From Bacillus pumilus (GTDB lineage: Bacteria > Bacillota > Bacilli > Bacillales > Bacillaceae), in assembly GCF_038738535.1 (NCBI RefSeq), contig NZ_CP046128.1, positions 2,790,001 to 2,854,000 on the forward strand: a stretch of 64,000 nucleotides of DNA, read 5' to 3'. The translations under genes and the position numbers were made by a program. How positions within the stretch are numbered: position 1 is the stretch's first letter; the number at the start of each line of letters is the position of its first letter. Under the pieces are notes generated by a model that worked only from the letters and a program-made list of their open reading frames with translations, was not told where the DNA came from and did no database searches. Below are positions 1-64,000 of the stretch, piece after piece.

Positions 1-169
1 ATTGAATCTCTTTTTTGAATGAAGGATTGATGTCTTTGATCGGTGCCGCTTCTAAACCGTCTAAGAGTTTAATTGTCTCTCTTTGAAAAATGAAGCTGTA
101 GGCGCCACCCTCTTTTTTCATAACTGCTTCTAATTGTTCTTCTAAATAGGAACTCTTTTTATCTGCCAT
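1..169 (-). CDS. yukC: YukC (EssB-type) type VII secretion membrane protein, N-terminal fragment
   Basis: Partial gene; only about 56 N-terminal residues are present and the rest runs off the left edge. It reads MADKKSSYLEEQLEAVMK and continues with a cytoplasmic-type sequence, as in YukC/EssB, the pseudokinase-like membrane component of the Bacillus type VII (Yuk/Ess) secretion machine. The ATG at 169 follows AAAGGA and lies 14 bases after the yukD stop, so it is the third gene of the yukE-yukD-yukC operon. Identification rests on the N-terminal sequence plus operon order; the domain that would prove it is outside the window. Confidence 0.8.
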   Translation of the reverse strand, partial: MADKKSSYLEEQLEAVMKKEGGAYSFIFQRETIKLLDGLEAAPIKDINPSFKKEIQ

Positions 170-183
170 TTACAAAAGTCCTT

Positions 184-423
184 TCATAGTATTTCCAGCC
201 TGTCTCCTGTGGTGATTCCACAGTCTGACAGCTTATATTCGCCTGAAAACACAGCTTTCTTATTGACTACTCGCACCCAGCCGCCTTCTCGCTTAGGAAG
301 TGAGATTTGTTTTGCCTGCCAGGCGATATGGATGACTTGTTTAATATGTAAATAATTTGATAGTCTCAAATCAAACACACTGCCATCATAATTTTTTAAG
401 TCGATGGTAATATCGATATACAC
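184..423 (-). CDS. yukD: YukD, ubiquitin-like type VII secretion protein
   Basis: A 79-residue protein with the ubiquitin-like beta-grasp pattern of B. subtilis YukD, which is needed for export of YukE through the type VII system. I chose the GTG at 423 (product begins MYIDITIDLK after initiator decoding) because GAGGTG lies 6 bases upstream and the length equals that of the B. subtilis protein. A longer reading from 495 would run through the hairpin between yukE and yukD and has no ribosome site. It ends GDRLEIL, typical of the family. It lies between yukE and yukC on one transcript. Confidence 0.92.
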   Translation of the reverse strand: MYIDITIDLKNYDGSVFDLRLSNYLHIKQVIHIAWQAKQISLPKREGGWVRVVNKKAVFSGEYKLSDCGITTGDRLEIL

Positions 424-449
424 AAATTTCCACCTCACAAAATAGAAAG

Positions 450-484
450 AGCGCCGGCATCCATTGACACACTCGGCGCTTTTT
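450..484 (-). terminator. Hairpin between yukE and yukD, probable attenuator
   Basis: Perfect 7-bp arms AGCGCCG (450-456) and CGGCGCT (474-480) with a 17-base loop. Read with the operon the stem is followed by CTTTCTATTTT, an imperfect U tract, so it would be a leaky terminator or an RNA 3'-end stabiliser. Such an element would give more yukE than yukD-yukC message, which suits the stoichiometry of a secreted WXG100 substrate against its machine. Confidence 0.6.
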
Positions 485-518
485 CTGCTTTTCACACTTA
501 GAAAGGAAATCCCTTTGA

Positions 519-812
519 TTAGCCGCGGATTTGGCTTGCGATGTCTTGGTCAGTGCTTTCAAGTGTATTTGCCGTTTGATCAAGCTGATTGCTGACATCT
601 GTTAGTAGATCAGACATTTTGATGAATGAAGGCTTTAACTGCTCGTATTGATCAGCAAATGCTTCACTAGAAGCACCTTCCCACATTCCTTTTAAATCAG
701 AGATCATTCTATTTAGACGATCAACTTGGTTTAACACTTCTTGACTTTCAACACCATATTGCTTAGCGGTCGCTCTTAGTTCTTCTGGGGTTACGCGAAT
801 AATTCCTGACAT
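519..812 (-). CDS. yukE: YukE, WXG100 (EsxA-type) secreted protein
   Basis: A 97-residue helical-hairpin protein of the WXG100 family, the hallmark substrate of type VII secretion. The W-E-G turn sits in LKGMWEGASSEAF near residue 43, between two amphipathic helices, and there is no signal peptide. The ATG at 812 (MSGIIRVTPEELR) was chosen over the one at 821, which lies only 2 bases after GGGAGG. First gene of the yukE-yukD-yukC operon, preceded by a strong SigA-type promoter at 880-909. The size and sequence match B. subtilis YukE. Confidence 0.95.
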   Translation of the reverse strand: MSGIIRVTPEELRATAKQYGVESQEVLNQVDRLNRMISDLKGMWEGASSEAFADQYEQLKPSFIKMSDLLTDVSNQLDQTANTLESTDQDIASQIRG

Positions 813-879
813 ATTCCTCATTACCTCCCGTGCATAGCCGCCATATAATGGGCTAATCCACTTATTTTTTGACGTTATT

Positions 880-909
880 ATTATAAAAACAGAAATGATA
901 CACAGTCAA
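880..909 (-). promoter_or_regulatory. SigA-type promoter of the yuk operon
   Basis: Minus-strand -35 TTGACT (904-909), 18-base spacer, -10 TATAAT (880-885), about 68 bases before the yukE start codon. This is the best promoter match in the 406-base divergent gap 813-1218. The rest of that gap is AT-rich and holds the adeR promoter near its right end; nothing else is recognised in it. Confidence 0.75.
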
Positions 910-1151
910 ACAAATCTGTTTTTATTTTACAAAATGAGTCTATAGAATTACTGTTTTTTCGCTTTTTATCTAGTATTTAACATTTTTTTGGTCATATATT
1001 CTTAATAAGTGTAGACACACTTCACTGAATCTTTCCGCCTATTGATTTTTTACTACGTTATTATTGTACTATTTCTTTTTCGCCTTCATTCAGCATCGAT
1101 GTGCTTGCTTCTCTGGGCTTTCTCTTTTTTTAAATTTATGGCATTTTGTTA

Positions 1152-1181
1152 TTGATTTACGTACCTCTTTCTCTTCATAAT
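1152..1181 (+). promoter_or_regulatory. Probable adeR promoter with flanking inverted repeat
   Basis: TTGATT (1152-1157), 18-base spacer, CATAAT (1176-1181), 37 bases before the adeR ATG. The -10 is flanked by ACGTAC near 1160 and GTACGT near 1186, an inverted repeat that could be a regulator site, possibly for AdeR itself. Confidence 0.5.
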
Positions 1182-1218
1182 GTAAGTACGTGAAATATTC
1201 GAAAAAGCAGGGGTTTTT

Positions 1219-2448
1219 ATGACAAAAAAGACAGATCCATTCAAGTATAGTCTTGATCGTTTAGAGGATGTGGCAGACCAAATTAGTGATGTGCTCAATT
1301 GCCCTATTACTATAGAAGATACGCATCATCGATTGTTGGCCTATAGCACTCATAATGATTTTACTGATCCCGCCAGAACTTCAACCATTATCTCCCGCCG
1401 TGTACCGGAAAAAGTCATTAATCGGCTTTGGAAGGACGGTATCATTCCTACACTCCTTAAAACAGACGAACCGCTTCGTGTCCCTCAAATTGCAGAGGTG
1501 GGTTTATCTAGCAGGGTTGCCATTTCAATCTGGAAGGACAAAGAAGTACTCGGTTTTATCTGGGCGATTGAGTCCACACAGCCTTTTTCAGAAGAAGAAA
1601 TGGACCTTCTGAAGATGGCAGCACATGCTGTTAAAAACAAATTACTTAACTTACAAATTCGCAAAACGAAAACAGAAGAACGCAATCAGGAGCTTTTCTG
1701 GAAGATGCTCACAGGTCATATTCATGAAAAGGATGAGATGCTAGACCTATTTTTAAGACTTGGCATCAGATGTCCAGACACGTATGCCATCATCATCTTC
1801 CGCCTTCGTGACGAACTCACAGAAGACACAGAAAAAAAGCTATCTTACCTGCTTGAAACAACGCAGCAAGTCCAAGTGCTGTTAACAACTGTTGATTTTC
1901 ACGAATTCATTATTCTTGTCTCACCCAAAACGGAACACCCGCTGCACGATATTAAACAATTCACAAGCGGCATGCTGCAGCAGCTGTCTGACCGTTATCA
2001 TATCCATCACGTTCAAGCAGCGATTGGTGGAATTTACGATAACATCTCTTATATTCAGCCTTCCTATAAAGAAGCACTGGCTGTATTAAAAACAAAAGAG
2101 CGCTTTCCTGTTGAAACCGAACGTTTACACAGTTTTTCTGAACTTGGTATTTATCAATATTTAGATGTCCTCGCTGAAAAACGAAGGGGCTCATCTTACT
2201 CCAGTTATTCTTTATCAAAGCTGGAAGATTACGACCTGAGGCATCATTCCAACCTAGTCGAAACCCTTGAACGATTTATTGACTGTGACAGCAATGCCAA
2301 TATTGCCGCAAAGCAATTAAACATCCACATCAATACATTGAATTACAGATTAAAACGTATTACAGACATTGCAGAAATAGATTTAAAAAACATGAATGAG
2401 AAAATGACCATATACCTTGATATGAAGCTAAAAAACGTCCATTTGTGA
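1219..2448 (+). CDS. adeR: AdeR, PucR/CdaR-type transcriptional activator of ald
   Basis: A 409-residue regulator. The first 150 residues form a GAF-like sensor region, the middle is a GGDEF-like/CdaR region, and the C-terminus carries the PucR-type helix-turn-helix (SNANIAAKQLNIHINTLNYR, about residues 355-375). In B. subtilis AdeR activates the adjacent alanine dehydrogenase gene in response to alanine, and here it again precedes ald in the same orientation with a terminator between. The ATG follows AGGGG. No PTS or membrane domain is present. Its paralogue at 35205 shares only the C-terminal domain type. Confidence 0.9.
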   Translation: MTKKTDPFKYSLDRLEDVADQISDVLNCPITIEDTHHRLLAYSTHNDFTDPARTSTIISRRVPEKVINRLWKDGIIPTLLKTDEPLRVPQIAEVGLSSRVAISIWKDKEVLGFIWAIESTQPFSEEEMDLLKMAAHAVKNKLLNLQIRKTKTEERNQELFWKMLTGHIHEKDEMLDLFLRLGIRCPDTYAIIIFRLRDELTEDTEKKLSYLLETTQQVQVLLTTVDFHEFIILVSPKTEHPLHDIKQFTSGMLQQLSDRYHIHHVQAAIGGIYDNISYIQPSYKEALAVLKTKERFPVETERLHSFSELGIYQYLDVLAEKRRGSSYSSYSLSKLEDYDLRHHSNLVETLERFIDCDSNANIAAKQLNIHINTLNYRLKRITDIAEIDLKNMNEKMTIYLDMKLKNVHL

Positions 2449-2473
2449 AATTTCACAAAGAGGCGTTTTTTTA
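2431..2473 (+). terminator. adeR terminator
   Basis: Imperfect hairpin with an outer pairing AAAACG/CGTTTT and an inner perfect TTTGTGAAA/TTTCACAAA arm, followed by seven T. It overlaps the last codons of adeR. Confidence 0.75.
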
Positions 2474-2558
2474 TTTTTTATTTCAACCGAAGCATTTTTT
2501 AAACATTCAGGATACACTAGACATACAATATGAATAGATAAGCATGGGAGGAATAAAC

Positions 2559-3695
2559 ATGATCATCGGCATTCCGAAAGAGATTAAGAACAATGAAAAC
2601 CGAGTGGCATTAACACCAGGAGCAGCTTCTCAATTACTTTCAGCTGGACATCAGATTTTAATTGAAACAAACGCTGGTTTTGGAAGCGGATTCACTGATG
2701 ACGATTATGTATCTGTTGGTGCAGAAATTCTTGATCAAGCGAAAGATGTGTGGGCATCTTCTGATATGATCATGAAGGTAAAAGAACCATTACCTGAGGA
2801 ATATTCATATTTCAGAGAAGGACTCATCTTATTTACGTACCTGCATCTTGCCGCAGAGCCCTCCTTGGCTGAAGCTTTAAAACAAAAAGGCGTCACAGCT
2901 ATTGCTTATGAAACAGTAACGGACGGAACATCACTCCCTCTCTTAACACCTATGTCTGAAGTGGCGGGCAGAATGTCCGCTCAAATCGGTGCACAATTTT
3001 TAGAAAAGCCAAAAGGCGGTAAAGGCATCTTGCTCGCAGGCGTACCAGGGGTATCAAGAGGGAAAGTCACAATTATAGGCGGCGGTGTTGTTGGAACAAA
3101 CGCAGCGAAAATGGCGATTGGGCTTGGCGCAGATGTCACTCTTATTGACGTAAACGCAGAACGCTTGCGTCAGCTGGACGATCAATTTGGTCATCAAATG
3201 AAAACGTTAATGTCTAACCCAGTAAACATTGCTGATTCAGTCAGTGAGGCAGACCTTCTCATTTGTGCGGTGCTGATCCCAGGTGCCAAAGCACCAACGC
3301 TTGTGACGGAAGAAATGGTGAAGCAAATGAAGCCTGGTTCCGTCATAGTAGACGTAGCGATTGACCAAGGCGGCATTGTCGAAACAATAGATCATATCAC
3401 AACACATGATCAGCCTACTTATGAAAAACACGGTATTTTACATTATGCAGTTGCCAATATGCCTGGAGCAGTTCCACGGACATCAACTGTTGCTTTAACG
3501 AATGTCACCGTTCCCTACGCACTGCAAATTGCTAATAAAAGCGCTGCAAAAGCCATTCAAGAAAACAAAGCCATCGCAGAAGGTGTCAATGTCATGAACG
3601 GACATATCACATATGAAGCCGTCGCTCGTGATCTCGGCTATGATTATGTGCCTGTTCATCAAGCGATCGATGCGTCTTCTATGACAGAAGCTTAA
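2559..3695 (+). CDS. ald: Alanine dehydrogenase
   Basis: NAD-dependent L-alanine dehydrogenase (L-alanine to pyruvate plus ammonia), 378 residues, the usual length. The N-terminus [20 protein letters not shown] carries the substrate-binding Arg and the family signature. A Rossmann segment [17 protein letters not shown] lies near residue 170. The ATG at 2559 follows GGGAGG by 7 bases; the ATG at 2544 overlaps that ribosome site and is rejected. No good -35 is seen before the -10-like TACAAT at 2525-2530, which fits dependence on the upstream activator AdeR. The enzyme feeds alanine into central metabolism and is used in sporulation. Confidence 0.97.
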
Positions 3696-3700
3696 TACAG

Positions 3701-3728
3701 ACCCGCCCTTTTCATGGGTGGGTTTTTT
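3701..3728 (+). terminator. ald terminator
   Basis: ACCCGCCC (3701-3708) and GGGTGGGT (3715-3722) form a strong stem with a 6-base loop followed by six T. The T tract runs directly into the BirA operator of bioY. Confidence 0.9.
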
Positions 3729-3779
3729 GTTAACCAATAATAAAAACAGGTTGACAAATACTTCTCATCCCCTTAATCT
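3727..3779 (+). promoter_or_regulatory. BirA operator overlapping the bioY promoter
   Basis: TTGTTAAC (3727-3734), 15 bases, GTTGACAA (3750-3757) is the Firmicute biotin-repressor (BirA) dyad with one mismatch. The right half overlaps a -35 TTGACA (3751-3756), which is followed by 17 bases and a -10 TAATCT (3774-3779). Holo-BirA bound here would block the promoter, making bioY biotin-repressed. Confidence 0.88.
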
Positions 3780-3809
3780 ATTTGTACAGATAAGACAGGG
3801 GGAAACATC

Positions 3810-4406
3810 ATGCAACAGAAAACAAGAACCGCTGATTTTGTGCTAGTCGGAATGTTTGCTGCACTCATGGCTATTGGAGCCAATATCACATCCATTGTGC
3901 CGTTTTTGCAGGTCGGCGGAATTCCACTTACAATGCAGCCGTTTTTTTGTGTACTTGCTGGTCTCTTGCTCGGCAGACGGCTTGGCGCATTGGCTATGAT
4001 TGTATATGCCTTAGTTGGAATTGCTGGTGCACCTGTATTCGCACAGTTCTCAGCGGGCTTTGGGGTTATTTTAGGCAAAAGCGGTGGTTTTGTATTATCG
4101 TATATTCCTGCTGCCTGGCTAGCTGGATTCATTTTAGAAAAAAGAAAAAATCCTGGCTTTGGCCGCTTTTTGCTTGCATCTATTGCAGGTACGACCGTCA
4201 TGTATGTGATCGGAACGACTTATACGTACCTCGCATTAAATGTGTGGCTGAATGCACCCATTTCCTATCAAACCACATGGTTCTTTATGATCTGGTTTAT
4301 GGTGAAAGACTACGCATTGACCATATTACTTGCGATGCTGGCACCTAAAATTTATCGCTCTGTATCAAAAGCCACATCCTTTCGAAAACAACAAGCTGCG
4401 TCATAA
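3810..4406 (+). CDS. bioY: BioY biotin transporter substrate-binding membrane protein
   Basis: A 198-residue protein with about six membrane segments, the S component of biotin ECF transporters (BioY family), equivalent to B. subtilis YuiG. It binds biotin in the membrane and can work with the shared EcfAA'T module, which is not encoded here. The segment GGIPLTMQPFFCVLAGLLLG is typical of the family. The ATG follows AGGGGG by 7 bases. Single-gene unit with its own BirA-controlled promoter and a terminator shared with spo0M. The BirA site makes a biotin substrate much more likely than another vitamin. Confidence 0.93.
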   Translation: MQQKTRTADFVLVGMFAALMAIGANITSIVPFLQVGGIPLTMQPFFCVLAGLLLGRRLGALAMIVYALVGIAGAPVFAQFSAGFGVILGKSGGFVLSYIPAAWLAGFILEKRKNPGFGRFLLASIAGTTVMYVIGTTYTYLALNVWLNAPISYQTTWFFMIWFMVKDYALTILLAMLAPKIYRSVSKATSFRKQQAAS

Positions 4407-4436
4407 GTGCAGACATCATCTTCAAGTGGATCATAG

Positions 4437-4470
4437 AAAAAAGAGCCTGTCTTCCTTCAAGCTCTTTTTT
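4437..4470. terminator. Bidirectional terminator between bioY and spo0M
   Basis: AAAAAAGAGC (4437-4446) and GCTCTTTTTT (4461-4470) pair perfectly and give a T tract in both directions between two convergent genes. Confidence 0.85.
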
Positions 4471-4475
4471 CATCA

Positions 4476-5252
4476 TTACTCAGCGTATTGATCTATGATT
4501 TCTTCTAGCATTCCTTCAAGCGCTTCTACATCTTCAAGATCTGATTGACTGAAGCGGTAGCGTACAAGCTGTTCTCCGTCATTATACATTTCCTCCAGCC
4601 ACCCTCGCAGGCCTCTTGCTCTGCGGTCGACTTCGAAAATAACGTCTAATCCATTCTCATCTATCAAAAAAATCAGCTCTAACTCATCAAGCATATAGCG
4701 ATAGTAGTCTGATGTCGGAATAAACTCAAATTCTTGAACAAATGGCAGACGACGCTGGAAGTAAGGTGCTTGTTCACAGTCCGCTTCGTTCAAGTGGAAG
4801 CCTAGATTTCTAGTGGCTTCCAGTATATTTTTCACCCAAGGATGTGCTTCAACAAAAATACGGTCATAGTCAGATTTATCGATTCCGCCTTGGATATCAA
4901 GGTCTGTCACCACTGCAATTTCTACTTTTCCGATAGTCATCGGGGTATCAATAGGAAGAATAAATGAAAACGGAAATTCATGCTTTTCGCCAGGCTGGAT
5001 GATGAAAGAATCCGTCACCCGTAAAGAATAGATGTTCACATATTTTCTACGCTCTTCATCATCTTGCACAATCACATATTGCGTTTGAATCTTGACATCG
5101 ATATAGCGGATGTCCTGAGAGATTTTCCCGCCCTTTGCATGGACAGTTCCCCTTACCTCTTGTCCTGGATAATAAGCGTTTTTCTCCAAAATGGTATCTA
5201 CTTTCGCTGCACCAATCCCAGCACTTGCCGCTAGCTTTTTAAAAAATGACAT
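4476..5252 (-). CDS. spo0M: Spo0M, sporulation-control arrestin-like protein
   Basis: A 258-residue protein, the same length as B. subtilis Spo0M. It has an N-terminal beta-sandwich arrestin-like fold (ILEKNAYYPGQEVRGTVHAK) and an acidic C-terminus (DVEALEGMLEEIIDQ). Spo0M is a cytoplasmic protein that affects early sporulation and cell division; its exact action is not settled. The ATG follows GGGGAAG. In B. subtilis, as I recall, spo0M lies elsewhere on the chromosome, so its place beside bioY is a rearrangement in this lineage. Single-gene unit. Confidence 0.9.
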   Translation of the reverse strand: MSFFKKLAASAGIGAAKVDTILEKNAYYPGQEVRGTVHAKGGKISQDIRYIDVKIQTQYVIVQDDEERRKYVNIYSLRVTDSFIIQPGEKHEFPFSFILPIDTPMTIGKVEIAVVTDLDIQGGIDKSDYDRIFVEAHPWVKNILEATRNLGFHLNEADCEQAPYFQRRLPFVQEFEFIPTSDYYRYMLDELELIFLIDENGLDVIFEVDRRARGLRGWLEEMYNDGEQLVRYRFSQSDLEDVEALEGMLEEIIDQYAE

Positions 5253-5383
5253 CTCTCATCTTCCCCTTTTCATTTTTATCAGCATATATACGTAAGAAAG
5301 AGGAAGAAAGATTCATTTAATTCATACTTTTATCCTAATTATTTTTTCACCTTTGGACAGCAAAAAAATGGAGAAAACATCAC

Positions 5384-5426
5384 AAAAAAGCTTATAGAAA
5401 AAACAACGTTTTTCTACAAGCTTTTT
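5384..5426 (-). terminator. yuiF terminator
   Basis: Long hairpin with arms AAAAAGCTT-TAGAAAAA and TTTTTCTA-AAGCTTTTT, giving a T tract on the minus strand just after the yuiF stop. Confidence 0.85.
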
Positions 5427-5429
5427 ATG

Positions 5430-6758
5430 TTAAAGAATAATTGCCGCAATCCAGCCGAACAGGACAAGCGGTACATTATAAAATACGAATGTTGGAACAC
5501 AAGTACCCCAAATGTGGTGATGCTGTCCATCCATATTCAATCCAGATGTCGGTCCAAGCGTACTGTCACTTGCAGGAGAACCTGCATCCCCAACAGCCGC
5601 AGCTGAACCGATAATTGCAATTGTCGCCATTGGGCTAAACCCTAGGTGTAAACAAAGTGGAACAAAGATGGTCGTAATAATTGGAATCGTTGCAAATGAT
5701 GATCCGATCCCCATTGTAACAAGCAGACCCACAAGCAGCATTAAAATTGCCGCGAGGCTCTGGCTGTTGCCGATAAATTGTGAAGATGCTTTAACAAGCG
5801 TTTCAATGTCTCCTGTTTTGGTTAAAACGTTGGCAAATCCAGCCGCAACAAGCATGACAAAACCGATAAATGCCATCATATTCATTCCAGATGTAATCAG
5901 TTGATCTGCTTCATCGCGTTTCATCATTCCGGTCACAAACAAGACAAGCAGTCCTGCAAGTGCACCGAAGATCATACCTTCCACGCCAAGGCTTTGAGAC
6001 AGATAAAGCTGGACAATCAATGACACGAGGATGGCAAGACCAGCAAAGAATAGACTTTTTTTCGTATACGCTGATTTCTCTACATCTGTAATGTCGCGAT
6101 CCTCATATACTTTTGGCTTACGATACACGAAAAGGGAGACGATCAATCCTAGGACCATCCCCCCAACAGGGATCAGCATTGCATATGGAATATCTGCTAA
6201 ATTCACAGCTAGACCTGCATCCTTCATATTATCACGGAGCATTCCGTGGAAAATCTGTCCAAAACCGACTGGAAGTAAAATATATGGTGCAGTGAGTCCG
6301 AAGGTCATGACACACGCTAGCAGTCTGCGGTCAATTTGAAGCTCGTTAAACACTTTTAATAATGGCGGAATTAAGACCGGAATAAAGGCAATGTGAACAG
6401 GAACGACGTTTTGTGAAAAACAAGATACGATCAAAATCACAAGAATGATCAGTACTTTTGATAATGTTTTTCTTCTTGAGTCGCCTTCTTTTCCTAGAAG
6501 CTTCACCGCTCCTTCAACCATGGCATCTGGAAGACCCGTTTTTGTCAGCGCCGCAGCAAATGCCCCTAAAAGTGCATAGCTAATGGCAACTGTCGCATTT
6601 CCTCCGAGCCCGTCAGTAAAGGCTTCCACTGTTCCTCCCAGGCCTAACCCACCTGCAAGTCCGCCAGCTAAAGCACCGAGTGCCAGCGCAATCACGACAT
6701 TGACCCGCAGCAAGCTTAATATCAACATTAAAACAACCGCTAAAACAACTGCATTCAT
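5430..6758 (-). CDS. yuiF: YuiF, Na+/H+ antiporter-family (NhaC-like) transporter
   Basis: A 442-residue inner-membrane protein with about eleven hydrophobic segments and the duplicated organisation of the NhaC/ArsB-type ion transporter superfamily. Conserved stretches include VPVHIAFIPVLIPPLL and AAVGDAGSPASDSTLGPTSG near the C-terminus. B. subtilis YuiF is annotated only as a probable amino-acid or cation transporter, so the substrate is open. The start was set at the ATG at 6758 (MNAVVLAVVL), after a GGGGG ribosome site; the upstream in-frame extension to 6827 has none. Single-gene unit with its own terminator. Confidence 0.88.
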   Translation of the reverse strand: MNAVVLAVVLMLILSLLRVNVVIALALGALAGGLAGGLGLGGTVEAFTDGLGGNATVAISYALLGAFAAALTKTGLPDAMVEGAVKLLGKEGDSRRKTLSKVLIILVILIVSCFSQNVVPVHIAFIPVLIPPLLKVFNELQIDRRLLACVMTFGLTAPYILLPVGFGQIFHGMLRDNMKDAGLAVNLADIPYAMLIPVGGMVLGLIVSLFVYRKPKVYEDRDITDVEKSAYTKKSLFFAGLAILVSLIVQLYLSQSLGVEGMIFGALAGLLVLFVTGMMKRDEADQLITSGMNMMAFIGFVMLVAAGFANVLTKTGDIETLVKASSQFIGNSQSLAAILMLLVGLLVTMGIGSSFATIPIITTIFVPLCLHLGFSPMATIAIIGSAAAVGDAGSPASDSTLGPTSGLNMDGQHHHIWGTCVPTFVFYNVPLVLFGWIAAIIL

Positions 6759-6864
6759 GGTGAAACCCCCGAAATCCTTTAGTTTACTAATGTAGTAGAT
6801 AATTAAAGTACCAACGTATGTTACCATAGAAAATTTTCTTCGTCAAATGGCGTATGTCCTACAT

Positions 6865-6892
6865 AAAAAAAGCTCCGCCATTTGGCAGAGCC
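6865..6892 (-). terminator. pepA terminator
   Basis: GGCTCTGCC/GGCGGAGC stem on the minus strand with a 4-base loop and seven T, 8 bases past the pepA stop. Confidence 0.9.
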
Positions 6893-6899
6893 TGATCCT

Positions 6900-8390
6900 T
6901 TATTTCTTTCCTTCAAATCGTTCCACAAATGTGGCCAATGACCGTACCATCACACCTGTCGCCCCTGTTGGCCCAAAGCATGAAGGCTTTTCTGTTGTTG
7001 CTGTTCCTGCAATATCTAAGTGAACCCAAGGCGTATCCTCAGCGAATTCACCAATGAATGCTCCTGCCATGATCGCATGACCATCGCGGCCTGGTGAGTT
7101 ATTGAGATCCGCCATTTTGCTGTTTCGTACGCGCTTTTTATCTTTTTCAGTGATTGGCAGCTGCCAAATCATTTCACCGCATTCTTCTGATGCCTCTTTA
7201 AACTGAGCATATAGTTCATCGTTATTCGTCATGACGCCTGTTGTCTCATTTCCAAGTGCCACAATGACCCCGCCTGTTAATGTCGCCACGTCTACAAGGA
7301 CAGAGGCACCGTGCTGCTTCGCATATGTCACCCCATCTGCTAAAACAAGACGGCCTTCTGCATCCGTGTTCAGCACTTCGATTGTTTTACCGCTAAGTGA
7401 CACAATGACGTCATCCGGTTTCATTGCGTCAGCTGAGATCATATTGTCTGTCGAGGCAATGACAGCAATGACATTTTGCTCTGGGCGCAGTTCACCGATG
7501 ATTTCCATGGCGCCTAAAACAGAGGCTGAACCGCCCATATCTGTTTTCATCCCAACCATACTGGCTCTTGGCTTTAAAGAATAGCCACCAGTATCATACG
7601 TGATACCTTTACCGACAAGCCCGATGACGTCTGTCCATTCTTCCTTGCCTTGATATTTCAATACGATGAGCTTTGGCGGTTCGGTTGAGCCTCTATTGAC
7701 GGCTAAAATACCGCCCATTCCGAGCTCTTCCATCTGTTCTTTATCTAAAATTTCAATCTCAAATTCGTATTTATACGCAAGCTCTGCCGCGTACGAAGCC
7801 AGATCAGAGGATGTGAGCATGTTCGGCGGCATATTCACAAGAGTACGGGCCGAATTGACGGACTGTCCGTAGACCTCGCCCACTTTCAGACTCGCCTGAA
7901 TTTCAGCTGTATCATGCTCCGTCGTCGCATAAACAAACTCGATAAAGCGATCCGGTTCATTTGTTTTATGTTTAAAATCTTGTAATTCATATGTAGCTAA
8001 AAGGCAGCTTTCAGAAAGGGCATGGGCTGCATCTTGGGCAGGCAGATCCTTTCCAATAAACGTGTCCAGCAAGACCGAAACCGCTTGCTTTTTATCTTGA
8101 TGGAGCTTTTTAAATAAATGGGCAAACCCTTCTTTTGCCTCTTCAAACGTGTAATCTGATTCCTTCCCAAGTCCGACAAAATAAATGCGTTTGATGCCTG
8201 TCTCAGGGGATGGGAAAAACTTCGAAAGCTGATTTCGTTTAGATGAAATATCGCCTTCTTTTAATAATTCAGTGATTCTTCCTTCAAGTAATTCATCCAT
8301 TTCTTTTGCTTTTCCTGATAATTGGCTCTTTTGAAAAAGTCCGATCACCAGTGTATCTTTATGCTGCAATTCATTTGTCGAGAAAAACAT
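6900..8390 (-). CDS. pepA: Leucyl (M17) aminopeptidase
   Basis: Cytosolic leucine aminopeptidase of family M17 (YuiE/PepA), 496 residues. The metal and catalytic signature NTDAEGRL is present, preceded by the [16 protein letters not shown] metal-binding Lys/Asp loop, in the C-terminal catalytic domain. The N-terminal 160 residues form the regulatory domain. I placed the start at the ATG at 8390 ([10 protein letters not shown]), after AAGGAG; the ATG at 8411 would use the ribosome site as codons. It works in peptide turnover. A TATAAT-like -10 at 8441-8446 on the minus strand may serve it. Confidence 0.95.
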
Positions 8391-8717
8391 ATTTATCACA
8401 CGCTCCTTCAATGAACTCCATTTTTCACATTGGAACTTCTATTATATCAAAATTTACGTGCCTATACGATCATTGCCAGTCTGTCTTTACTTAATGAACA
8501 TTTATATTTTCACACGCGGAAGGGCATCATGAAAAAAGCGATGAAAATTTGTGCAGCCCGCCTGCATTCTCCTCGTTCCACATCTACTTTCTTTAATGTT
8601 ATAATTGAACATGGACTTGGCAGCATTTGATACTGCTATCATTTTTTCATCTTACTAGGGTACACAGTCCATCATTTCGCACCATATTTTTTCTTACAGA
8701 GAGGATGTTTCTTGTTC
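8391..8717. other. Divergent promoter region pepA/yuiD
   Basis: 327 bases between divergent genes. Two TATAAT hexamers are visible, one on the minus strand at 8441-8446 (pepA) and one on the plus strand at 8600-8605 (yuiD), neither with a strong -35. A 34-codon plus-strand reading frame at 8529-8633 has a modest ribosome site but no recognisable content. Nothing else is recognised. Confidence 0.4.
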
Positions 8718-9194
8718 ATGAGCGTACTGATGAATTTTCCGCTGCTTGCCAGCCTTGCAGCCATCTTTTTTGCTCAATTTGTAAAAGTACCGATTCAATT
8801 TATCATTTCTAGACGACTAGATTGGTCGCTCATTACAAGCACAGGCGGAATGCCAAGTTCACACTCCGCAGCCGTAACAGCACTCTCAACAGCAGTGGCT
8901 TTAGAGCACGGGCTAGATACATCTATCTTTGCCATTTCCGCCATCTTTGCCATTATTACCATGTTCGATGCGACAGGTGTGCGCAGACAGGCAGGAGAAC
9001 AGGCGACTGTACTTAACAAGCTGGTGACAGATTTTAACCGATTTGTTTCTGAAGCAAAGAATTTCCCGAGTGCGGAAGAAAAAGAAAAGCAAAAGAAATT
9101 AAAAGAGCTTCTTGGTCATAAGCCGATTGAAGTCTTCTTTGGCGGCTTAACAGGGATCTTACTGACACTCATCTTAGATTATTACTTCATGTAG
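8718..9194 (+). CDS. yuiD: YuiD, DUF212 (acid phosphatase/VanZ-related) membrane protein
   Basis: A 158-residue membrane protein of the DUF212/PAP2-like family. The motif GGMPSSHSAAVTAL resembles the SxxxxH active-site region of PAP2 phosphatases. Hydrophobic segments lie at both ends and a charged EEKEKQKKLKELLGHKP loop near the C-terminus. The substrate is unknown. The ATG at 8718 gives the same length as B. subtilis YuiD; a TTG at 8712 has better spacing from AGAGG and would add two residues. Single gene followed by a terminator shared with yuiC. Confidence 0.9.
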   Translation: MSVLMNFPLLASLAAIFFAQFVKVPIQFIISRRLDWSLITSTGGMPSSHSAAVTALSTAVALEHGLDTSIFAISAIFAIITMFDATGVRRQAGEQATVLNKLVTDFNRFVSEAKNFPSAEEKEKQKKLKELLGHKPIEVFFGGLTGILLTLILDYYFM

Positions 9195-9200
9195 AAGCGA

Positions 9201-9237
9201 AAAAAGCTTTGGACCTAAAACTTGTCCAAAGCTTTTT
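9201..9237. terminator. Bidirectional terminator yuiD/yuiC
   Basis: Perfect 14-bp arms AAAAAGCTTTGGAC and GTCCAAAGCTTTTT with a 9-base loop between convergent genes; the right arm reaches the yuiC stop codon. Confidence 0.93.
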
Positions 9238-9881
9238 TATTCTTTATTGGCTTGAAACTGCTGACGGAACACTTGCATTGATTCTGCTTCATTGAGCTGG
9301 TTTAAGTCTTTTTCCGTTAACGTCCCTTCGCCCTTTTTGATGATATACACATCAAGCACTTTTTTACCCCATTCTCTATACACATCATCTACGGTTTCAT
9401 AGTATAAATCAAGCTTATGACCTTTAATGGCTTTTCCCGTATCTGCGACCACTCCGTAGCCATAGTTTGGGATAAACAGCACGGTTCCAATCGGAAAGAC
9501 TGATGGGTCTGCTGCCACAGTTGAATATAAGTCACGTTTCACTTTGACGCCTGAATATGTAATGCCATATGCATGGTGTTCCTTCGTTTTACCTGTTGAT
9601 TCCACACCTGCTGTATAACCTGTGGCGACAACCTTTTGCTTCGGGTAATCGTTCCAATTAAACGCTTCTTCGAGAGAAACAGCCCGCAAGTCATCACTTT
9701 TGAGTGCCATCGTTTCCCTTTTTTGCTGTTGGAAAAAAGAAGATACTTGCTTAACAGGATCAGTCTCTTTCACCCAGACAGCTAAATCACTTGGTTCAAC
9801 TCCAGATATGCCCGTAAAGCTTGTCAAGAGAGCAAGCATGAAAAGGGCTGTCATGAACAATCGTTTCATCCATGTTTTCAT
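9237..9881 (-). CDS. yuiC: YuiC, secreted 3D-domain cell-wall lytic protein
   Basis: A 214-residue exported protein. Residues 1-27 are a signal peptide or anchor ([19 protein letters not shown]) followed by a linker. The C-terminal half is a 3D domain (MltA-like double-psi barrel, stationary-phase secretion family) with its three Asp in [17 protein letters not shown] and LDLYY. B. subtilis YuiC has been described as a muralytic (lytic transglycosylase-like) enzyme; the catalytic Asp of VADTG is present. The ATG follows GGAGTG. It acts on peptidoglycan outside the membrane. Confidence 0.9.
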
Positions 9882-9950
9882 CTTTATTTGTCACTCCTCT
9901 ACCCATCTATTTGTTTCCAAACAAAATGGAAACTATGCAAAGGAGAAACA

Positions 9951-9982
9951 AAAAAACCCACTTGCATGTCTACAAGTGAGTT
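9951..9982 (-). terminator. yuiB terminator
   Basis: AACCCACTTG and CAAGTGAGTT arms with an 8-base loop, and seven T on the minus strand; overlaps the yuiB stop. Confidence 0.85.
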
Positions 9983-10301
9983 AAAACATTTGATACCCTC
10001 TTTTTCGAAGTGCATTGATGACAAAACCTGATGCAATTGCACCAATCAGACCGCTTAACAAGATAATGATATCTGCCGCAGCGAGAGAGACAATGCGTTC
10101 TCCTATCCCTGAAAAAGCAATGCCCGGTTCTCTGACATAAGCGATCATCTTTTGATTATTGATAATGAAAAGGCATACAATTGGATATAAAATAGCCATA
10201 ATCCATGACATTCTCAGCAGCATATTGAGCAAAAAGCCAATGCCGAAGAATAACACGAAAAATAAAATAACTGAAATGATAACGACTGGTAAACTGATCA
10301 C
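9981..10301 (-). CDS. yuiB: YuiB, small membrane protein
   Basis: A 106-residue protein with about three hydrophobic segments (residues 2-24, 31-50, 70-95) and a short basic tail (LRKRGYQMF). It matches B. subtilis YuiB in size and place; its function is not known. The GTG start at 10301 has GGTGGAG 5 bases upstream. It follows yuiA by 81 bases on the same strand, so the two may be co-transcribed. Confidence 0.82.
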   Translation of the reverse strand: MISLPVVIISVILFFVLFFGIGFLLNMLLRMSWIMAILYPIVCLFIINNQKMIAYVREPGIAFSGIGERIVSLAAADIIILLSGLIGAIASGFVINALRKRGYQMF

Positions 10302-10382
10302 TTCATCTCCACCCCCAAATATCCCATCATTAGTTTAACTTGGAAATAGAGATGAAGTCAATCAATGGAAAAAGCAGATGGA

Positions 10383-10508
10383 TTAAAGCTTCTTTCCTGT
10401 CCCTTTACATTCCTCACATGTTTCAGATCCGCCGAGCAATAGCTGAAAATACCCTTTCCCCGAACAATATTGACAGGTGGATTTTTTTTCTTTTGTTTGT
10501 GCATTCAT
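10383..10508 (-). CDS. yuiA: YuiA, 41-residue DnaJ-type zinc-finger protein
   Basis: Small gene of 42 codons. The product MNAQTKEKKSTCQYCSGKGY continues to a second CEECKGTGKKL, giving two CxxCxGxG elements like half of a DnaJ zinc-binding domain. They are 14 residues apart, so one zinc site with four Cys is likely. The ATG at 10508 follows AGGGAGTG by 7 bases. It matches B. subtilis YuiA in content and place (upstream of yuiB). Role unknown; a small zinc-binding or chaperone-linked protein is an inference. Confidence 0.85.
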   Translation of the reverse strand: MNAQTKEKKSTCQYCSGKGYFQLLLGGSETCEECKGTGKKL

Positions 10509-10602
10509 ATTGCTCACTCCCTTAATCTAAATTTTCTGATAATTCATCATAACATACTTTGCTGCCGATGACCAAGTAAGAAAATATGCCATACGTCATA
10601 AA

Positions 10603-10633
10603 AAAAACGTGTATCACGAGGATACACGTTTTT
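10603..10633 (-). terminator. yumB terminator
   Basis: Perfect 13-bp arms AAAAACGTGTATC and GATACACGTTTTT with a 5-base loop, 12 bases past the yumB stop. Confidence 0.93.
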
Positions 10634-10645
10634 GTCTATTAAGGT

Positions 10646-11857
10646 TTAGAAGAACTTGAATTTTCCTTTTTTCAGAACAAGTCCTGGGCCGCCAACCATG
10701 AATAAAGAACGGTTGTCGATGATTTTCTTCATTGCAGAAGCTTTTGTTCCTTGAAGTTTTTTACCAAACGCAACACCTACAGCGTCGTGTTCACCAAGAG
10801 AAGCAACTGTTCCTTTGATGTCTGGCTTAAAGCTTTCAAGAGAACCACCTTTAACTAGTGCTGCAAGGTTTTTCGCTACTGTTTCACCTTGCTGCATCGC
10901 GATTTGTGCAGTTGGTGGGTATGGACGGTTGATTTCTTCATTGATGATCAATGAACAGTCACCGATGATGAATACATCATCATTTTCTGGTACACGAAGA
11001 TCTGGAGACACTTTTACGCGGCCGCGCATGTTTTCAAATCCAGCTTCTTCAACGATTGGGTTACCGCGTACACCAGCAGCCCAAACAACAGTTTCAGCTT
11101 TGATTTCTTCTGTATCATCGTCTTTTCCAACAATGATGCCTTCAGGCGTACATTCTTTGATCGCTGTACCAATTTTGAACTCAACACCTTTACCTTGAAG
11201 GTAGTTCATTGCATAGTCGATCAATTCAGGATCGAATCCTGGAAGAGCTGTTGGTGCAGCTTCTACACAGATGATACGTACGTCTTTTTGATCAATATCA
11301 TACTCTTTGCAAAGCTCAGGCACACGGTTTCCAAGCTCACCTAGGAACTCAATACCTGTGAAGCCTGCACCGCCGACAACGATTGTCAAGCGCTCTGGAC
11401 GTTTTTCAGCTTCCGTATTATACGTCGCAAATTGAAGCTCAATGTGCTCACGAAGCTGACGAGCAGAGTTGATATTAGAGATTGAGAATGCATATTCTTT
11501 CAGTCCTGCAATACCAAATGTTTCAGGAACAGCACCAAGTGCAACAACAAGGTAGTCGTAAGAAAGTTCGCCATCTGATGTCACAACTTTCTTTGCTTCC
11601 TTATTAATGCTTTCAACTGTTGCTTGTACAAAGTTGACACGGGAACTGTTAATCACATCTTTGATTTGATAACGACAGCGGTCATGATGAAGTGTACCTG
11701 CACTTGCTTCATGTAACCATGTTGTTTCGTAATGATAATTATGCTTGTTCACAAGAGTAATGTCCGCATCATTTGTGCCAAGCTGTTTTGTTAATCTTGT
11801 TACAGTCATTAATCCGCCATAACCTGCACCTAATACAACGATTTTCGGTTTATTCAC
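10646..11857 (-). CDS. yumB: YumB, type II NADH dehydrogenase (NDH-2) family
   Basis: A 403-residue flavoprotein of the NDH-2 family, which passes electrons from NADH to quinone at the membrane face. The FAD-binding [12 protein letters not shown] lies at the N-terminus and the second dinucleotide fold [16 protein letters not shown] near residue 160. VFIIGDCS and [11 protein letters not shown] are the C-terminal FAD signatures. I chose the GTG at 11857 ([10 protein letters not shown]), aligned with the B. subtilis start and preceded by AAAGGTGG at 11 bases; a GTG at 11872 has no ribosome site. A related but shorter enzyme, yutJ, lies 4 kb away. Confidence 0.92.
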
Positions 11858-11896
11858 TGGAATCACATCCACCTTTTTTAAATTTGCTGTAAAACG

Positions 11897-11925
11897 GATA
11901 AAGAATTACATATTGCTATTCTCAA
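11897..11925 (-). promoter_or_regulatory. Possible yumB promoter
   Basis: Minus-strand TTGAGA (11920-11925), 17 bases, TTTATC (11897-11902), 39 bases before the yumB GTG. The -10 is weak. Confidence 0.4.
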
Positions 11926-11965
11926 CCGCTTTCCGGCATTTTATGAAATTTAAACAAAAAAATAA

Positions 11966-11993
11966 GTATGTGAAAATCTGAACTTTCACCTAC
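11966..11993. promoter_or_regulatory. 10-bp inverted repeat in the yumB/yumC gap
   Basis: GTATGTGAAA (11966-11975) and TTTCACCTAC (11984-11993) match at 9 of 10 positions around an 8-base spacer, about 40 bases upstream of the likely yumB -35. It has the look of an operator and contains TGTGAAA-type half sites reminiscent of redox-regulator boxes. Apart from this and the two promoters, nothing is recognised in the 397-base gap 11858-12254. Confidence 0.45.
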
Positions 11994-12254
11994 ATAAAAC
12001 GAAAGCATTTGACCGTATCCGACAAAAATTCATAAAAAATTAATATTTAGTTCCCTTAACAATAATAGCGAGTTCTGCTCCAATTTTCAAGGCTTTAAAC
12101 TGAAAATCCTTATGATAAACGGTCTTTCTCGCTTTTTCCTCTTTTTCAAAGCTTCGGCATCAAAAAACGACAAGTTTTTCAAAACAAGTCAAACGACGAT
12201 ATGTGGTATGATATGATATAGTGATAACAATTTTCATTTGGGAGGATTAAAGGA

Positions 12255-13253
12255 ATGCAAGAAGATTCTAAGGTATATGACATTACCGTTATCGGGGGCG
12301 GCCCAGTTGGATTGTTTACTGCGTTTTACGGAGGCATGAGACAGGCAAGTGTGAAAATCATTGAAAGCCTTCCTCAGCTCGGCGGTCAACTATCCGCTCT
12401 TTACCCTGAAAAATACATTTATGATGTGGCTGGTTTTCCAAAAATCCGCGCACAAGAATTAGTTGATAACTTAAAGGAACAAATGGATAAATTTGATCAA
12501 ACCATTTGCTTAGAGCAAGCAGTTGAAACAGTTGAAAAGCAGGCAGATGGTATCTTTAAACTTGTGACAAATCAAGAGATTCATTATTCTAAAACGATCA
12601 TCATTACAGCTGGTAACGGTGCATTCCAACCGAGAAAGCTTGAGCTAGGTGCAGCAGAATCATTTGAAGGAAGCAACCTGCATTACTTCATTAATGATCT
12701 GAACCAATTTGCTGGCAGACGTGTGGCCGTTCTTGGCGGCGGAGACTCTGCAGTAGACTGGGCACTAATGCTTGAACCTATCGCAAAAGAAGTATCCATT
12801 ATTCACCGCCGCGATAAATTCCGCGCCCATGAGCACAGTGTAGAAAACCTGCACAATTCGAAAGTCAATGTAGTGACGCCATTTGTGCCAACTGAGCTCA
12901 TTGGTGAAGACCGCATTGAACAGATTGTGCTCGAAGAAGTCAAAGGCGACAAAAAACAAGTGCTTGATGTAGACGACGTGATCGTCAACTTCGGTTTTGT
13001 TTCCTCCCTTGGTCCAATTAAACAATGGGGTCTTGAAATCGAAAAGAACTCGATCGTCGTGAAATCCACAATGGAAACAAACATTGAAGGCTTCTATGCG
13101 GCAGGAGACATCTGTACGTATGAAGGAAAGGTCAAATTGATTGCAAGCGGATTTGGTGAAGCACCAACGGCTGTCAACAATGCGAAAGCCTACATGGACC
13201 CGAAAGCCCGTGTACAGCCTCTTCATTCCACAAGCTTATTTGAAAACAAATAA
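12255..13253 (+). CDS. yumC: Ferredoxin/flavodoxin-NADP+ reductase (thioredoxin reductase-like)
   Basis: A 332-residue homodimeric FAD enzyme of the TrxR-like ferredoxin-NADP reductase class, the length of B. subtilis YumC. FAD-binding [12 protein letters not shown] is at the N-terminus, NADP-binding [12 protein letters not shown] near residue 155, and FYAAGDIC with the FAD-contacting Asp near residue 280. The CxxC of true thioredoxin reductases is absent, as expected. It supplies reduced ferredoxin or flavodoxin and is important for growth in B. subtilis. The ATG follows GGGAGG by 9 bases. A TATGAT -10 lies about 40 bases upstream. Confidence 0.95.
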
Positions 13254-13264
13254 AAGCGGATCAA

Positions 13265-13297
13265 AAAAAGGAGTTCCCACTAGCGGAACTCCTTTTT
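13265..13297. terminator. Bidirectional terminator yumC / zinc-ribbon gene
   Basis: Perfect 13-bp arms AAAAAGGAGTTCC and GGAACTCCTTTTT with a 7-base loop between convergent genes. Confidence 0.93.
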
Positions 13298-13300
13298 CGT

Positions 13301-13507
13301 TTATTTAAAAACCCCAATATAGGCATTCGCCATTCCAAGTACCATTGCAGCAAGCAGCACCACAACAATCCCTGCCACAACCAAAATCACCCGATCCTTC
13401 ACACGTTCCTTTTTCGGAAGCGGCTTCTCAATCCCGCAAGCTGGACACGTTTTGGAACGATACGGAATCAGTTCATGACAGTTCCTGCAATTGATTTGTT
13501 CACTCAA
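13301..13507 (-). CDS. Small zinc-ribbon membrane protein
   Basis: A 68-residue protein with an N-terminal zinc ribbon (CRNCHELIPYRSKTCPACG: two CxxC knuckles), a basic linker KPLPKKERVKDR, and one C-terminal membrane helix (about residues 41-62). Such tail-anchored zinc ribbons are common in Bacillus and have no defined function. The start is a TTG at 13507; AGAGG lies 10 bases upstream. Monocistronic, with a terminator shared with yumC. I do not recognise a specific named orthologue. Confidence 0.7.
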   Translation of the reverse strand: MSEQINCRNCHELIPYRSKTCPACGIEKPLPKKERVKDRVILVVAGIVVVLLAAMVLGMANAYIGVFK

Positions 13508-13710
13508 ACCTCAGCAACCTCTTTTCTACCTACAGTTTATGTTTGGTTCTCATGATACTCTTTTCCAGTGGAAATAGCCAGTTGTGAGAGCAAGCTGTAA
13601 CAAAATTGAGCGATTTATAAATTGTTGAAGAGATAATGGCATCAATGAAGGTTTCATCTGATCAACCGATATAGGAAATAAAGAAGATCATATGAAGGAT
13701 AGGTAGAAAG

Positions 13711-14115
13711 ATGTTAAAGCGTTTATTGATCATCAGTTTGAGCTTATTACTGATGATTAGTGGCTCAGTAGAACTGTTTGCAAAAGACTATAACAAACAT
13801 TATGCTCAGTTCGCAGCAGGATTGAATATTGATGTTGATCAACTAGGACCTTTTTTAAAGCATGTGCCCACTTCAATTTTAGATTCTGGTTTGAGTGATG
13901 AAGAAATCAAACAGATACTCTCCAAAGTTCAAAAAATGAATAAAAACAATGAAACGAAAAAAATGGGCACTTTTGAAGTGATGTACCATGAAAAACTCGC
14001 AAATATTAAAATTGTGATTGAAGTCCATGTGGAAGATGGCAATAAAGTGTTTAGCACCCAAGAGTTGGTGGATGGCCTGGATAAAGAACTGTTGAAAATA
14101 GAAGAAGCAATATGA
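13711..14115 (+). CDS. Unrecognised secreted or membrane-anchored protein
   Basis: A 134-residue protein I do not recognise. Residues 1-24 are a clean signal peptide (basic MLKRLL, hydrophobic core, likely cleavage after LFA). The mature part is Lys-rich and amphipathic, with repeated leucine-rich helical stretches (LSDEEIKQILSKVQKMNK, then LVDGLDKELLKIEEA). It has no Cys, so no disulfides. The base composition is more AT-rich than the neighbours. It sits where I recall guaC and paiAB in B. subtilis, flanked by its own terminator, so it may be a lineage-specific gain. The ATG follows GGATAGGTAG. Confidence 0.65.
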   Translation: MLKRLLIISLSLLLMISGSVELFAKDYNKHYAQFAAGLNIDVDQLGPFLKHVPTSILDSGLSDEEIKQILSKVQKMNKNNETKKMGTFEVMYHEKLANIKIVIEVHVEDGNKVFSTQELVDGLDKELLKIEEAI

Positions 14116-14120
14116 GAAAG

Positions 14121-14145
14121 AGACACTGAATGAGTGTCTTTTTTT
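14121..14145 (+). terminator. Terminator of the secreted-protein gene
   Basis: AGACACT/AGTGTCT stem, 5-base loop and seven T, 5 bases after the stop codon. Confidence 0.88.
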
Positions 14146-14162
14146 GGTTGATTTTCCTCATC

Positions 14163-14215
14163 AAAAAAGCCTCCTCGATCGTGTTGTTTACAAAAACAAA
14201 CGAACAAGAAGGCTT
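14163..14215 (-). terminator. yutM terminator
   Basis: Interrupted hairpin with AAGCCT (14167-14172) pairing AGGCTT near 14210-14215 and six T on the minus strand, downstream of yutM. Confidence 0.65.
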
Positions 14216-14236
14216 ATCTTAATCCATGATCAGTTG

Positions 14237-14599
14237 TTAACACTCTTCCGGCGTACCGGTATTCGTTGCTGTTCTGAAAGAAGAACCGCATCCGCATGAA
14301 GCAATGGCGTTCGGATTGTCGATGGTGAAACCGCCGCCCATTAGTGATTGTTTGAAATCAATGATGGTGCCGTTCATGATATCAAGGCTTTCGGAGTCGA
14401 CAAGGACCTGGATGCCTTGCTGTTCGAACTGCGTGTCTTTCTCTGAAACTTCATGGTCAAAGCCCATGCCGTATGAAAGACCGCTGCATCCGCCGCCTTT
14501 TACGCCCACTCGCAGGAACGCATTTTCTTCTTCATGTTCTTTCATCATATCTTTAATCTGCAGTGCAGCAGCTTCTGTAATGGTTACTGGTGTACTCAT
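14237..14599 (-). CDS. yutM: YutM, A-type iron-sulfur cluster carrier (SufA/ErpA family)
   Basis: A 120-residue A-type carrier that receives and passes on Fe-S clusters. The three conserved Cys are in GGGCSGLSY and CGCGSSF near the C-terminus. The ATG at 14599 (MSTPVTITEAAAL) has AGGAGG 7 bases upstream; an upstream extension to 14635 is not needed. Size and sequence match B. subtilis YutM (also called SufA or ErpA). It should cooperate with the SUF system at 57-62 kb and with YutI in this window. Confidence 0.93.
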   Translation of the reverse strand: MSTPVTITEAAALQIKDMMKEHEEENAFLRVGVKGGGCSGLSYGMGFDHEVSEKDTQFEQQGIQVLVDSESLDIMNGTIIDFKQSLMGGGFTIDNPNAIASCGCGSSFRTATNTGTPEEC

Positions 14600-14672
14600 G
14601 ATCATCCCTCCTTTTGACTGGATGTTTCTTTTCAATTATAAACGTGATGGTGCCTTTTCTCAAATAAATGGT

Positions 14673-15527
14673 TTACAGATAAAATGTGCCGTCACAAATC
14701 GTTTCAGCAGGCCCTGTCATGAGCACATGGTCGTTGTCTTTCCAGCGAATGATGAGATCTCCGCCTGCTAAGTGAACCGTCATGTCCGTTTCTTTTTTCG
14801 CCTGTCCATTCACAATCGTGGATACAGCCGCAGCGCAAGCTCCCGTTCCGCAGGCTTGAGTAATGCCAGACCCTCTTTCCCACACACGAAAATGCAGTTC
14901 TGTTTCACTGACCACTTCTACAAATTCTACATTGACGCCTTCTGGGAACATGTCATGCTTTTCGATGATTGGCCCAATTGTATCAAGCGGTGCCTTTTCA
15001 ATGTCCTCTAAATAAAAAACGATGTGCGGATTTCCCATTGAAACAGCCGTTCCATTTAAGGTTGTCGTGCCAAAATCAAGCGTTTCATTAATCGTTGTGC
15101 TGGCTGGTTCACCAAGCATCGGCATCGCTTCTTTTTCAAAACGAGGTTTTCCCATATCTACTGTCACTAAATGAACGTAATCATCTTGTACATGAACGGT
15201 CGCTTCAACAAGTCCTGACAATGTCTCAATCTGGAACGTTGTGTCAGTTACGATTTGATGCTCATACACATACTTTGCGACGCAGCGCAGACCGTTGCCG
15301 CAGTTTTTTCCCTCTGATCCATCATTGTTGAAAATGCGCATTTTCACAGGTGCAACATCTGATGGGCAAATAAGGATCATTCCGTCTGAACCGATTCCAG
15401 TATAAACAGAAGAAACCCGGATCGCTATCTCTGATAGCTGCTCTTCTGGAAGCTGTTCCTTCATCTGATTGACGTATATATAATTATTTCCTAATCCGTG
15501 CATTTTCGTGAATTGAAATGATGTCAT
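14673..15527 (-). CDS. dapF: Diaminopimelate epimerase
   Basis: Converts LL- to meso-diaminopimelate for lysine and peptidoglycan synthesis. 284 residues, the usual length, with the two catalytic Cys in [10 protein letters not shown] (about residue 75) and [13 protein letters not shown] (about residue 225), one in each half of the pseudo-symmetric fold. N-terminal [20 protein letters not shown] is typical. It is transcribed toward yutM, 73 bases apart. The space behind it (15528-15797) lacks the transporter gene yutK that I recall in B. subtilis. Confidence 0.96.
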
Positions 15528-15616
15528 GAGCTTCCTCCAAAAATGTTGTTTCTTTATAGTATAAAAGGAGTCGATTCAGGAGACAATCTTATCATCCCCC
15601 GTTTTTCATACATAGA

Positions 15617-15648
15617 AGCTCTTTGCTGCCATGGCAAAGGGCTTTTAT
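15617..15648 (+). terminator. Orphan plus-strand terminator
   Basis: AAGCTCTTTGC and GCAAAGGGCTT arms with a 7-base loop followed by TTTTATTA on the plus strand. No plus-strand gene ends here: the neighbours dapF and yuzB both run on the minus strand. In B. subtilis a nucleoside-transporter gene (yutK) occupies this place as I recall, so this may be its leftover terminator. Confidence 0.5.
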
Positions 15649-15764
15649 TATGCATATGCCTCTTTTTCTCTCGTGTGATGCTTCATTTTGATGATATTTT
15701 ATTAGCATAACATATTGGATGCGCTTTCTATTTATTCTCCTTAAAAATGGAAGCTTAAAGTGTG

Positions 15765-15799
15765 AAAAAAATGCACCTCATGACCCATGTGGTGCATTT
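15765..15799 (-). terminator. yuzB terminator
   Basis: AAATGCACC/GGTGCATTT arms with a 13-base loop and a T run on the minus strand; overlaps the yuzB stop. Confidence 0.8.
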
Positions 15800-16034
15800 A
15801 AAACATCTCATTTTCCTCTATAAAAGCATAAATACGCTCGACTAGCTGCTCTGCATTTTCTCCTGAAACAAATTCTCCATTCACGAGTGCAAATGGGGAG
15901 TCCATACATTTGCCGCAATAGCTTAAACAGCCGTATTCCATAACGTCTAGGTTTGGGTCTTTATCAAGCTTCTCTTTTGCTTCTTGAGACCCTTGTGCAA
16001 GATTACTTACACAAAATTCGATCAGTGGGAACAC
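15798..16034 (-). CDS. yuzB: YuzB, DUF1450 small conserved protein
   Basis: A 78-residue protein identical in length to B. subtilis YuzB (DUF1450). Four Cys occur, three of them in [11 protein letters not shown], a pattern like the thioredoxin-like [2Fe-2S] ferredoxin fold, so a metal or redox role is possible but unproven. Start is the GTG at 16034 with GAGGTGAAG upstream. Monocistronic with its own terminator. Confidence 0.88.
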
Positions 16035-16289
16035 TTTGCTTCACCTCACATTGCCTTACCATCCTACCGAAATTCCTTCTATTAGTCAAAACATGAGCTT
16101 CATCTGTATCGTTACGCCTATTCCTCGTAAAATGTTTTACTATTTAGGACTAACTAATGAATATGTAGGTTATTTTGAAACAATTATTGTGGTTTCACAG
16201 TAAATTCGATATAATTTTATTTGGTATTTTAACTTAAAGTTTTTTAGTATAAGTGTTTTTCAATGTCTACGGGGAAAAGGAGAATCGTC

Positions 16290-17357
16290 ATGAAAAATTT
16301 AGTCTTGATCGGCGGAGGTTACGGGAATATGCGGGTTCTCCACCGCTTATTGCCAAATCAATTACCTGATGATGTTACTATCACATTAGTTGATCGAAAT
16401 CCTTACCACTGTTTAAAAACAGAATATTATGCACTCGCTGCTGGAACAATCTCTGATCATCACATCCGAGTATCTTTTCCAGAGCATCCGAAGCTGGATA
16501 TTCAATATGGGGAAGTAGAAAAAATTGATATTGAAAACAAACAGATCTTATTCAGCGACCGTGAACCCATTCCTTATGACGACACGGTGATTGGACTCGG
16601 CTGTGAGGACAAGTATCATAATGTCCCTGGTGCGAAAGAACATACATACAGTATTCAAACCATTGATCAGTCAAGACATACGTATAACAAATTAAACAAT
16701 TTGGGTGCAGGTGCAACGGTTGGTATCGTCGGTGCTGGACTTAGCGGGGTAGAGCTAGCCAGTGAATTAAGAGAAAGCCGTGCTGATTTAAACATTATTC
16801 TTTTTGACCGAGGAGAGCTGATTCTATCAAGCTTCCCAAAAAGATTAAGTTTATATGTGCAAAAGTGGTTTGAAGAAAATGACGTAAAGATCATTAACTG
16901 TGCCAATATTACGAAGGTTGAAGAAAGTGTTGTTTACAACCATGATGACGCCATTGAAGCAGAGGTCATCGTATGGACAGCAGGCATTCAGCCAAGCAAA
17001 GTGGTACGGGAGATGGATGTTGAAAAAGACGCACAAGGCCGCGTCGTATTAACACCTCATCACAATCTCCCTGGAAATGAGCATGTCTATGTCGTGGGTG
17101 ATTGCGCAAGCTTGCCGCATGCCCCAAGTGCACAGCTTGCCGAGGCGCAGGCAGAACAAATTGTCCAATCTCTGCAAAAACGCTGGAAAAACGAGCCGCT
17201 TCCTGAGGCTTATCCTCAGTTTAAGCTAAAAGGTGTCTTAGGATCTTTAGGGAAAAAAGCCGGCTTTGGCTTAGTAGCAGATCGTCCACTTATTGGCCGT
17301 GTACCAAGACTTCTAAAATCCGGACTCCTTTGGATGTACAAGCATCACAATGGCTAA
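16290..17357 (+). CDS. yutJ: YutJ, NADH dehydrogenase-like flavoprotein
   Basis: A 355-residue pyridine-nucleotide-disulfide-family oxidoreductase of the NDH-2 group. FAD-binding LVLIGGGYGNM is at the N-terminus, VGIVGAGLSGVELASEL near residue 148 and VYVVGDCASL near residue 270. It is shorter than YumB and lacks its C-terminal membrane-binding region of comparable length, so membrane attachment is less sure. The ATG at 16290 follows AAAGGAG by 8 bases. Substrate other than NAD(P)H is unknown. Confidence 0.9.
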   Translation: MKNLVLIGGGYGNMRVLHRLLPNQLPDDVTITLVDRNPYHCLKTEYYALAAGTISDHHIRVSFPEHPKLDIQYGEVEKIDIENKQILFSDREPIPYDDTVIGLGCEDKYHNVPGAKEHTYSIQTIDQSRHTYNKLNNLGAGATVGIVGAGLSGVELASELRESRADLNIILFDRGELILSSFPKRLSLYVQKWFEENDVKIINCANITKVEESVVYNHDDAIEAEVIVWTAGIQPSKVVREMDVEKDAQGRVVLTPHHNLPGNEHVYVVGDCASLPHAPSAQLAEAQAEQIVQSLQKRWKNEPLPEAYPQFKLKGVLGSLGKKAGFGLVADRPLIGRVPRLLKSGLLWMYKHHNG

Positions 17358-17377
17358 CATCATGTGAATTTTTTCTC

Positions 17378-17408
17378 AAAGCTCCTTCATGACGAGGGAG
17401 CTTTTTTT
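17378..17408 (+). terminator. yutJ terminator
   Basis: AAAGCTCC/GGGAGCTTT stem followed by seven T; convergent with the gene ending at 17409. Confidence 0.85.
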
Positions 17409-17639
17409 CTATGAAACGGCATGTGCCGATGAACGGGTCAATTTGATCGGAGCAAGGGCAAGGATGCTGTCTTTACGAAAGGTTCTCATCGTCTTTTTCG
17501 ATAAACAATACGCTTGGATAAGCTGGTCTGTTTGACGGTGGACAATGATTTTACGCTTCGTGCACTCTCCGTTTTTCTTCATATAAATCATCTCAATTGG
17601 TAATTGCTGATGAAGAGATTGTTTCAGTAAATAATTCAT
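17409..17639 (-). CDS. Small WYL-like protein under LexA control
   Basis: A 76-residue protein I cannot name. The sequence IQAYCLSKKTMRTFRKDSIL is like the end of a WYL domain (an AYC...RTFR...I pattern), and LPIEMIYMKKNGECTKRKI fits the WYL start, so it appears to be a stand-alone WYL-like fold without a DNA-binding domain. WYL domains bind nucleic acids or nucleotides and often occur in DNA-damage or phage-defence regulators. I chose the ATG at 17639 (AGGAG at 10 bases) because the GTG at 17648 is one base from that site. Its promoter overlaps two LexA boxes, so it should be induced by DNA damage. Confidence 0.7.
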   Translation of the reverse strand: MNYLLKQSLHQQLPIEMIYMKKNGECTKRKIIVHRQTDQLIQAYCLSKKTMRTFRKDSILALAPIKLTRSSAHAVS

Positions 17640-17662
17640 AATGCTCACGCTCCTTTCATTTG

Positions 17663-17713
17663 ATTATAATCGAACAAGCGTTCCTTTTCAACCTAAAAAG
17701 GAACGCTTGTTCT
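17663..17713 (-). promoter_or_regulatory. SOS promoter with two LexA boxes in inverted array
   Basis: Minus-strand promoter TTGAAA (17686-17691), 17 bases, TATAAT (17663-17668). LexA box 1, CGAACAAGCGTTCC (17671-17684), fits the B. subtilis consensus CGAACRNRYGTTYC exactly and lies inside the spacer. Box 2, GGAACGCTTGTTCT (17700-17713), differs at one position and lies just upstream of the -35. Box centres are 29 bp apart. LexA bound at either site would block RNA polymerase. The two boxes also form a long perfect inverted repeat. Confidence 0.88.
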
Positions 17714-17725
17714 GTTTGTTTTCTC

Positions 17726-17753
17726 AAAAAAAGAACAGTTTATTCACTGCTCT
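17726..17753 (-). terminator. yuzD terminator
   Basis: AGAACAG (17732-17738) and CTGCTCT (17747-17753) arms with one G-U pair, 8-base loop and a seven-T run on the minus strand; the loop holds the yuzD stop. Confidence 0.7.
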
Positions 17754-18069
17754 CCTTGTATCCGTATTTCTCCATTTCTTGATAAATGTCTTTTAATTTT
17801 GGATTGCCCTCTCCAACAATTTGATTCTCCACTAAGACAAGCGGATAAAAGAATTCATCATCAAGAATTCGTTCAGATAATTCTTTTTGGCGTTCGTTTT
17901 CTGGCGGGTGCTCAATATCAATATATGTGATGCGAAACGGCTGATTCGGATATTTTCGTTTTAACGCTGCATCTAACCACTCAAATGTGTCTTTTGAAGA
18001 AGGCAGATTCACGCAGCTAGCGCACAGTACATCTCTTCCATATACATAAAGATCAACGGTTTGATTCAT
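17740..18069 (-). CDS. yuzD: YuzD, thioredoxin-like DUF1462 protein
   Basis: A 109-residue protein of the YuzD/DUF1462 family, which has a thioredoxin-like fold. A CxxC-type motif occurs in VLCASCVNLP near residue 16, then an alpha/beta pattern (FRITYIDIEHPPEN) and FFYPLVLVENQIVGEG with the cis-Pro region expected of the fold. A disulfide or Fe-S-related redox role is inferred. It is divergent from yutI (NifU-like), and the same pairing is found in B. subtilis. Confidence 0.88.
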   Translation of the reverse strand: MNQTVDLYVYGRDVLCASCVNLPSSKDTFEWLDAALKRKYPNQPFRITYIDIEHPPENERQKELSERILDDEFFYPLVLVENQIVGEGNPKLKDIYQEMEKYGYKESSE

Positions 18070-18253
18070 TTGGCAAGCCCCCTATTCTTTCTTTATTTTA
18101 GCTGAATTTTCTGTATGAAAAAAGTCAAAATCACTTTTTGTTTCAAGATGAGATTGTGCTATAATGAGAAGGAAACTTTGAAACCAATCAATAGATTTTT
18201 ATCGTCCAGATGAATATAATGGTGATATGTTGTGAAAGGAGCGATTATATCTA

Positions 18254-18490
18254 ATGACTGAAGTCGAAATGAAAGACCAAGTACAGGAAGTACTGGACAA
18301 ACTTCGTCCATTTCTATTACGTGATGGTGGAGACTGTGAGCTTGTAGACATTGAAGATGGCATTGTGAAATTACGTCTTCTTGGTGCATGCGGCAGCTGC
18401 CCAAGTTCAACCATTACATTGAAAGCCGGTATTGAACGCGCATTATTAGAAGAAGTGCCTGGCGTTGTAGAAGTTGAACAGGTTTTCTAA
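18254..18490 (+). CDS. yutI: YutI, NifU C-terminal-domain Fe-S scaffold
   Basis: A 78-residue protein consisting only of the NifU C-terminal (Nfu) domain. The cluster-binding motif [14 protein letters not shown] carries the CxxC that holds a [4Fe-4S] cluster at a dimer interface. It begins [20 protein letters not shown], the conserved Nfu helix. AAAGGAG lies 12 bases before the ATG, rather far, but no other in-frame start exists. It is likely an intermediate carrier between SUF and target enzymes such as LipA in this window. Confidence 0.92.
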
Positions 18491-18505
18491 TTCATATATG
18501 ACATG

Positions 18506-18534
18506 AAAACGACCCGAATTCGGGTCGTTTTTTT
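18506..18534. terminator. Bidirectional terminator yutI/yuxL
   Basis: Perfect palindrome AAAACGACCCG-AATT-CGGGTCGTTTT with T tracts both ways between convergent genes. Confidence 0.93.
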
Positions 18535-18539
18535 CATTA

Positions 18540-20510
18540 TTAACTTAACTTCTCTCTAAACCAGTCCTTCATAAAGGTCAGTCTTTGAATACGCTGCCCC
18601 GGATGGCCGCTTCTGGATAAATCATGAGATGCCTTCGGGAATTTGACGAGCCTTGTGTCTTTCCCAAGCTCCTTCAGTGCTACAAAAAGCTGTTCTGCTT
18701 GATCAACTGGGCAGCGATAGTCTTCATCGCTGTGCAAGATGAGAAGCGGCGTCTTCACCTGCTTCACATACTTTAGCGGCGAACGATCCCATAGCTTATC
18801 GGCCGAATCATAAATATCCCCATCAATCTGCCATCTTGTGAAGTAATAACCGATGTCACTAATGCCATAAAAGCTAATCCAGTTTGAAATGGACCGCTGT
18901 GTGACGGCTGCGCGAAAGCGGTCGGTTTGCCCGACAATCCAGTTGGTCATAAAACCGCCATAGCTGCCGCCTGTTACTCCGAGCCTCGTTTCATCAAGGA
19001 AATCATAGGCTTTGAGCACATGATCAACAGCCTGCATGACATCCTTATAATCAACGCCACCATAGCTTCCTCTCACACGGTCGCTAAACATCTGTCCGTA
19101 TCCATGACTGCCATGAGGATTGATATACACGATGGCATAGCCTTCAGCAGCGAGCATTTGAAATTCATGAAAATACGTATAACCATACATCGCATGCGGT
19201 CCACCATGAATCTCTAAAATGAGCGGATATTTCTTCCCGTCTTCCATTTGGGAAGGCTTCATAAACCAGCCATGCACCTCATCACCTTCTTTTGACTGAA
19301 ACGAAAATGGCTCTGGTACCGATAGGACATGCTCCTTAAGAAAGGTGTCATGCTCGAACGTGATTTGCTTTAGATCCGCCTCCCCTAATGTCAGCTCATA
19401 CAGCTCACTTGGTGAAACGTGCGTAAGCCGGCTGAGCAGCAATTTGGATTCATCTGGATGAAGGCTGAAGTTTGTAATATGTTCTTCCTCTAATCGAACA
19501 GGATAGGCTAAGCCTTCAACGGAGAAATAATAAATCCCTGTACTGCCTTGATCAGAAACAAGCGCATAAAATCCCAGGCTATCCTTTGTCCACTGCGGAA
19601 GCTGATTGGCTTCGCCCATGACGCTATCTCCTGCCATACAGTTGCCCACATACATATCAAGCATTTCTGACAGCTGAACTACTTTTTCTACCTTCAGATC
19701 ATACAGCCATAATGCTGGGAAGGTAGCATTTTGAAATTCGCGCTCATGTCCGATATACACGAGGCTCTCTCCATTTGGAGAAAAAGACACGGTGGAATAA
19801 GCGCCAGCTGATTGTGTGATTTTCTTTGTCGTACTGTCCTCTAATGACAGGAGGCACACGTCACTTATGTAAGGTATCTGAGGATTTGATTGAATATAGG
19901 CAAGCCATTTCCCGCACGGAGAGACCGTGTGACTCACATGATGATGATGCCCGCTCGTGACAGCCTCTACCTCTCCTGAGTGGGTATCCACTTGAATGAT
20001 CTGCGTGAAACGCCCATCTAAATAACCTCTGCCATCAGCTTTATAGGTCAAATCATCATATACCGCAGGAGCGAAATCATCTCGCTCTTCCTTTTTTTCA
20101 TCATGAACAGATTCTGATTGTTTCAGTGACACAGCCGCATAAATGAAAGCTCCATCTGGTGAAAAGACAGGATGAGATACCCCGTATGGAATCGCCGTTA
20201 AGGTGCGCACACCGCCTCCCTGACTCTGAATCAGTGCCAGCTGAGGAACTTCCTTTGGCTTTTGCAAAATAAAAGCAAGCTGCCTGCTGTCTTTTGACCA
20301 CACTGGCTGATGATGCTTTCCATCCTCAAATGTCCATTGTGACAGCTCCTCTGTCTCTTCATCTCGAACCCATAAATGGATGTTGTAATCATCTTTTTTC
20401 TCATTCACCGTGACTTTTGTAAAAACCGCCTTTTTTCCATCTGGTGAATAAACCGGATGAGAAACAGAAACAATCTTCGTTAAATCTTCTGCCGTCATCA
20501 ATTTCTTCAT
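18540..20510 (-). CDS. yuxL: YuxL, S9-family prolyl oligopeptidase/acylaminoacyl peptidase-like
   Basis: A 656-residue serine peptidase of family S9C. The N-terminal two thirds is a WD40-like beta propeller with repeated PDGK/PNGE blades. The C-terminal alpha/beta-hydrolase domain has the nucleophile in GVTGGSYGGFMTNW, the Asp in ILHSDEDYRCP and the His in FPKASHDLSRSG. No signal peptide, so it is cytosolic and acts on small peptides. The ATG at 20510 follows GGGGGAG by 8 bases; the longer frame to 20576 lacks a site. Lies downstream of thrB but is separated from it by a terminator. Confidence 0.93.
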   Translation of the reverse strand: MKKLMTAEDLTKIVSVSHPVYSPDGKKAVFTKVTVNEKKDDYNIHLWVRDEETEELSQWTFEDGKHHQPVWSKDSRQLAFILQKPKEVPQLALIQSQGGGVRTLTAIPYGVSHPVFSPDGAFIYAAVSLKQSESVHDEKKEERDDFAPAVYDDLTYKADGRGYLDGRFTQIIQVDTHSGEVEAVTSGHHHHVSHTVSPCGKWLAYIQSNPQIPYISDVCLLSLEDSTTKKITQSAGAYSTVSFSPNGESLVYIGHEREFQNATFPALWLYDLKVEKVVQLSEMLDMYVGNCMAGDSVMGEANQLPQWTKDSLGFYALVSDQGSTGIYYFSVEGLAYPVRLEEEHITNFSLHPDESKLLLSRLTHVSPSELYELTLGEADLKQITFEHDTFLKEHVLSVPEPFSFQSKEGDEVHGWFMKPSQMEDGKKYPLILEIHGGPHAMYGYTYFHEFQMLAAEGYAIVYINPHGSHGYGQMFSDRVRGSYGGVDYKDVMQAVDHVLKAYDFLDETRLGVTGGSYGGFMTNWIVGQTDRFRAAVTQRSISNWISFYGISDIGYYFTRWQIDGDIYDSADKLWDRSPLKYVKQVKTPLLILHSDEDYRCPVDQAEQLFVALKELGKDTRLVKFPKASHDLSRSGHPGQRIQRLTFMKDWFREKLS

Positions 20511-20593
20511 GAATGTATCTCCCCCTTTTACGCATAAAAAATAGTTCGATCCTCTAAATAATAATCCCTGCTTCATCCTATAAAAACAAGGAT

Positions 20594-20630
20594 AAAAAAA
20601 AGAACGTGCATTTTTACAGCACGTTCTTTA
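20594..20630 (-). terminator. Terminator of the hom-thrC-thrB operon
   Basis: AGAACGTGC (20601-20609) and GCACGTTCT (20619-20627) with the thrB stop in the loop and eight T on the minus strand. Confidence 0.88.
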
Positions 20631-21546
20631 CTTGATTGACAGGATCATGCTCCACGACAACACCTTCTACCGGTACCGTCAGCAAATCTACTTCGCAATG
20701 CGGGAAGTTTTGGGCAAGCTGCTTTTTCAGCGCTTCTCCCTTCCCTTTTTCAACTAAGGTTAAGATCGTCGGTCCAGCACCGCTTAATGCCGTTCCATAC
20801 GCTCCTTTTAGCGAAGCGACATGCTCTACCTTCGACAGCTCTGGGACGAGCATTGTGCGGTAAGGCTGATGAAATAAATCCTTATTCATCATTTCTCCAA
20901 CAAGCGGCCAGTTCTGCGTCATTAATGCCGCTACAAGCACGTTGCTCACAGCACTCGCACTGACAGCATGTTTATAGGAAAGATCCTCTGGCAGGACATC
21001 ACGGGCATCCTTTGTCAGCACTTCATAAAAAGGAATCACGACGACAACATCTATATCCACATGCTGCACTTTGACGGCATGTGTCTTGTCTTCTTCATGA
21101 AGACCAATCAGTAAACCGCCGAATAAAGAAGCACCCGCATTATCTGGATGACCTTCTACCTCACTTGCAAAAAAGAGCTTTTGATCATCTGTCATATTTA
21201 ATTCGAGAAGCTGATTGGCCAGCTCAATGGCTGCCACAATTGCAGCAGCACTGCTTCCCAGCCCCCGTGCCAATGGAATATCACTCCACACTTTGACATA
21301 AACAGGCGGGAGTGTTTTTCCAAAGTGATCTGCGACCTTTTTGGCTGTTTGATAAATTAGGTTGTCGGTGCCTGATGGAATCCCGGACACGACATCTGTT
21401 TCTGCTTCAAACAGCCAGCTATCATGGTCATAGACCGATAGCTTTAAATAGCGGCTGAGCGCCATTCCAACTGAATCAAAGCCTGGTCCTAAATTGGCAG
21501 TGCTTCCCGGTACTGTGATTGTAAAAAGCATGGAGGCTTTACTCAT
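20614..21546 (-). CDS. thrB: Homoserine kinase
   Basis: GHMP-family kinase that phosphorylates homoserine in threonine synthesis. 310 residues. The GHMP ATP loop [16 protein letters not shown] is near residue 95, with [18 protein letters not shown] at the N-terminus and the third motif [10 protein letters not shown] near residue 255. Its ATG overlaps the thrC stop by 4 bases (ATGA), showing translational coupling. Last gene of hom-thrC-thrB. Confidence 0.97.
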
Positions 21547-22604
21547 ACGCGCGCGGCCTTTTCTAAGTGTTCAAGAATTTGATCTTCATCTGCATCGAGT
21601 GTGACCGGCTTGATTTGTGAAATATCAATTGCCGTATTCGGATCTTTCAATCCGTTGCCTGTTAATACCGCAACAACTTTACTGCCTGGCTTGATTTCTC
21701 CGGATTTCACCTGCTTTAGCACACCTGCGATAGACGCACAAGAGCCCGGTTCTGCAAACACGCCTTCTTCACGTGCAATCAATTGATATGCATGAAGAAT
21801 TTCCTCGTCAGTCACTTCATCAATCTTTCCGTTTGATTCATCTGCGGCTGCCACAGCTTGCTTCCAGCTCGCTGGATTTCCGATACGGATGGCAGTTGCC
21901 ACTGTTTCTGGCTGTTCAATCACTTCATTTCGTACGATTGCTGCTGCACCTTCTGCTTCAAAGCCGCGCATGACTGGCAGTCCAGTTCCTTTTTTCTCAT
22001 GGTATTCCTTGAAGCCTTTCCAGTAGGCGGTGATGTTCCCTGCATTTCCAACAGGAATCGCCAGTACGTCCGGGGCCGAGCCTAGCTGCTCACAGATTTC
22101 AAATGCCGCAGTTTTTTGTCCTTCAATTCGGTACGGATTGACAGAGTTAACGAGAGCAATCGGCGCTTTTTCACAGATGCTGCGGACGATTTTCAGCGCA
22201 TCATCAAAGTTGCCGTCAATCGCAATGATCTCTGCTCCGTACATCACAGCCTGTGCAAGCTTCCCGAAGGCAATTTTCCCGTCTGGAATGATGACGATAC
22301 ATTTCATATCAGCACGGGCTGCATAAGCCGCTGCCGCCGCAGAGGTATTCCCTGTCGAAGCACACATGATCGTATCATTGCCTTCTTCTTTTGCCTTTGC
22401 AACAGCCATGACCATTCCACGATCCTTGAAAGAGCCTGTTGGATTGACGCCTTCTGTTTTCACATGAAGCTCAATCCCCAGCTTTTCCGAAAGTTTGGCA
22501 AGGTGGATCAGCGGTGTATTCCCTTCATTTAATGTTAGTTTTGGTGTTGATTCGTTTACTGGTAAGAATTCTTGGAATTCCTCAATAAGTCCATTCCACT
22601 TCAT
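21543..22604 (-). CDS. thrC: Threonine synthase
   Basis: PLP enzyme that makes threonine from O-phosphohomoserine, 353 residues. The PLP Lys is in [16 protein letters not shown] near residue 60, and the phosphate-binding region is [13 protein letters not shown] near residue 185. Its ATG shares one base with the hom stop (TGATG) and it overlaps thrB by 4 bases, so the three genes are tightly coupled. Confidence 0.97.
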
Positions 22605-23905
22605 CAGCTTAAACCGTTCCCTTCTACTCGGTACGTGCTCTTCACTTGAACCACCACGTCGAGATCGTTTAATTTTTGCAGGATATTTGAGAAATCTTCT
22701 TCTGAGGTCCGGTGTGTAATAATCACAATTTCAGCCAGCTCATCATGCCCTTTCACAGGAAGCTGAAGGATCTTTTCAAAGCTGATGCCTCTTTCAGAAA
22801 AAATAGATGTAATGCGGGAGAATGCCCCGACTTGATCTCTGACATGAATTCTTAAGAATTGCTGAGCAAATACTTCCGATGGCGATTTGATCTTTTTCTC
22901 AAACTGCGGTGCGATAAATCCGCTTCCGTTCACGCCAAGGCGCATGTTTTTCATCACTGCGACTAAGTCTGATACAACAGCTGTTGCCGTTGGGAGACTT
23001 CCTGCTCCAGGGCCGTAAAACATCGTTTCTCCTACAGCACTTCCATAGACATACACCGCATTGAATTCATTGTTGACCGATGATAGCGGATGGTGATCAG
23101 GGAGTAAGGTTGGCTGGACACTGACTTCCACTTTCTCTCCGTCCCGCTGGGCAATTCCGATCAGCTTCATTGTGTAGCCAAATCGTTTACTGAAATTAAT
23201 GTCTTCATCAGAAACGTCAGAGATGCCTCTGACCTTCACATCCTCTAATTCCACATTCATGGAAAAACCGAGTCTTGCAAGAATCGCCATTTTCCTTGCT
23301 GCATCAAGTCCTTCTACATCAGCTGTCGGGTCTGCTTCTGCAAAGCCAAGATCCTGCGCTTCTTTTAAGACATCTTCATATGCGCTTTTATCGACGTTCA
23401 TTTTCGTTAAAATAAAATTCGTTGTACCGTTCACAATCCCCATCATCTTCGTAATTCGGTCAGAGGCCAATCCTTCCTCCAGCGTACGCAGAATCGGAAT
23501 TCCTCCGGCGACACTTGCTTCATAATAAAGATCACAGCCATTTTCTTTCGCAACATGTAAAAGCTCTGTTCCGTAAAGCGCCATTAAATCTTTATTGGCT
23601 GTAATGACATGCTTCTTCTCATTTAACGCATCTATTAAATATTGTTTTGTCTCTTCAATGCCGCCCATCACTTCAATAATGACGTCGACCTCTGGATCTC
23701 TAATCACATCGTATACTTCAGTTGTGAAGACCTCTCTTGCCACATCCACATCTCTCTTTTTATCGGGATTGCTCACAAGCACTTTTTGTATTAATACCGG
23801 ACAGCCGATCTGGTGCATTAATTTATCCTGGTGATCTTGGATAATCTTGACGACACCGCTCCCCACTGTTCCTAATCCTAATAGTCCAACTCGAATTGCC
23901 TTCAC
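22604..23905 (-). CDS. hom: Homoserine dehydrogenase
   Basis: Reduces aspartate semialdehyde to homoserine, the branch to threonine and methionine. 433 residues: NAD(P)-binding [15 protein letters not shown] at the N-terminus, catalytic domain with [13 protein letters not shown] and [11 protein letters not shown] in the middle, and a C-terminal ACT domain (about residue 350 on), the usual site of threonine feedback. The GTG at 23905 ([10 protein letters not shown]) has AAAGGTGG 8 bases upstream and matches the B. subtilis start; the GTG at 23917 overlaps that site. First gene of the threonine operon. Confidence 0.96.
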
Positions 23906-23984
23906 CTGAAATTCCACCTTTCTCCGTCAATGTCCTCTCTAAAAAGACATTTGTTAACCTAACACAGACATTCAATGTACACAC

Positions 23985-24013
23985 ATTATAAAGGGGTATC
24001 CTCATTTTGACAA
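23985..24013 (-). promoter_or_regulatory. SigA-type promoter of the threonine operon
   Basis: TTGTCA (24008-24013), 17 bases, TATAAT (23985-23990) on the minus strand, giving a leader of about 70 bases. I see no T-box or leader-peptide structure in this leader. Confidence 0.85.
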
Positions 24014-24094
24014 GGTAATAAAATAAGAGATTGTCAGAATGAAACCGCTTAACAGCTATTTATATCAAGATTCTATATTTTCAAAATATTTTTG

Positions 24095-24122
24095 TCAGAA
24101 AAGCTCCCGAAACTCAGGGAGC
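24095..24122 (-). terminator. Terminator of the hydroxyacid dehydrogenase gene
   Basis: GGCTCCC/GGGAGC stem with a T run on the minus strand; the stop codon of the gene lies inside the hairpin. Confidence 0.8.
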
Positions 24123-25097
24123 CTTATATGATGAACGAACCGGCGTTTTGGCTTGCTGACCTTGTAAGATAAGCGCAATATTTTCAGCACACAAACGCAT
24201 CATCGTTTTTCTCGTTTCGACACTTGCACTTCCAATATGAGGGAGAACCGTGACGTTAGATAATGTTGTTAACGGATGAGACGGGCTGACAGGCTCCTGT
24301 CTAAATACATCCAGACCGGCTCCGGCAATTTTTCCTGTCGTGACCGCCTCATATAAAGCATCCTCATCCACAGTCTGTCCTCTTGATACATTAATAAAAT
24401 AGGCTGAGTTCTTCATCAGATCAAATGCTTTTTCATTAAACATGTCTTTTGTTTCCGGGGTTAAAGGGGTCAGACAGACGATGAAATCAGACTGCGTAAG
24501 CAGTTCCTCAAATGGCGCATAAGTCACGCCGAGCTGCGCTTCTGCCTCTGGCTTTCTTGACCGGTTATGGTACAGCACCTTCATGTCAAAGCCTGCTGCC
24601 CGCTTGGCAAGCGCTGTTCCGATGCTGCCCATGCCAACAATTCCAAGGGTTTTGTGATGAATATCAGCGCCGGCAAGAAGAAGAGGCCCCCAGCCTGTCC
24701 AATTTCCTTCCTTAATCCAATCACTCGCCTCGACAATCCGTCTAGCTGACGCCATCAGAAGGGCAAAGGCTAAATCAGCCGTGGATTCTGTTAATACATC
24801 CGGTGTATGACAAATAGTGATATTGCGCTTTTCAGCGGCCTCAAGATCAATATTGTCATAGCCAACAGCAAGGTTTGCGATCACCTTAACATTTGGAGTT
24901 TTTGATAAAAGGGCTTCATCTACTTGATCTGACAGCATGGTGAGAAGCGCATCCGCTTGAGCTGCTTGTTTTTCTAATTCTTCTCTTGGACATGGCTCAT
25001 CCTCGCTCGGCCACATCTCAATATGAGCGACTTCTTTTAATGGTGTAAGTGATGCTTCATCCAGCTTTCTTGTGATATAGACATAAGGTTTCGGCAA
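24114..25097 (-). CDS. 2-hydroxyacid dehydrogenase (glyoxylate/hydroxypyruvate reductase-like)
   Basis: A 327-residue D-isomer-specific 2-hydroxyacid dehydrogenase. NAD(P)-binding HKTLGIVGMGSIGTALAKRA lies near residue 150; the catalytic Arg (NVSRGQTVDE), Glu (FRQEPV) and His (PHIGSAS) are all present. It resembles B. subtilis YvcT and other glyoxylate or hydroxypyruvate reductases, but the substrate cannot be fixed from sequence. The start is a TTG at 25097 (MPKPYVYITRKLDE) with AAAGGAG 8 bases upstream; extensions to 25148 lack a site. It lies between the threonine operon and yutH. Confidence 0.88.
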   Translation of the reverse strand: MPKPYVYITRKLDEASLTPLKEVAHIEMWPSEDEPCPREELEKQAAQADALLTMLSDQVDEALLSKTPNVKVIANLAVGYDNIDLEAAEKRNITICHTPDVLTESTADLAFALLMASARRIVEASDWIKEGNWTGWGPLLLAGADIHHKTLGIVGMGSIGTALAKRAAGFDMKVLYHNRSRKPEAEAQLGVTYAPFEELLTQSDFIVCLTPLTPETKDMFNEKAFDLMKNSAYFINVSRGQTVDEDALYEAVTTGKIAGAGLDVFRQEPVSPSHPLTTLSNVTVLPHIGSASVETRKTMMRLCAENIALILQGQQAKTPVRSSYKAP

Positions 25098-25135
25098 GAA
25101 GAACACTCCTTTGATTGATTTCTTTAAGCATAACG

Positions 25136-25164
25136 AAAAACGCCTCAAGAGAAAAGAGACGTTT
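25136..25164 (-). terminator. yutH terminator
   Basis: AAACGCCTC/GAGACGTTT arms with one G-T pair and five T on the minus strand, after yutH. Confidence 0.7.
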
Positions 25165-25182
25165 CATCTGTTCACTGAAACT

Positions 25183-26193
25183 TCAAATCCGTGGACCTGT
25201 GATCCAGCCAACTGCCGGTATCGGGCTCTCGCCGCTTCGCATGGCACTCATTTCTTGAAAGACCTTCAGAAAGTATTCATAGCGATTGGCATCATTTAGG
25301 ACGTAATCTAACCGCTCTTCATAATATGATTTTTCATTTTCTCCTGACATGTAGTAGCCTTCCACAATTTCAAAATAATGAAGCGGGAACAACAAGCGGC
25401 TGTATAACAAACGCTTAGAAAAGGAAGAAAGAGGTGTCACCTGCTCATATTGATGAAGAAAGGAGAAGCCTTCTTCAATTAAATCTTCCTTATGCTGCAC
25501 AAAGGTTTCTCTTAAGTATTCGGCAATATCTCGGGTTGGATGATCAAAGACCCAATCTACAGGTAAACGAAGCGGCTGCTCATGCGGCCAAGTCCTCCGC
25601 GAAAAACGCTGGTGGCAGACAGTGCCCGAGTCACATTCCCTCGGTTCATCATCCAGCTCAGTATCCACTAAATATTGAATGGCGTTTTCCGTTAATCCAA
25701 GATAATACGGAAAGGATTCGATGAATTTTTTTTCAAATCGTTCCAGTGGTTTTTGGTGCATTTGCTGCATCCAAAAGCCTTCAAGCTGATCTAACCGTTT
25801 TGCCCACAATTCCTTCCAGGCTCCCACACGTTTTGTTTCAGATACCTCATATGGAAATCCTCTTCCCCTGACATGAAAGGCCGCCAGCTCTGATGCCTGC
25901 TGAAACGATCTGCTTGAGATCGGCGGTGCTGCCTTTAATAAAGCATACAGCTCCTTTCCATGAGTAAAGGTGGGCTTCTCTTCATTTGTTAATTCAAACA
26001 CAGCGACGTATGGGTCTCCGGCATTCAGTAAATACTGACTGATATGATACAGCTCTGTGAGTTCTTCTTCTCGCAAATGAGACACAGGAACAATGATAAA
26101 GAGAGCCTCCGACGTTTGAAAGCTCTGATAACTGCCATATGGCATAAATTGACGCACATCAATACCAAATGTGTGATAAATGGTTTCTTTCAT
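25183..26193 (-). CDS. yutH: YutH, spore coat-associated kinase-like protein
   Basis: A 336-residue protein of the CotS/YutH group, which has an aminoglycoside-phosphotransferase-like (kinase) fold but often degenerate catalytic residues. YutH is a spore coat-associated protein in B. subtilis. Here I see no convincing HxDxxxxN catalytic loop; instead a region RLPVDWVFDHPTRDIAEYLR carries Asp residues. It is therefore likely a structural or pseudokinase member. The ATG at 26193 (MKETIYHTFG) has CAGGTGA upstream; ATGs at 26211 and 26229 are possible. Divergent from yutG. Confidence 0.82.
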   Translation of the reverse strand: MKETIYHTFGIDVRQFMPYGSYQSFQTSEALFIIVPVSHLREEELTELYHISQYLLNAGDPYVAVFELTNEEKPTFTHGKELYALLKAAPPISSRSFQQASELAAFHVRGRGFPYEVSETKRVGAWKELWAKRLDQLEGFWMQQMHQKPLERFEKKFIESFPYYLGLTENAIQYLVDTELDDEPRECDSGTVCHQRFSRRTWPHEQPLRLPVDWVFDHPTRDIAEYLRETFVQHKEDLIEEGFSFLHQYEQVTPLSSFSKRLLYSRLLFPLHYFEIVEGYYMSGENEKSYYEERLDYVLNDANRYEYFLKVFQEMSAMRSGESPIPAVGWITGPRI

Positions 26194-26325
26194 GTTTTCA
26201 CCTGCGTTCATATGATCGTCTCTTATCATATCGTAGTCGCAGGTTGAGGGATTTATGAATACTATTTACTATCCGAAGCTTTTTACACGTTGTGGACCAA
26301 ATTACGAGGATTGGGTGAGGAATAT

Positions 26326-26826
26326 ATGCCGCATCATCATGAGATGAACGAAGTAGAAAAAACAGCAAGACGCCGTTTACAAGAACGAGGCGTATCCATT
26401 CAAGATATAGCAGACCTTGTCTACTTTTTACAGGAAAAATATCATCCTGGCTTAGACATGTCAGAATGCATCCACAATGTGGAGCGTGTCATCGCAAAAC
26501 GAGAAGTCCAAAATGCGATATTAACAGGCGTCGAACTAGACGTACTAGCCGAGCAAAAAAAGCTAACCGAGCCGCTTCAGTCCATTTTAGAAACAGACGA
26601 AAGCCTGTATGGTGTTGATGAAATTCTATCCTTTGCTATCGTCAATATTTATGGTTCGATCGGCTTTACGAATTACGGATATATCGATAAAGAAAAACCA
26701 GGGATTCTCGGGAAACTCAATGATAAATCCACAGGCGAGTGCCACACCTTTTTAGATGACATTGTCGGCGCCATTGCTGCTGCAGCATCAAGCAGGCTTG
26801 CACATAGTACGAGAAATGCGGAATAA
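26326..26826 (+). CDS. yutG: YutG, phosphatidylglycerophosphatase A-family protein
   Basis: A 166-residue protein of the PgpA family, which removes phosphate from phosphatidylglycerophosphate. Acidic motifs YGVDEILSFAIVNIYGSIG and CHTFLDDIVGAIAAA correspond to the conserved region. It is soluble-looking, with an unusual N-terminus MPHHHEMNEVEKTARRRLQE. The ATG at 26326 has GGTGAGGA 6 bases upstream; the longer frame from a TTG at 26290 is not supported. Whether it acts on lipid in Bacillus or on another phosphate ester is open. Confidence 0.85.
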   Translation: MPHHHEMNEVEKTARRRLQERGVSIQDIADLVYFLQEKYHPGLDMSECIHNVERVIAKREVQNAILTGVELDVLAEQKKLTEPLQSILETDESLYGVDEILSFAIVNIYGSIGFTNYGYIDKEKPGILGKLNDKSTGECHTFLDDIVGAIAAAASSRLAHSTRNAE

Positions 26827-26830
26827 AGCA

Positions 26831-26870
26831 AAAAAGAGGACGCGCGCGTAACGCTTGTCCTCTTTTTTTT
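26831..26870. terminator. Bidirectional terminator yutG/yutF
   Basis: AAAAAGAGGAC (26831-26841) and GTCCTCTTTTT (26857-26867) pair perfectly between convergent genes. Confidence 0.92.
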
Positions 26871-27639
26871 ATGATAATCGCTCAATCCACTCGGTTAATG
26901 AATCAATGACATAGGTTGGCTGTTTGTCATACTTCTGAAGCAGTTCTTTTGTTGTCACGCCTGTATGAACGAGTAATGTGTCCATTCCTGCATTCATCCC
27001 TGCCATAATATCCGTATCATAGTTATCACCCACCATAAGCGTCTCAGACAGATCGGTCCCGAGCACCCTCATCGCTTGTTCCATGATGATGGATTCTGGC
27101 TTCCCGATAAACGTTGGCTGGACCGTAGTGGTGACGGTCAGCACAGATGTTAATGAGCCGTTCCCTGGCAGAAGCCCTCTTTCTGTTGGTATGGCGATGT
27201 CTCCATTTGTTGAGACAAATTGTGCGCCTTGACGGATGGCAATCGCACCTACTGCGAATTTTTCATATGTAATGTCTCGGTCAATTCCAACAACAACGAA
27301 ATCAGCGTCTTCCTGACCGAACATTAGCCCTTTTTCTTCAATGGCCTGCTTGATTCCTTCTTCACCGATGACGTAAACAGACGCGTCTTTCTTTTGCTCG
27401 GCAATATAATTGGCTGTCGCCATACTTGTTGTAAAGACTTGTTCTTCAGTTGCTGGAATATCGAATGAAACAAGCTTTTCTGCTACCTGCTTCGGCGTGC
27501 GTGACGAGTTATTCGTGACAAACAAGTAAGGAATGTTTAGCTCATTTAACTTTTGAACAAATTGACCTGCTTCTTCGATCTTTTCTGTTCCTTTATACAT
27601 TGTTCCGTCTAAATCAATTAAGTAGCCTTTGTATTTCAT
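26869..27639 (-). CDS. yutF: YutF, HAD-IIA (NagD-like) phosphatase
   Basis: A 256-residue cytosolic phosphatase of HAD subfamily IIA. Motif I GYLIDLDGTMYKG carries the nucleophile Asp, motif II is VTNNSSRTP, motif III the Lys in FIGKPES, and motif IV MVGDNYDTDI. NagD-like cap between. The substrate is not known; B. subtilis YutF has been reported active on small sugar or nucleotide phosphates. The ATG at 27639 matches the B. subtilis start; a GTG at 27648 is too near GGAG. First of the convergent set yutD-yutE-yutF in transcription order. Confidence 0.92.
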   Translation of the reverse strand: MKYKGYLIDLDGTMYKGTEKIEEAGQFVQKLNELNIPYLFVTNNSSRTPKQVAEKLVSFDIPATEEQVFTTSMATANYIAEQKKDASVYVIGEEGIKQAIEEKGLMFGQEDADFVVVGIDRDITYEKFAVGAIAIRQGAQFVSTNGDIAIPTERGLLPGNGSLTSVLTVTTTVQPTFIGKPESIIMEQAMRVLGTDLSETLMVGDNYDTDIMAGMNAGMDTLLVHTGVTTKELLQKYDKQPTYVIDSLTEWIERLS

Positions 27640-27660
27640 GATGCTCACAACTCCAATGGA

Positions 27661-28095
27661 TTATTTAAACGCTGATACTGGGCCAAGCTCCTGCTCCAAG
27701 TAGGTACGGATGCGGCTTGGGAAAACCTCTAGCGCATGCTCAACCTCGCTGATCACCTGCAGCAAGTCGTGATGAACCACTTCCTGGTATTGCTGCACAA
27801 GTGTTTTGCGGCACGAGACAAGCTTTTTCAGCTGACTGCCTTCCTCTTCGGGTACAACCTTTTCATCAACAAGAATATCCATGATGTCATCATAGCTTCC
27901 TGGATCACGCATAATAAAGCCATCAATCATATCATTTCCCGTATCAAGAATACATTCGACAAGCAAATGAACAATTCGTTCCAGCGCTTTTTTCTCTAGT
28001 GGACTTGTCCATGTTTGATGACTGCGCATCAACTCATATTGCTCCTCGAAAAAACGCAATGTCTCTTCAATTTTTTTTCTGTCTACGAAATACAT
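27661..28095 (-). CDS. yutE: YutE, DUF86 (HepT-like HEPN) protein with altered active-site motif
   Basis: A 144-residue helical protein of the DUF86/HepT family. HepT toxins are HEPN RNases with an R-x4-6-H motif; here the corresponding stretch is SCRKTLVQQYQEV, with Arg kept but Gln where His is expected, so RNase activity is doubtful. No nucleotidyltransferase antitoxin (MntA-type) lies next to it, unlike real HepT pairs. The segment GNDMIDGFIMRDPGSYDDIM is highly conserved in B. subtilis YutE. The ATG at 28095 follows GGGGAG by 7 bases. Confidence 0.85.
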   Translation of the reverse strand: MYFVDRKKIEETLRFFEEQYELMRSHQTWTSPLEKKALERIVHLLVECILDTGNDMIDGFIMRDPGSYDDIMDILVDEKVVPEEEGSQLKKLVSCRKTLVQQYQEVVHHDLLQVISEVEHALEVFPSRIRTYLEQELGPVSAFK

Positions 28096-28114
28096 CATGA
28101 CGCTCCCCTTTGCG

Positions 28115-28390
28115 TTATTTTCTGATTCGTTTTAAGACAAAATAGGCACAGCCAAAATTACAGTATTCATAAATGTATTCATCGAGTGTGCTGATTTTTG
28201 TATCAAATGTGGCCTTTTGGTTTTGGTCATCAAAGAACCCCTTCAGTCTCAGCTGATTGTAGCCCCAGTCCCCCACAATATAATCATACTTATTTAAAAT
28301 ATCTGAGTACCTTGCTTTAAACGCTTCTTCATCAAAACCGTCTTTAATATCTCTTACAAGATCAAAAGTAGCATTCTGAATGACGATCAT
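28115..28390 (-). CDS. yutD: YutD, DUF1027 conserved protein
   Basis: A 91-residue protein of the YutD/DUF1027 family, widely conserved in Firmicutes and of unknown function. Conserved elements are YDYIVGDWGYNQLRLKGFF and EYCNFGCAYFVLKR, the latter with two Cys. The ATG at 28390 has GAGGTGAG upstream; the in-frame extension to 28417 has a weaker context. It is followed closely by yutE and yutF, so an operon is likely. Confidence 0.87.
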   Translation of the reverse strand: MIVIQNATFDLVRDIKDGFDEEAFKARYSDILNKYDYIVGDWGYNQLRLKGFFDDQNQKATFDTKISTLDEYIYEYCNFGCAYFVLKRIRK

Positions 28391-28510
28391 CTTCTCACCT
28401 CTTTTTAAACGATCCATCTTTAATGATAATTCATTGGAAGAACTCCATCAATTGCTAAAGCATGTTTTTTCCGTTTTAGCCGAAGCTAAAGAAAAAAGGA
28501 GGTCACATTT

Positions 28511-29146
28511 ATGAAGAAACAACTGACAGCCGCGATTCTCCTCAGCATGCTTTTAGGCGGGTGCGGCTTTCAATCAGGTATGAACCGGCAAGTGGATGAA
28601 GATTCTTCAAGTAAAACCATCCGTCTATCGGATCGTCATGAAGGAAATAATTCCAACATGCCAGAAGCAGACACAAACAGAGCAGGATATGTTCGTTATC
28701 AGCGCCAGCAAGTAACGGATCAGAAAGAAAGAACACCTGCTTTAAATCGCGAGCATCTTGCCCACGTCATTACAAGTTTAACTGTGCAGCTCCCAAACAT
28801 CAAAGATGCAGCCACACTTGTGACAGATGAGGATGCACTGATTGTATATCGAACAGGAAACAAAAACCGGGATGAATCTGCCGATCAAGTAAAGAAAACG
28901 GCGGTTTCTGTACTCCCTCGTTATTATCATGTATACGTCTCTGATAATCCAGAGCACTTTCAATCCATTGCCAATTTTTCACGTCTTCAAACCAATTCAC
29001 GTGATTTTGATCAAATTTTAACCAAAACGATTCAACAAATGAAATATTCCCCTCAAGGTGGAGATATTTCTACGAAAGAAGATGCAAATGGTATGACGAA
29101 TTCCGACCGTACCATGAGAAGAAACGCCCCTTACGGCCAAAATTAA
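28511..29146 (+). CDS. yutC: YutC, YhcN/YlaJ-family spore lipoprotein
   Basis: A 211-residue lipoprotein: signal peptide MKKQLTAAILLSMLLGGCGF with the lipobox LGGC at residues 15-18. The mature region has an Arg/Asp-rich spacer and a YhcN/YlaJ domain (HVITSLTVQLPNIKDAATLV, then VYVSDNPEHFQSIANFSR). Proteins of this family are found in spores of B. subtilis. The ATG follows AAAAGGAGG by 8 bases. It is divergent from yutD and has its own terminator. Confidence 0.87.
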   Translation: MKKQLTAAILLSMLLGGCGFQSGMNRQVDEDSSSKTIRLSDRHEGNNSNMPEADTNRAGYVRYQRQQVTDQKERTPALNREHLAHVITSLTVQLPNIKDAATLVTDEDALIVYRTGNKNRDESADQVKKTAVSVLPRYYHVYVSDNPEHFQSIANFSRLQTNSRDFDQILTKTIQQMKYSPQGGDISTKEDANGMTNSDRTMRRNAPYGQN

Positions 29147-29154
29147 TATGAGAA

Positions 29155-29183
29155 AAAACGCCAGAGAGCTCTGGCGTTTTCTT
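29155..29183. terminator. Bidirectional terminator yutC/lipA
   Basis: Perfect 12-bp arms AAAACGCCAGAG and CTCTGGCGTTTT with a 2-base centre between convergent genes. Confidence 0.92.
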
Positions 29184-29185
29184 TG

Positions 29186-30082
29186 TTATGCTTGCGCCTG
29201 ACGCTTTTTAGACGCTTCGTTTACTTGTTCATCTGCATGGTAGGAAGAGCGCACAAGCGGCCCAGCTTCACAATGGCTAAAGCCTTTTGACATCGCAATT
29301 TCCTTCAGCTCTGCAAACTCATCCGGATGGTAGTATTTTTGAACTTTCAAATGCTTTTTCGAAGGTTGTAAATACTGACCAATCGCCATAATATCCACGT
29401 TGCTCGCAAGAAGATCATCCATGACTTCAATGATTTCTTCCTTCGTTTCACCTAGTCCAATCATAATGCTTGATTTCGTTGGAATGTCGGGCTGCATTTC
29501 TTTTGCGCGGCGCAAGAATTCTAATGAACGATCATATGTAGCACGCGCACGAACCCTTGGCGTTAATCTGCGAACTGTTTCAATATTGTGATTTAAAATG
29601 TCAGGACGTGTGTCCATTAACGTCTTCAAATTATCGTAATTGCCGCCCATGTCTGAAGGGAGAACTTCAATTGTCGTAAATGGGCTTTTTCTTCTAATTG
29701 CACGAACGGTTTCAGCAAACACACCTGCTCCGCCATCCTTTTGGTCATCCCTTGCAACCGCTGTTATGACAGCATGCTTTAAGTTCATCAAAGCCACTGA
29801 ATCTGCCACGCGTTCTGGCTCTTGCAGGTCAAGCTCAGTTGGGAGTCCAGTTTTTACCGCACAGAAACGGCATGCGCGCGTACAAACAGATCCAAGGATC
29901 ATAAATGTAGCGGTTCTTCTCACCGCCCAGCATTCATGAATATTCGGACATTTTGCTTCCTCACAAACGGTATTCAGGTTGTTTTCCCGCATCATTTTTT
30001 TCAAACCGGTATAGTTTTCATTCGTATTCAGCTTAATTTTAAGCCAGTCCGGTTTTCTTACGTGCTCTTCCTTCTTTGCCAA
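29186..30082 (-). CDS. lipA: Lipoyl synthase
   Basis: Radical-SAM enzyme that inserts two sulfurs into octanoyl groups on lipoyl domains. 298 residues. The auxiliary cluster Cys are in [12 protein letters not shown] and the radical-SAM cluster in CTRACRFC; the C-terminal RSSYHA carries the Ser ligand. I chose the TTG at 30082 ([11 protein letters not shown]), which matches the B. subtilis product and has GGAG 9 bases upstream; the ATG at 30097 has no site. The enzyme consumes Fe-S clusters, which links it to the suf, yutM and yutI genes in this window. Confidence 0.96.
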
Positions 30083-30373
30083 TTCCATCATCTCCATATG
30101 AATTCGTTAAAGGTGCATCTACAAAAATCTTCCTGCTATATACGATGGATGCAGCTAAGAAGCTGCAAAAAATTGAATCTTCGGCCTAAAGCCTTTTCTT
30201 TAGACACTTTAACATAGTACAGATTGAACAACAAGGGAATGAGCTGCAAAAATACCCAAAAGCCTCCTAAAAAAATCAGAAGAAAATTACTAACATTTTC
30301 TTCTTATGAAATAGGGTGATCTAACCACACTAAACGGTAGAAGACGATGCTTGATGAAAGGAGATGGACGTTT

Positions 30374-31354
30374 GTGAAAGTGGTTTTAGCCATCATGATC
30401 GCTCTTTCAATGCTCCCTTTACCTGTTCATGCACAAGGGGAAGGCAAGCAGCCAGATGTACTGAAGCAGCGAATGGCACTATACGAAAAAGTCGCCATCA
30501 CGACACAGGTTCCATGGTATGTACTTGCTGCGGTTGATCAGTATGAGCACAATATTCGAAAAAGCAGAAGAGATTTACCGAAACAAAAAGGCATCATTGG
30601 TATCTACATTCCCCGGGAAATGTGGATCGGCCCTGAAAACCCGAATCAGCAGGATACCTCTCCTTTAAGCATTAAAGTGTTTGATGGAATTGGACTTGAT
30701 GGAAACGGGGATGGAAAAGCGAACAGCGATGACGATGAGGATGTATTATTCACGTTTGCTCAATACTTGCTTCACTACGGCAGCAGCATTGATCAATTAA
30801 AAATTGCTTTATGGGACTATTATGGACGAGATCAAACCGTTGGAATTATTTCATCTTTTATGAAGCTATTTCAGCACTACGGCCATCTTGACCTCGGAAA
30901 GCATGCCTTCCCTCTTCCGGTCGGAGCTGACTACAGCTACCGGAGTACATGGGGAGATGCGAGAGGGTTTGGCGGCAGAAGAATTCATGAGGGCACGGAT
31001 TTATTTGCCCATTATGGACTTCCCGTTCGTGCGACATCGTATGGCGTGATTGAAATGAAAGGCTGGAACCGCTTTGGCGGCTGGCGGATTGGTATTCGAG
31101 ACATTCATAATCATTATCATTACTTCGCTCATTTAAATGGCTTTGCAAAAGGACTCAAAACAGGTCAAATTGTTGAACCCGGACAGGTCATTGGATCTGT
31201 CGGAAGCTCCGGTTATGGCCCCCCAGGCACAGCAGGAAAATTTCCGCCGCATCTTCACTATGGCATGTATAAAGACAACGGCAGAACTGAATGGTCATTT
31301 GATCCATACCCTCATTTAAGGGCGTGGGAAAGAGCTGAGCGGAAACGCAAATAA
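30374..31354 (+). CDS. lytH: LytH, sporulation L-Ala-D-Glu endopeptidase (M23)
   Basis: Secreted cell-wall peptidase of family M23, 326 residues, the length of B. subtilis LytH (YunA). Signal peptide in the first 22 residues. The C-terminal lysostaphin-like domain has the zinc ligands in RIHEGTD and HLHYG. In B. subtilis it trims spore cortex peptides to single L-alanine side chains late in sporulation. The GTG at 30374 has AAAGGAG 10 bases upstream. I could not find a convincing SigK promoter upstream by eye. Confidence 0.93.
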   Translation: MKVVLAIMIALSMLPLPVHAQGEGKQPDVLKQRMALYEKVAITTQVPWYVLAAVDQYEHNIRKSRRDLPKQKGIIGIYIPREMWIGPENPNQQDTSPLSIKVFDGIGLDGNGDGKANSDDDEDVLFTFAQYLLHYGSSIDQLKIALWDYYGRDQTVGIISSFMKLFQHYGHLDLGKHAFPLPVGADYSYRSTWGDARGFGGRRIHEGTDLFAHYGLPVRATSYGVIEMKGWNRFGGWRIGIRDIHNHYHYFAHLNGFAKGLKTGQIVEPGQVIGSVGSSGYGPPGTAGKFPPHLHYGMYKDNGRTEWSFDPYPHLRAWERAERKRK

Positions 31355-31387
31355 AAAAACAGCCCAATCATTCCTTGGGCTGTTTTT
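31355..31387. terminator. Bidirectional terminator lytH/yunB
   Basis: Perfect 13-bp arms AAAAACAGCCCAA and TTGGGCTGTTTTT with a 7-base loop between convergent genes. Confidence 0.93.
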
Positions 31388-31389
31388 CA

Positions 31390-32160
31390 TTATTCTTTCT
31401 TCTCCTTTTTCTCTGGGAGAACAATCGATGGAGCGCCTGAGTTTGTTCCGCTGCCATTGTAATAATCTGGTACGTCCCCTTGAACGGCTTGTATGGAGAC
31501 GGGAACTGAGTTCTTGACCACGATTGTTTCAGATGCAAACGGGATGATGACTCTCACCTTGACTTCGATTAGAACACTAATATCAATTAAGGCATTATTG
31601 ATGCCATAGGGCTTAATGTTTTTTTCAACGTCCGTATGCGGGTCACCAATGACACTAAAGCGTACAGGCACTTTTGGCCCTAGATTGGCGATGAGTGCAT
31701 TTCCGGACGCTTGCCCAAGCGGAATGTTATATATAATGCCGTCATGTCCATCTGTTTGATCCTTTAACGCTTCTTTTGCCTCTTTTTGAAAGTTCCCCTT
31801 TTCAATGTCCTCTAAATTTTTTTGAAGATGACGTGACAGGTCAGCCATTGCTTTCGATGTTGCCTGCGCATTAAAATCGATGGTCGTTACTTTTCCGTTC
31901 TCACTTGTATTCATGACCACCATATCCTTCATATTCTCCTGATCGTCTGCAAAGTCTTGAACAGAATATTGGATCAGATGATTAGCGATACGCTCTGTTT
32001 CTAGTTCAGCAATGTGAATAAGGGTTGGTTTAATTGAACGGTTAATAAAAAATAGACTAATGACGGTTGAGAGTACAAAGAATAAGATTGCAAGCAGCAT
32101 GACGTATCGAAATGGCAAAGGGCCCTTTTTATAGGGGCGATAACGGCGGTTCATTCTCAA
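31390..32160 (-). CDS. yunB: YunB, sporulation membrane protein
   Basis: A 256-residue protein with one N-terminal membrane helix (about residues 20-42) and a long extracytoplasmic domain; equivalent to B. subtilis YunB, required for full sporulation. The N-terminus is strongly basic (NRRYRPYKKGPLPFRY), giving an N-in topology. The conserved region includes NIPLGQASGNALIANLGPKV. The TTG at 32160 has GGGGG 8 bases upstream; an ATG two codons later is spaced worse. No catalytic motif is seen. Confidence 0.9.
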   Translation of the reverse strand: MRMNRRYRPYKKGPLPFRYVMLLAILFFVLSTVISLFFINRSIKPTLIHIAELETERIANHLIQYSVQDFADDQENMKDMVVMNTSENGKVTTIDFNAQATSKAMADLSRHLQKNLEDIEKGNFQKEAKEALKDQTDGHDGIIYNIPLGQASGNALIANLGPKVPVRFSVIGDPHTDVEKNIKPYGINNALIDISVLIEVKVRVIIPFASETIVVKNSVPVSIQAVQGDVPDYYNGSGTNSGAPSIVLPEKKEKKE

Positions 32161-32229
32161 TAAAAAATCCCCCCTTCTCCACTACAAGTGTATGCAGACA
32201 GGCGGGGGGATAGGAATCATCTATCCATT

Positions 32230-32535
32230 TTATTTCACCATTTTTAATAATGCGTCTCTTCCATTGGTTCCAGCTGTAATGCCTAGCGCTTCTGCGGCGT
32301 ATGTCACAGATTCTAAAGGGGCATCAAGCAATTGCTCAATGGTTCTCACACCAACTGCTCTCCCTGCGATAATTCCTCTATCTGCAAGCTTTTCATTTAA
32401 GAGCCCGACATCCAGTGCACCGCACATAATATACCCATGTTCATTTGTTACCGCCATAAAATTCGTCTTCGGCAGTTTGACGGTGACGGCTGTAAAGGAA
32501 TGTCCATCAATTTTAATAGGTGTTAAATTCACCAA
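32230..32535 (-). CDS. yunC: YunC, DUF1805 conserved protein
   Basis: A 101-residue protein of family DUF1805 (YunC), a small alpha/beta protein of unknown function. Conserved GYIMCGALDVGLLNEKL and RAVGVRTIEQLLDAPLESV. The start is taken as the TTG at 32535 with GGAG 9 bases upstream; a GTG follows directly and is possible. It lies between yunD and yunB on the same strand. Confidence 0.87.
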   Translation of the reverse strand: MVNLTPIKIDGHSFTAVTVKLPKTNFMAVTNEHGYIMCGALDVGLLNEKLADRGIIAGRAVGVRTIEQLLDAPLESVTYAAEALGITAGTNGRDALLKMVK

Positions 32536-32602
32536 ATCCCTTCACTCCTCTCATCACAATCTATGTGACAAGAGGGCGAGTGTTGTTAGGCTAAAGCGGA
32601 TT

Positions 32603-33976
32603 TCATGTGGTTTCCTTCAGGCGCCAAGTAAGCACATCACGTAGAAATTCCGGCATGAAATATTCAATGTGTTCATGGTCACGGATATGAGGAAATAGAG
32701 AGCCTAATGTATACATATCGACTGTGCCAACCGTATAGGAAGCGTCCTTTTTGATCAATTGATCATGTACAAAGACATCCTTTACCCGTTTGGTTTCGCC
32801 TTCTTCTACTGTATAGGTGAGGCCGCTATACAGCATTTTCCCCATCAGCTCACCTCTAAAGCCGAAGCCCTTGATGCGCAGCTGTTCCATTTTTTCTTCA
32901 CAGGCACGCCGAACGGTTTCGATGAGCTGTTGACCGGTAAGCGTCACCCGAATGGGATTAATGGGATGCGGGCAGATTCGGTGGACTTCTTCTCTTGTCA
33001 CGATTCCTGCCTCTAATGAATCAAGCACCATACCTGCATTCATCATGCCGATATCTGCCCCGCACCAATCTTTAATGGCATCTGTTAAGAGCTGCGGAAG
33101 CGGGGATTCATCAAACCACTTCGTTTCTAACCTTGACTCAATCGCTGTTACTTTTTCCTGCATGAGGGCTTTGGCTCTTCTTTCTGCTTGCTGTAAGGTA
33201 GTGATGGCTTCATCTGATTCACTGATCAGCTGATCCACTGACTGCACCGTTGCTTTTTTCTCGATCAGCTCTTTGCGCGCTATGTCAATTGTCAGCTCGA
33301 CACAGCCAATATAATGCCCATACTTTTCAGCGCATGCAAGCAGCACCCCATTGTCCATTTCACCCTGCTCTAACAAATGATGCGTGTGTGAGCCTAGGAT
33401 GATGTCGATGTCAGGAAAATCACGGGCGACCTCCCGATCATGGATGATACCAAGATGGGATAAGAGTACAATGACATCTGCCTGTCCCTTCACTTCCTGC
33501 AGTATGTCCCGTATGCTGTCAAACGGATCTGTAATGTCCCAGCCCAGCTTTTCATAGACGGGTGTATACGCAATGGTCACGCCTAAGAGACATATTTTCA
33601 GTCCGTTTTCCATTTGGATCATATGATAGGGCTTTGCCCACGATGGCCTTTTGCCTTTCTCAAATAAATTAGACAGAACCACTGGAAATTGTGCATGCTC
33701 GTACAATTGATCGAGTTGATCATGAGGCAGCGTAATGCCTTCATTATTTCCAATCGTGACCCCATCATAGCCAAGTTGATTGAGAAGCTTGACGTTTACC
33801 TTTCCAAAATCAGCTTCTGACACAAGGTTCACTCGGTCCATATGGTCGCCAATATCAAACAAGAGCATCTGATCGTGAACTTGACGCTTTTCCTCAATAT
33901 AAGCTGCGATTTTTGGCCAGTTCTCAAAGTGGCTGTGCAAGTCGTTTGTATGATATAACCATAGCTTCTGCAGCAT
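32603..33976 (-). CDS. yunD: YunD, 5'-nucleotidase/metallophosphatase family protein
   Basis: A 457-residue two-domain phosphoesterase of the UshA/5'-nucleotidase family. The N-terminal metallophosphatase carries the metal ligands in HTNDLHSHF, DIGDHMDR, GNNEG, LLSHLG and GSHTHH. The C-terminal nucleotidase domain (about residue 280 on) holds the nucleotide-binding aromatic region. Unlike secreted homologues it has no signal peptide, so it is cytosolic. The ATG follows GGGAGAG. The substrate is not fixed by sequence. Confidence 0.9.
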   Translation of the reverse strand: MLQKLWLYHTNDLHSHFENWPKIAAYIEEKRQVHDQMLLFDIGDHMDRVNLVSEADFGKVNVKLLNQLGYDGVTIGNNEGITLPHDQLDQLYEHAQFPVVLSNLFEKGKRPSWAKPYHMIQMENGLKICLLGVTIAYTPVYEKLGWDITDPFDSIRDILQEVKGQADVIVLLSHLGIIHDREVARDFPDIDIILGSHTHHLLEQGEMDNGVLLACAEKYGHYIGCVELTIDIARKELIEKKATVQSVDQLISESDEAITTLQQAERRAKALMQEKVTAIESRLETKWFDESPLPQLLTDAIKDWCGADIGMMNAGMVLDSLEAGIVTREEVHRICPHPINPIRVTLTGQQLIETVRRACEEKMEQLRIKGFGFRGELMGKMLYSGLTYTVEEGETKRVKDVFVHDQLIKKDASYTVGTVDMYTLGSLFPHIRDHEHIEYFMPEFLRDVLTWRLKETT

Positions 33977-34037
33977 GTTGATCTCTCCCTCAAGTTGTCA
34001 CTGAACCGTCATTCAGGTTGAAAGCCGCAGCTCTCAA

Positions 34038-34889
34038 TTAACTAAATAAATCTAACTGCTTCGGAGAAAGGCTTGAATACGTAATATCCAGCAAATCAAT
34101 CATCTGCTGGCCATTCGCCGCTGCATCTCCGCCGGAGTTATTATTAAACACGACATAGACATCTTTTGATTGCTGATGCAGAATGTCGAGATTCTTTTTC
34201 CACTCTTTTAATTCAGCTTCATTATATAAATATAAGTATCGCACTTCACGCCAATTCTCATGGTCTGCTGGGTGAAGCCAGCCTTGTTTATTTCTTCCGT
34301 GAAAACGGACCAATGTTTTATCACGGTGCGTAGCTTGTATGACTGGCGGAATGGAGCCTTCTCCAACTTGCGGCTCATCACAAACAGAATGAATCCATCC
34401 TTCTTTTTCCATAAAGGACAAGGTCTGCTCATAAAATTCATCTGAGAACCATGTGCGGTTACGGAATTCGAGGGCACATGGAATGTCACCCATCTTCTCT
34501 TTACACCATCTTAAATAGTGGACGTGCTCTTTTTTGCAATCAAACCATGGTGGAAATTGAAACAAAACCATGGCAAGTTTCCCTTCTCGAATGAGCGGAG
34601 TTAATGAAAGAATAAATGCGTCAAACATCTCTTCCTTCGAAGCAAACGGAATTTCGCCCCTCTGATGCCCGGTCATTCCTTGATATGCTTTCACGACAAA
34701 TTGAAAGGTATCTGGCGTATCCTTGATCCACTTTTCATGATTACGCTCAGGCTGAACCGCATAAAAGCTGGCATCCAGCTCCACAATGGGAAACGTTGAC
34801 GAATAGTGAAACAGCTTTTGAGCGCTGCCGATTTTCGGCGGATAAAGACTGTCATGGTCTCCCCAGCCAGTTAATCCGATATAAATCAT
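34038..34889 (-). CDS. yunF: YunF, DUF72 (YecE) protein ending in a clamp-binding-like motif
   Basis: A 283-residue TIM-barrel protein of family DUF72 (YecE/YunF), function unknown. Conserved features include IGLTGWGDHDSLYPP at the N-terminus, FYAVQP, LFQFPPWF, CALEFRNRTWF and VRFHGRN. The C-terminal residues PKQLDLFS match the bacterial beta-sliding-clamp-binding pentapeptide QL[SD]LF, suggesting a link to DNA replication or repair (inference). The ATG at 34889 has GAGGTGAG upstream. In B. subtilis yunE lies between yunD and yunF; it is absent here. Confidence 0.88.
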   Translation of the reverse strand: MIYIGLTGWGDHDSLYPPKIGSAQKLFHYSSTFPIVELDASFYAVQPERNHEKWIKDTPDTFQFVVKAYQGMTGHQRGEIPFASKEEMFDAFILSLTPLIREGKLAMVLFQFPPWFDCKKEHVHYLRWCKEKMGDIPCALEFRNRTWFSDEFYEQTLSFMEKEGWIHSVCDEPQVGEGSIPPVIQATHRDKTLVRFHGRNKQGWLHPADHENWREVRYLYLYNEAELKEWKKNLDILHQQSKDVYVVFNNNSGGDAAANGQQMIDLLDITYSSLSPKQLDLFS

Positions 34890-35204
34890 GTTTCTCACCT
34901 CTTGCCACTCTCATGTATAGACGGCTTCCTCACATGAAAGCCTTTTTCTCTTGTGATACCCATATTTCTGAAAGAAATTCTTCTGTCTACAACATATCAT
35001 ATTTGCCCGTAATTCTGAATGAAGATGACTGACGGTACGTGATTTTGTCCTGACGCTCTGTTTGTTTGTGATATTAGTTGACAACTTTCTATCTAAAATG
35101 ATTTGAGCTGATAACATAAATTGCATATCAGAGAAGTTAACAGTGATTGTCCATTTATTTATTCATCTTCACCAAGAGCTTTAGTTCTCAATAAAGGAGA
35201 CTTA
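34890..35204. other. Divergent gap yunF / PucR-type regulator
   Basis: 315 bases. A TTGACA occurs at about 35078 but without a -10 at normal spacing. No clear operator, repeat or small gene was recognised. Confidence 0.3.
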
Positions 35205-36371
35205 GTGGATATGAACATAGACGATAACCAGTTTGAAGCATTGCAAAAAATCGCCGAAAGGATTCACAAGCCTGTCTATTTGTGTAACCAGCATGGACGT
35301 ATTCTCTGCAACTCGCACACCATGATCACGAGCCCAGATTGGATTCGCATTCTCCCCTTTTTCCAAAGAAGGACACCCCATTATTTTTCGATGATATATG
35401 CGAAGCAAACCTTTTCCGTCTTTCCGATTGATCTAACCGAACAAACATGTGAGTATGTGGTCATCCCTTCCTTCATTCCTCCGCTGGATGAAACACTGCA
35501 AGTCTTCATTGCACAAGCAGTAAACGAAATCTCAATTGCGCGAATGAGACAATATACTGCCCAGCAAACGGCCAAGCGTGCAAGAAATGAAGGGTTTCGC
35601 AGATGGATAGAGGGTGCATCGTATTCTCAGCAAGACGCTGCATACATTGCGAAGACGTTTGGATTAAACGTAGAAAACAGCTATCTATGTATGATCTGTC
35701 AGCTTGATCATTGTCATGAGACCACTCATTTTTTGAACCAGCAACTGATGTTAGATCAAGTCGTTGATCTACTTGACAGCGCACTTCCAAGCTCTCCTTT
35801 TCCTTCCTTTCTGTTTGTCAAAGGTGATATGGGCATTGTATTAATGGAAGAGACAGGCAGTTGGTCAAAGATGAGTGGCAGACTCCTCTCTTTTTTGAAA
35901 CAGTTGCAGATGCTCGTTAGCATACAAGCGAATCACACCATTTCCTTTGGCGTGAGCTTGACTAGTTGTCGCACCACCCATCTGTCTGAGGGCTACAGTG
36001 AAGCATTAGAGGCTCTTCAAGCCGGACATCTCTCGTCGCAGGCGGAATATATTCAGTTCTATCAGGCAAAGGATGTGCCAGATTTATTGAAGCTTATTCC
36101 AAGAAAGGATTTAGTCACGTTTCACCAGATGCACCTTCACCCGTTATATGAAGCTGGTCAAAACCTCCTCCACACCTTATCTGTCTATTTAGAAACGCAT
36201 TGCCACATTTCAGAAACAGCGAAACGTTTGTCTATTCATCGCAACACGGTCATTTATCGATTGGAGAAGTGTGAGGAGCTGCTTCGGATCAGCTTAAAAG
36301 ACCCTGAAGCCACATTAAGGCTGCGCTTAGCATTACGTATTCAGATGCTTCTCTCACCCCATCCTGATTGA
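35205..36371 (+). CDS. PucR/CdaR-family transcriptional regulator
   Basis: A regulator of about 388 residues with a C-terminal PucR-type helix-turn-helix (HISETAKRLSIHRNTVIYRL near residue 345) and an N-terminal sensor region of no clear type. It has the CdaR-like middle but lacks the long N-terminal PucR domain, being shorter than B. subtilis PucR (531 residues, from memory). It sits where the puc purine-catabolism locus begins in B. subtilis and is 1.6 kb from pucG, so control of purine or ureide use is a reasonable inference. Start GTG at 35205 (AGGAG 5 bases upstream); the ATG at 35211 is equally possible. Confidence 0.75.
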   Translation: MDMNIDDNQFEALQKIAERIHKPVYLCNQHGRILCNSHTMITSPDWIRILPFFQRRTPHYFSMIYAKQTFSVFPIDLTEQTCEYVVIPSFIPPLDETLQVFIAQAVNEISIARMRQYTAQQTAKRARNEGFRRWIEGASYSQQDAAYIAKTFGLNVENSYLCMICQLDHCHETTHFLNQQLMLDQVVDLLDSALPSSPFPSFLFVKGDMGIVLMEETGSWSKMSGRLLSFLKQLQMLVSIQANHTISFGVSLTSCRTTHLSEGYSEALEALQAGHLSSQAEYIQFYQAKDVPDLLKLIPRKDLVTFHQMHLHPLYEAGQNLLHTLSVYLETHCHISETAKRLSIHRNTVIYRLEKCEELLRISLKDPEATLRLRLALRIQMLLSPHPD

Positions 36372-36398
36372 ATGTTTTCTTCCGAAGCTTCATATAGT

Positions 36399-36572
36399 TT
36401 GGAGGAGAAAAGTGATACACGAGGAGGCAAAAATCGCTTTGCAGATATTTCGTTGAATCAGTGGATGGCCTTATCCCCTGCTCAATTAGTGAAAGAGCAT
36501 TTACATGTAGATGATGCCATGATTCGTGCGCTTCATAAAGAAAAATCACCTGTCGTTACATATAAAAGGTGA
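36399..36572 (+). pseudogene. 3' remnant of an oxalate decarboxylase (bicupin) gene
   Basis: The reading frame ends FADISLNQWMALSPAQLVKE, then HLHVDDAMIRALHKEKSPVV, matching the C-terminus of OxdC/OxdD-type oxalate decarboxylases (ADVSLNQWxA...KEKxPVV). Only about 45-55 codons survive. Both cupin barrels and all metal ligands are missing, and the upstream part SLEEKSDTRGG looks scrambled. The intact 3' end with its own terminator at 36586 suggests a deletion that removed the rest of the gene, with the regulator gene now directly upstream. A tiny expressed protein is possible but unlikely. Confidence 0.7.
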
Positions 36573-36585
36573 TGACCATTATAAT

Positions 36586-36617
36586 AAAACCGATCAATCT
36601 GTGCTGATCGGTTTTTT
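36586..36617. terminator. Bidirectional terminator after the oxalate decarboxylase remnant
   Basis: Perfect 11-bp arms AAAACCGATCA and TGATCGGTTTT with an 8-base loop and T tracts both ways; also serves the convergent exporter gene. Confidence 0.92.
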
Positions 36618-36628
36618 ATAAACAAATT

Positions 36629-37819
36629 TTAAGAAATTGCAGAAGTATGCTGCACTTTTTTCCCCCACACGATGGATGCAATGAAGCTTATGCAAAGCAC
36701 CAATGTTCCGAGCATAAAAGGAAACTCAATATTCACATCAAATAAAATCCCAGCAAGGCTCGGTCCGACAATATTGGCAAGGCTCATAAAGGATGTATTA
36801 AGGCCGCCAGCTACTCCTTGCTGATTACCTGCCATTTTGGACAGCAATGTATTGAGAGCTGGACGAACAAATGAAGTAGCCGACAAAAATAAAATAGAGC
36901 CTGTAAAGATCAGCCAAAAGGACGGTGCAACACGGCAGACGATGAGCATCAAAGCCGCTCCTAGCAGTGCATAACGCACGACGCGCATTTCACCAAATCG
37001 TTTCACACAGGCATTCACCAACGCACCTTGGACAAGCACGCCAGCAAGACCCGCAACCGTAATCACAAACGCAATATCCTTCGGTGTAAATCCATGTTTT
37101 TGGTCTACATATAAGCCGAAAATCGATTCAAAGTGAATGATGCCAAAATTGAGGACAAACGCCAATATAAACAAAAAACCGTAGGATGTCTTTAAAGCTT
37201 GCATCATTTGTACAAAAGGGTTGAAATGAATGTCTTTGTTTAACCGCGCTTCTTCCTGCTTTTCCTTTGTTAAAGTTTCAGGTAAAAACAGGATGGATAA
37301 CAGGGTAGAAAGAGCTGCAAAGGAACCTGCGATGAGAAAAGGAAAAGCGATCCCATACTCGACCAAATAGCCGCCTACGCCTGGTCCAATAACAAAGCCT
37401 AACGTCATTGCTGCACTAAATAGCCCCATTCCTTTCCCTCGGTCCTTCTCACTTGTGATATCAGCAATGTATGCAAACATGGCTGGCATGAGTAAAGCTC
37501 CGGCCGCACCGCCTAAAAAACGTGATACAAACAGCATCCACAGCTGATCAGCAAATGCAAAAATAAACTGGGCAATGGTAAAGCCGGCAATCCCGGCAAT
37601 GATCAATTTTCTACGTCCAAATCGATCGGTCAGTGCGCCTGCAACCGGTGATAAAGCAAATTGTGTAAGACCTGTTGCAGCGACAAGAAAACCGAGTGTT
37701 TTTCCTGTTGCGCCAAAGGCTTCAATATAACTTGGCATGACAGGGACAATGAGGCCAAAGCCAAGCATGGCAATAAAAATATTGAGCATCAAAATGTATA
37801 ATCTGCCCATTTTCTTCAT
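36629..37819 (-). CDS. Bmr/NorA-like multidrug MFS exporter
   Basis: A 396-residue, 12-helix major-facilitator drug:H+ antiporter. Motif A LTDRFGRRKLI follows helix 2, motif C GFVIGPGVGGYL is in helix 5 (the antiporter signature), and DITSEKDRGKGMG lies in the loop before it. The second half resembles B. subtilis Bmr and Blt (FESIFGLYVDQKHGFTPKDI, AGNQQGVAGGLNTSFMS). No regulator of the BmrR type lies next to it. The ATG follows AGAGG. Substrate range cannot be deduced. Confidence 0.87.
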   Translation of the reverse strand: MKKMGRLYILMLNIFIAMLGFGLIVPVMPSYIEAFGATGKTLGFLVAATGLTQFALSPVAGALTDRFGRRKLIIAGIAGFTIAQFIFAFADQLWMLFVSRFLGGAAGALLMPAMFAYIADITSEKDRGKGMGLFSAAMTLGFVIGPGVGGYLVEYGIAFPFLIAGSFAALSTLLSILFLPETLTKEKQEEARLNKDIHFNPFVQMMQALKTSYGFLFILAFVLNFGIIHFESIFGLYVDQKHGFTPKDIAFVITVAGLAGVLVQGALVNACVKRFGEMRVVRYALLGAALMLIVCRVAPSFWLIFTGSILFLSATSFVRPALNTLLSKMAGNQQGVAGGLNTSFMSLANIVGPSLAGILFDVNIEFPFMLGTLVLCISFIASIVWGKKVQHTSAIS

Positions 37820-37940
37820 ATCAAAAAACCTCTTTCTGCAAAATAAATGAAAATGATGTCAAAAACTCAGAACTTCTTCAGTATAGCGATATCACTGTCT
37901 ATAAGTCTAGTTTTACAAAAATTAGTTTTCTTTTCCAAAT

Positions 37941-37966
37941 AAAAAATACCCGCAAATAGCGAGTAT
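37941..37966 (-). terminator. pucG terminator
   Basis: ATACCCGC/GCGAGTAT stem with one G-T pair and six T on the minus strand, after pucG. Confidence 0.75.
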
Positions 37967-37976
37967 CCGTATGACT

Positions 37977-39203
37977 TTATTCACCTTGTTCATAGATAGA
38001 AAGAGCCGCCTGAAGCCCTGCTCCGCAATGGATGGATGCACCGTGTTTGATTAGAATCGCTTCCAGTCCTGCTAACACAAACAGCACGTTTTCTTTTCTG
38101 CAGCTATAGCCCATTGTGCCAATTCTCCATATACGTCCGGCTAGCGGTCCAAAGGAGCTTGCGATTTCAATGCCAAAATGCTTAAGCAGATCGGCACGTA
38201 CCGCTTCTCCATCAATACCACTTGGAATCTCAATACATGTCACAACTGGCATTTTACAATGTGGATCCCCGAACAATTCAAGTCCCATCGCTTCAAGACC
38301 TTTCATCAAGGCTTTCTCGTGATATGCGTGCCTTTGAAAACGCTCAGACAGTCCTTCTTCCAGCACAACACGAACCCCTTCACGAAGTGCATAGAGCATC
38401 GTTGTCGCTTCTGTATGATGATTTAATCGTCTAGGACTCCAATAATCCTGGAGCTGGCTGAGATCAAAGTAATTGCTTTTAATTGGAGAAATATCCATTT
38501 GCTCCTGCAATTCATCCTGTGTCGCAATTCCCTTTTCCACTTTCTTTCTCGATTCAACGACAGCTGCAACCCGGTCATTATACGTGATAGGTGACATGCC
38601 TGATGGAACAGACAAGCACTTCTGCGTACCGCCAATCGCCGCATCAATCTTCCATTCGTCCACTTTCACCTGGGTACCGCCAATGGTTGCTACAGCGTCT
38701 ACAATGAACAGTGCATCGAGTTCTCGGCACGCTTCACCAATTTGCTCAAGCGGCTGCAACCGCCCCGTGGATGTTTCACCATGGACCATCGCGACGATTC
38801 TAGGCTTGACCTGCTTCATTTCCTGAATGATATCGCTAGGATCAAAAACCGTTCCCCATTCACATTCCATTGTATGTACCTCAGCACCATAGCGCTGTCC
38901 TATTTCAATGAGCAGATGACCGAAGCGGCCAAAGACAGGCACAAGCATCGAATCTCCCGGCTCAATGACACTGGCAAGCACAGCTTCAAGCCCTGAACGA
39001 GACGTGCCGTCAATCGGAAAAGCCCATTCATTTTCTGTTTGGAAAAGCGACCGCAATAAGGTCATCGTTTCATTCATGATATGTGTAAATGCTGGATCAA
39101 ATTGACCGAGAATTGGGGTACTCATCACACGGAGCACTCTCGGGTCTACTTCAACAGGTCCTGGTGTCATAATCGTTCTTGAAGGTATTTGCAGTTCTTT
39201 CAC
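37977..39203 (-). CDS. pucG: PucG, (S)-ureidoglycine-glyoxylate aminotransferase
   Basis: Class V PLP aminotransferase, 408 residues, close to B. subtilis PucG, which joins ureidoglycine (from allantoin) and glyoxylate to give oxalurate and glycine. The PLP Lys is in IGGTQKCLSVPSGM; the PLP phosphate region is MVHGETSTGRL and the Asp in FIVDAVATIGG. The GTG at 39203 (MKELQIPSRTIMTPGP) matches the B. subtilis start and has AAAGGATGG upstream. No other ureide-pathway gene is in the window, so it may instead serve as an alanine- or serine-glyoxylate aminotransferase here. Confidence 0.88.
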   Translation of the reverse strand: MKELQIPSRTIMTPGPVEVDPRVLRVMSTPILGQFDPAFTHIMNETMTLLRSLFQTENEWAFPIDGTSRSGLEAVLASVIEPGDSMLVPVFGRFGHLLIEIGQRYGAEVHTMECEWGTVFDPSDIIQEMKQVKPRIVAMVHGETSTGRLQPLEQIGEACRELDALFIVDAVATIGGTQVKVDEWKIDAAIGGTQKCLSVPSGMSPITYNDRVAAVVESRKKVEKGIATQDELQEQMDISPIKSNYFDLSQLQDYWSPRRLNHHTEATTMLYALREGVRVVLEEGLSERFQRHAYHEKALMKGLEAMGLELFGDPHCKMPVVTCIEIPSGIDGEAVRADLLKHFGIEIASSFGPLAGRIWRIGTMGYSCRKENVLFVLAGLEAILIKHGASIHCGAGLQAALSIYEQGE

Positions 39204-39381
39204 GTTATCCATCCTTTCCCTTGCTGCCATCCTATATGCCCACTTATACAGTAATGCTGTTAAAATAGCAATCTCTTTTCCTACGAATTCATTACATGAA
39301 ATTTACGATAAATCCATTTATTTCTTTCTGACAATATGATAGAAATAAAGAGAATACATTCCCTATTAAGGAGGAAATCGA

Positions 39382-40260
39382 ATGAAGAGAACCTTATTTG
39401 GAACTGTGGCTGCCGGAATCATGATATTCGGCACGTTAGCCGCCCCGCTGCCTCCAGCTGCGAATGCTCAAAGCTTTACTCTGAATGAACCGAGCCAAAC
39501 CATCACATTTTCCCCGTTACAGCTTCAAAACGAAACATCTGCACAACAAGCGAAAACAGCCGCTACAAGTCAAATCGATTCCTATTATCAATCTGCTAAT
39601 GGCAAATCAGGACCCGCTCTAAAGAAAGCTTTACACGATATTATTGATGATCATAAGCAGCTATCCTACAGCCAGGTTTGGGATGCCTTAAAGAAAACAG
39701 ATGAAGACCCAAAGAATCCAAGCAATGTGCTCTTGCTCTATAGCGGTGTCTCTCGCTCAAAGCAAGCGAATGGCGGAAATGTTGGCCAGTGGAACCGGGA
39801 GCATGTCTGGGCTAAGTCACACGGCAATTTGGGGACAAGCCAGGGTCCAGGTACAGATCTCCATCATCTGCGGGCAACAGACGTACAAACGAATAGCACA
39901 CGAGGAAATTTAGATTTTGATCTGGGCGGAAATGAATACAAGGGAGCACCGGGTAATTTCTACGATAGCGACTCATTCGAACCTCATAGCCGGGTGAAAG
40001 GGGATGTGGCAAGAATGCTCTTTTATATGGCGGTGCGGTACGAGGGCGATGACCGCTTTCCAGATTTAGAATTAAACGACAAAGTGAATAATGGAAGCGC
40101 CCCTCTCCATGGCAAAATGTCCGTACTTCTCAAGTGGCACAAACAAGATCCAGTCGATCAAATCGAACGGAACCGCAACGAGATCATTTATGAAACGTAT
40201 CAGAACAACCGCAATCCCTTTATCGATCACCCAGAATGGGCAAGCGCGATTTGGGAATAA
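39382..40260 (+). CDS. bsn: Bsn, secreted endonuclease/ribonuclease
   Basis: A 292-residue exported nuclease of the endonuclease I family (Bsn/YurI). Signal peptide about residues 1-28 (cleavage near ANA-QS). The catalytic region is GQWNREHVWAKSHGNLG with the active His, followed by DLHHLRATDVQTNSTRGN. B. subtilis Bsn is an extracellular RNase; related enzymes also cut DNA. The ATG follows AAGGAGG. Monocistronic; terminator shared with the FhuF-like gene. Confidence 0.93.
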   Translation: MKRTLFGTVAAGIMIFGTLAAPLPPAANAQSFTLNEPSQTITFSPLQLQNETSAQQAKTAATSQIDSYYQSANGKSGPALKKALHDIIDDHKQLSYSQVWDALKKTDEDPKNPSNVLLLYSGVSRSKQANGGNVGQWNREHVWAKSHGNLGTSQGPGTDLHHLRATDVQTNSTRGNLDFDLGGNEYKGAPGNFYDSDSFEPHSRVKGDVARMLFYMAVRYEGDDRFPDLELNDKVNNGSAPLHGKMSVLLKWHKQDPVDQIERNRNEIIYETYQNNRNPFIDHPEWASAIWE

Positions 40261-40261
40261 A

Positions 40262-40304
40262 AAAGAAAGGCACTGCTATGAACAAGCAGTGCCCTTCTTT
40301 TTTT
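40262..40304. terminator. Bidirectional terminator bsn / FhuF-like gene
   Basis: Arms AAGAAAGGCACTGCT and AGCAGTGCCCTTCTT (one mismatch) with a 7-base loop; the stop of the minus-strand gene lies inside. Confidence 0.88.
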
Positions 40305-41019
40305 CAAGCGGACAGACAAGACAATAATCGAGACTCTCCGATTTTTTCTCGAGCTTATAATACATACAGCAGGTCTTTCGGTCGGATGTTTCTAGTAAAC
40401 TGTCATCTAAGTTTAAGCTGTGATGAAATGGATTTTGTTTTGCTCCGAATACATCACCAGCCGCTTGCTTCAGATACAGATAATCCTCCCGCACGCGCTG
40501 CTTCACCGCAGACTCTTCGGCTTCCCGCATCATGCTGCGATAAAGAGAATTGATACGAACCGCTACATTTTCCCACAAAATGGAGTACGGAAGTCTTGAA
40601 GTGCGCTTCAGCACGTCTAAAAGAGGTGTAACACACTCCGTAAACAGCGCATGCACAGCCTGCTCTCTCCATTCATGCCGATCTCCTTCTAGTGGAACAA
40701 ACGAACACAATGACTCATCAATTTCAATTTTCCGATCCTCTCTAAAGGCACATGCCTCCGGTGAAAACTGATAGACACCGTCATACAGCGTCATCATGTA
40801 CAAAGAGGAACTGACGGCTAAGTAGGCATAACGCTTTGAAAACATCGACGCTGCTACCGCCACATTCGGTGCATGCATGGCTTCCTTTTCAGCCTCTAAT
40901 AAACGCAGGACAGATGCTTCTGAAAAAAGCGCAGCAAGTGTGCGGTCAGATGTCATTGGTCCATTTGTGATGTGTACCCCGAAATCAAGTAATTCTCTCT
41001 CAACCCACTCTGGCCTCAT
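40276..41019 (-). CDS. FhuF-like siderophore-iron reductase
   Basis: A 247-residue protein with the FhuF-type C-terminal [2Fe-2S] motif: CC in DRKTCCMYY and CxxC in DYCLVCPLEK, 10 residues on. Such proteins reduce ferric iron in the cytoplasm to release it from siderophores. It is the last gene behind a siderophore binding protein and two permeases on the same strand, which supports the role. The ATG follows GGAGG by 7 bases. The N-terminal 190 residues are poorly conserved. Confidence 0.85.
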   Translation of the reverse strand: MRPEWVERELLDFGVHITNGPMTSDRTLAALFSEASVLRLLEAEKEAMHAPNVAVAASMFSKRYAYLAVSSSLYMMTLYDGVYQFSPEACAFREDRKIEIDESLCSFVPLEGDRHEWREQAVHALFTECVTPLLDVLKRTSRLPYSILWENVAVRINSLYRSMMREAEESAVKQRVREDYLYLKQAAGDVFGAKQNPFHHSLNLDDSLLETSDRKTCCMYYKLEKKSESLDYCLVCPLEKKKGTACS

Positions 41020-41040
41020 ATCAAAACCTCCATCTTTCGT

Positions 41041-42078
41041 TTATCGATTTCGCTGCTGGTATAACAAATAAATAAAGAACGGTGCACCAATTGCAGCCGT
41101 GAATACACCTGCTGGTACATCTAACGGTAGAAAAGCCGTTCTAGCTACTAAATCTGCCAGCATCACGAGAATACTCCCAACAAGCGCAGATGCCGGCACC
41201 AGCGCAATGAAGGAGCGGCCGATGATCATCCGTGCGACATGCGGCGCCATCAGTCCAACAAATTCAATGCCGCCTGCAAAGGCAACAGCAATCCCCGCCA
41301 ATGTCACACTCATCAGCAGAAAGAATAACCGTTTTGCCTGCACTTTTACCCCGAGACCTGTTGCGAGATCATCTCCAAGCTCCTTCACATTCATCGTTCT
41401 TGCTAACACCATGACAATCGGTAAAATGATCATGACCCAAGGAAGCATCGACGTGACGTCCTTCATCGTAGAACCATATAAACTGCCCGTCAGCCAAATA
41501 TATGACTTTGTCGTCGTCATCGTATCACTAAGAACAAGAGTAAACGTCACACACGCCTTCATTATGGCAGAAATCCCGATGCCCATTAGGACAAGTGTGA
41601 TCGGCTTAACCCCTTTTTTCCATGAAAGCAAATAAATCAGACACGAAACAGCAAAAGCCCCTGCAATCGCCCATAAGGATTGATACGCAATAGGCACAGT
41701 GCCCATCCAAAAAACAATAAACATAATCGCCCCGAACGAAGCACCACTCGTAATCCCAATGATGTCAGGCGATGCAAGCGGATTGCGGATTAATCCTTGC
41801 AAAATAAGCCCTGATACCGCAAGCGCGGCCCCCACTAAGACAGCCAGCAGTGTTCTTGGAATCCTCAGCGTATTGAGCACAAAGGTGTTTCCCTCTCCCT
41901 GACCGATTAAATGAAGCAGCACATCCATCGGCTGAATAAACCGGCTGCCCATACAGAGACTGAGAATAAATAATCCAAAAGCAACGGCCGTCAATAAAAG
42001 TAAAATCAAAAACGTCCGCTTTGAAAATTGAAATGAAATGCGCCCGCCCTTTGAACGCACTGTATATGTTTTAGCCAC
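41041..42078 (-). CDS. yfhA: FecCD-type siderophore permease (second)
   Basis: A 345-residue membrane permease of the FecCD/BtuC family with about ten helices. Family motifs LAVLVGAALAVSGLILQGLI, LASPDIIGITSGASFGA and FVGLMAPHVARMIIG (the ATPase-contact region) are present. It probably forms a heterodimer with the preceding permease, which its GTG start overlaps by 8 bases. It resembles B. subtilis YfhA of the YfiY-YfiZ-YfhA hydroxamate-type siderophore importer; the ATPase (YusV there) is not in the window. Confidence 0.85.
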   Translation of the reverse strand: MAKTYTVRSKGGRISFQFSKRTFLILLLLTAVAFGLFILSLCMGSRFIQPMDVLLHLIGQGEGNTFVLNTLRIPRTLLAVLVGAALAVSGLILQGLIRNPLASPDIIGITSGASFGAIMFIVFWMGTVPIAYQSLWAIAGAFAVSCLIYLLSWKKGVKPITLVLMGIGISAIMKACVTFTLVLSDTMTTTKSYIWLTGSLYGSTMKDVTSMLPWVMIILPIVMVLARTMNVKELGDDLATGLGVKVQAKRLFFLLMSVTLAGIAVAFAGGIEFVGLMAPHVARMIIGRSFIALVPASALVGSILVMLADLVARTAFLPLDVPAGVFTAAIGAPFFIYLLYQQRNR

Positions 42079-43087
42079 CTGTCTTCAACCCCTTGCGCAC
42101 GAGATAAACAAATAGAGGCGCTCCTGCTACCGCCGTCATGACACCAATCGGCACTTCCTGCGGCATGATCAGAAAACGAGCCGCAAGGTCTGCGACAAGT
42201 AAAAGCGACGCCCCCACAACGGCACAATACGGCAGTACCCAGCGGTGGTCAGGTCCAACAAGCTTTTTCACAATATGCGGCACTAGAAAACCAACAAACC
42301 CAATCGATCCTGCGACAGCGACGGAACCACCCGCTAAAAAGACGACGAGAACTCCCATCGTGATTTTCAGCACCAGCGTACGCTGGCCAAGTCCCTTCGC
42401 AATATCATCTCCTGACAAAAGGACATTGATGGAGCGTCCAAGAAGCAGCGCCACAACTGTTGCACCTAAAATATAAGGCAAAACAGGCAGCAGCATATCA
42501 ATGCTTCTTCCAGACACTGAACCCGCCATCCAGAACAGGATGCTTTGAATCGACTGTTCATTCACGATTAAAAGACCTTGTGTAAAGGACGCAAACAGTG
42601 CAGATATCGCCGCACCTGCAAGGACAATTTTGACCGGTGTCAATCCATCTCTTCCAATAGAGCCCAAGAGAAAAACGAGCATCCCTGCAATCGCAGCACC
42701 TAAAAAGGCTGTCCACATATAGCCTGTTAATGACTCTGTTGAAAAGAAAACAATTGAAATGACGATAAAAAATAGTCCACCTGCATTAATGCCTAACAAA
42801 TCTGGCGCCGCAAGCGGATTTCTCGTTAATGCCTGCATCAGTGCACCTGAAATGGCTAGACTTGATCCAACAACCGCTGCAATTAAAGCTCTTGATAATC
42901 TGGATGTCATGACAATGACACTGTTTGGATCCGATTCATCAAAATGAAGAAACGCATGGATGGTGGCTTTGAGGGAAATAGAGGTTTGCCCAAGAGAAAT
43001 GCTGAGCATAAAAAAGACCAACATCAATACGACGAATCCAGCAAACAGCAGCGCCTTGCTCGAATCCTTTTTTAGTAAACTTCTCAT
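42071..43087 (-). CDS. yfiZ: FecCD-type siderophore permease (first)
   Basis: A 338-residue permease of the same family, with AAVVGSSLAISGALMQALTR, NPLAAPDLLGINAGG and GFVGFLVPHIVKKLVG. The ten-helix BtuC-type fold is expected. Resembles B. subtilis YfiZ. It is separated from the binding-protein gene by 71 bases that contain a terminator-like hairpin, and is coupled to the next permease by an 8-base overlap. The ribosome site (GCGGGAATC) is weak, which together with the hairpin would keep permease levels low. Confidence 0.85.
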   Translation of the reverse strand: MRSLLKKDSSKALLFAGFVVLMLVFFMLSISLGQTSISLKATIHAFLHFDESDPNSVIVMTSRLSRALIAAVVGSSLAISGALMQALTRNPLAAPDLLGINAGGLFFIVISIVFFSTESLTGYMWTAFLGAAIAGMLVFLLGSIGRDGLTPVKIVLAGAAISALFASFTQGLLIVNEQSIQSILFWMAGSVSGRSIDMLLPVLPYILGATVVALLLGRSINVLLSGDDIAKGLGQRTLVLKITMGVLVVFLAGGSVAVAGSIGFVGFLVPHIVKKLVGPDHRWVLPYCAVVGASLLLVADLAARFLIMPQEVPIGVMTAVAGAPLFVYLVRKGLKTGG

Positions 43088-43114
43088 CTGATTCCCGCTT
43101 TCAATCTGTTATGG

Positions 43115-43148
43115 AAAAAAGGAGAAAATGGTTTTTCACATTTTCTCC
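43115..43148 (-). terminator. Terminator-like hairpin between binding protein and permeases
   Basis: Perfect 10-bp arms GGAGAAAATG (43121-43130) and CATTTTCTCC (43139-43148), 8-base loop and six T on the minus strand. It lies inside the operon, so partial termination would give an excess of the lipoprotein over the permeases. Confidence 0.8.
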
Positions 43149-43158
43149 TCTGCTATCC

Positions 43159-44115
43159 TTATTTATCAATTCCTAGACGATCATAAATATCATCAAGCAT
43201 CATGTTTGCAGCAGTGATACCGCCTGCCATGTTCCAAGTGATTTCATCAACTTTATGCACTTGTTTCGCTTTCACTGCGTCAAGCTGCTTCCATAAAGGA
43301 TGACTTGTCCACTCTTTATATGCTTTTTCAACCGCTTTATCCTGATCATCCATGAAGTAATAGATCACATCTGCATCCATTTGCGGAATGCTCTCTTTGT
43401 CTGTAAGTGTAATGATGTCTTGCTTTTTATCTTTGACATTCTTAGGTCCTTCAAAGCCTAGCTCTGTTAAAATCGACCCTGCGAATCCAGTTTGATAGAT
43501 TCTAGCATGATCTGCACGGAAGTTCACCACAGACACACTCATTGGCCAGTTTTTGATGTCTTTTTTCGCTTTTTCTTTGAAGTCAGCGACGCGGTCATCC
43601 CACTTCGTCAGCAATTCTTTTGATTTGTCTTGCTGGTTTAACGCTTCACCCATTAATTTCACTGTATCTTTAAATGTGAACACTGTTTCTGTTGCAACAG
43701 TTGGAGCGATTTCTTGCAGCTGATCAAAAATTTGCTCGTGGCGGACTTTTGATGCAATGATCAAATCAGGCTTGAGCTTTTCAATTTCCTCTAAGTTTGG
43801 CTGTGTTTCCTGCCCAACAATTTTGACATCCTTTAGGTCATCTCTTAAATATTTATACGTAGGTGCTTCAAGCCATGATTCAACAACACCCACTGGTTTA
43901 ATGCCCATAGCGACTGCTGCATCGGTTGCTCCTTGGTACAGCGTCACAATGCGCTTTGGTTTATCCTTAATATTGTCAGTTGAACCGATAGCGCTTTCAA
44001 CGGTTCTTGTTTTTTCTTTACTAGCTGACTTGCCTTCACTGTTATTGTTCCCGCAAGCTGCAAGTAAAACGATGGAGAGCACAACTAGCAACGACCAAAA
44101 AGATTTTTTGAACAT
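43159..44115 (-). CDS. yfiY: Iron-siderophore ABC transporter substrate-binding lipoprotein
   Basis: A 318-residue class III binding protein anchored as a lipoprotein: signal peptide FWSLLVVLSIVLLAACGNN with lipobox LAAC. PKRIVTLYQGATDAAVAMGI and KPDLIIASKVRHEQIFDQL are close to B. subtilis YfiY, which binds schizokinen/arthrobactin-type siderophores; the exact ligand is inferred. The ATG at 44115 was chosen over the GTG at 44124. A promoter and a Fur box lie directly upstream. First gene of a four-gene iron uptake operon. Confidence 0.88.
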   Translation of the reverse strand: MFKKSFWSLLVVLSIVLLAACGNNNSEGKSASKEKTRTVESAIGSTDNIKDKPKRIVTLYQGATDAAVAMGIKPVGVVESWLEAPTYKYLRDDLKDVKIVGQETQPNLEEIEKLKPDLIIASKVRHEQIFDQLQEIAPTVATETVFTFKDTVKLMGEALNQQDKSKELLTKWDDRVADFKEKAKKDIKNWPMSVSVVNFRADHARIYQTGFAGSILTELGFEGPKNVKDKKQDIITLTDKESIPQMDADVIYYFMDDQDKAVEKAYKEWTSHPLWKQLDAVKAKQVHKVDEITWNMAGGITAANMMLDDIYDRLGIDK

Positions 44116-44153
44116 GTACCTCACCTATCCATTCTATATGTAGTCATATCGTT

Positions 44154-44209
44154 TGATAACGATTCTCATTATCACACTATGATTTTATCATAGAAAGGGA
44201 TGGTGTCAA
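44154..44209 (-). promoter_or_regulatory. Promoter and Fur box of the siderophore uptake operon
   Basis: TTGACA (44204-44209), 16 bases, TAAAAT (44182-44187) on the minus strand. A Fur box TGATAATGAGAATCGTTATCA (44154-44174, minus strand) starts 7 bases after the -10, over the expected start of transcription. It fits the overlapping 7-1-7 dyads of Bacillus Fur sites, so iron repression is expected. Confidence 0.9.
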
Positions 44210-44376
44210 TGTAAATTTTTAAGAAAAGAGGGAGAGTGTTGACTAGTTGTTCTCATTATGGGAATGATTGGCCTCTCTTCGTTCCTCTGGATAATCATTT
44301 ACATTGAATTCCTTTTTCGTACTCTACTCCATTAATGACGACTTATTGTTCATAATCAGACTTTCTCTATCAACCT

Positions 44377-44405
44377 AAAAAAGACGAACGGCAATCGTTC
44401 GTCTT
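44377..44405 (-). terminator. psiE terminator
   Basis: Perfect 10-bp arms AAGACGAACG and CGTTCGTCTT with a 5-base loop and six T on the minus strand. The remaining 44210-44376 stretch holds nothing recognised. Confidence 0.92.
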
Positions 44406-44411
44406 CTTCCC

Positions 44412-44840
44412 TCACTTCACTTCTTCATGCTCCTGCGCGGTATGTCGTTTATTGGCGATAAAGAGTGCACAAGTCATCGCAAGAATGGCCAGCGCCCACC
44501 AGAACGTCGATACAGCCTCTTCATGATCGATGATAATCAATCGGATGACAGCTGTGATGCCGATATAAATAAAGTAGCGAAGCGGAAAATGAAAGTTTGA
44601 TTTAAAGTATTTAATAATTAAGGCTATAAACTCAAAATACATAAAGAAGATCAGCAGTTCTCCAAGCATCCCATAATAGCTTTCTCCTTTGTTAAACAAA
44701 GTCTTGTAGACGAATTGGACAATATACCAAGTTTCACTAATTAAGAGGACGCTTAAAGCAATGGCTAGAAAGAACAGACAGATATTCAGAAGGCCTTGCA
44801 AGAGATCGGGTACCTTTTGGAAGTTGTTGAATCGTTTCAT
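44412..44840 (-). CDS. psiE: PsiE-family membrane protein
   Basis: A 142-residue protein with four membrane helices, of the PsiE (phosphate-starvation-inducible E) family. FPLRYFIYIGITAVIRLIII is the conserved third-helix region; a short acidic/His tail follows (RHTAQEHEEVK). PsiE's function is unknown. The ATG at 44840 has GGAG 10 bases upstream. It lies 37 bases after the sensor kinase gene on the same strand with no terminator between, so it is probably the third gene of that operon. Confidence 0.8.
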   Translation of the reverse strand: MKRFNNFQKVPDLLQGLLNICLFFLAIALSVLLISETWYIVQFVYKTLFNKGESYYGMLGELLIFFMYFEFIALIIKYFKSNFHFPLRYFIYIGITAVIRLIIIDHEEAVSTFWWALAILAMTCALFIANKRHTAQEHEEVK

Positions 44841-44877
44841 TGGGTAGTCTCTCCATTCCATATTATTCATTTGTGGT

Positions 44878-46185
44878 CTATATTTTGATGTGCCAGAATC
44901 GCAGCACGATGTAGTATACAGCGTTCCTTTCCATCCTTTCAAACTGCCCGTGCATGCGGGACATCATTCGTTTTATGCTTCGTTCACCAAGTCTAGTGCT
45001 TTCCTGCGTGTCATCTGTCTCTTTTATCGCATTGCTGACGTGAATCTCAAAGATTTCTTGATCGGATAAAAACGTGAGATTGATGTCTTTTTTGGGATCG
45101 GCGTATTTAAGTAAGTTGGACATCAAATTATCAAACACTCGGCCAAGCTCCTCGACATTCACGTTGATATAGCTGTCGGGCAGCTCTCCTAACAGGTGTA
45201 CTTTGAATTTCTCTTGATGCAAGATCGCCACCTGATCTGATAAGAGATCGTAAATGACCTCTTTGACTGCAACGGTCTCAAGCTCAGGTTCATGTTCTTT
45301 ATCAAGTAGAAAATAGGCAAACAGATTATCAGACAGATTTTTCAATTGCAGTGCTTTCTCATAAGCATTGGCTATATATTGATCTTTGCGGGTATCCGCT
45401 CCAGCCTCCTCTTTTTTCGCAAACTCCAAATTCATCATCAGCGACGTCAGCGGTGTCCTCATATCGTGTGACATTTCAGTAACCAGACTGCGGCTCTCTT
45501 CTTGCAGTTCGTCGATGGCTTGAAGCTTGTCCAGAAAAGCTTTTCGCAGATCCTCAATACTTTTGGCAATCATGGCTAATTCATCGTGCCCTTTCACCGT
45601 CATCTCATGGTCCAGCTCACCGCCTTCAAGAATATGAATCTCTTGGTGAATCGTTTGCAGATAGCATAAACTTTTACGGATGCCAAGAAGAACAATGATG
45701 AGAAAAATAAGCGTCGCCCCGAGCAGCTCGAGTGTAAAGGCAAGATCGTGATAACGAAATGAATAGAAACCATCCACCATGACCCGGCCTTTACCGTCGC
45801 TAAACTGAATCGGATACGAATGATGCTCAGCGTACTGGGTCACCTTTTCTTTTCCGTACGCCGATTCATCAGCAGCGGAATAGATGGAGTCATATTGCAG
45901 CACTTCATCCTTGAAGATGGTCAAATTAATGTAATCCTCTTTTTTCACCCACTCACCAAACGCTTTTCGATCTGTTGAAGACAGCTCATTCTCAGACACA
46001 TAGCGGCTGAATTTTTGAATATACCTGGCTGACTCCTCCTCGTAATACTCGTCCGAACTCAAGTATCCATCAATCAGGTCATTGGTGATCTTTTGCAGCG
46101 TCAAAAAGACAAGTCCGCTCACGACCGCAGCTGTCAAAATCAGCAGTGCCAGCTTTTTGGCTAGTGTATATTTACGATGTGCCAA
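44878..46185 (-). CDS. yrkQ: Sensor histidine kinase (YrkQ-like)
   Basis: A 435-residue membrane sensor kinase. Helix 1 at about residues 10-32, an extracytoplasmic domain to about 150, helix 2 to about 170, a HAMP linker, then the HisKA box VTEMSHDMRTPLTSLMMNL with the phosphorylated His, and an ATPase N-box (FDNLMSNLLKYADPKK). The G boxes are weak for a HATPase. Start is a TTG at 46185 inside the last codons of the response regulator (14-base overlap), with AGAGGA upstream. Equated with B. subtilis YrkQ from the yrkO-yrkP-yrkQ layout; moderately sure. Confidence 0.75.
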   Translation of the reverse strand: MAHRKYTLAKKLALLILTAAVVSGLVFLTLQKITNDLIDGYLSSDEYYEEESARYIQKFSRYVSENELSSTDRKAFGEWVKKEDYINLTIFKDEVLQYDSIYSAADESAYGKEKVTQYAEHHSYPIQFSDGKGRVMVDGFYSFRYHDLAFTLELLGATLIFLIIVLLGIRKSLCYLQTIHQEIHILEGGELDHEMTVKGHDELAMIAKSIEDLRKAFLDKLQAIDELQEESRSLVTEMSHDMRTPLTSLMMNLEFAKKEEAGADTRKDQYIANAYEKALQLKNLSDNLFAYFLLDKEHEPELETVAVKEVIYDLLSDQVAILHQEKFKVHLLGELPDSYINVNVEELGRVFDNLMSNLLKYADPKKDINLTFLSDQEIFEIHVSNAIKETDDTQESTRLGERSIKRMMSRMHGQFERMERNAVYYIVLRFWHIKI

Positions 46186-46867
46186 ATCGGTATCCTCTTC
46201 CCCATTCCGTTTTGATATATACAGGGCGGGCTGGATCATCTTCAATTTTGGCACGCAGCTTTCGAATATGCACCATCACCGTATTGTTGGAACAATAGAA
46301 ATAAGGCTGTCCCCACACGCTCTCATAAATATTTTGGGCTGAAAAGATTTTGTTTCGCCTGCTCATGAGCAGCTTCAACATTCGATATTCTAAATCAGAC
46401 AGCTTGATTTGCTGACTTTCTTTCCACACTTCATTAAATTCTTCGCTCACCCTCAGCTTGCCCCCAACAAGAAAAGTTTCTTCCTGCTCCTTCTTTTCCT
46501 GATAGACGGTATACCTGCGTAATTGTGCAATGACTCTAGCATGGAGCTCCTCTTCTGAAAAAGGTTTTGTCATATAATCATCCCCGCCGGCAAGTAAGCC
46601 TTCGGTTTTATCGAATGTACTTGATTTGGCTGTCAGAAATAGAATCGGGACGTTAGAAGACGCTCTCATCTGCTGGCACGTTTCGATGCCTGATATACCT
46701 GGCATCATCACATCCAAAATCACCAAATCGAGCGAATCGTTCACAAGCTTCAATGCTTGCTCGCCATTCATCGCTCTCAGCACCTCATATCCAGCACGTG
46801 TAAGGGATTCCTGCAAAAGGTCTCCAATATCCTGATCATCTTCTACGACTAATATTCGATGGTTCAT
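46172..46867 (-). CDS. yrkP: OmpR-family response regulator (YrkP-like)
   Basis: A 231-residue OmpR/PhoB response regulator. Receiver domain with the acidic pocket EDDQD, the phosphorylated Asp in LVILDVMMPG and Lys in MTKPFSEEEL; C-terminal winged helix ending VMVHIRKLRAKIEDDP and WGRGYRF. The length is the same as I recall for B. subtilis YrkP. It is co-transcribed with the kinase and divergent from a yrkO-type gene, with a long inverted repeat in between that is probably its binding site. Confidence 0.85.
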   Translation of the reverse strand: MNHRILVVEDDQDIGDLLQESLTRAGYEVLRAMNGEQALKLVNDSLDLVILDVMMPGISGIETCQQMRASSNVPILFLTAKSSTFDKTEGLLAGGDDYMTKPFSEEELHARVIAQLRRYTVYQEKKEQEETFLVGGKLRVSEEFNEVWKESQQIKLSDLEYRMLKLLMSRRNKIFSAQNIYESVWGQPYFYCSNNTVMVHIRKLRAKIEDDPARPVYIKTEWGRGYRFGTS

Positions 46868-46953
46868 ATCTCTCTCACCTCATGATACGTGATGTACTTT
46901 CTTTTATGTCTTTACTATATTTCATCTAGCTATGTGAAAAGATACAGCATAAA

Positions 46954-47037
46954 TCTTAACAGTTTATGAATTTGACCCTCTGCCATCAATTCGTCACATT
47001 TATTTTCAAAAAATTGGATCTTCATAAATTGTTAAGA
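46954..47037. repeat. 17-bp inverted repeat between yrkP and yrkO, probable regulator sites
   Basis: TCTTAACAGTTTATGAA (46954-46970) recurs in inverted orientation as TTCATAAATTGTTAAGA (47021-47037); 16 of 17 positions agree. The second copy ends 9 bases before a TATATT -10 (47047-47052) of yrkO, where an OmpR-type activator would sit over the -35. The first copy lies about 35 bases upstream of a minus-strand TATAGT (46914-46919) for yrkP. One regulator dimer could control both genes. Confidence 0.75.
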
Positions 47038-47119
47038 ATTGGGACGTATATTGATTCATTGTAAGGATCGATGAATTGATCCGAATGACATTTATCATAA
47101 CAAGAAAAGGAGCATGGAT

Positions 47120-48325
47120 ATGAATGCAAACAAAGTAGCACACGGACAACCGATGAGTCTGCGGGATCGGGTTCATTTCTTAGACATCGTACGGGGATTT
47201 GCCTTAATGGGGATTATTCTGGTCAATTACTTTTTGATCGTGGATTCGGCGAAGGGGTTCGATATGGAAGCAAATGATGTTTTTCACAACTTGGTGAATT
47301 GGTTTGCCTCAGGGAAATTCATTACGCTGTTTTCCTTCCTATTCGGGGTTGGTTTTATGATTTTTATGGATCGAGCTGCTCAGAAGGTGGACAGCCCAAA
47401 CAAGCTGTTTGCACGCAGGTTAACCATTCTCTTAGGAATTGGCCTTCTGCATGTCACCTTTGTTTGGATTGGTGATATTTTAACCCATTATGCTGCCGCT
47501 GGCTTTTTGTTACTTTTCTTTTACAAACGTAGAGCTAAAACCATCCTATACTGGCTGATCACACTCTTTGTCATACAATTGCTCACTCCTTTTTTCGCGA
47601 TGCTGTTCAATATCATTAACACAGTATCATCAGGCAAGCCGGTTTTTGCTGATTTCGAGCTGGCCAGCCACAACAGCCTGACTTATCTAGCATCTATTGG
47701 TGACCGGTGGACAGATATGGTCACAATGGCTTCTGGTTCATTTTCTATCATCTATTCTATGTTCCTCATGTTTTTGCTTGGTGTGTATTTTGTGAAAATG
47801 GAGTTTTTCAAAAACATGGAGGCAAAAAAAGCGATTTGGAATCGCATTTGGATCATTTTCACTATCGCGTTTATGATTACACAGAGCAGTACGATCATAG
47901 CAGCGGTCAATCCTGTTGAAAATACACTGTGGATGGACATGGCCTCTGCCCTTGAACAAAACGGTGGATTAACGGGCAGTATGTTCTATATGAGTACACT
48001 TGCGATGCTGTTTCTGCATGTTCCTCAGCTGCGAGGTGCTTTGATGATCTTTACCAAAGTCGGACGGATGTCACTGACCTGTTATTTGCTTCACTCCATC
48101 ATTGGGACAATGCTGTTTCTGAAATATGGAGCTGGGCTTGCCGATCATCTTCAGCCGGCTGGTACGTTCTTCATGGCTATTGGCGTGTATGCCTTCCTTG
48201 TGCTTTTCAGTACATTATGGTTAAAACGGTTTAAGTATGGACCGATGGAGTTTATTTGGCGTCAGCTGACGTATGGGAAGGTTCATGATAAACCGAAAAC
48301 CAACACATTCCATGCGGCGAAGTAA
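47120..48325 (+). CDS. yrkO: YrkO-like DUF418 membrane protein
   Basis: A 402-residue protein (counted from the ATG at 47120) with about ten membrane helices, of the DUF418/YeiB family related to acyltransferase-3-type membrane proteins. N-terminal [19 protein letters not shown] and C-terminal [20 protein letters not shown] are the family signatures. Function unknown. AGGAG lies 7 bases upstream of the chosen ATG; the ATG at 47114 is too close. In B. subtilis yrkO is controlled by the adjacent YrkP/YrkQ, matching the arrangement here. The terminator follows at 48351. Confidence 0.82.
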
Positions 48326-48350
48326 CTCACCGTGATAAAAACAGATAAGA

Positions 48351-48379
48351 AAAAGGCGAACTGTAGTGGTTCGCCTTTT
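48351..48379. terminator. Bidirectional terminator yrkO / WYL regulator
   Basis: Perfect 11-bp arms AAAAGGCGAAC and GTTCGCCTTTT with a 7-base loop between convergent genes. Confidence 0.92.
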
Positions 48380-48396
48380 CTGAAGTCTTTTATGGT

Positions 48397-49329
48397 TCAA
48401 TACTGGTCGACCATTTCTTGCAATTGATTCAGATAACTTTCTTTTAATTCATCAGGGTATTCAATTTTCACATGTTTCCCAAATGAGATCAAATAGTGAG
48501 TCATATACGATAATTCTTCTTGGTTGTATCCACCCACAATATAAGGAGTATTCTCAATGATCTCCAATCTCATATTTGGGTAATGATTCTTCAAAAACTT
48601 TTCTTTTCCTTGTTCCGTTAATCGACATTTAAATGAGATATCATGATAAGTTTTTTCGTACTCGAGCTGCAGTTCTTTTAATTCTTCCTTCGTAAAGGTG
48701 TCTCTGATTTCTTCTTCAATCATCACGTCCTTCATAAAGTCACATCTATAGATGCCCCACTTTTTATTTCGAACATCATATGCTTTGGTGAACCAAATCC
48801 CATTTCGATAAAACAACTCAAGAAATTGCAGCCTGATCCTTTTATTTTCATTTTGAGTATAAGTCATCTTCACGATTTGATCTTCCATCATCGCCTGTAA
48901 AATCAATTCCAATTGATTTTGTTCACTGACTGGTGCGACATTATAGTAATGAATCACATCCAAAGTCTCCGTGATCATTTGTTTTCTCTCATCAGACATT
49001 GTGGCAAACAGCTTTTGCCGAATTTGTGAGTAGGATTTTTTAAATGGTGTTGCTGACACCAAGTCTAAAGCTTTAAGCGCGAAAAAAATAGCTTGAACTT
49101 CATCGATATTGAAATAAATAGGAACCAATGGAGATTGATTCACCAGTCGATATCCCCCATGTCTTCCATTTTCAACATAAAAAGCTAAGCCCATCGACTC
49201 TAGCTCTTCCATATCTCTCAAAGCCGTGCGTTTAGATATGCCAAATTCAGTTTCTAAATCCTTTAGCTGAAATGAGTATTTATCACTTAAAAAAATAAGC
49301 TCTTGGTTTAATCGTTCTGATTTTTTCAT
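48397..49329 (-). CDS. YafY-type HTH-WYL transcriptional regulator
   Basis: A 310-residue regulator: N-terminal DeoR-like helix-turn-helix (FQLKDLETEFGISKRTALRD, about residues 20-40), a WYL domain in the middle (about residues 135-205) and a WCX C-terminal extension. Such proteins sense small ligands or single-stranded nucleic acids. The ATG at 49329 has AAAGGA upstream. It is divergent from an azoreductase-like gene and a perfect 10-bp inverted repeat lies between their starts, so it very likely regulates itself and that gene. Confidence 0.82.
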   Translation of the reverse strand: MKKSERLNQELIFLSDKYSFQLKDLETEFGISKRTALRDMEELESMGLAFYVENGRHGGYRLVNQSPLVPIYFNIDEVQAIFFALKALDLVSATPFKKSYSQIRQKLFATMSDERKQMITETLDVIHYYNVAPVSEQNQLELILQAMMEDQIVKMTYTQNENKRIRLQFLELFYRNGIWFTKAYDVRNKKWGIYRCDFMKDVMIEEEIRDTFTKEELKELQLEYEKTYHDISFKCRLTEQGKEKFLKNHYPNMRLEIIENTPYIVGGYNQEELSYMTHYLISFGKHVKIEYPDELKESYLNQLQEMVDQY

Positions 49330-49347
49330 TTTGACTTTCCTTTTGAA

Positions 49348-49372
49348 AAAGGTGACATGTTTTGTCACCTTT
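49348..49372. promoter_or_regulatory. Perfect palindrome between the WYL regulator and azoreductase genes
   Basis: AAAGGTGACA (49348-49357), 5 bases, TGTCACCTTT (49363-49372), all 10 positions paired. It overlaps a possible -35 (GTGACA, 49352-49357; -10 TATTTT, 49374-49379) of the plus-strand gene and lies 19 bases before the regulator ATG. Probable operator of the WYL regulator. Confidence 0.75.
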
Positions 49373-49413
49373 ATATTTTATACTCAGTTTATCAAAAGAA
49401 AAGGAGCATGTAT

Positions 49414-50064
49414 ATGCAAACATTAATCATTAACGCGCACCCTGATTTCACTCATCGAGAAAGTTATTCAAACAAACTGCAAACACTATTTTTAGAACAG
49501 TTTAAAGAAAGGTTTCCTCATGAGGAACCAACGATTTTACATTTATATGGAACTGAAATTCCTCGTATCGAAAAAGAACAGCTGCTACGTATTTGGGATA
49601 AGCAAGCATCTGAACAAACATTAACAGCTACGGAAGAAAAAATTGCTGCTGCTTCTTCTGCTTTATTGGCTCAATTCAAAGCACATCATCGAATTGTGAT
49701 TGTGTCACCTGTTCATAATTTCAATGTGACTTCACGTATGAAAGATTATATAGATAATATCTTAATTGCTAGAGAAACGTTCAAATATACAGAAGCTGGT
49801 TCAGTTGGTCTGATGACTGACGATTATCGTGTACTTTTGCTTCAAGCAAGCGGCTCAATTTTCACAAATAACGATCGATATACACCTCTGGAATTTTCAC
49901 ATTACTACCTAAAAGAAATATTCCAAAACTTGATGGGCTTTCAACAATTTCATATTGTCCGAGCACAAGGAACAGCGATTTTAGAGAAAGAAACGATCTT
50001 GTCATCTGCAGCTGATGATTTGTCTAAAGCTTTTGATGCGTTTTACTCGCATGGCGAGATATGA
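49414..50064 (+). CDS. FMN-dependent NADH:azoreductase/quinone reductase-like flavoprotein
   Basis: A 216-residue flavodoxin-fold oxidoreductase. N-terminal TLIINAHPDFTHRESYSNKL is the FMN phosphate-binding loop; VSPVHNFNVTSRMKDYIDNI and LQASGSIFTNND contact the flavin ring in the AzoR family. It would reduce quinones or azo compounds with NAD(P)H. The ATG at 49414 has AGGAG 7 bases upstream. Divergent from the HTH-WYL gene, which probably controls it in response to a reactive compound. Followed by a strong terminator. Confidence 0.83.
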   Translation: MQTLIINAHPDFTHRESYSNKLQTLFLEQFKERFPHEEPTILHLYGTEIPRIEKEQLLRIWDKQASEQTLTATEEKIAAASSALLAQFKAHHRIVIVSPVHNFNVTSRMKDYIDNILIARETFKYTEAGSVGLMTDDYRVLLLQASGSIFTNNDRYTPLEFSHYYLKEIFQNLMGFQQFHIVRAQGTAILEKETILSSAADDLSKAFDAFYSHGEI

Positions 50065-50084
50065 ATTGGATTTTTTCAAAAATA

Positions 50085-50124
50085 AAAAGACCAAAAACGT
50101 TTGATATCACGTTTTTGGTCTTTT
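50085..50124. terminator. Bidirectional terminator at the left edge of the island
   Basis: Perfect 16-bp arms AAAAGACCAAAAACGT and ACGTTTTTGGTCTTTT with an 8-base loop. It serves the azoreductase-like gene and, 4 bases from the sufB remnant, is probably the original sufB terminator. Confidence 0.9.
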
Positions 50125-50128
50125 ATTA

Positions 50129-50169
50129 TTAGCCGATAGAACATTCCATTTCGAACTTGATTAATACGG
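50129..50169 (-). pseudogene. Displaced 3' end of sufB (attachment-site copy)
   Basis: Minus-strand codons read V LIKFEMECSIG stop; the intact sufB ends [11 protein letters not shown] stop. At the base level 50129-50169 and 57203-57242 agree at 32 of 41 aligned positions, and of the 11 sense codons compared all differences but one are silent. The similarity stops within two codons upstream. It is in the sufB orientation, 7 kb away, directly beside a strong terminator. Read as the host sufB end displaced when an element inserted. Confidence 0.85.
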
Positions 50170-50190
50170 AAATAAAGAAATTTTCAAGCC

Positions 50191-50225
50191 AAAAAGAGCC
50201 ATGAATTAAATCCAATGCTCTTTTT
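50191..50225 (-). terminator. Terminator of the restriction-modification operon
   Basis: AAAAAGAGC (50191-50199) and GCTCTTTTT (50217-50225) with a 17-base loop, T tract on the minus strand, 9 bases past the hsdM stop. Confidence 0.8.
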
Positions 50226-50233
50226 TAAGACTA

Positions 50234-51850
50234 TTATTTACCTAAAAGACTGATAAATTTACTCAGTTCTTCTTTGGCTTCATCTGTTGTCCCTTCCAGC
50301 TCATTCATTAACCCAAACAAATTATCATATGAACTCGCAATTTCCGCTTTAACTTCTGCCAACTCTTGAGCCACTTGTGATAGTGGAATAACTTCTTCTT
50401 CTTCAAACGTGTCGACATAACGTGGAATGTTTAAATTGTAATCATTTTCTTTGATTTCATCCAAAGATGCCACATGAGCATATTTTTCAACGTCTTTACG
50501 GTTACTGTATGTTTCAATAATTTTGTCGATGTTTTCAGGAGAGAGTTTGTTTTGGTTCTTTCCTTTTACAAACTCATTTGAAGCATCGATAAACAAAATA
50601 TCTTTATTCTTACGAGCTTCACGACCTTTGAATACCAAGACACAGGTTGGGATGCTTGTGCCATAAAACAAGTTAGCGGGCAATCCAATAACAGTATCTA
50701 ATAGATTATTATCGATGATATTTTTGCGGATTTTACCTTCAGAAGCACCTCGAAATAGTACCCCGTGCGGCAATACGATAGCCATTGTTCCAGTTTTATC
50801 TAAATGGTAAAGTCCATGCAGTACAAAAGCATAATCTGCCTTAGATGCAGGTGCTACACCATAACCCTTGAAACGTGTATCCTTTTCTCGATCAACGTCT
50901 TTTGTATCCCATTTATGAGAATATGGTGGGTTTGATACGACGGCGTCGAACTTCAAAGGAATTTGTGTTCCATCTTTTTCGGCAAATGGCCAGTCAGCAT
51001 CCAGTGTGTCTGCACGTTTCAACTCCATATTGCGATAATTTACCCCATGCATCATCAAGTTCATGCGAGCTAAGTTATAAGTCGTCGTATTCAACTCTTG
51101 CCCGTAAAACTCAACACTTCCTTCTTCATCACCATTTGGTAATTCTTTTTGGACTGTTAAAAGAAGTGAACCTGATCCCATTGTAGGGTCATAAACACGG
51201 AATTGACCGCCAGTACCATCTGCATCATTCGTGACAATTTTCGCTAAGATTTGACTAACTTCATGTGGTGTATAAAATTCCCCTCCTTTTTTACCAGCAT
51301 TTGCAGCAAATTGTCCAATTAAGTATTCATAAACGTCACCCAAAATGTCGTGCCCTGAATCGTCTTTGAAAGTGAACTCGTTAATTATCAACACGATATC
51401 ATTCAAAGCCTTTGCACGTTCATTTGTACTTGAACCTAGACGTGTATCCCCAAGGTTAACATCTGAAAATACATTAGCAAAGTCCGCTTCTGCAATTGCG
51501 TTACGTTTTGCATTTGTATTGAATGAGTCAAACATATCTTGGAAGTCACTAGCTTTGATTTTATGATTTTCAATTTTTGATACGATTTTGTCCCAAGTGT
51601 AAGCAGGATCAATCGCATATCCGATACCTTTACTGATTTCTTCAAGATAATCTTCTTTTTCAGTGTCATCTGTCACTTCGTAGAACTCTTCCAGATCATT
51701 GACTTTCAAGTATTCATCTTGATTTTCTGATAAGTAGCGATAGAACATAAATGGCAAAATATAATTCTTGTACTCACTTGCATCCATAGTCCCACGCAGT
51801 TTGTTAGCCATTCCCCATAGCTGTGATGTAATATGTGTTGCATTACTCAT
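50234..51850 (-). CDS. hsdM: HsdM, type I DNA methyltransferase subunit
   Basis: A 538-residue N6-adenine methyltransferase subunit. The N-terminal helical HsdM_N domain (SQLWGMANKLRGTMDASEYK) is followed by motif X/I GGEFYTPHEVSQILAKIV and YDPTMGSGSLLLTV (SAM binding), and motif IV VSNPPY (catalytic). The C-terminal helices, rich in Glu and Lys, contact HsdS. Sequence style is like the EcoR124I (type IC) group. Last gene of the operon, 18 bases after hsdS. With HsdS it methylates the recognition site; with HsdR it forms the nuclease. Confidence 0.95.
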   Translation of the reverse strand: MSNATHITSQLWGMANKLRGTMDASEYKNYILPFMFYRYLSENQDEYLKVNDLEEFYEVTDDTEKEDYLEEISKGIGYAIDPAYTWDKIVSKIENHKIKASDFQDMFDSFNTNAKRNAIAEADFANVFSDVNLGDTRLGSSTNERAKALNDIVLIINEFTFKDDSGHDILGDVYEYLIGQFAANAGKKGGEFYTPHEVSQILAKIVTNDADGTGGQFRVYDPTMGSGSLLLTVQKELPNGDEEGSVEFYGQELNTTTYNLARMNLMMHGVNYRNMELKRADTLDADWPFAEKDGTQIPLKFDAVVSNPPYSHKWDTKDVDREKDTRFKGYGVAPASKADYAFVLHGLYHLDKTGTMAIVLPHGVLFRGASEGKIRKNIIDNNLLDTVIGLPANLFYGTSIPTCVLVFKGREARKNKDILFIDASNEFVKGKNQNKLSPENIDKIIETYSNRKDVEKYAHVASLDEIKENDYNLNIPRYVDTFEEEEVIPLSQVAQELAEVKAEIASSYDNLFGLMNELEGTTDEAKEELSKFISLLGK

Positions 51851-51868
51851 TTGTGTAATCTCCTTTTC

Positions 51869-53098
51869 TTATATAAACATTTGTTGAAGTAGTGATTTTT
51901 TTAAATTTTCAAGCGAATTTAACTCACGCTGATGAAAAATGATAAGGTTGTCTATGTTCTTAAAAAAAGAACCAATTTTCTCTTGCTCTGCTCTGTCAAC
52001 TGGAAACTTGATTATATACTTCAATACGTCAGATGGTGTAATACGCTTTTGACTGTTTGATGTACCAGATGAAATTGACTCTAAATCTCTTGTTGTCTTA
52101 TCCGATAGCATTAGCTGTTCCAAAAATGCCAAGTCGATTTCAGTTGAAGTAAATGGCATGAATTCACTTGATGCAACAGCATTGCTAGGGGCGTCCTCCA
52201 CAAACCAAATTCGTTTCTGACGAACATTAAGCTTATTAATTAGCAACACATCACCTGAAACTTTGAGACGTATACTCTGCATAGAGTCGCCAAAAACAAC
52301 TTCAGGCTTTCGTCCGTTGTCATATGAAGGCATACTATATTCAACAAATGAAGCATGGGGAGTTGCTTGTGGATCAACACTTGTTCTTACAAAATCACCA
52401 ACCTTTGACAAAGAATGCTGTTCCCAAGCATCCGCAAATCCTGCAAAGCGAATTTCAGGAACATTGGCTCCATCTTTCGGAAACATTTTTTGCAGTAGAC
52501 TCTTTTTCATATCCTTCAGCAGTTCCAAGTTACGCTGATGAAGGGTGAGAAGGTTGTCTATATTAGTGAAGAATGTGCCGATTTGTTGTTGCTCTTCTAA
52601 TTTTGGATAAAGTAAATTAATCTCTTTCAAATCTGAATTATGCAAATGAACCACAGATTTCCCTTGAGCACGTTTTGACATTTCTTTTTGTTGTGTTCCA
52701 TTTGATATTGTCAAAGCTAGAAACGTTGAATTTACTTCCTGTTTAGGTTTAATAATGTTCAAGTCTCCACCAAGGATAAGCCCAGGTTTACCAATAACAG
52801 ATGCTCTTGAAATGTCTTCTGCAGATTCTCCAGACGCAGGCACAACAACTTCATTTCCTTCACTGATTACAGATTTGTCTTTCATTTCAACAAACGTGTC
52901 GACATTATTAATAATAGTTTCATATTTTGTATAAAGGCGGCCATATAAAACAACTGGAAATCCAGTATCCCTCAAATCATTCTTGGTATACCCATTCCCC
53001 TTAGAAAAATCAGCCACACTCCCTAACCTACACTGTTCCCAAGCATCCGTAAATCCTGCGAATCTGATTTGAGGTGATTTTGTTATTTTATCACTCAT
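51869..53098 (-). CDS. hsdS: HsdS, type I specificity subunit with two target-recognition domains
   Basis: A 409-residue specificity subunit. Two target-recognition domains, each opened by a repeated segment (PQIRFAGFTDAWEQ near residue 9, PEIRFAGFADAWEQ near residue 213) and closed by a repeated helix (EQQQIGTFFTNIDNLLTLHQ near residue 167, EQEKIGSFFKNIDNLIIFHQ near residue 370). The two helical spacers set the gap in a bipartite DNA site. The recognition sequence cannot be read from the protein. The repeats are near-identical in DNA and could recombine. Confidence 0.94.
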   Translation of the reverse strand: MSDKITKSPQIRFAGFTDAWEQCRLGSVADFSKGNGYTKNDLRDTGFPVVLYGRLYTKYETIINNVDTFVEMKDKSVISEGNEVVVPASGESAEDISRASVIGKPGLILGGDLNIIKPKQEVNSTFLALTISNGTQQKEMSKRAQGKSVVHLHNSDLKEINLLYPKLEEQQQIGTFFTNIDNLLTLHQRNLELLKDMKKSLLQKMFPKDGANVPEIRFAGFADAWEQHSLSKVGDFVRTSVDPQATPHASFVEYSMPSYDNGRKPEVVFGDSMQSIRLKVSGDVLLINKLNVRQKRIWFVEDAPSNAVASSEFMPFTSTEIDLAFLEQLMLSDKTTRDLESISSGTSNSQKRITPSDVLKYIIKFPVDRAEQEKIGSFFKNIDNLIIFHQRELNSLENLKKSLLQQMFI

Positions 53099-53139
53099 AT
53101 CTAATCTCCTTTTGTAGTCTTCATAATTTTATCGCTGTG

Positions 53140-56100
53140 CTATTCCGCCTTCTTAATTTCGTCGGCCATTTCGTAAAATGCTTTACGAAATTCAATGCGA
53201 TACCGAACCCAGCTTAACGCTGCAATCTCTTCAACTGCGATTTCTTTATAATCAGCTCTTGCGTCATTCATAATAGCGGTTAATTCCCCTTGTTTATCCA
53301 TATCCTCTTGACCTAATCGGTGTTTTTTAATCATGTTTTCAAGTTCCTTAGGCTTAGTACTGTTATCTAGTCCCCAAGTCCGGATGAAGTTCGTTACAAG
53401 TTGGATATTCGTATCCTTTTGTGCTTGATCCATTGCTTGGTTCATTTTTTCAACACTTCGAGGTGCTGGATAATGATCAAATTCAAACTCTTTGGTGAAA
53501 ATCTTAGATACAAAATGACTCACCTTAGATTTTTCTTTTTCATTGTCAGACTTGGCGATTTCAACTTGGATTTCATCACGTGTACTTTCCGCTTTTGACA
53601 TTTCGTTCGCGTGAACTTCGTCAGCCATTCGGGCGATCAAATCAATCAAATAATCATAGTTGATGGTCACATCGTGAATATGAACCATCGAGAGATTGAC
53701 TTGCGAAATATCAATGTCTTCTCGTTTCGCACGTCGTTCTTTCAACTCACCAGCAATGACAGTTGTTAAAATGACTTCCTGCTCTTCAGTAATACCTAAA
53801 CGTTCATAGAACTCTTCAGCATTATCATAAGCGGATATAGGATTTTTGTCATCATCTTCGGTATATTGTTTCAACTGACTCAACAAACGATTATACTCTT
53901 TCAAATTCTCAAAGACTTCATCCTGTGCTTTTTCACTTGGTGGTAATTGTACAAAATCGTCTGTGAGCGTGGAAAGCTTGTTGATGACTTCTTGCATCTC
54001 AGCTTGGACCTTGCTAAATGGTTTGGAAGTGATACCAGACTCTTCGTTGCCTTTCTTCAATTCTTCAAGTGAAAGCTGTTCGTCGGCAGATGCACGATTT
54101 GAATAAATAGCAAAAGCCTTATTCATTTCATACTCGTTTTGCTCCGGCCAACGATAATTCACGACATTTCCCCAAGGCTTATGGACAGCGTTATGTATTC
54201 GATTTGTACGTGAGTATGCCTGAATCAAGTTCCCACCCTTAAGCGTTCGATCAATATAGAGCGTATTCATCTCAGGCGCATCAAAACCGGTTAAAAGTTG
54301 ATCCACAACGATAACCAAATCTAAATACTTACCATCATCAGCTGTCTTATTCAAACGTCGTGCTAAGTCTTCTGTGTAGGCTTTAACTGTCGTCATATCA
54401 AAAGCTGTGCCAAACGTTGCGTTATAAGCTTTGATGGCTCTATGTAAGTTTTCGTTCGTTTTCAGTTGATGAACACTATTGGATGTATCTGCCGAGAAAC
54501 TCACCGCAACTTTTAATCGTTGATCTACTGGACGATTCGCATTCTCTTCTGCAAACTTATCGAAATATTCCATCGCTCTTGGTGTACTTGGTTTATTACC
54601 ACCAACGTGAACTGTAAACAAGGCATTATATTGACGCTCATTTGAACGTTTCTTCCAGTTATCGAAGATGTCTTTCACTACTAAGTTCACATGTTCTGGA
54701 CTATAGTCGTAAACACTACCACGAATATTATCATCAATATCATCTTCGGTAGGATCTTCGGGAGCCTCGATTGTTTCCTTAAATTCAACGTTAAACCCTA
54801 ATACATTTTTATCCGCAATCGCTTCTTTAATGGTATATGCATGTAATAGTTCTCCAAAGATTTCTCGTGTTTCCGGGAATTTTGGTGTACCAGTATAACC
54901 AACCCAAGCAGAATTAGAAATTGCTTTTCGAATCGTTTCAAGCATCCCTTCATTTTCGCTACCATTCCCAGTTGAACGGTGGGCTTCATCCACGATAAAA
55001 AGAATATTTTCATTCAGTGGCTTGAAGCTGTCCCGCGCTACATAACGTGACATTTTTTGGATACTTGTCACAATGATGTTCTTATCGCTTTTCTTCGTTA
55101 GTTTGCGATGAAGGTCTGAAATATTAGCTGTGTCACCCACCACACCAGTTTTCCCTTCAAAACCAGCAACAGGATCATAGGCTTTATAAGCATCTGCTGT
55201 TTGGTTGGTAAGTGCGATCCGGTCAACCAAGAAGATCACTTTATCTACATTAGATAGACGGCTTGCAAGCCACGCTGTCTTAAAACTTGTGATTGTTTTA
55301 CCTGATCCAGTTGTGTGCCAAATGTATCCTAATTTACCACCATCATATTTAAAGTCAAACTTTCTAACTTTATCAAGTACACGCTTTGTGGCATAGACTT
55401 GATAAGGACGCATGACTTTGATACTTTCTTTGTTTTTTGTACCATCTAGTATCATGTAACGTGTTGCCAAATCATGAGCCATTGGAATGGATAACACTTT
55501 ATCTGCAAACGTCTTCCATGATCGAATAGGGCGAGCATCATCTTCATTTTGCCAGTTGAAAGCAAAAGCTCGGTTAAAGTTTTCAAGTGGCGTATTTGCC
55601 ATATAACGAATATCAAAAGGTGTCATCGCGATTAAAATCTGCAAAGTTGAAAAGATACCGCTGAATTGTTTTTCAGCTATATACTGTTCCATCTGATTTA
55701 AAGATTCCGTAGCGCTATGAAGTGCTTTCTTTAGTTCAATTTGAATAATCGGCAAACCATTAATGAGCAAAGTCACATCAAACCTGCGAGTCGTTTTACC
55801 ATCAACAACTTTTGGCCGCTTAATTTGATTTACTACTTGATAAACGGTATTCCCGCCACCGACTTGGGCTTGGTCGAATACTGTCAAGAACACATGTCTA
55901 CCATTATCAAGGTCAACTTCAATTTCAGAAACACCATTAACGCCATACAAAAACTGTCCGGCCTGATAAGGTGATTCGATACTAGTGATGATTTTCTTCA
56001 CTTGGTTAAATTCAGTAACAGACAAGGGCTCATCTAATCGTGCGCTATTGTTTTGTTCTAGGATTATTTTAAAGTTATCCCAAAGTTGTTCGGTTGTTTT

Positions 56101-56196
56101 AATGTCTTTTTTGTATTCCCATTGTTTTACTCCACCGATTTTGGTCAAATAATCGATAACTTCATTTTCAAATGCTAATTCCGATTGACTTTTCAT
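53140..56196 (-). CDS. hsdR: HsdR, type I restriction endonuclease/translocase subunit
   Basis: A 1018-residue motor and nuclease subunit. The N-terminal PD-(D/E)xK nuclease shows FDVTLLINGLPIIQIELKK (Asp, then ExK). Two RecA-like helicase domains follow with Walker A HTTGSGKTITSF near residue 300, the DEAH box VDEAHRST near residue 405, and the late motifs GFDAPEMNTLYIDR and QAYSRTNR. The C-terminal 250 residues are helical and bind the methylase. Complete, with no internal stop. Starts 4 bases after the half-S gene, so translation is coupled. Confidence 0.95.
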   Translation of the reverse strand: MKSQSELAFENEVIDYLTKIGGVKQWEYKKDIKTTEQLWDNFKIILEQNNSARLDEPLSVTEFNQVKKIITSIESPYQAGQFLYGVNGVSEIEVDLDNGRHVFLTVFDQAQVGGGNTVYQVVNQIKRPKVVDGKTTRRFDVTLLINGLPIIQIELKKALHSATESLNQMEQYIAEKQFSGIFSTLQILIAMTPFDIRYMANTPLENFNRAFAFNWQNEDDARPIRSWKTFADKVLSIPMAHDLATRYMILDGTKNKESIKVMRPYQVYATKRVLDKVRKFDFKYDGGKLGYIWHTTGSGKTITSFKTAWLASRLSNVDKVIFLVDRIALTNQTADAYKAYDPVAGFEGKTGVVGDTANISDLHRKLTKKSDKNIIVTSIQKMSRYVARDSFKPLNENILFIVDEAHRSTGNGSENEGMLETIRKAISNSAWVGYTGTPKFPETREIFGELLHAYTIKEAIADKNVLGFNVEFKETIEAPEDPTEDDIDDNIRGSVYDYSPEHVNLVVKDIFDNWKKRSNERQYNALFTVHVGGNKPSTPRAMEYFDKFAEENANRPVDQRLKVAVSFSADTSNSVHQLKTNENLHRAIKAYNATFGTAFDMTTVKAYTEDLARRLNKTADDGKYLDLVIVVDQLLTGFDAPEMNTLYIDRTLKGGNLIQAYSRTNRIHNAVHKPWGNVVNYRWPEQNEYEMNKAFAIYSNRASADEQLSLEELKKGNEESGITSKPFSKVQAEMQEVINKLSTLTDDFVQLPPSEKAQDEVFENLKEYNRLLSQLKQYTEDDDKNPISAYDNAEEFYERLGITEEQEVILTTVIAGELKERRAKREDIDISQVNLSMVHIHDVTINYDYLIDLIARMADEVHANEMSKAESTRDEIQVEIAKSDNEKEKSKVSHFVSKIFTKEFEFDHYPAPRSVEKMNQAMDQAQKDTNIQLVTNFIRTWGLDNSTKPKELENMIKKHRLGQEDMDKQGELTAIMNDARADYKEIAVEEIAALSWVRYRIEFRKAFYEMADEIKKAE

Positions 56197-56200
56197 TTCA

Positions 56201-56773
56201 TTACTCCCCCTTTAATGTTCCTTCTATTACCGAGCTCGTAAACTGCCCTATCAAGTCTGCGTATTGGCTTAACTTATTTTGTAGCTTCATTGTTTCTACG
56301 TAAATAGTGCCTATTTTCTTCTGTTCCTCAATCGGAACAATTGGAACGATCATTTCCCCAAGGGCACGAAGCGGAATTCTTAGAATAGGGCCACTCCCCT
56401 GTGCCCCCCTTTCTTTTTGCTGCTTCACATCTTTATGAGCATTAAACAAGTAAAGAAAATATTTCTTATCAAGTTGTTCACTATCAAACTCTATTTTCGT
56501 AAAGTTGAGGGACAACACTTTACCAACATTATTTTCACCAACAATTGTGGCTAGCTGCAATGAGTTACTGATAACAACATCACCTTCATTTAACGATAGG
56601 TTATTTTGAGGTTTTGCCTTTTCTTCAACAGCTACGTCCTCACGATGATAATCAGCTTCAAAAGACGCTTGGTCATAATACTTTATTTCTTGAGTTTCAA
56701 ATTGCTTTTGTGCTCTTGTTGGATTAATACCGGGAACGAACGTTACGAATTCATTTAATTTACTTTTCTCCAA
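56201..56773 (-). CDS. Half-length HsdS-like specificity protein, one target-recognition domain
   Basis: A 190-residue protein with a single Methylase_S-type target-recognition domain (NEFVTFVPGINPTRAQKQ to VPIVPIEEQKKIG) and one closing helix (QNKLSQYADLIGQFTSSVIE). It lacks the second half of normal HsdS. It is the first gene of the operon and is unlike the two domains of the full HsdS downstream. A half-S can act as a dimer giving a palindromic bipartite site, or interfere with the full S. The start is a TTG at 56773; the ribosome site (GGGG, 8 bases) is weak. Confidence 0.82.
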   Translation of the reverse strand: MEKSKLNEFVTFVPGINPTRAQKQFETQEIKYYDQASFEADYHREDVAVEEKAKPQNNLSLNEGDVVISNSLQLATIVGENNVGKVLSLNFTKIEFDSEQLDKKYFLYLFNAHKDVKQQKERGAQGSGPILRIPLRALGEMIVPIVPIEEQKKIGTIYVETMKLQNKLSQYADLIGQFTSSVIEGTLKGE

Positions 56774-56826
56774 TTAAATCGCCCCAAATCATATATATGA
56801 TTTTTCGAAATATTATCATATTACAA

Positions 56827-56891
56827 ATTAAAACACATCCAGATTGTTTCGTCAACGATAATATGAAATATTTCTATATTACATATTATCG
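56827..56891 (-). promoter_or_regulatory. Promoter of the restriction-modification operon with upstream palindrome
   Basis: Minus-strand TTGACG (56850-56855), 17 bases, TTTAAT (56827-56832). Just upstream of the -35 lies a perfect 10-bp inverted repeat CGATAATATG (56856-56865) and CATATTATCG (56882-56891) with a 16-base spacer. No controller (C) protein gene is present, so the ligand of the repeat is unknown. Confidence 0.7.
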
Positions 56892-57011
56892 TTTTTAAAA
56901 AAACATCTAGAAAACTATACCATAAGCGATTTTAACATTTATATAATTTTCTATTTTTATCATATGTTTGTAACTGGTGTGCTTAAGGTATCATCTTCAG
57001 ACATAGTAATA

Positions 57012-57135
57012 TGTACAAATAAAGGCACTCATGATTTAACCTACACATGCGCAATACTGCTTCTTTAATGAGGTTGTGGGGCATAAATCGATTAAAAAAA
57101 CAGAGGACATTTATCTAGATATTACTGAAAAATAA
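57012..57135 (+). pseudogene. Remnant of a tyrosine integrase C-terminus
   Basis: Two frames carry successive integrase motifs. Frame one, from 57021, reads KGTHDLTYTCAILLL, matching the consensus HDLRHTHASLLL; the catalytic Arg-His are changed to Thr-Tyr. After a stop at 57066 the next frame (57067-57135) reads NEVVGHKSIKKTEDIYLDIT then EK and stop, matching the GH...T...IY C-terminal box with the nucleophile Tyr. A deletion with frameshift therefore lies near 57066. It sits 67 bases from the sufB end, where an integrase should be. Confidence 0.8.
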
Positions 57136-57165
57136 AAGAAGACGAACTTCAAAAGTTCGCCTTCT
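57133..57165 (-). terminator. Terminator after sufB
   Basis: AGAAGACGAACTT (57137-57149) and AAGTTCGCCTTCT (57153-57165) with one G-T pair and a T-rich tail on the minus strand. It would end suf transcripts before the island. Confidence 0.85.
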
Positions 57166-57202
57166 ACACTATTCAAACCCTTGTAAATAAAGGTTTTTAA
57201 AT

Positions 57203-58600
57203 TTAACCAATCGAACCTTCCATCTCAAACTTAATCAAACGGTTCATTTCAACGGCGTATTCCATTGGCAATTCTTTTGTGAATGGCTCGATGAAGCCCA
57301 TGACGATCATTTCTGTTGCTTCTTCTTCAGAAATTCCGCGGCTCATCAAGTAGAATAGCTGTTCTTCTGATACTTTTGATACCTTCGCTTCGTGCTCTAA
57401 TGAAATGTTGTCGTTTAAGATTTCATTGTAAGGGATCGTATCAGATGTTGATTTGTTATCCATGATGAGTGTGTCACACTCGATGTTTGAGCGTGCACCC
57501 TCTGCTTTACGTCCGAAGTGAACGATTCCGCGGTATGTGACTTTACCGCCTTGTTTGGAAATCGATTTCGATACGATCGTTGAAGATGTGTTTGGTGCAA
57601 GGTGAATCATTTTCGCACCTGCATCTTGGTGCTGACCTTTACCTGCTAGGGCAATACTTAATGTCATACCTCGAGCACCTTCACCTTTTAGGATGACCGC
57701 TGGGTATTTCATTGTCAGCTTAGAACCGATGTTTCCATCAATCCATTCCATTGTCGCATTTTCTTCACATACTGTACGTTTCGTCACAAGGTTGAAGACG
57801 TTGTTTGCCCAGTTTTGAATCGTTGTATAACGGCAGTAGCCGCCCTTTTTAACGACGATTTCAACAACCGCACTGTGAAGTGAGTTTGTTGTGTAAACTG
57901 GTGCTGTACAGCCTTCTACGTAATGCACATGTGCGCCTTCATCAACAATGATCAGTGTACGCTCGAACTGACCCATGTTCTCAGAGTTGATACGGAAGTA
58001 TGCTTGAAGTGGTGTATCTACTTTTACGCCCTTTGGTACGTAGATAAATGAACCACCAGACCATACAGCCGAGTTAAGCGCAGCAAATTTGTTGTCAGTC
58101 GGAGGAATGACTTTTGCCCAGTGCTCACGGAAGATGTCTTCGTTCTCTTTTAATGCGCTGTCTGTATCTTTAAACACAATTCCTAGATCTTCAAGGTCCT
58201 GCTTCATATTGTGATACACAACTTCAGATTCATACTGAGCAGATACACCTGCTAAATACTTTTGCTCTGCTTCTGGGATACCAAGCTTATCAAAGGTTTG
58301 TTTGATTTCTTCTGGTACTTCATCCCAAGAACGCTCAGAGCGCTCTGATGGCTTTACGTAGTACGTAATTTCATCAAAGTTTAATGCATTTAAATCTCCG
58401 CCCCATTGTGGCATCGGCATGTTGTAAAAGTGCTCAAGAGATTTCAAACGGAAGTCGAGCATCCACTGAGGCTCTTCTTTCATACGAGAAATTTCTTCAA
58501 CGATCTCTTTTGTCAGTCCGCGCTCTGAACGGAAAATGGAAACGTCTTTATCAGAAAAGCCGTATTTATATTCACCAACATCTGGCATTTTTTTAGCCAT
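57203..58600 (-). CDS. sufB: SufB, Fe-S cluster scaffold subunit
   Basis: A 465-residue SufB, core of the SufBC2D scaffold on which Fe-S clusters are built. Conserved [20 protein letters not shown] and the C-terminal region [20 protein letters not shown] are present. It shares the beta-helix core with SufD at 60274. Last gene of sufC-D-S-U-B. Its final codons (57203-57242) coincide with the right attachment site of the island, so this 3' end may have been supplied by the element; the reading frame is intact. Confidence 0.97.
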
Positions 58601-58617
58601 CCATTTTCACTCCAATC

Positions 58618-61587
<2,970 letters not shown>

Positions 61588-61605
61588 CAATAATCCTCCT
61601 AACGC

Positions 61606-62391
61606 TTACGCTTCTTGACCAACAGTTTCGTCTTCAATCCCTAACTCTTTTTTAATCCAGTCATAGCCTTCTGCTTCTAAACGCTGCGCGAGCTCTGGTC
61701 CGCCAGATTTCACGATACGTCCTTGCATCATGACATGAACGTGATCTGGTGTGATGTAGTTCAGTAGACGCTGATAGTGAGTGATCATTAAGCAGCCGAA
61801 GCTTTCGCCACGCATTCTGTTAATTCCTTTAGAAACCACTTTCAACGCATCGATATCAAGACCAGAATCGATTTCGTCAAGAATCGCAATTTTTGGTTCA
61901 ATCATCATTAATTGAAGAATTTCATTGCGTTTTTTCTCCCCGCCTGAAAAACCTTCGTTTAGGTAGCGCTGCGCCATGTCTGGGTCCATTTCAAGGAACT
62001 CCATGTTTTCGTCCATTTTGCGGATGAATTTCATCAGAGAGATTTCATCGCCTTCTTCTCTGCGAGCGTTAATAGCAGAACGAAGGAAGTCCGCATTTGT
62101 GACACCACTAATTTCAGATGGGTATTGCATCGCAAGGAAAAGACCTGCTTGAGCGCGCTCATCTACTTCCATTTCAAGTACATCTTCGCCATCTAGCAAA
62201 ATGCTGCCTTTTGTTACTTCATATTTAGGGTGTCCCATAATTGCAGCAGATAAAGTTGATTTACCTGTACCGTTTGGTCCCATTACTGCGTGGAATTCTC
62301 CACCTTTTATCTCGAGGTTTACACCCTTTAAGATTTCTTTCCCTTCAATCTCAACGTGCAAGTCCTTAATTGTTAATGTCGAAGCAGTCAT
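61606..62391 (-). CDS. sufC: SufC, Fe-S assembly ATPase
   Basis: ABC-type ATPase of 261 residues. Walker A GPNGTGKST near residue 40, signature GFSGGEKKRNEI, Walker B PKIAILDEIDSGLD, and the switch His in MITHYQR. It drives shape changes in SufB-SufD during cluster assembly. First gene of sufCDSUB; the ATG follows GGAGG. The promoter and a Fur-like dyad lie upstream. Confidence 0.97.
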   Translation of the reverse strand: MTASTLTIKDLHVEIEGKEILKGVNLEIKGGEFHAVMGPNGTGKSTLSAAIMGHPKYEVTKGSILLDGEDVLEMEVDERAQAGLFLAMQYPSEISGVTNADFLRSAINARREEGDEISLMKFIRKMDENMEFLEMDPDMAQRYLNEGFSGGEKKRNEILQLMMIEPKIAILDEIDSGLDIDALKVVSKGINRMRGESFGCLMITHYQRLLNYITPDHVHVMMQGRIVKSGGPELAQRLEAEGYDWIKKELGIEDETVGQEA

Positions 62392-62407
62392 ATATCGATA
62401 CCTCCAA

Positions 62408-62469
62408 AATAATCATTATTCTCAATTTATTCTCATTCTAATTTTATAACAAATTAAAAGTGAATACAA
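62408..62469 (-). promoter_or_regulatory. suf promoter and Fur-like dyad in the leader
   Basis: TTGTAT (62464-62469), 17 bases, TAAAAT (62441-62446) on the minus strand. In the leader, 17 bases before the sufC ATG, lies the perfect 6-1-6 dyad AATAATCATTATT (62408-62420, plus strand), matching 11 of 14 positions of the Bacillus Fur/PerR 7-1-7 box. Metal or peroxide control of suf is suggested. Confidence 0.55.
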
Positions 62470-62561
62470 CACATTCACGATATACGTGAGAGGATGCTCT
62501 CAAAATTCTAACAAAAAAAGCCGGTAGATAAAAGGATTTATGTCGAAAAGACTGTTTTCAT

Positions 62562-62593
62562 AAAGAAAGGACGGGAAACTGTTCTCCCCGTCC
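62562..62593 (-). terminator. Terminator of the small gene after sufC promoter region
   Basis: GGACGGG (62569-62575) and CCCGTCC (62587-62593) stem with an 11-base loop and TTTCTTT on the minus strand, 9 bases past the small gene's stop. Confidence 0.8.
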
Positions 62594-62602
62594 CTGAGCT
62601 AT

Positions 62603-62752
62603 TTAATAGCCTCGTATATTCATTTTTGCGAGCTGTCTTTTCTCATCTCGATAGGACTGCTCTCGTTTATATTCCACTTTCATCCGTAAGTCATGGTCTC
62701 TTTCGTACTCTGCATAGCTCATGCCATGAGCTTTATGCATGGCCTTTTCCAT
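62603..62752 (-). CDS. Small charged protein of unknown function, start uncertain
   Basis: A short reading frame between a good promoter (62830-62859) and a terminator. The product ends HKAHGMSYAEYERDHDLRMK, then a Lys/Arg/Glu-rich helix and MNIRGY. I do not recognise it. The first in-frame ATG (62752) gives 49 residues but has no ribosome site. AAGAAGGG lies near 62812, ideally placed for an ATT at 62800 or 62797, and a TTG at 62770 is also in frame; the frame is open up to the promoter. So either a non-AUG start is used or the true start was lost by mutation. Confidence 0.5.
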   Translation of the reverse strand: MEKAMHKAHGMSYAEYERDHDLRMKVEYKREQSYRDEKRQLAKMNIRGY

Positions 62753-62829
62753 CTCGGCGGTATAATCCAATCCCAGTGTACTATGGTCCGAACAAATAAT
62801 AAACCATTCCCTTCTTTGAGTGTAGCTTT

Positions 62830-62859
62830 ATTATATCAAAGACATGCGGCTTCACTCAA
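62830..62859 (-). promoter_or_regulatory. Promoter of the small gene
   Basis: TTGAGT (62854-62859), 18 bases, TATAAT (62830-62835) on the minus strand, about 18 bases before a ribosome-site-like AAGAAGGG. Confidence 0.75.
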
Positions 62860-62955
62860 AAGGGATATGACGTTCTATGCTGGCATATTTTCTCTCACAA
62901 TCGGCTGAGAACGACTCAACTCCCTGTTATGGAAAAATACCGTCTTATCCTTCCC

Positions 62956-63324
62956 TTAATGCGTCTGTCCTCCAAATTCATCTATACATTGCTGAACGAC
63001 AGTAATCCCTTGACTCAGTGCTGCCCCGCCGCCAAATGCTGCCGCCACGCTGACAACCTCCAGCAAATTCTCTTCTGTCGCGCCTTGATCGAGCGCTCCC
63101 TTTGTATGATAAATCATGCAGTATTCATCCTGTGCATGAATACTGATGCCAAGGGCAATCATTTGCTTTTCCTTTTGCGTTAATGAATCGCTCTGAAAGC
63201 ATTGCTCCGTAAATTCATTGAATTTCTTCCCAAACACCGGCATTTTCTTCTGAAATTCACCCATTGCCGTTTTATAATCCGTCAGTGATTGCTGCATAGA
63301 TCCGCTCATATGCTGTTCATTCAT
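62956..63324 (-). CDS. yurZ: YurZ-like carboxymuconolactone decarboxylase/AhpD-family protein
   Basis: A 122-residue helical protein of the carboxymuconolactone decarboxylase/AhpD superfamily, resembling B. subtilis YurZ by place (between suf and met genes). The core [23 protein letters not shown] has a single Cys and a His four residues on, instead of the CxxC of AhpD, so a peroxidase-reductase role is doubtful. The segment [20 protein letters not shown] is typical. The ATG follows AAGGGATGG by 7 bases. Terminator-separated from metQ upstream. Confidence 0.8.
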
Positions 63325-63388
63325 CTTTATTCCATCCCTTCAGGTCATTTGTTCGTTTTTATTATGAGCGAGATTTGAAAAAATACAC

Positions 63389-63418
63389 AAAAAACCTCGC
63401 TTTGATGAAAGCAAGGTT
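63389..63418 (-). terminator. metQ terminator
   Basis: AACCTCGCTTT and AAAGCAAGGTT arms with one mismatch and six T on the minus strand, 10 bases after metQ. Confidence 0.8.
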
Positions 63419-63427
63419 GAATCGTTG

Positions 63428-64000
63428 TTATTCAGATACCGGTAGAACTGCACCGTCGTATTTTTTGTCGATGAATTCTTTAATTTTATCAGAGTGAAGA
63501 ACTTCCATTAATGTCTTGATCTTCTCTGATTTTTCTTCACCTTTGCGAACAGCCACGATGTTTGCATACGGGTTGTTCTTTGTTTGCTCAAGTTCAATTG
63601 AATCTTTTTTCGGATTCAATTTATTTTGAATCGCATAGTTGACGTTGATAAACACAGCATCACCTTCACTGTTTTCATAAGCTTTCGCTGTTAGTTCAGG
63701 AGCGATTTTTTTGAACTTTAGGTTCTTTGGGTTTTCTTTGATGTTCTTGACCGTTGAGTTGATTGTATCAACCTTTGGATCAAGCTTAATGACACCGGCA
63801 TTTTGTAATAGAGCAAGCATACGTCCTTGCTCAGCTACGTTGTTTGTCATGATGATGATGCCGCCATTTGGAATATCTTTTACTGATTTGTATTTCTTAG
63901 AGTAGATACCGAAAGGCTCAAGGTGAACCGCACCAGCACTTACTAGGTTATAATCTTTGTTTGATTTGTTCTCTTCGTTCAAGTAAGGGATATGTTGGAA
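63428..64000 (-). CDS. metQ: MetQ, methionine ABC transporter substrate-binding lipoprotein, C-terminal part
   Basis: About 190 C-terminal residues of a NlpA/MetQ-family binding protein; the lipoprotein signal lies beyond the right edge. LVSAGAVHLEPFGIYSKKYK, GGIIIMTNNVAEQGRMLAL and LKFKKIAPELTA are characteristic of MetQ (YusA in B. subtilis), which binds methionine for the MetNPQ importer. Its position upstream of suf matches the B. subtilis met-suf order. metN and metP should lie just outside the window. Confidence 0.93.
   Translation of the reverse strand, partial: FQHIPYLNEENKSNKDYNLVSAGAVHLEPFGIYSKKYKSVKDIPNGGIIIMTNNVAEQGRMLALLQNAGVIKLDPKVDTINSTVKNIKENPKNLKFKKIAPELTAKAYENSEGDAVFINVNYAIQNKLNPKKDSIELEQTKNNPYANIVAVRKGEEKSEKIKTLMEVLHSDKIKEFIDKKYDGAVLPVSE

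Follow-up and report, generated by a model that had tools for sequence, protein, structure and literature searches.

Gene content of the locus

The window analyzed here is a 64,000-nucleotide stretch of the Bacillus pumilus genome (contig NZ_CP046128.1, positions 2,790,001 to 2,854,000; genome G000 in what follows). Within it, the 3′ end of sufB, an essential Fe-S assembly gene, is present twice, and the island between the two copies contains ORFs annotated as HsdM, HsdS, HsdR, and a half-length HsdS (Table 1). Together, HsdR, HsdM, and HsdS make up a type I restriction-modification (R-M) gene set that is predicted to be active. The half-length HsdS-like ORF has a counterpart in genome G030 that is 92% identical. 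Scans of the window with Rfam (gathering threshold) and for tRNAs returned nothing. Among the main ORFs (≥60 amino acids) between the copies, no integration or transfer genes were found other than an integrase fossil, and no conjugation gene was present among the typed ORFs of the island.

Table 1. Features at the sufB locus, in window coordinates
Feature	Position	Strand	Description
Left-flank host gene	49414..50064	+	NAD(P)H oxidoreductase-like by eye; adjoins sufB in the empty site
Native terminator that follows sufB in the empty site; separated from the gene by the island	50085..50124	-	16-bp stem
Far sufB 3′ end copy (attL-type junction)	50129..50164	-	Core is ATGGAATG; TTA ATC AAG TTC GAA ATG GAA TGT TCT ATC GGC TAA
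HsdM, type I R-M methyltransferase	50234..51850	-	538 aa; Pfam PF02384 (1e-114), PF12161; PADLOC MTase_I
HsdS, specificity subunit	51869..53098	-	409 aa; Pfam PF01420 (9.5e-24)
HsdR, type I restriction subunit	53140..56196	-	1018 aa; Pfam PF22679, PF18766, PF12008, PF04313
Half-length HsdS-like ORF	56201..56773	-	190 aa, TTG start; PF01420 (1.7e-6)
Integrase fossil, part 1	57079..57132	+	GHKSIKKTEDIYLDITEK, then stop; tblastn E values 1.7e-6 and 1.8e-4
Integrase fossil, part 2	57135..57173	+	KEDELQKFAFYTI; different frame
Terminator-like hairpin	57137..57165	-	13 bp, then TTTATTTTTC on the sufB sense strand; z = -5.95
Body-attached sufB 3′ end copy (attR-type junction)	57203..57238	-	Core ATGGAAGG intact; TTG ATT AAG TTT GAG ATG GAA GGT TCG ATT GGT TAA
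sufB	57203..58600	-	465 aa; ORF

A second sufB 3′ end

A sequence-only reading of this DNA had proposed a second sufB 3′ end about 7 kb from the first, in the same orientation and across the type I R-M operon. This was borne out: the two copies lie on the same strand, separated by 7,074 bp, and a degenerate sufB-end pattern (≤2 mismatches) matched just these two sites in the 3.6-Mb genome (reversed-pattern control, 0). The accompanying claim that all changes but one are silent also held, as 3 of the 11 sense codons are identical, 7 differ silently, and 1 is changed from GGT to TGT (Gly to Cys). The far copy had been extended to position 50169; the copy is real, but codon-by-codon homology begins at 50164, and the bases up to 50169 add a CGT whose register is shifted by one base. 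Both attL-type and attR-type junctions are present, with the far core mutated at a position where the base is changed in 1 of 151 distinct copies (≤2 mismatches).

The 5′ halves of body-attached and far copies separate cleanly. In the window, the 5′ half of the far copy is element type, matching the far copies of other islands and differing from hosts at 3 to 4 of 15 bases; toward the 3′ side, the copy and its flank are host type. The far (left) copy therefore looks like a hybrid, so that a tree built from the whole copy would mislead.

Signs of site-specific integration in relatives and phages

The interpretation of the locus as a product of site-specific integration at the sufB 3′ end was supported by an empty site, by other islands, by adjoining integrases, and by phage attachment sites. 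In the relative G018, which has a single sufB end, sufB continues straight into the terminator at 50085, as had been predicted for an empty site (DNA nearly identical to 50085..50124 lies directly 3′ of the gene), and then into the left-flank gene. Likewise, the anticipated islands with cargo between two sufB 3′ ends were found in other genomes of the genus (7 of 44, the window's own included), where the cargo comprised a 37-kb prophage, two different type I R-M systems, and one type IIG R-M system. Second sufB-end copies in G014 (4 mismatches) and G015 (3 mismatches) were too weak and were excluded as island edges.

Tyrosine integrase genes convergent with sufB lie just beyond its stop codon in relatives, intact in G002, G020, G058, and G059 and broken in G011, G013, G015, G023, G029, and G041. 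Of 78 family genomes, 24 had integrase sequence no more than 400 bp from the sufB stop (reversed and shuffled controls, 0 each). The sufB end also occurs as attP in the isolated phage Emery and in six viral contigs. The 8.3-kb sufB element of G059 encodes an integrase, a DUF5906 protein, an S78 protease, and capsid genes and is presumably a capsid-encoding phage satellite (cfPICI). Unlike this element, with its integrase and capsid genes, the window island retains nothing beyond R-M cargo and the remains of an integrase.

The sufB end might instead have been doubled without an integrase, through an ordinary segmental duplication or a long target duplication made when the R-M genes inserted. 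This would agree with the lack of an intact recombinase in the window (the intact G058 integrase had no match in G000 at E ≤ 1e-20). It is nevertheless highly improbable given the sufB-adjoining integrases of relatives, the fossil in the window, the sufB-end attP of phages, and the empty site, and a recent duplication would not account for a divergence of 7 silent changes over 11 codons.

Under site-specific integration, a crossover in or beside the 8-bp core ATGGAAGG would mean that the sufB end encoding Ser-Ile-Gly-stop comes from the element. The suggestion that the last codons of sufB may be imported stood in part. An AGY serine codon was found in phage attP and in the sufB of 10 of 78 relatives, and the copies themselves showed an imported end, with a clear signal in G021 and a weak one in G022; the last 12 bases were indecisive in G042 and in the window, where each copy is 2 bases off G018 and host and element are not distinguished. 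From the relatives and phage attP, the last codons of the window's sufB (Ser-Ile-Gly-stop) are likely to be element derived as well.

An integrase fossil and its antisense hairpin

The integrase fossil next to sufB spans 57079-57173 and is short (39 amino acids, 43.6%). Part 1 matches an integrase C terminus (alignment A1), and part 2 is the counterpart of the C terminus of the intact G058 integrase, EEDELKKFASYTKR. The terminator-like hairpin is the antisense of this integrase tail. In one subfamily of sufB integrases, the antisense strand of the last ~20 codons folds into a hairpin resembling an intrinsic terminator. This hairpin was present at ≤2 of 200 synonymous recodings in 26 of the 29 tails (mean z against such recodings, -5.6 over the full set). 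The frequency of identical codons was 0.78 in the tail, compared to a gene window median of 0.469. A terminator was present 3′ of sufB in 18 of the 19 intact elements of the hairpin subfamily (1.35 expected from shuffles). The first hairpin test used the last 24 codons, and integrases with extended C termini (L188, L189, and L268 to L270) scored poorly; all integrase tails were later re-anchored on the DEL.KF motif, and the hairpin was absent from the tails of L190, L191, and L193 even then. A tail terminator in every sufB-specific integrase was rejected, with the I02/I20 subfamily giving 1 of 6 in one set and 2 of 20 in another that shares contigs with it. The number of terminator-like sites in the region (7, with 5.3 expected by chance) was not above chance; it is the strength of two of them that stands out.

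These observations suggest that the sufB transcript would end by intrinsic termination at the hairpin, whose placement in an antisense integrase tail is apparently a new feature. Alternatively, the conserved palindrome could serve the element in DNA binding or regulation: most intact elements have it ~90 to 130 bp from the core, a stretch in which recombination proteins may bind. This reading is unlikely, since the T-tract is one-sided (on average, 5.8 of 8 positions are T on the sufB strand and 1.1 on the integrase strand), the hairpin persists 3′ of sufB in four genomes with no remaining integrase match (G001, G017, G035, and G073), and a group of integrases targeting groEL shows a comparable antisense hairpin within tails that look different.

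Among "other" integrases in the first hairpin test, 6 of 122 had a hairpin at ≤1 of 100; L228 and L233 adjoin groEL, L238 has a groEL end, and L217 has groEL behind two genes, with no groEL seen for the remaining two, L222 and L334. A bulge-free stem search found 3 stems in 35 groEL-group tails (0.75 expected); the groEL hairpin claim depends on folding energy, and 5 of the 35 loci had been chosen for having a hairpin. On balance, it is favored that an integrase whose target is the 3′ end of an essential host operon carries, antisense to its own last codons, a terminator that replaces the one of the host gene, with at least two origins (sufB type and groEL type), and that the tail is kept as a host-gene terminator after the element decays.

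History and mobility of the island

The island is very probably the remnant of a decayed integrative element at the sufB core, in which the integrase tail supplied a sufB terminator and the R-M cargo was kept, probably now locked in place. The ancestor would have been a phage, phage satellite, or similar element whose tyrosine integrase recombined in or beside the core, displacing the host sufB end and terminator by 7 kb. The element-supplied end would have left the SufB protein unchanged, with the integrase gene lying convergent just beyond the sufB stop and the antisense of its last ~20 codons serving the sufB transcript as a terminator. The integrase would then have decayed to the C-terminal fossil containing the hairpin while the R-M cargo was retained, and the GTGCC-type repeats beside the core would have been lost and the far core mutated. 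Such repeats are present in G022, G042, and G058 and absent at the right end of the window island.

A search of 80 family genomes turned up no element that combines the window's hsd operon with an intact integrase; the sole close HsdR relative in these genomes (98%) is that of G030, likewise with an integrase fossil only. In G030, the same hsd island is separated from sufB by a further element, which has a Rap gene and a decayed I20-type integrase; the far edge carries a third sufB-end copy, degenerate in sequence. Recent island transfer, sought by identity, was not seen in G000/G030 (island, 94.9 to 95.6%; sufB side, 96.4%) or G021/G029 (86.7% and 84.4%), as divergence of the island was similar to that of the sufB side. 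The tandem arrangement of G030, along with the accretion described for cis-mobilizable elements (CIMEs; PMC5704250), would fit an island that can still move, either in trans or by accretion together with an incoming sufB-specific element. Continued mobility is quite improbable, however, with the far core mutated to ATGGAATG and the repeats missing at the right end, and the window island is probably immobile now.

The integration history explains the exact position of the defense operon at the sufB end. It also suggests a low-cost entry into an essential operon: the protein end is restored codon for codon, and the transcript end appears to be restored too, via the antisense of the element's own integrase gene. 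The serine codon switch and the hairpin would serve as sequence-only marks by which earlier integrations can be read in apparently clean genomes.

Relation to known systems

Integration at the sufB 3′ end has been published previously for staphylococci and Latilactobacillus. Prophages at this site were reported as the Sa1int group in Staphylococcus aureus (PMC11217367, PMC6036120) and in S. argenteus (PMC11117363) and S. pseudintermedius (PMC8297860). As described there, these share with the window island an insertion site in or next to the 3′ end of sufB but are prophages of another family; the comparison covers the integration site. The group IV prophages of Latilactobacillus sakei have the att pair TACCCTACGGACCCTTCCA/TATCCTACAGACCCTTCCA, which is the antisense of a sufB end and contains CCTTCCA (TGGAAGG); these are prophages with an integrase, and the parts of that paper dealing with them describe no R-M remnant or imported-codon analysis (PMC9641780). 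CIMEs, for which tandem accretion has been described, are also similar in the respects covered by that account (PMC5704250): the window island is flanked by att sites, lacks a recombinase, and lies at a gene 3′ end, as ICESt1 and ICESt3 are located at the 3′ end of fda (PMC3234194), and the G030 arrangement is tandem. The window island differs in that one core is mutated and its ancestor was possibly a phage or satellite, not evidently a conjugative element.

Two sufB ends and the island between them

The last 11 codons and the stop codon of sufB occurred twice in the window, once attached to the gene (body copy) and once apart from it (far copy). Three codons were identical in the two copies, seven differed silently, and one was changed from GGT to TGT, which bears out the second sufB 3' end with a single nonsilent change proposed in the sequence-only reading. 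A degenerate sufB-end pattern (≤2 mismatches) matched these two sites only in the whole 3.6-Mb genome, and the reversed pattern, used as a control, had 0 matches. Pfam and PADLOC typing of the interval identified HsdM, HsdS, HsdR, and a half-length HsdS, confirming the proposed type I restriction-modification (R-M) operon between the two ends. The direct repeat within hsdS may correspond to the internal repeat found in specificity subunits.

Table. Features of the sufB region in the window
Feature	Position	Strand	Remarks
sufB	57203-58600	-	
Second copy of the last 11 sufB codons and stop	50129-50164	-	
Native terminator	50124-50085		16 pairs; one of the two strongest sites
Terminator-like hairpin	57165-57137		13 pairs; one of the two strongest sites
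Integrase fossil, part 1	57079-57132	+	GHKSIKKTEDIYLDITEK
Integrase fossil, part 2	57135-57173	+	Other frame; KEDELQKFAFYTI
hsdS	51869-53098		
Direct repeat within hsdS	52418-52459 and 53033-53074		86%

Empty and occupied sites in relatives

The anticipated empty site, with sufB joined to the native terminator, was found in genome G018, where SufB protein identity rounded to 100%, the left-flank gene lay 52 bp past sufB, the terminator after sufB was nearly the same as that of the window, and no second sufB-end copy was present. Islands with cargo, flanked by a sufB body on one side and a second sufB end on the other, were likewise anticipated and were found in 7 of 44 genus genomes (the window's genome, G000, and G002, G021, G022, G029, G030, and G042), and outside the genus in G044, G049 (three copies), G058, and G059; because several contigs make up some of the assemblies, often many, these counts are minima. 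At its far side, the G029 island lacked a clean host flank, and the sequence there resembled the right end of another element.

The cargo was varied. The 37-kb G002 island was a prophage, with capsid, tail tube, tail, and tape-measure-type proteins among six proteins scanned, and G021 carried a different type I R-M system (HsdR 33 to 35% and HsdM 48% identical to those of the window), with an HsdR 95% identical to that of G029. Type IIG R-M and methyltransferase genes were found in G022 and G042; helicase, ABC-3C-type, and DUF2326 proteins in G058; and an 8.3-kb satellite-like, capsid-bearing element in G059 (locus L088, 7102-15385), with genes for an integrase, a DUF5906 protein, a prohead protease, and a major capsid protein. 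An OLD-like ATPase (G015), GIY-YIG/helicase (G038), and LXG and LHH proteins (G014) were encoded downstream of sufB without a clear second copy.

Other sufB-like ends were observed. A lone 3' end in G008 (L036) lay 1.9 Mb from sufB on the opposite strand, followed by DNA nearly the same as that past the real end, and one in G037 (L038) was on a different contig from sufB. In G006 (L066, L095), a further stretch resembling the SufB C terminus (86% over residues 400 to 457) lay about 2.7 kb past sufB, adjoined by another piece.

The same hsd island was found in G030 (L043), with HsdR and HsdM 98% identical and HsdS 65% identical to those of the window; from this difference, an exchange of target specificity seems to have taken place. 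The order in L043 was sufB, an element with a Rap phosphatase and a decayed I20-type integrase, a second sufB end, the hsd island, and a third end, an arrangement that resembles CIME accretion as described in passages of PMC5704250. The third end was degenerate, decayed like the far copy of the window, whose core was mutated. Repeats of the GTGCC type present in G022, G042, and G058 were missing next to the window's core. No recent island transfer was seen between G000 and G030 or between G021 and G029, since island and sufB DNA were similarly diverged in both pairs.

Integrases, attP, and imported codons

An intact 385-amino-acid tyrosine integrase (PF00589, 5.8e-22; PF14659) was convergent with sufB in G058, and related intact integrases adjoined sufB in G002 (75 bp between matches), G020 (88 bp), and G059 (65% identical to that of G058). 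These integrases formed two groups, I58-type and I02/I20-type, about 38% identical. Broken integrases were near sufB in G011, G013, G015, G023, G029 (1.8 kb off), and G041. Among 80 family genomes searched, a sufB end was obtained in 78, and 24 of these, the window's included, had integrase sequence ≤400 bp from the sufB stop; reversed and shuffled control searches each gave 0. The window match (E, 1.7e-6; 1.8e-4 in a larger search) was a two-frame fossil corresponding to GHKSIKTTADTYLDITEKIEEDELKKFASYTKR in the G058 integrase and containing the tyrosine, which we take to be the catalytic residue.

The isolated Brevibacillus phage Emery (KC595516.1) had a sufB 3' end 76 bp beyond its integrase match, without a sufB body there, as did the examined parts of viral contigs L101, L129, L134, L138, L147, and L157. 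The sufB-adjacent integrases, phage attP, and the window fossil together support the claimed site-specific integration at sufB. Published reports describe insertions that lie at the 3' end of sufB or next to it in S. aureus (PMC11217367, PMC6036120), S. argenteus (PMC11117363), S. pseudintermedius (PMC8297860), and L. sakei (PMC9641780), and a passage of PMC12724294 lists SufB among host genes at prophage regions. PMC9341999 reports that prophages of Paenibacillus larvae encode SufB; this gene may belong to the host and adjoin a sufB-inserted prophage.

In a scan that took in both serine codon types near the stop, six of the seven phage and viral ends had AGY and L101 had TCN; family-genome body copies had TCN in 68/78 and AGY in 10/78. 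Integrase sequence lay ≤400 bp from sufB in 9/10 genomes with AGY versus 15/68 with TCN (Fisher P = 5.8e-5, uncorrected for shared ancestry), and the tenth AGY genome, G029, had an integrase fragment 1.8 kb away. Because TCN cannot become AGY by any single silent step, the AGY ends are most simply imported. Judged from these ends and attP, import of sufB end codons by elements is clear; for the window's own codons, we infer import.

Position of the crossover

Of 151 distinct sufB-end copies (≤2 mismatches), 148 had A at the wobble position inside ATGGAAGG, the wobble position immediately 5' of it was occupied by A in 80 copies and by G in 71, and the first G of its GG, which is altered in the far copy of the window, was altered in one; the other fixed positions are partly a product of the search pattern. 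Compared with apparently empty sites (G018, G004), the 5' 15 bases cleanly separated body copies (0 to 2 off) from far copies (3 to 4 off) in G000, G021, G022, and G042. Separation by the 3' 12 bases was partial (far/body, 0/2 in G021, 1/2 in G022, and 2/2 in the window relative to G018; 1/1 in G042 relative to G004). The proposal that the left copy is the host end stands for its 3' part; its 5' part was not host derived.

A terminator-like hairpin antisense to the integrase tail

Seven terminator-like sites were observed in window positions 49900 to 57400 (5.3 expected); apart from the native terminator and the 13-pair hairpin, they had 5 to 6 pairs each. The 13-pair hairpin (−20.7 kcal/mol; z, −5.95) lay antisense to the tail of the fossil integrase. 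Among 29 distinct I58-type tails (57 to 100% protein identity), 26 out-folded all but ≤2 of 200 synonymous recodings and 23 out-folded all 200, with a mean z of −5.6 across all 29; the hairpin was not present in the tails of integrases L190, L191, and L193. A T-tract lay 3' of the hairpin on the sufB strand, where 8 bases contained on average 5.8 T versus 1.1 T on the integrase strand. Identical-codon frequency among 23 integrases was 0.78 in the tail (0.84 in the best 12-codon window) versus a window median of 0.469, and the top 8 of 321 codon windows were all in the tail. The helix was 92.8% paired, with both-side changes in 3 of 13 pairs; covariation support was modest because sliding the partner one column likewise gave three of them (4 cells against 7).

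A terminator followed the sufB end in 18 of 19 intact I58-type elements beside it (1.35 expected) versus 1/6 (0.3 expected) and 2/20 (1.25 expected) in two overlapping I02/I20-type sets; for L188, the best match was another hairpin. In G001, G017, G035, and G073, the hairpin lay 3' of sufB though an integrase match was absent. A narrow search of portions of the open-access literature, including PMC3234194, found no description of a terminator inside an integrase tail, and its absence from print is weakly tested.

Integrases associated with groEL

A similar antisense hairpin was found in 6 of 122 other integrases, with tails like MKKEASQKFKELMENL; two, L228 and L233, adjoined groEL. Relatives of L228 (E ≤ 1e-120) occurred in 24 of 249 genomes of the order. 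In 35 loci, 30 from this search and the 5 that prompted the idea, a groEL 3' end lay just beyond the integrase stop in 24 (L228, L233, L238, and 21 of L424 to L453). The antisense tail beat all 60 recodings in 22 of 23 scored loci with a groEL end versus 3 of 11 without (Fisher P = 7e-5, uncorrected for relatedness), in a group derived from a query (L228) picked for its hairpin. Without the five picked loci, the comparison gave 19/20 versus 1/9 (P = 2e-5, likewise uncorrected).
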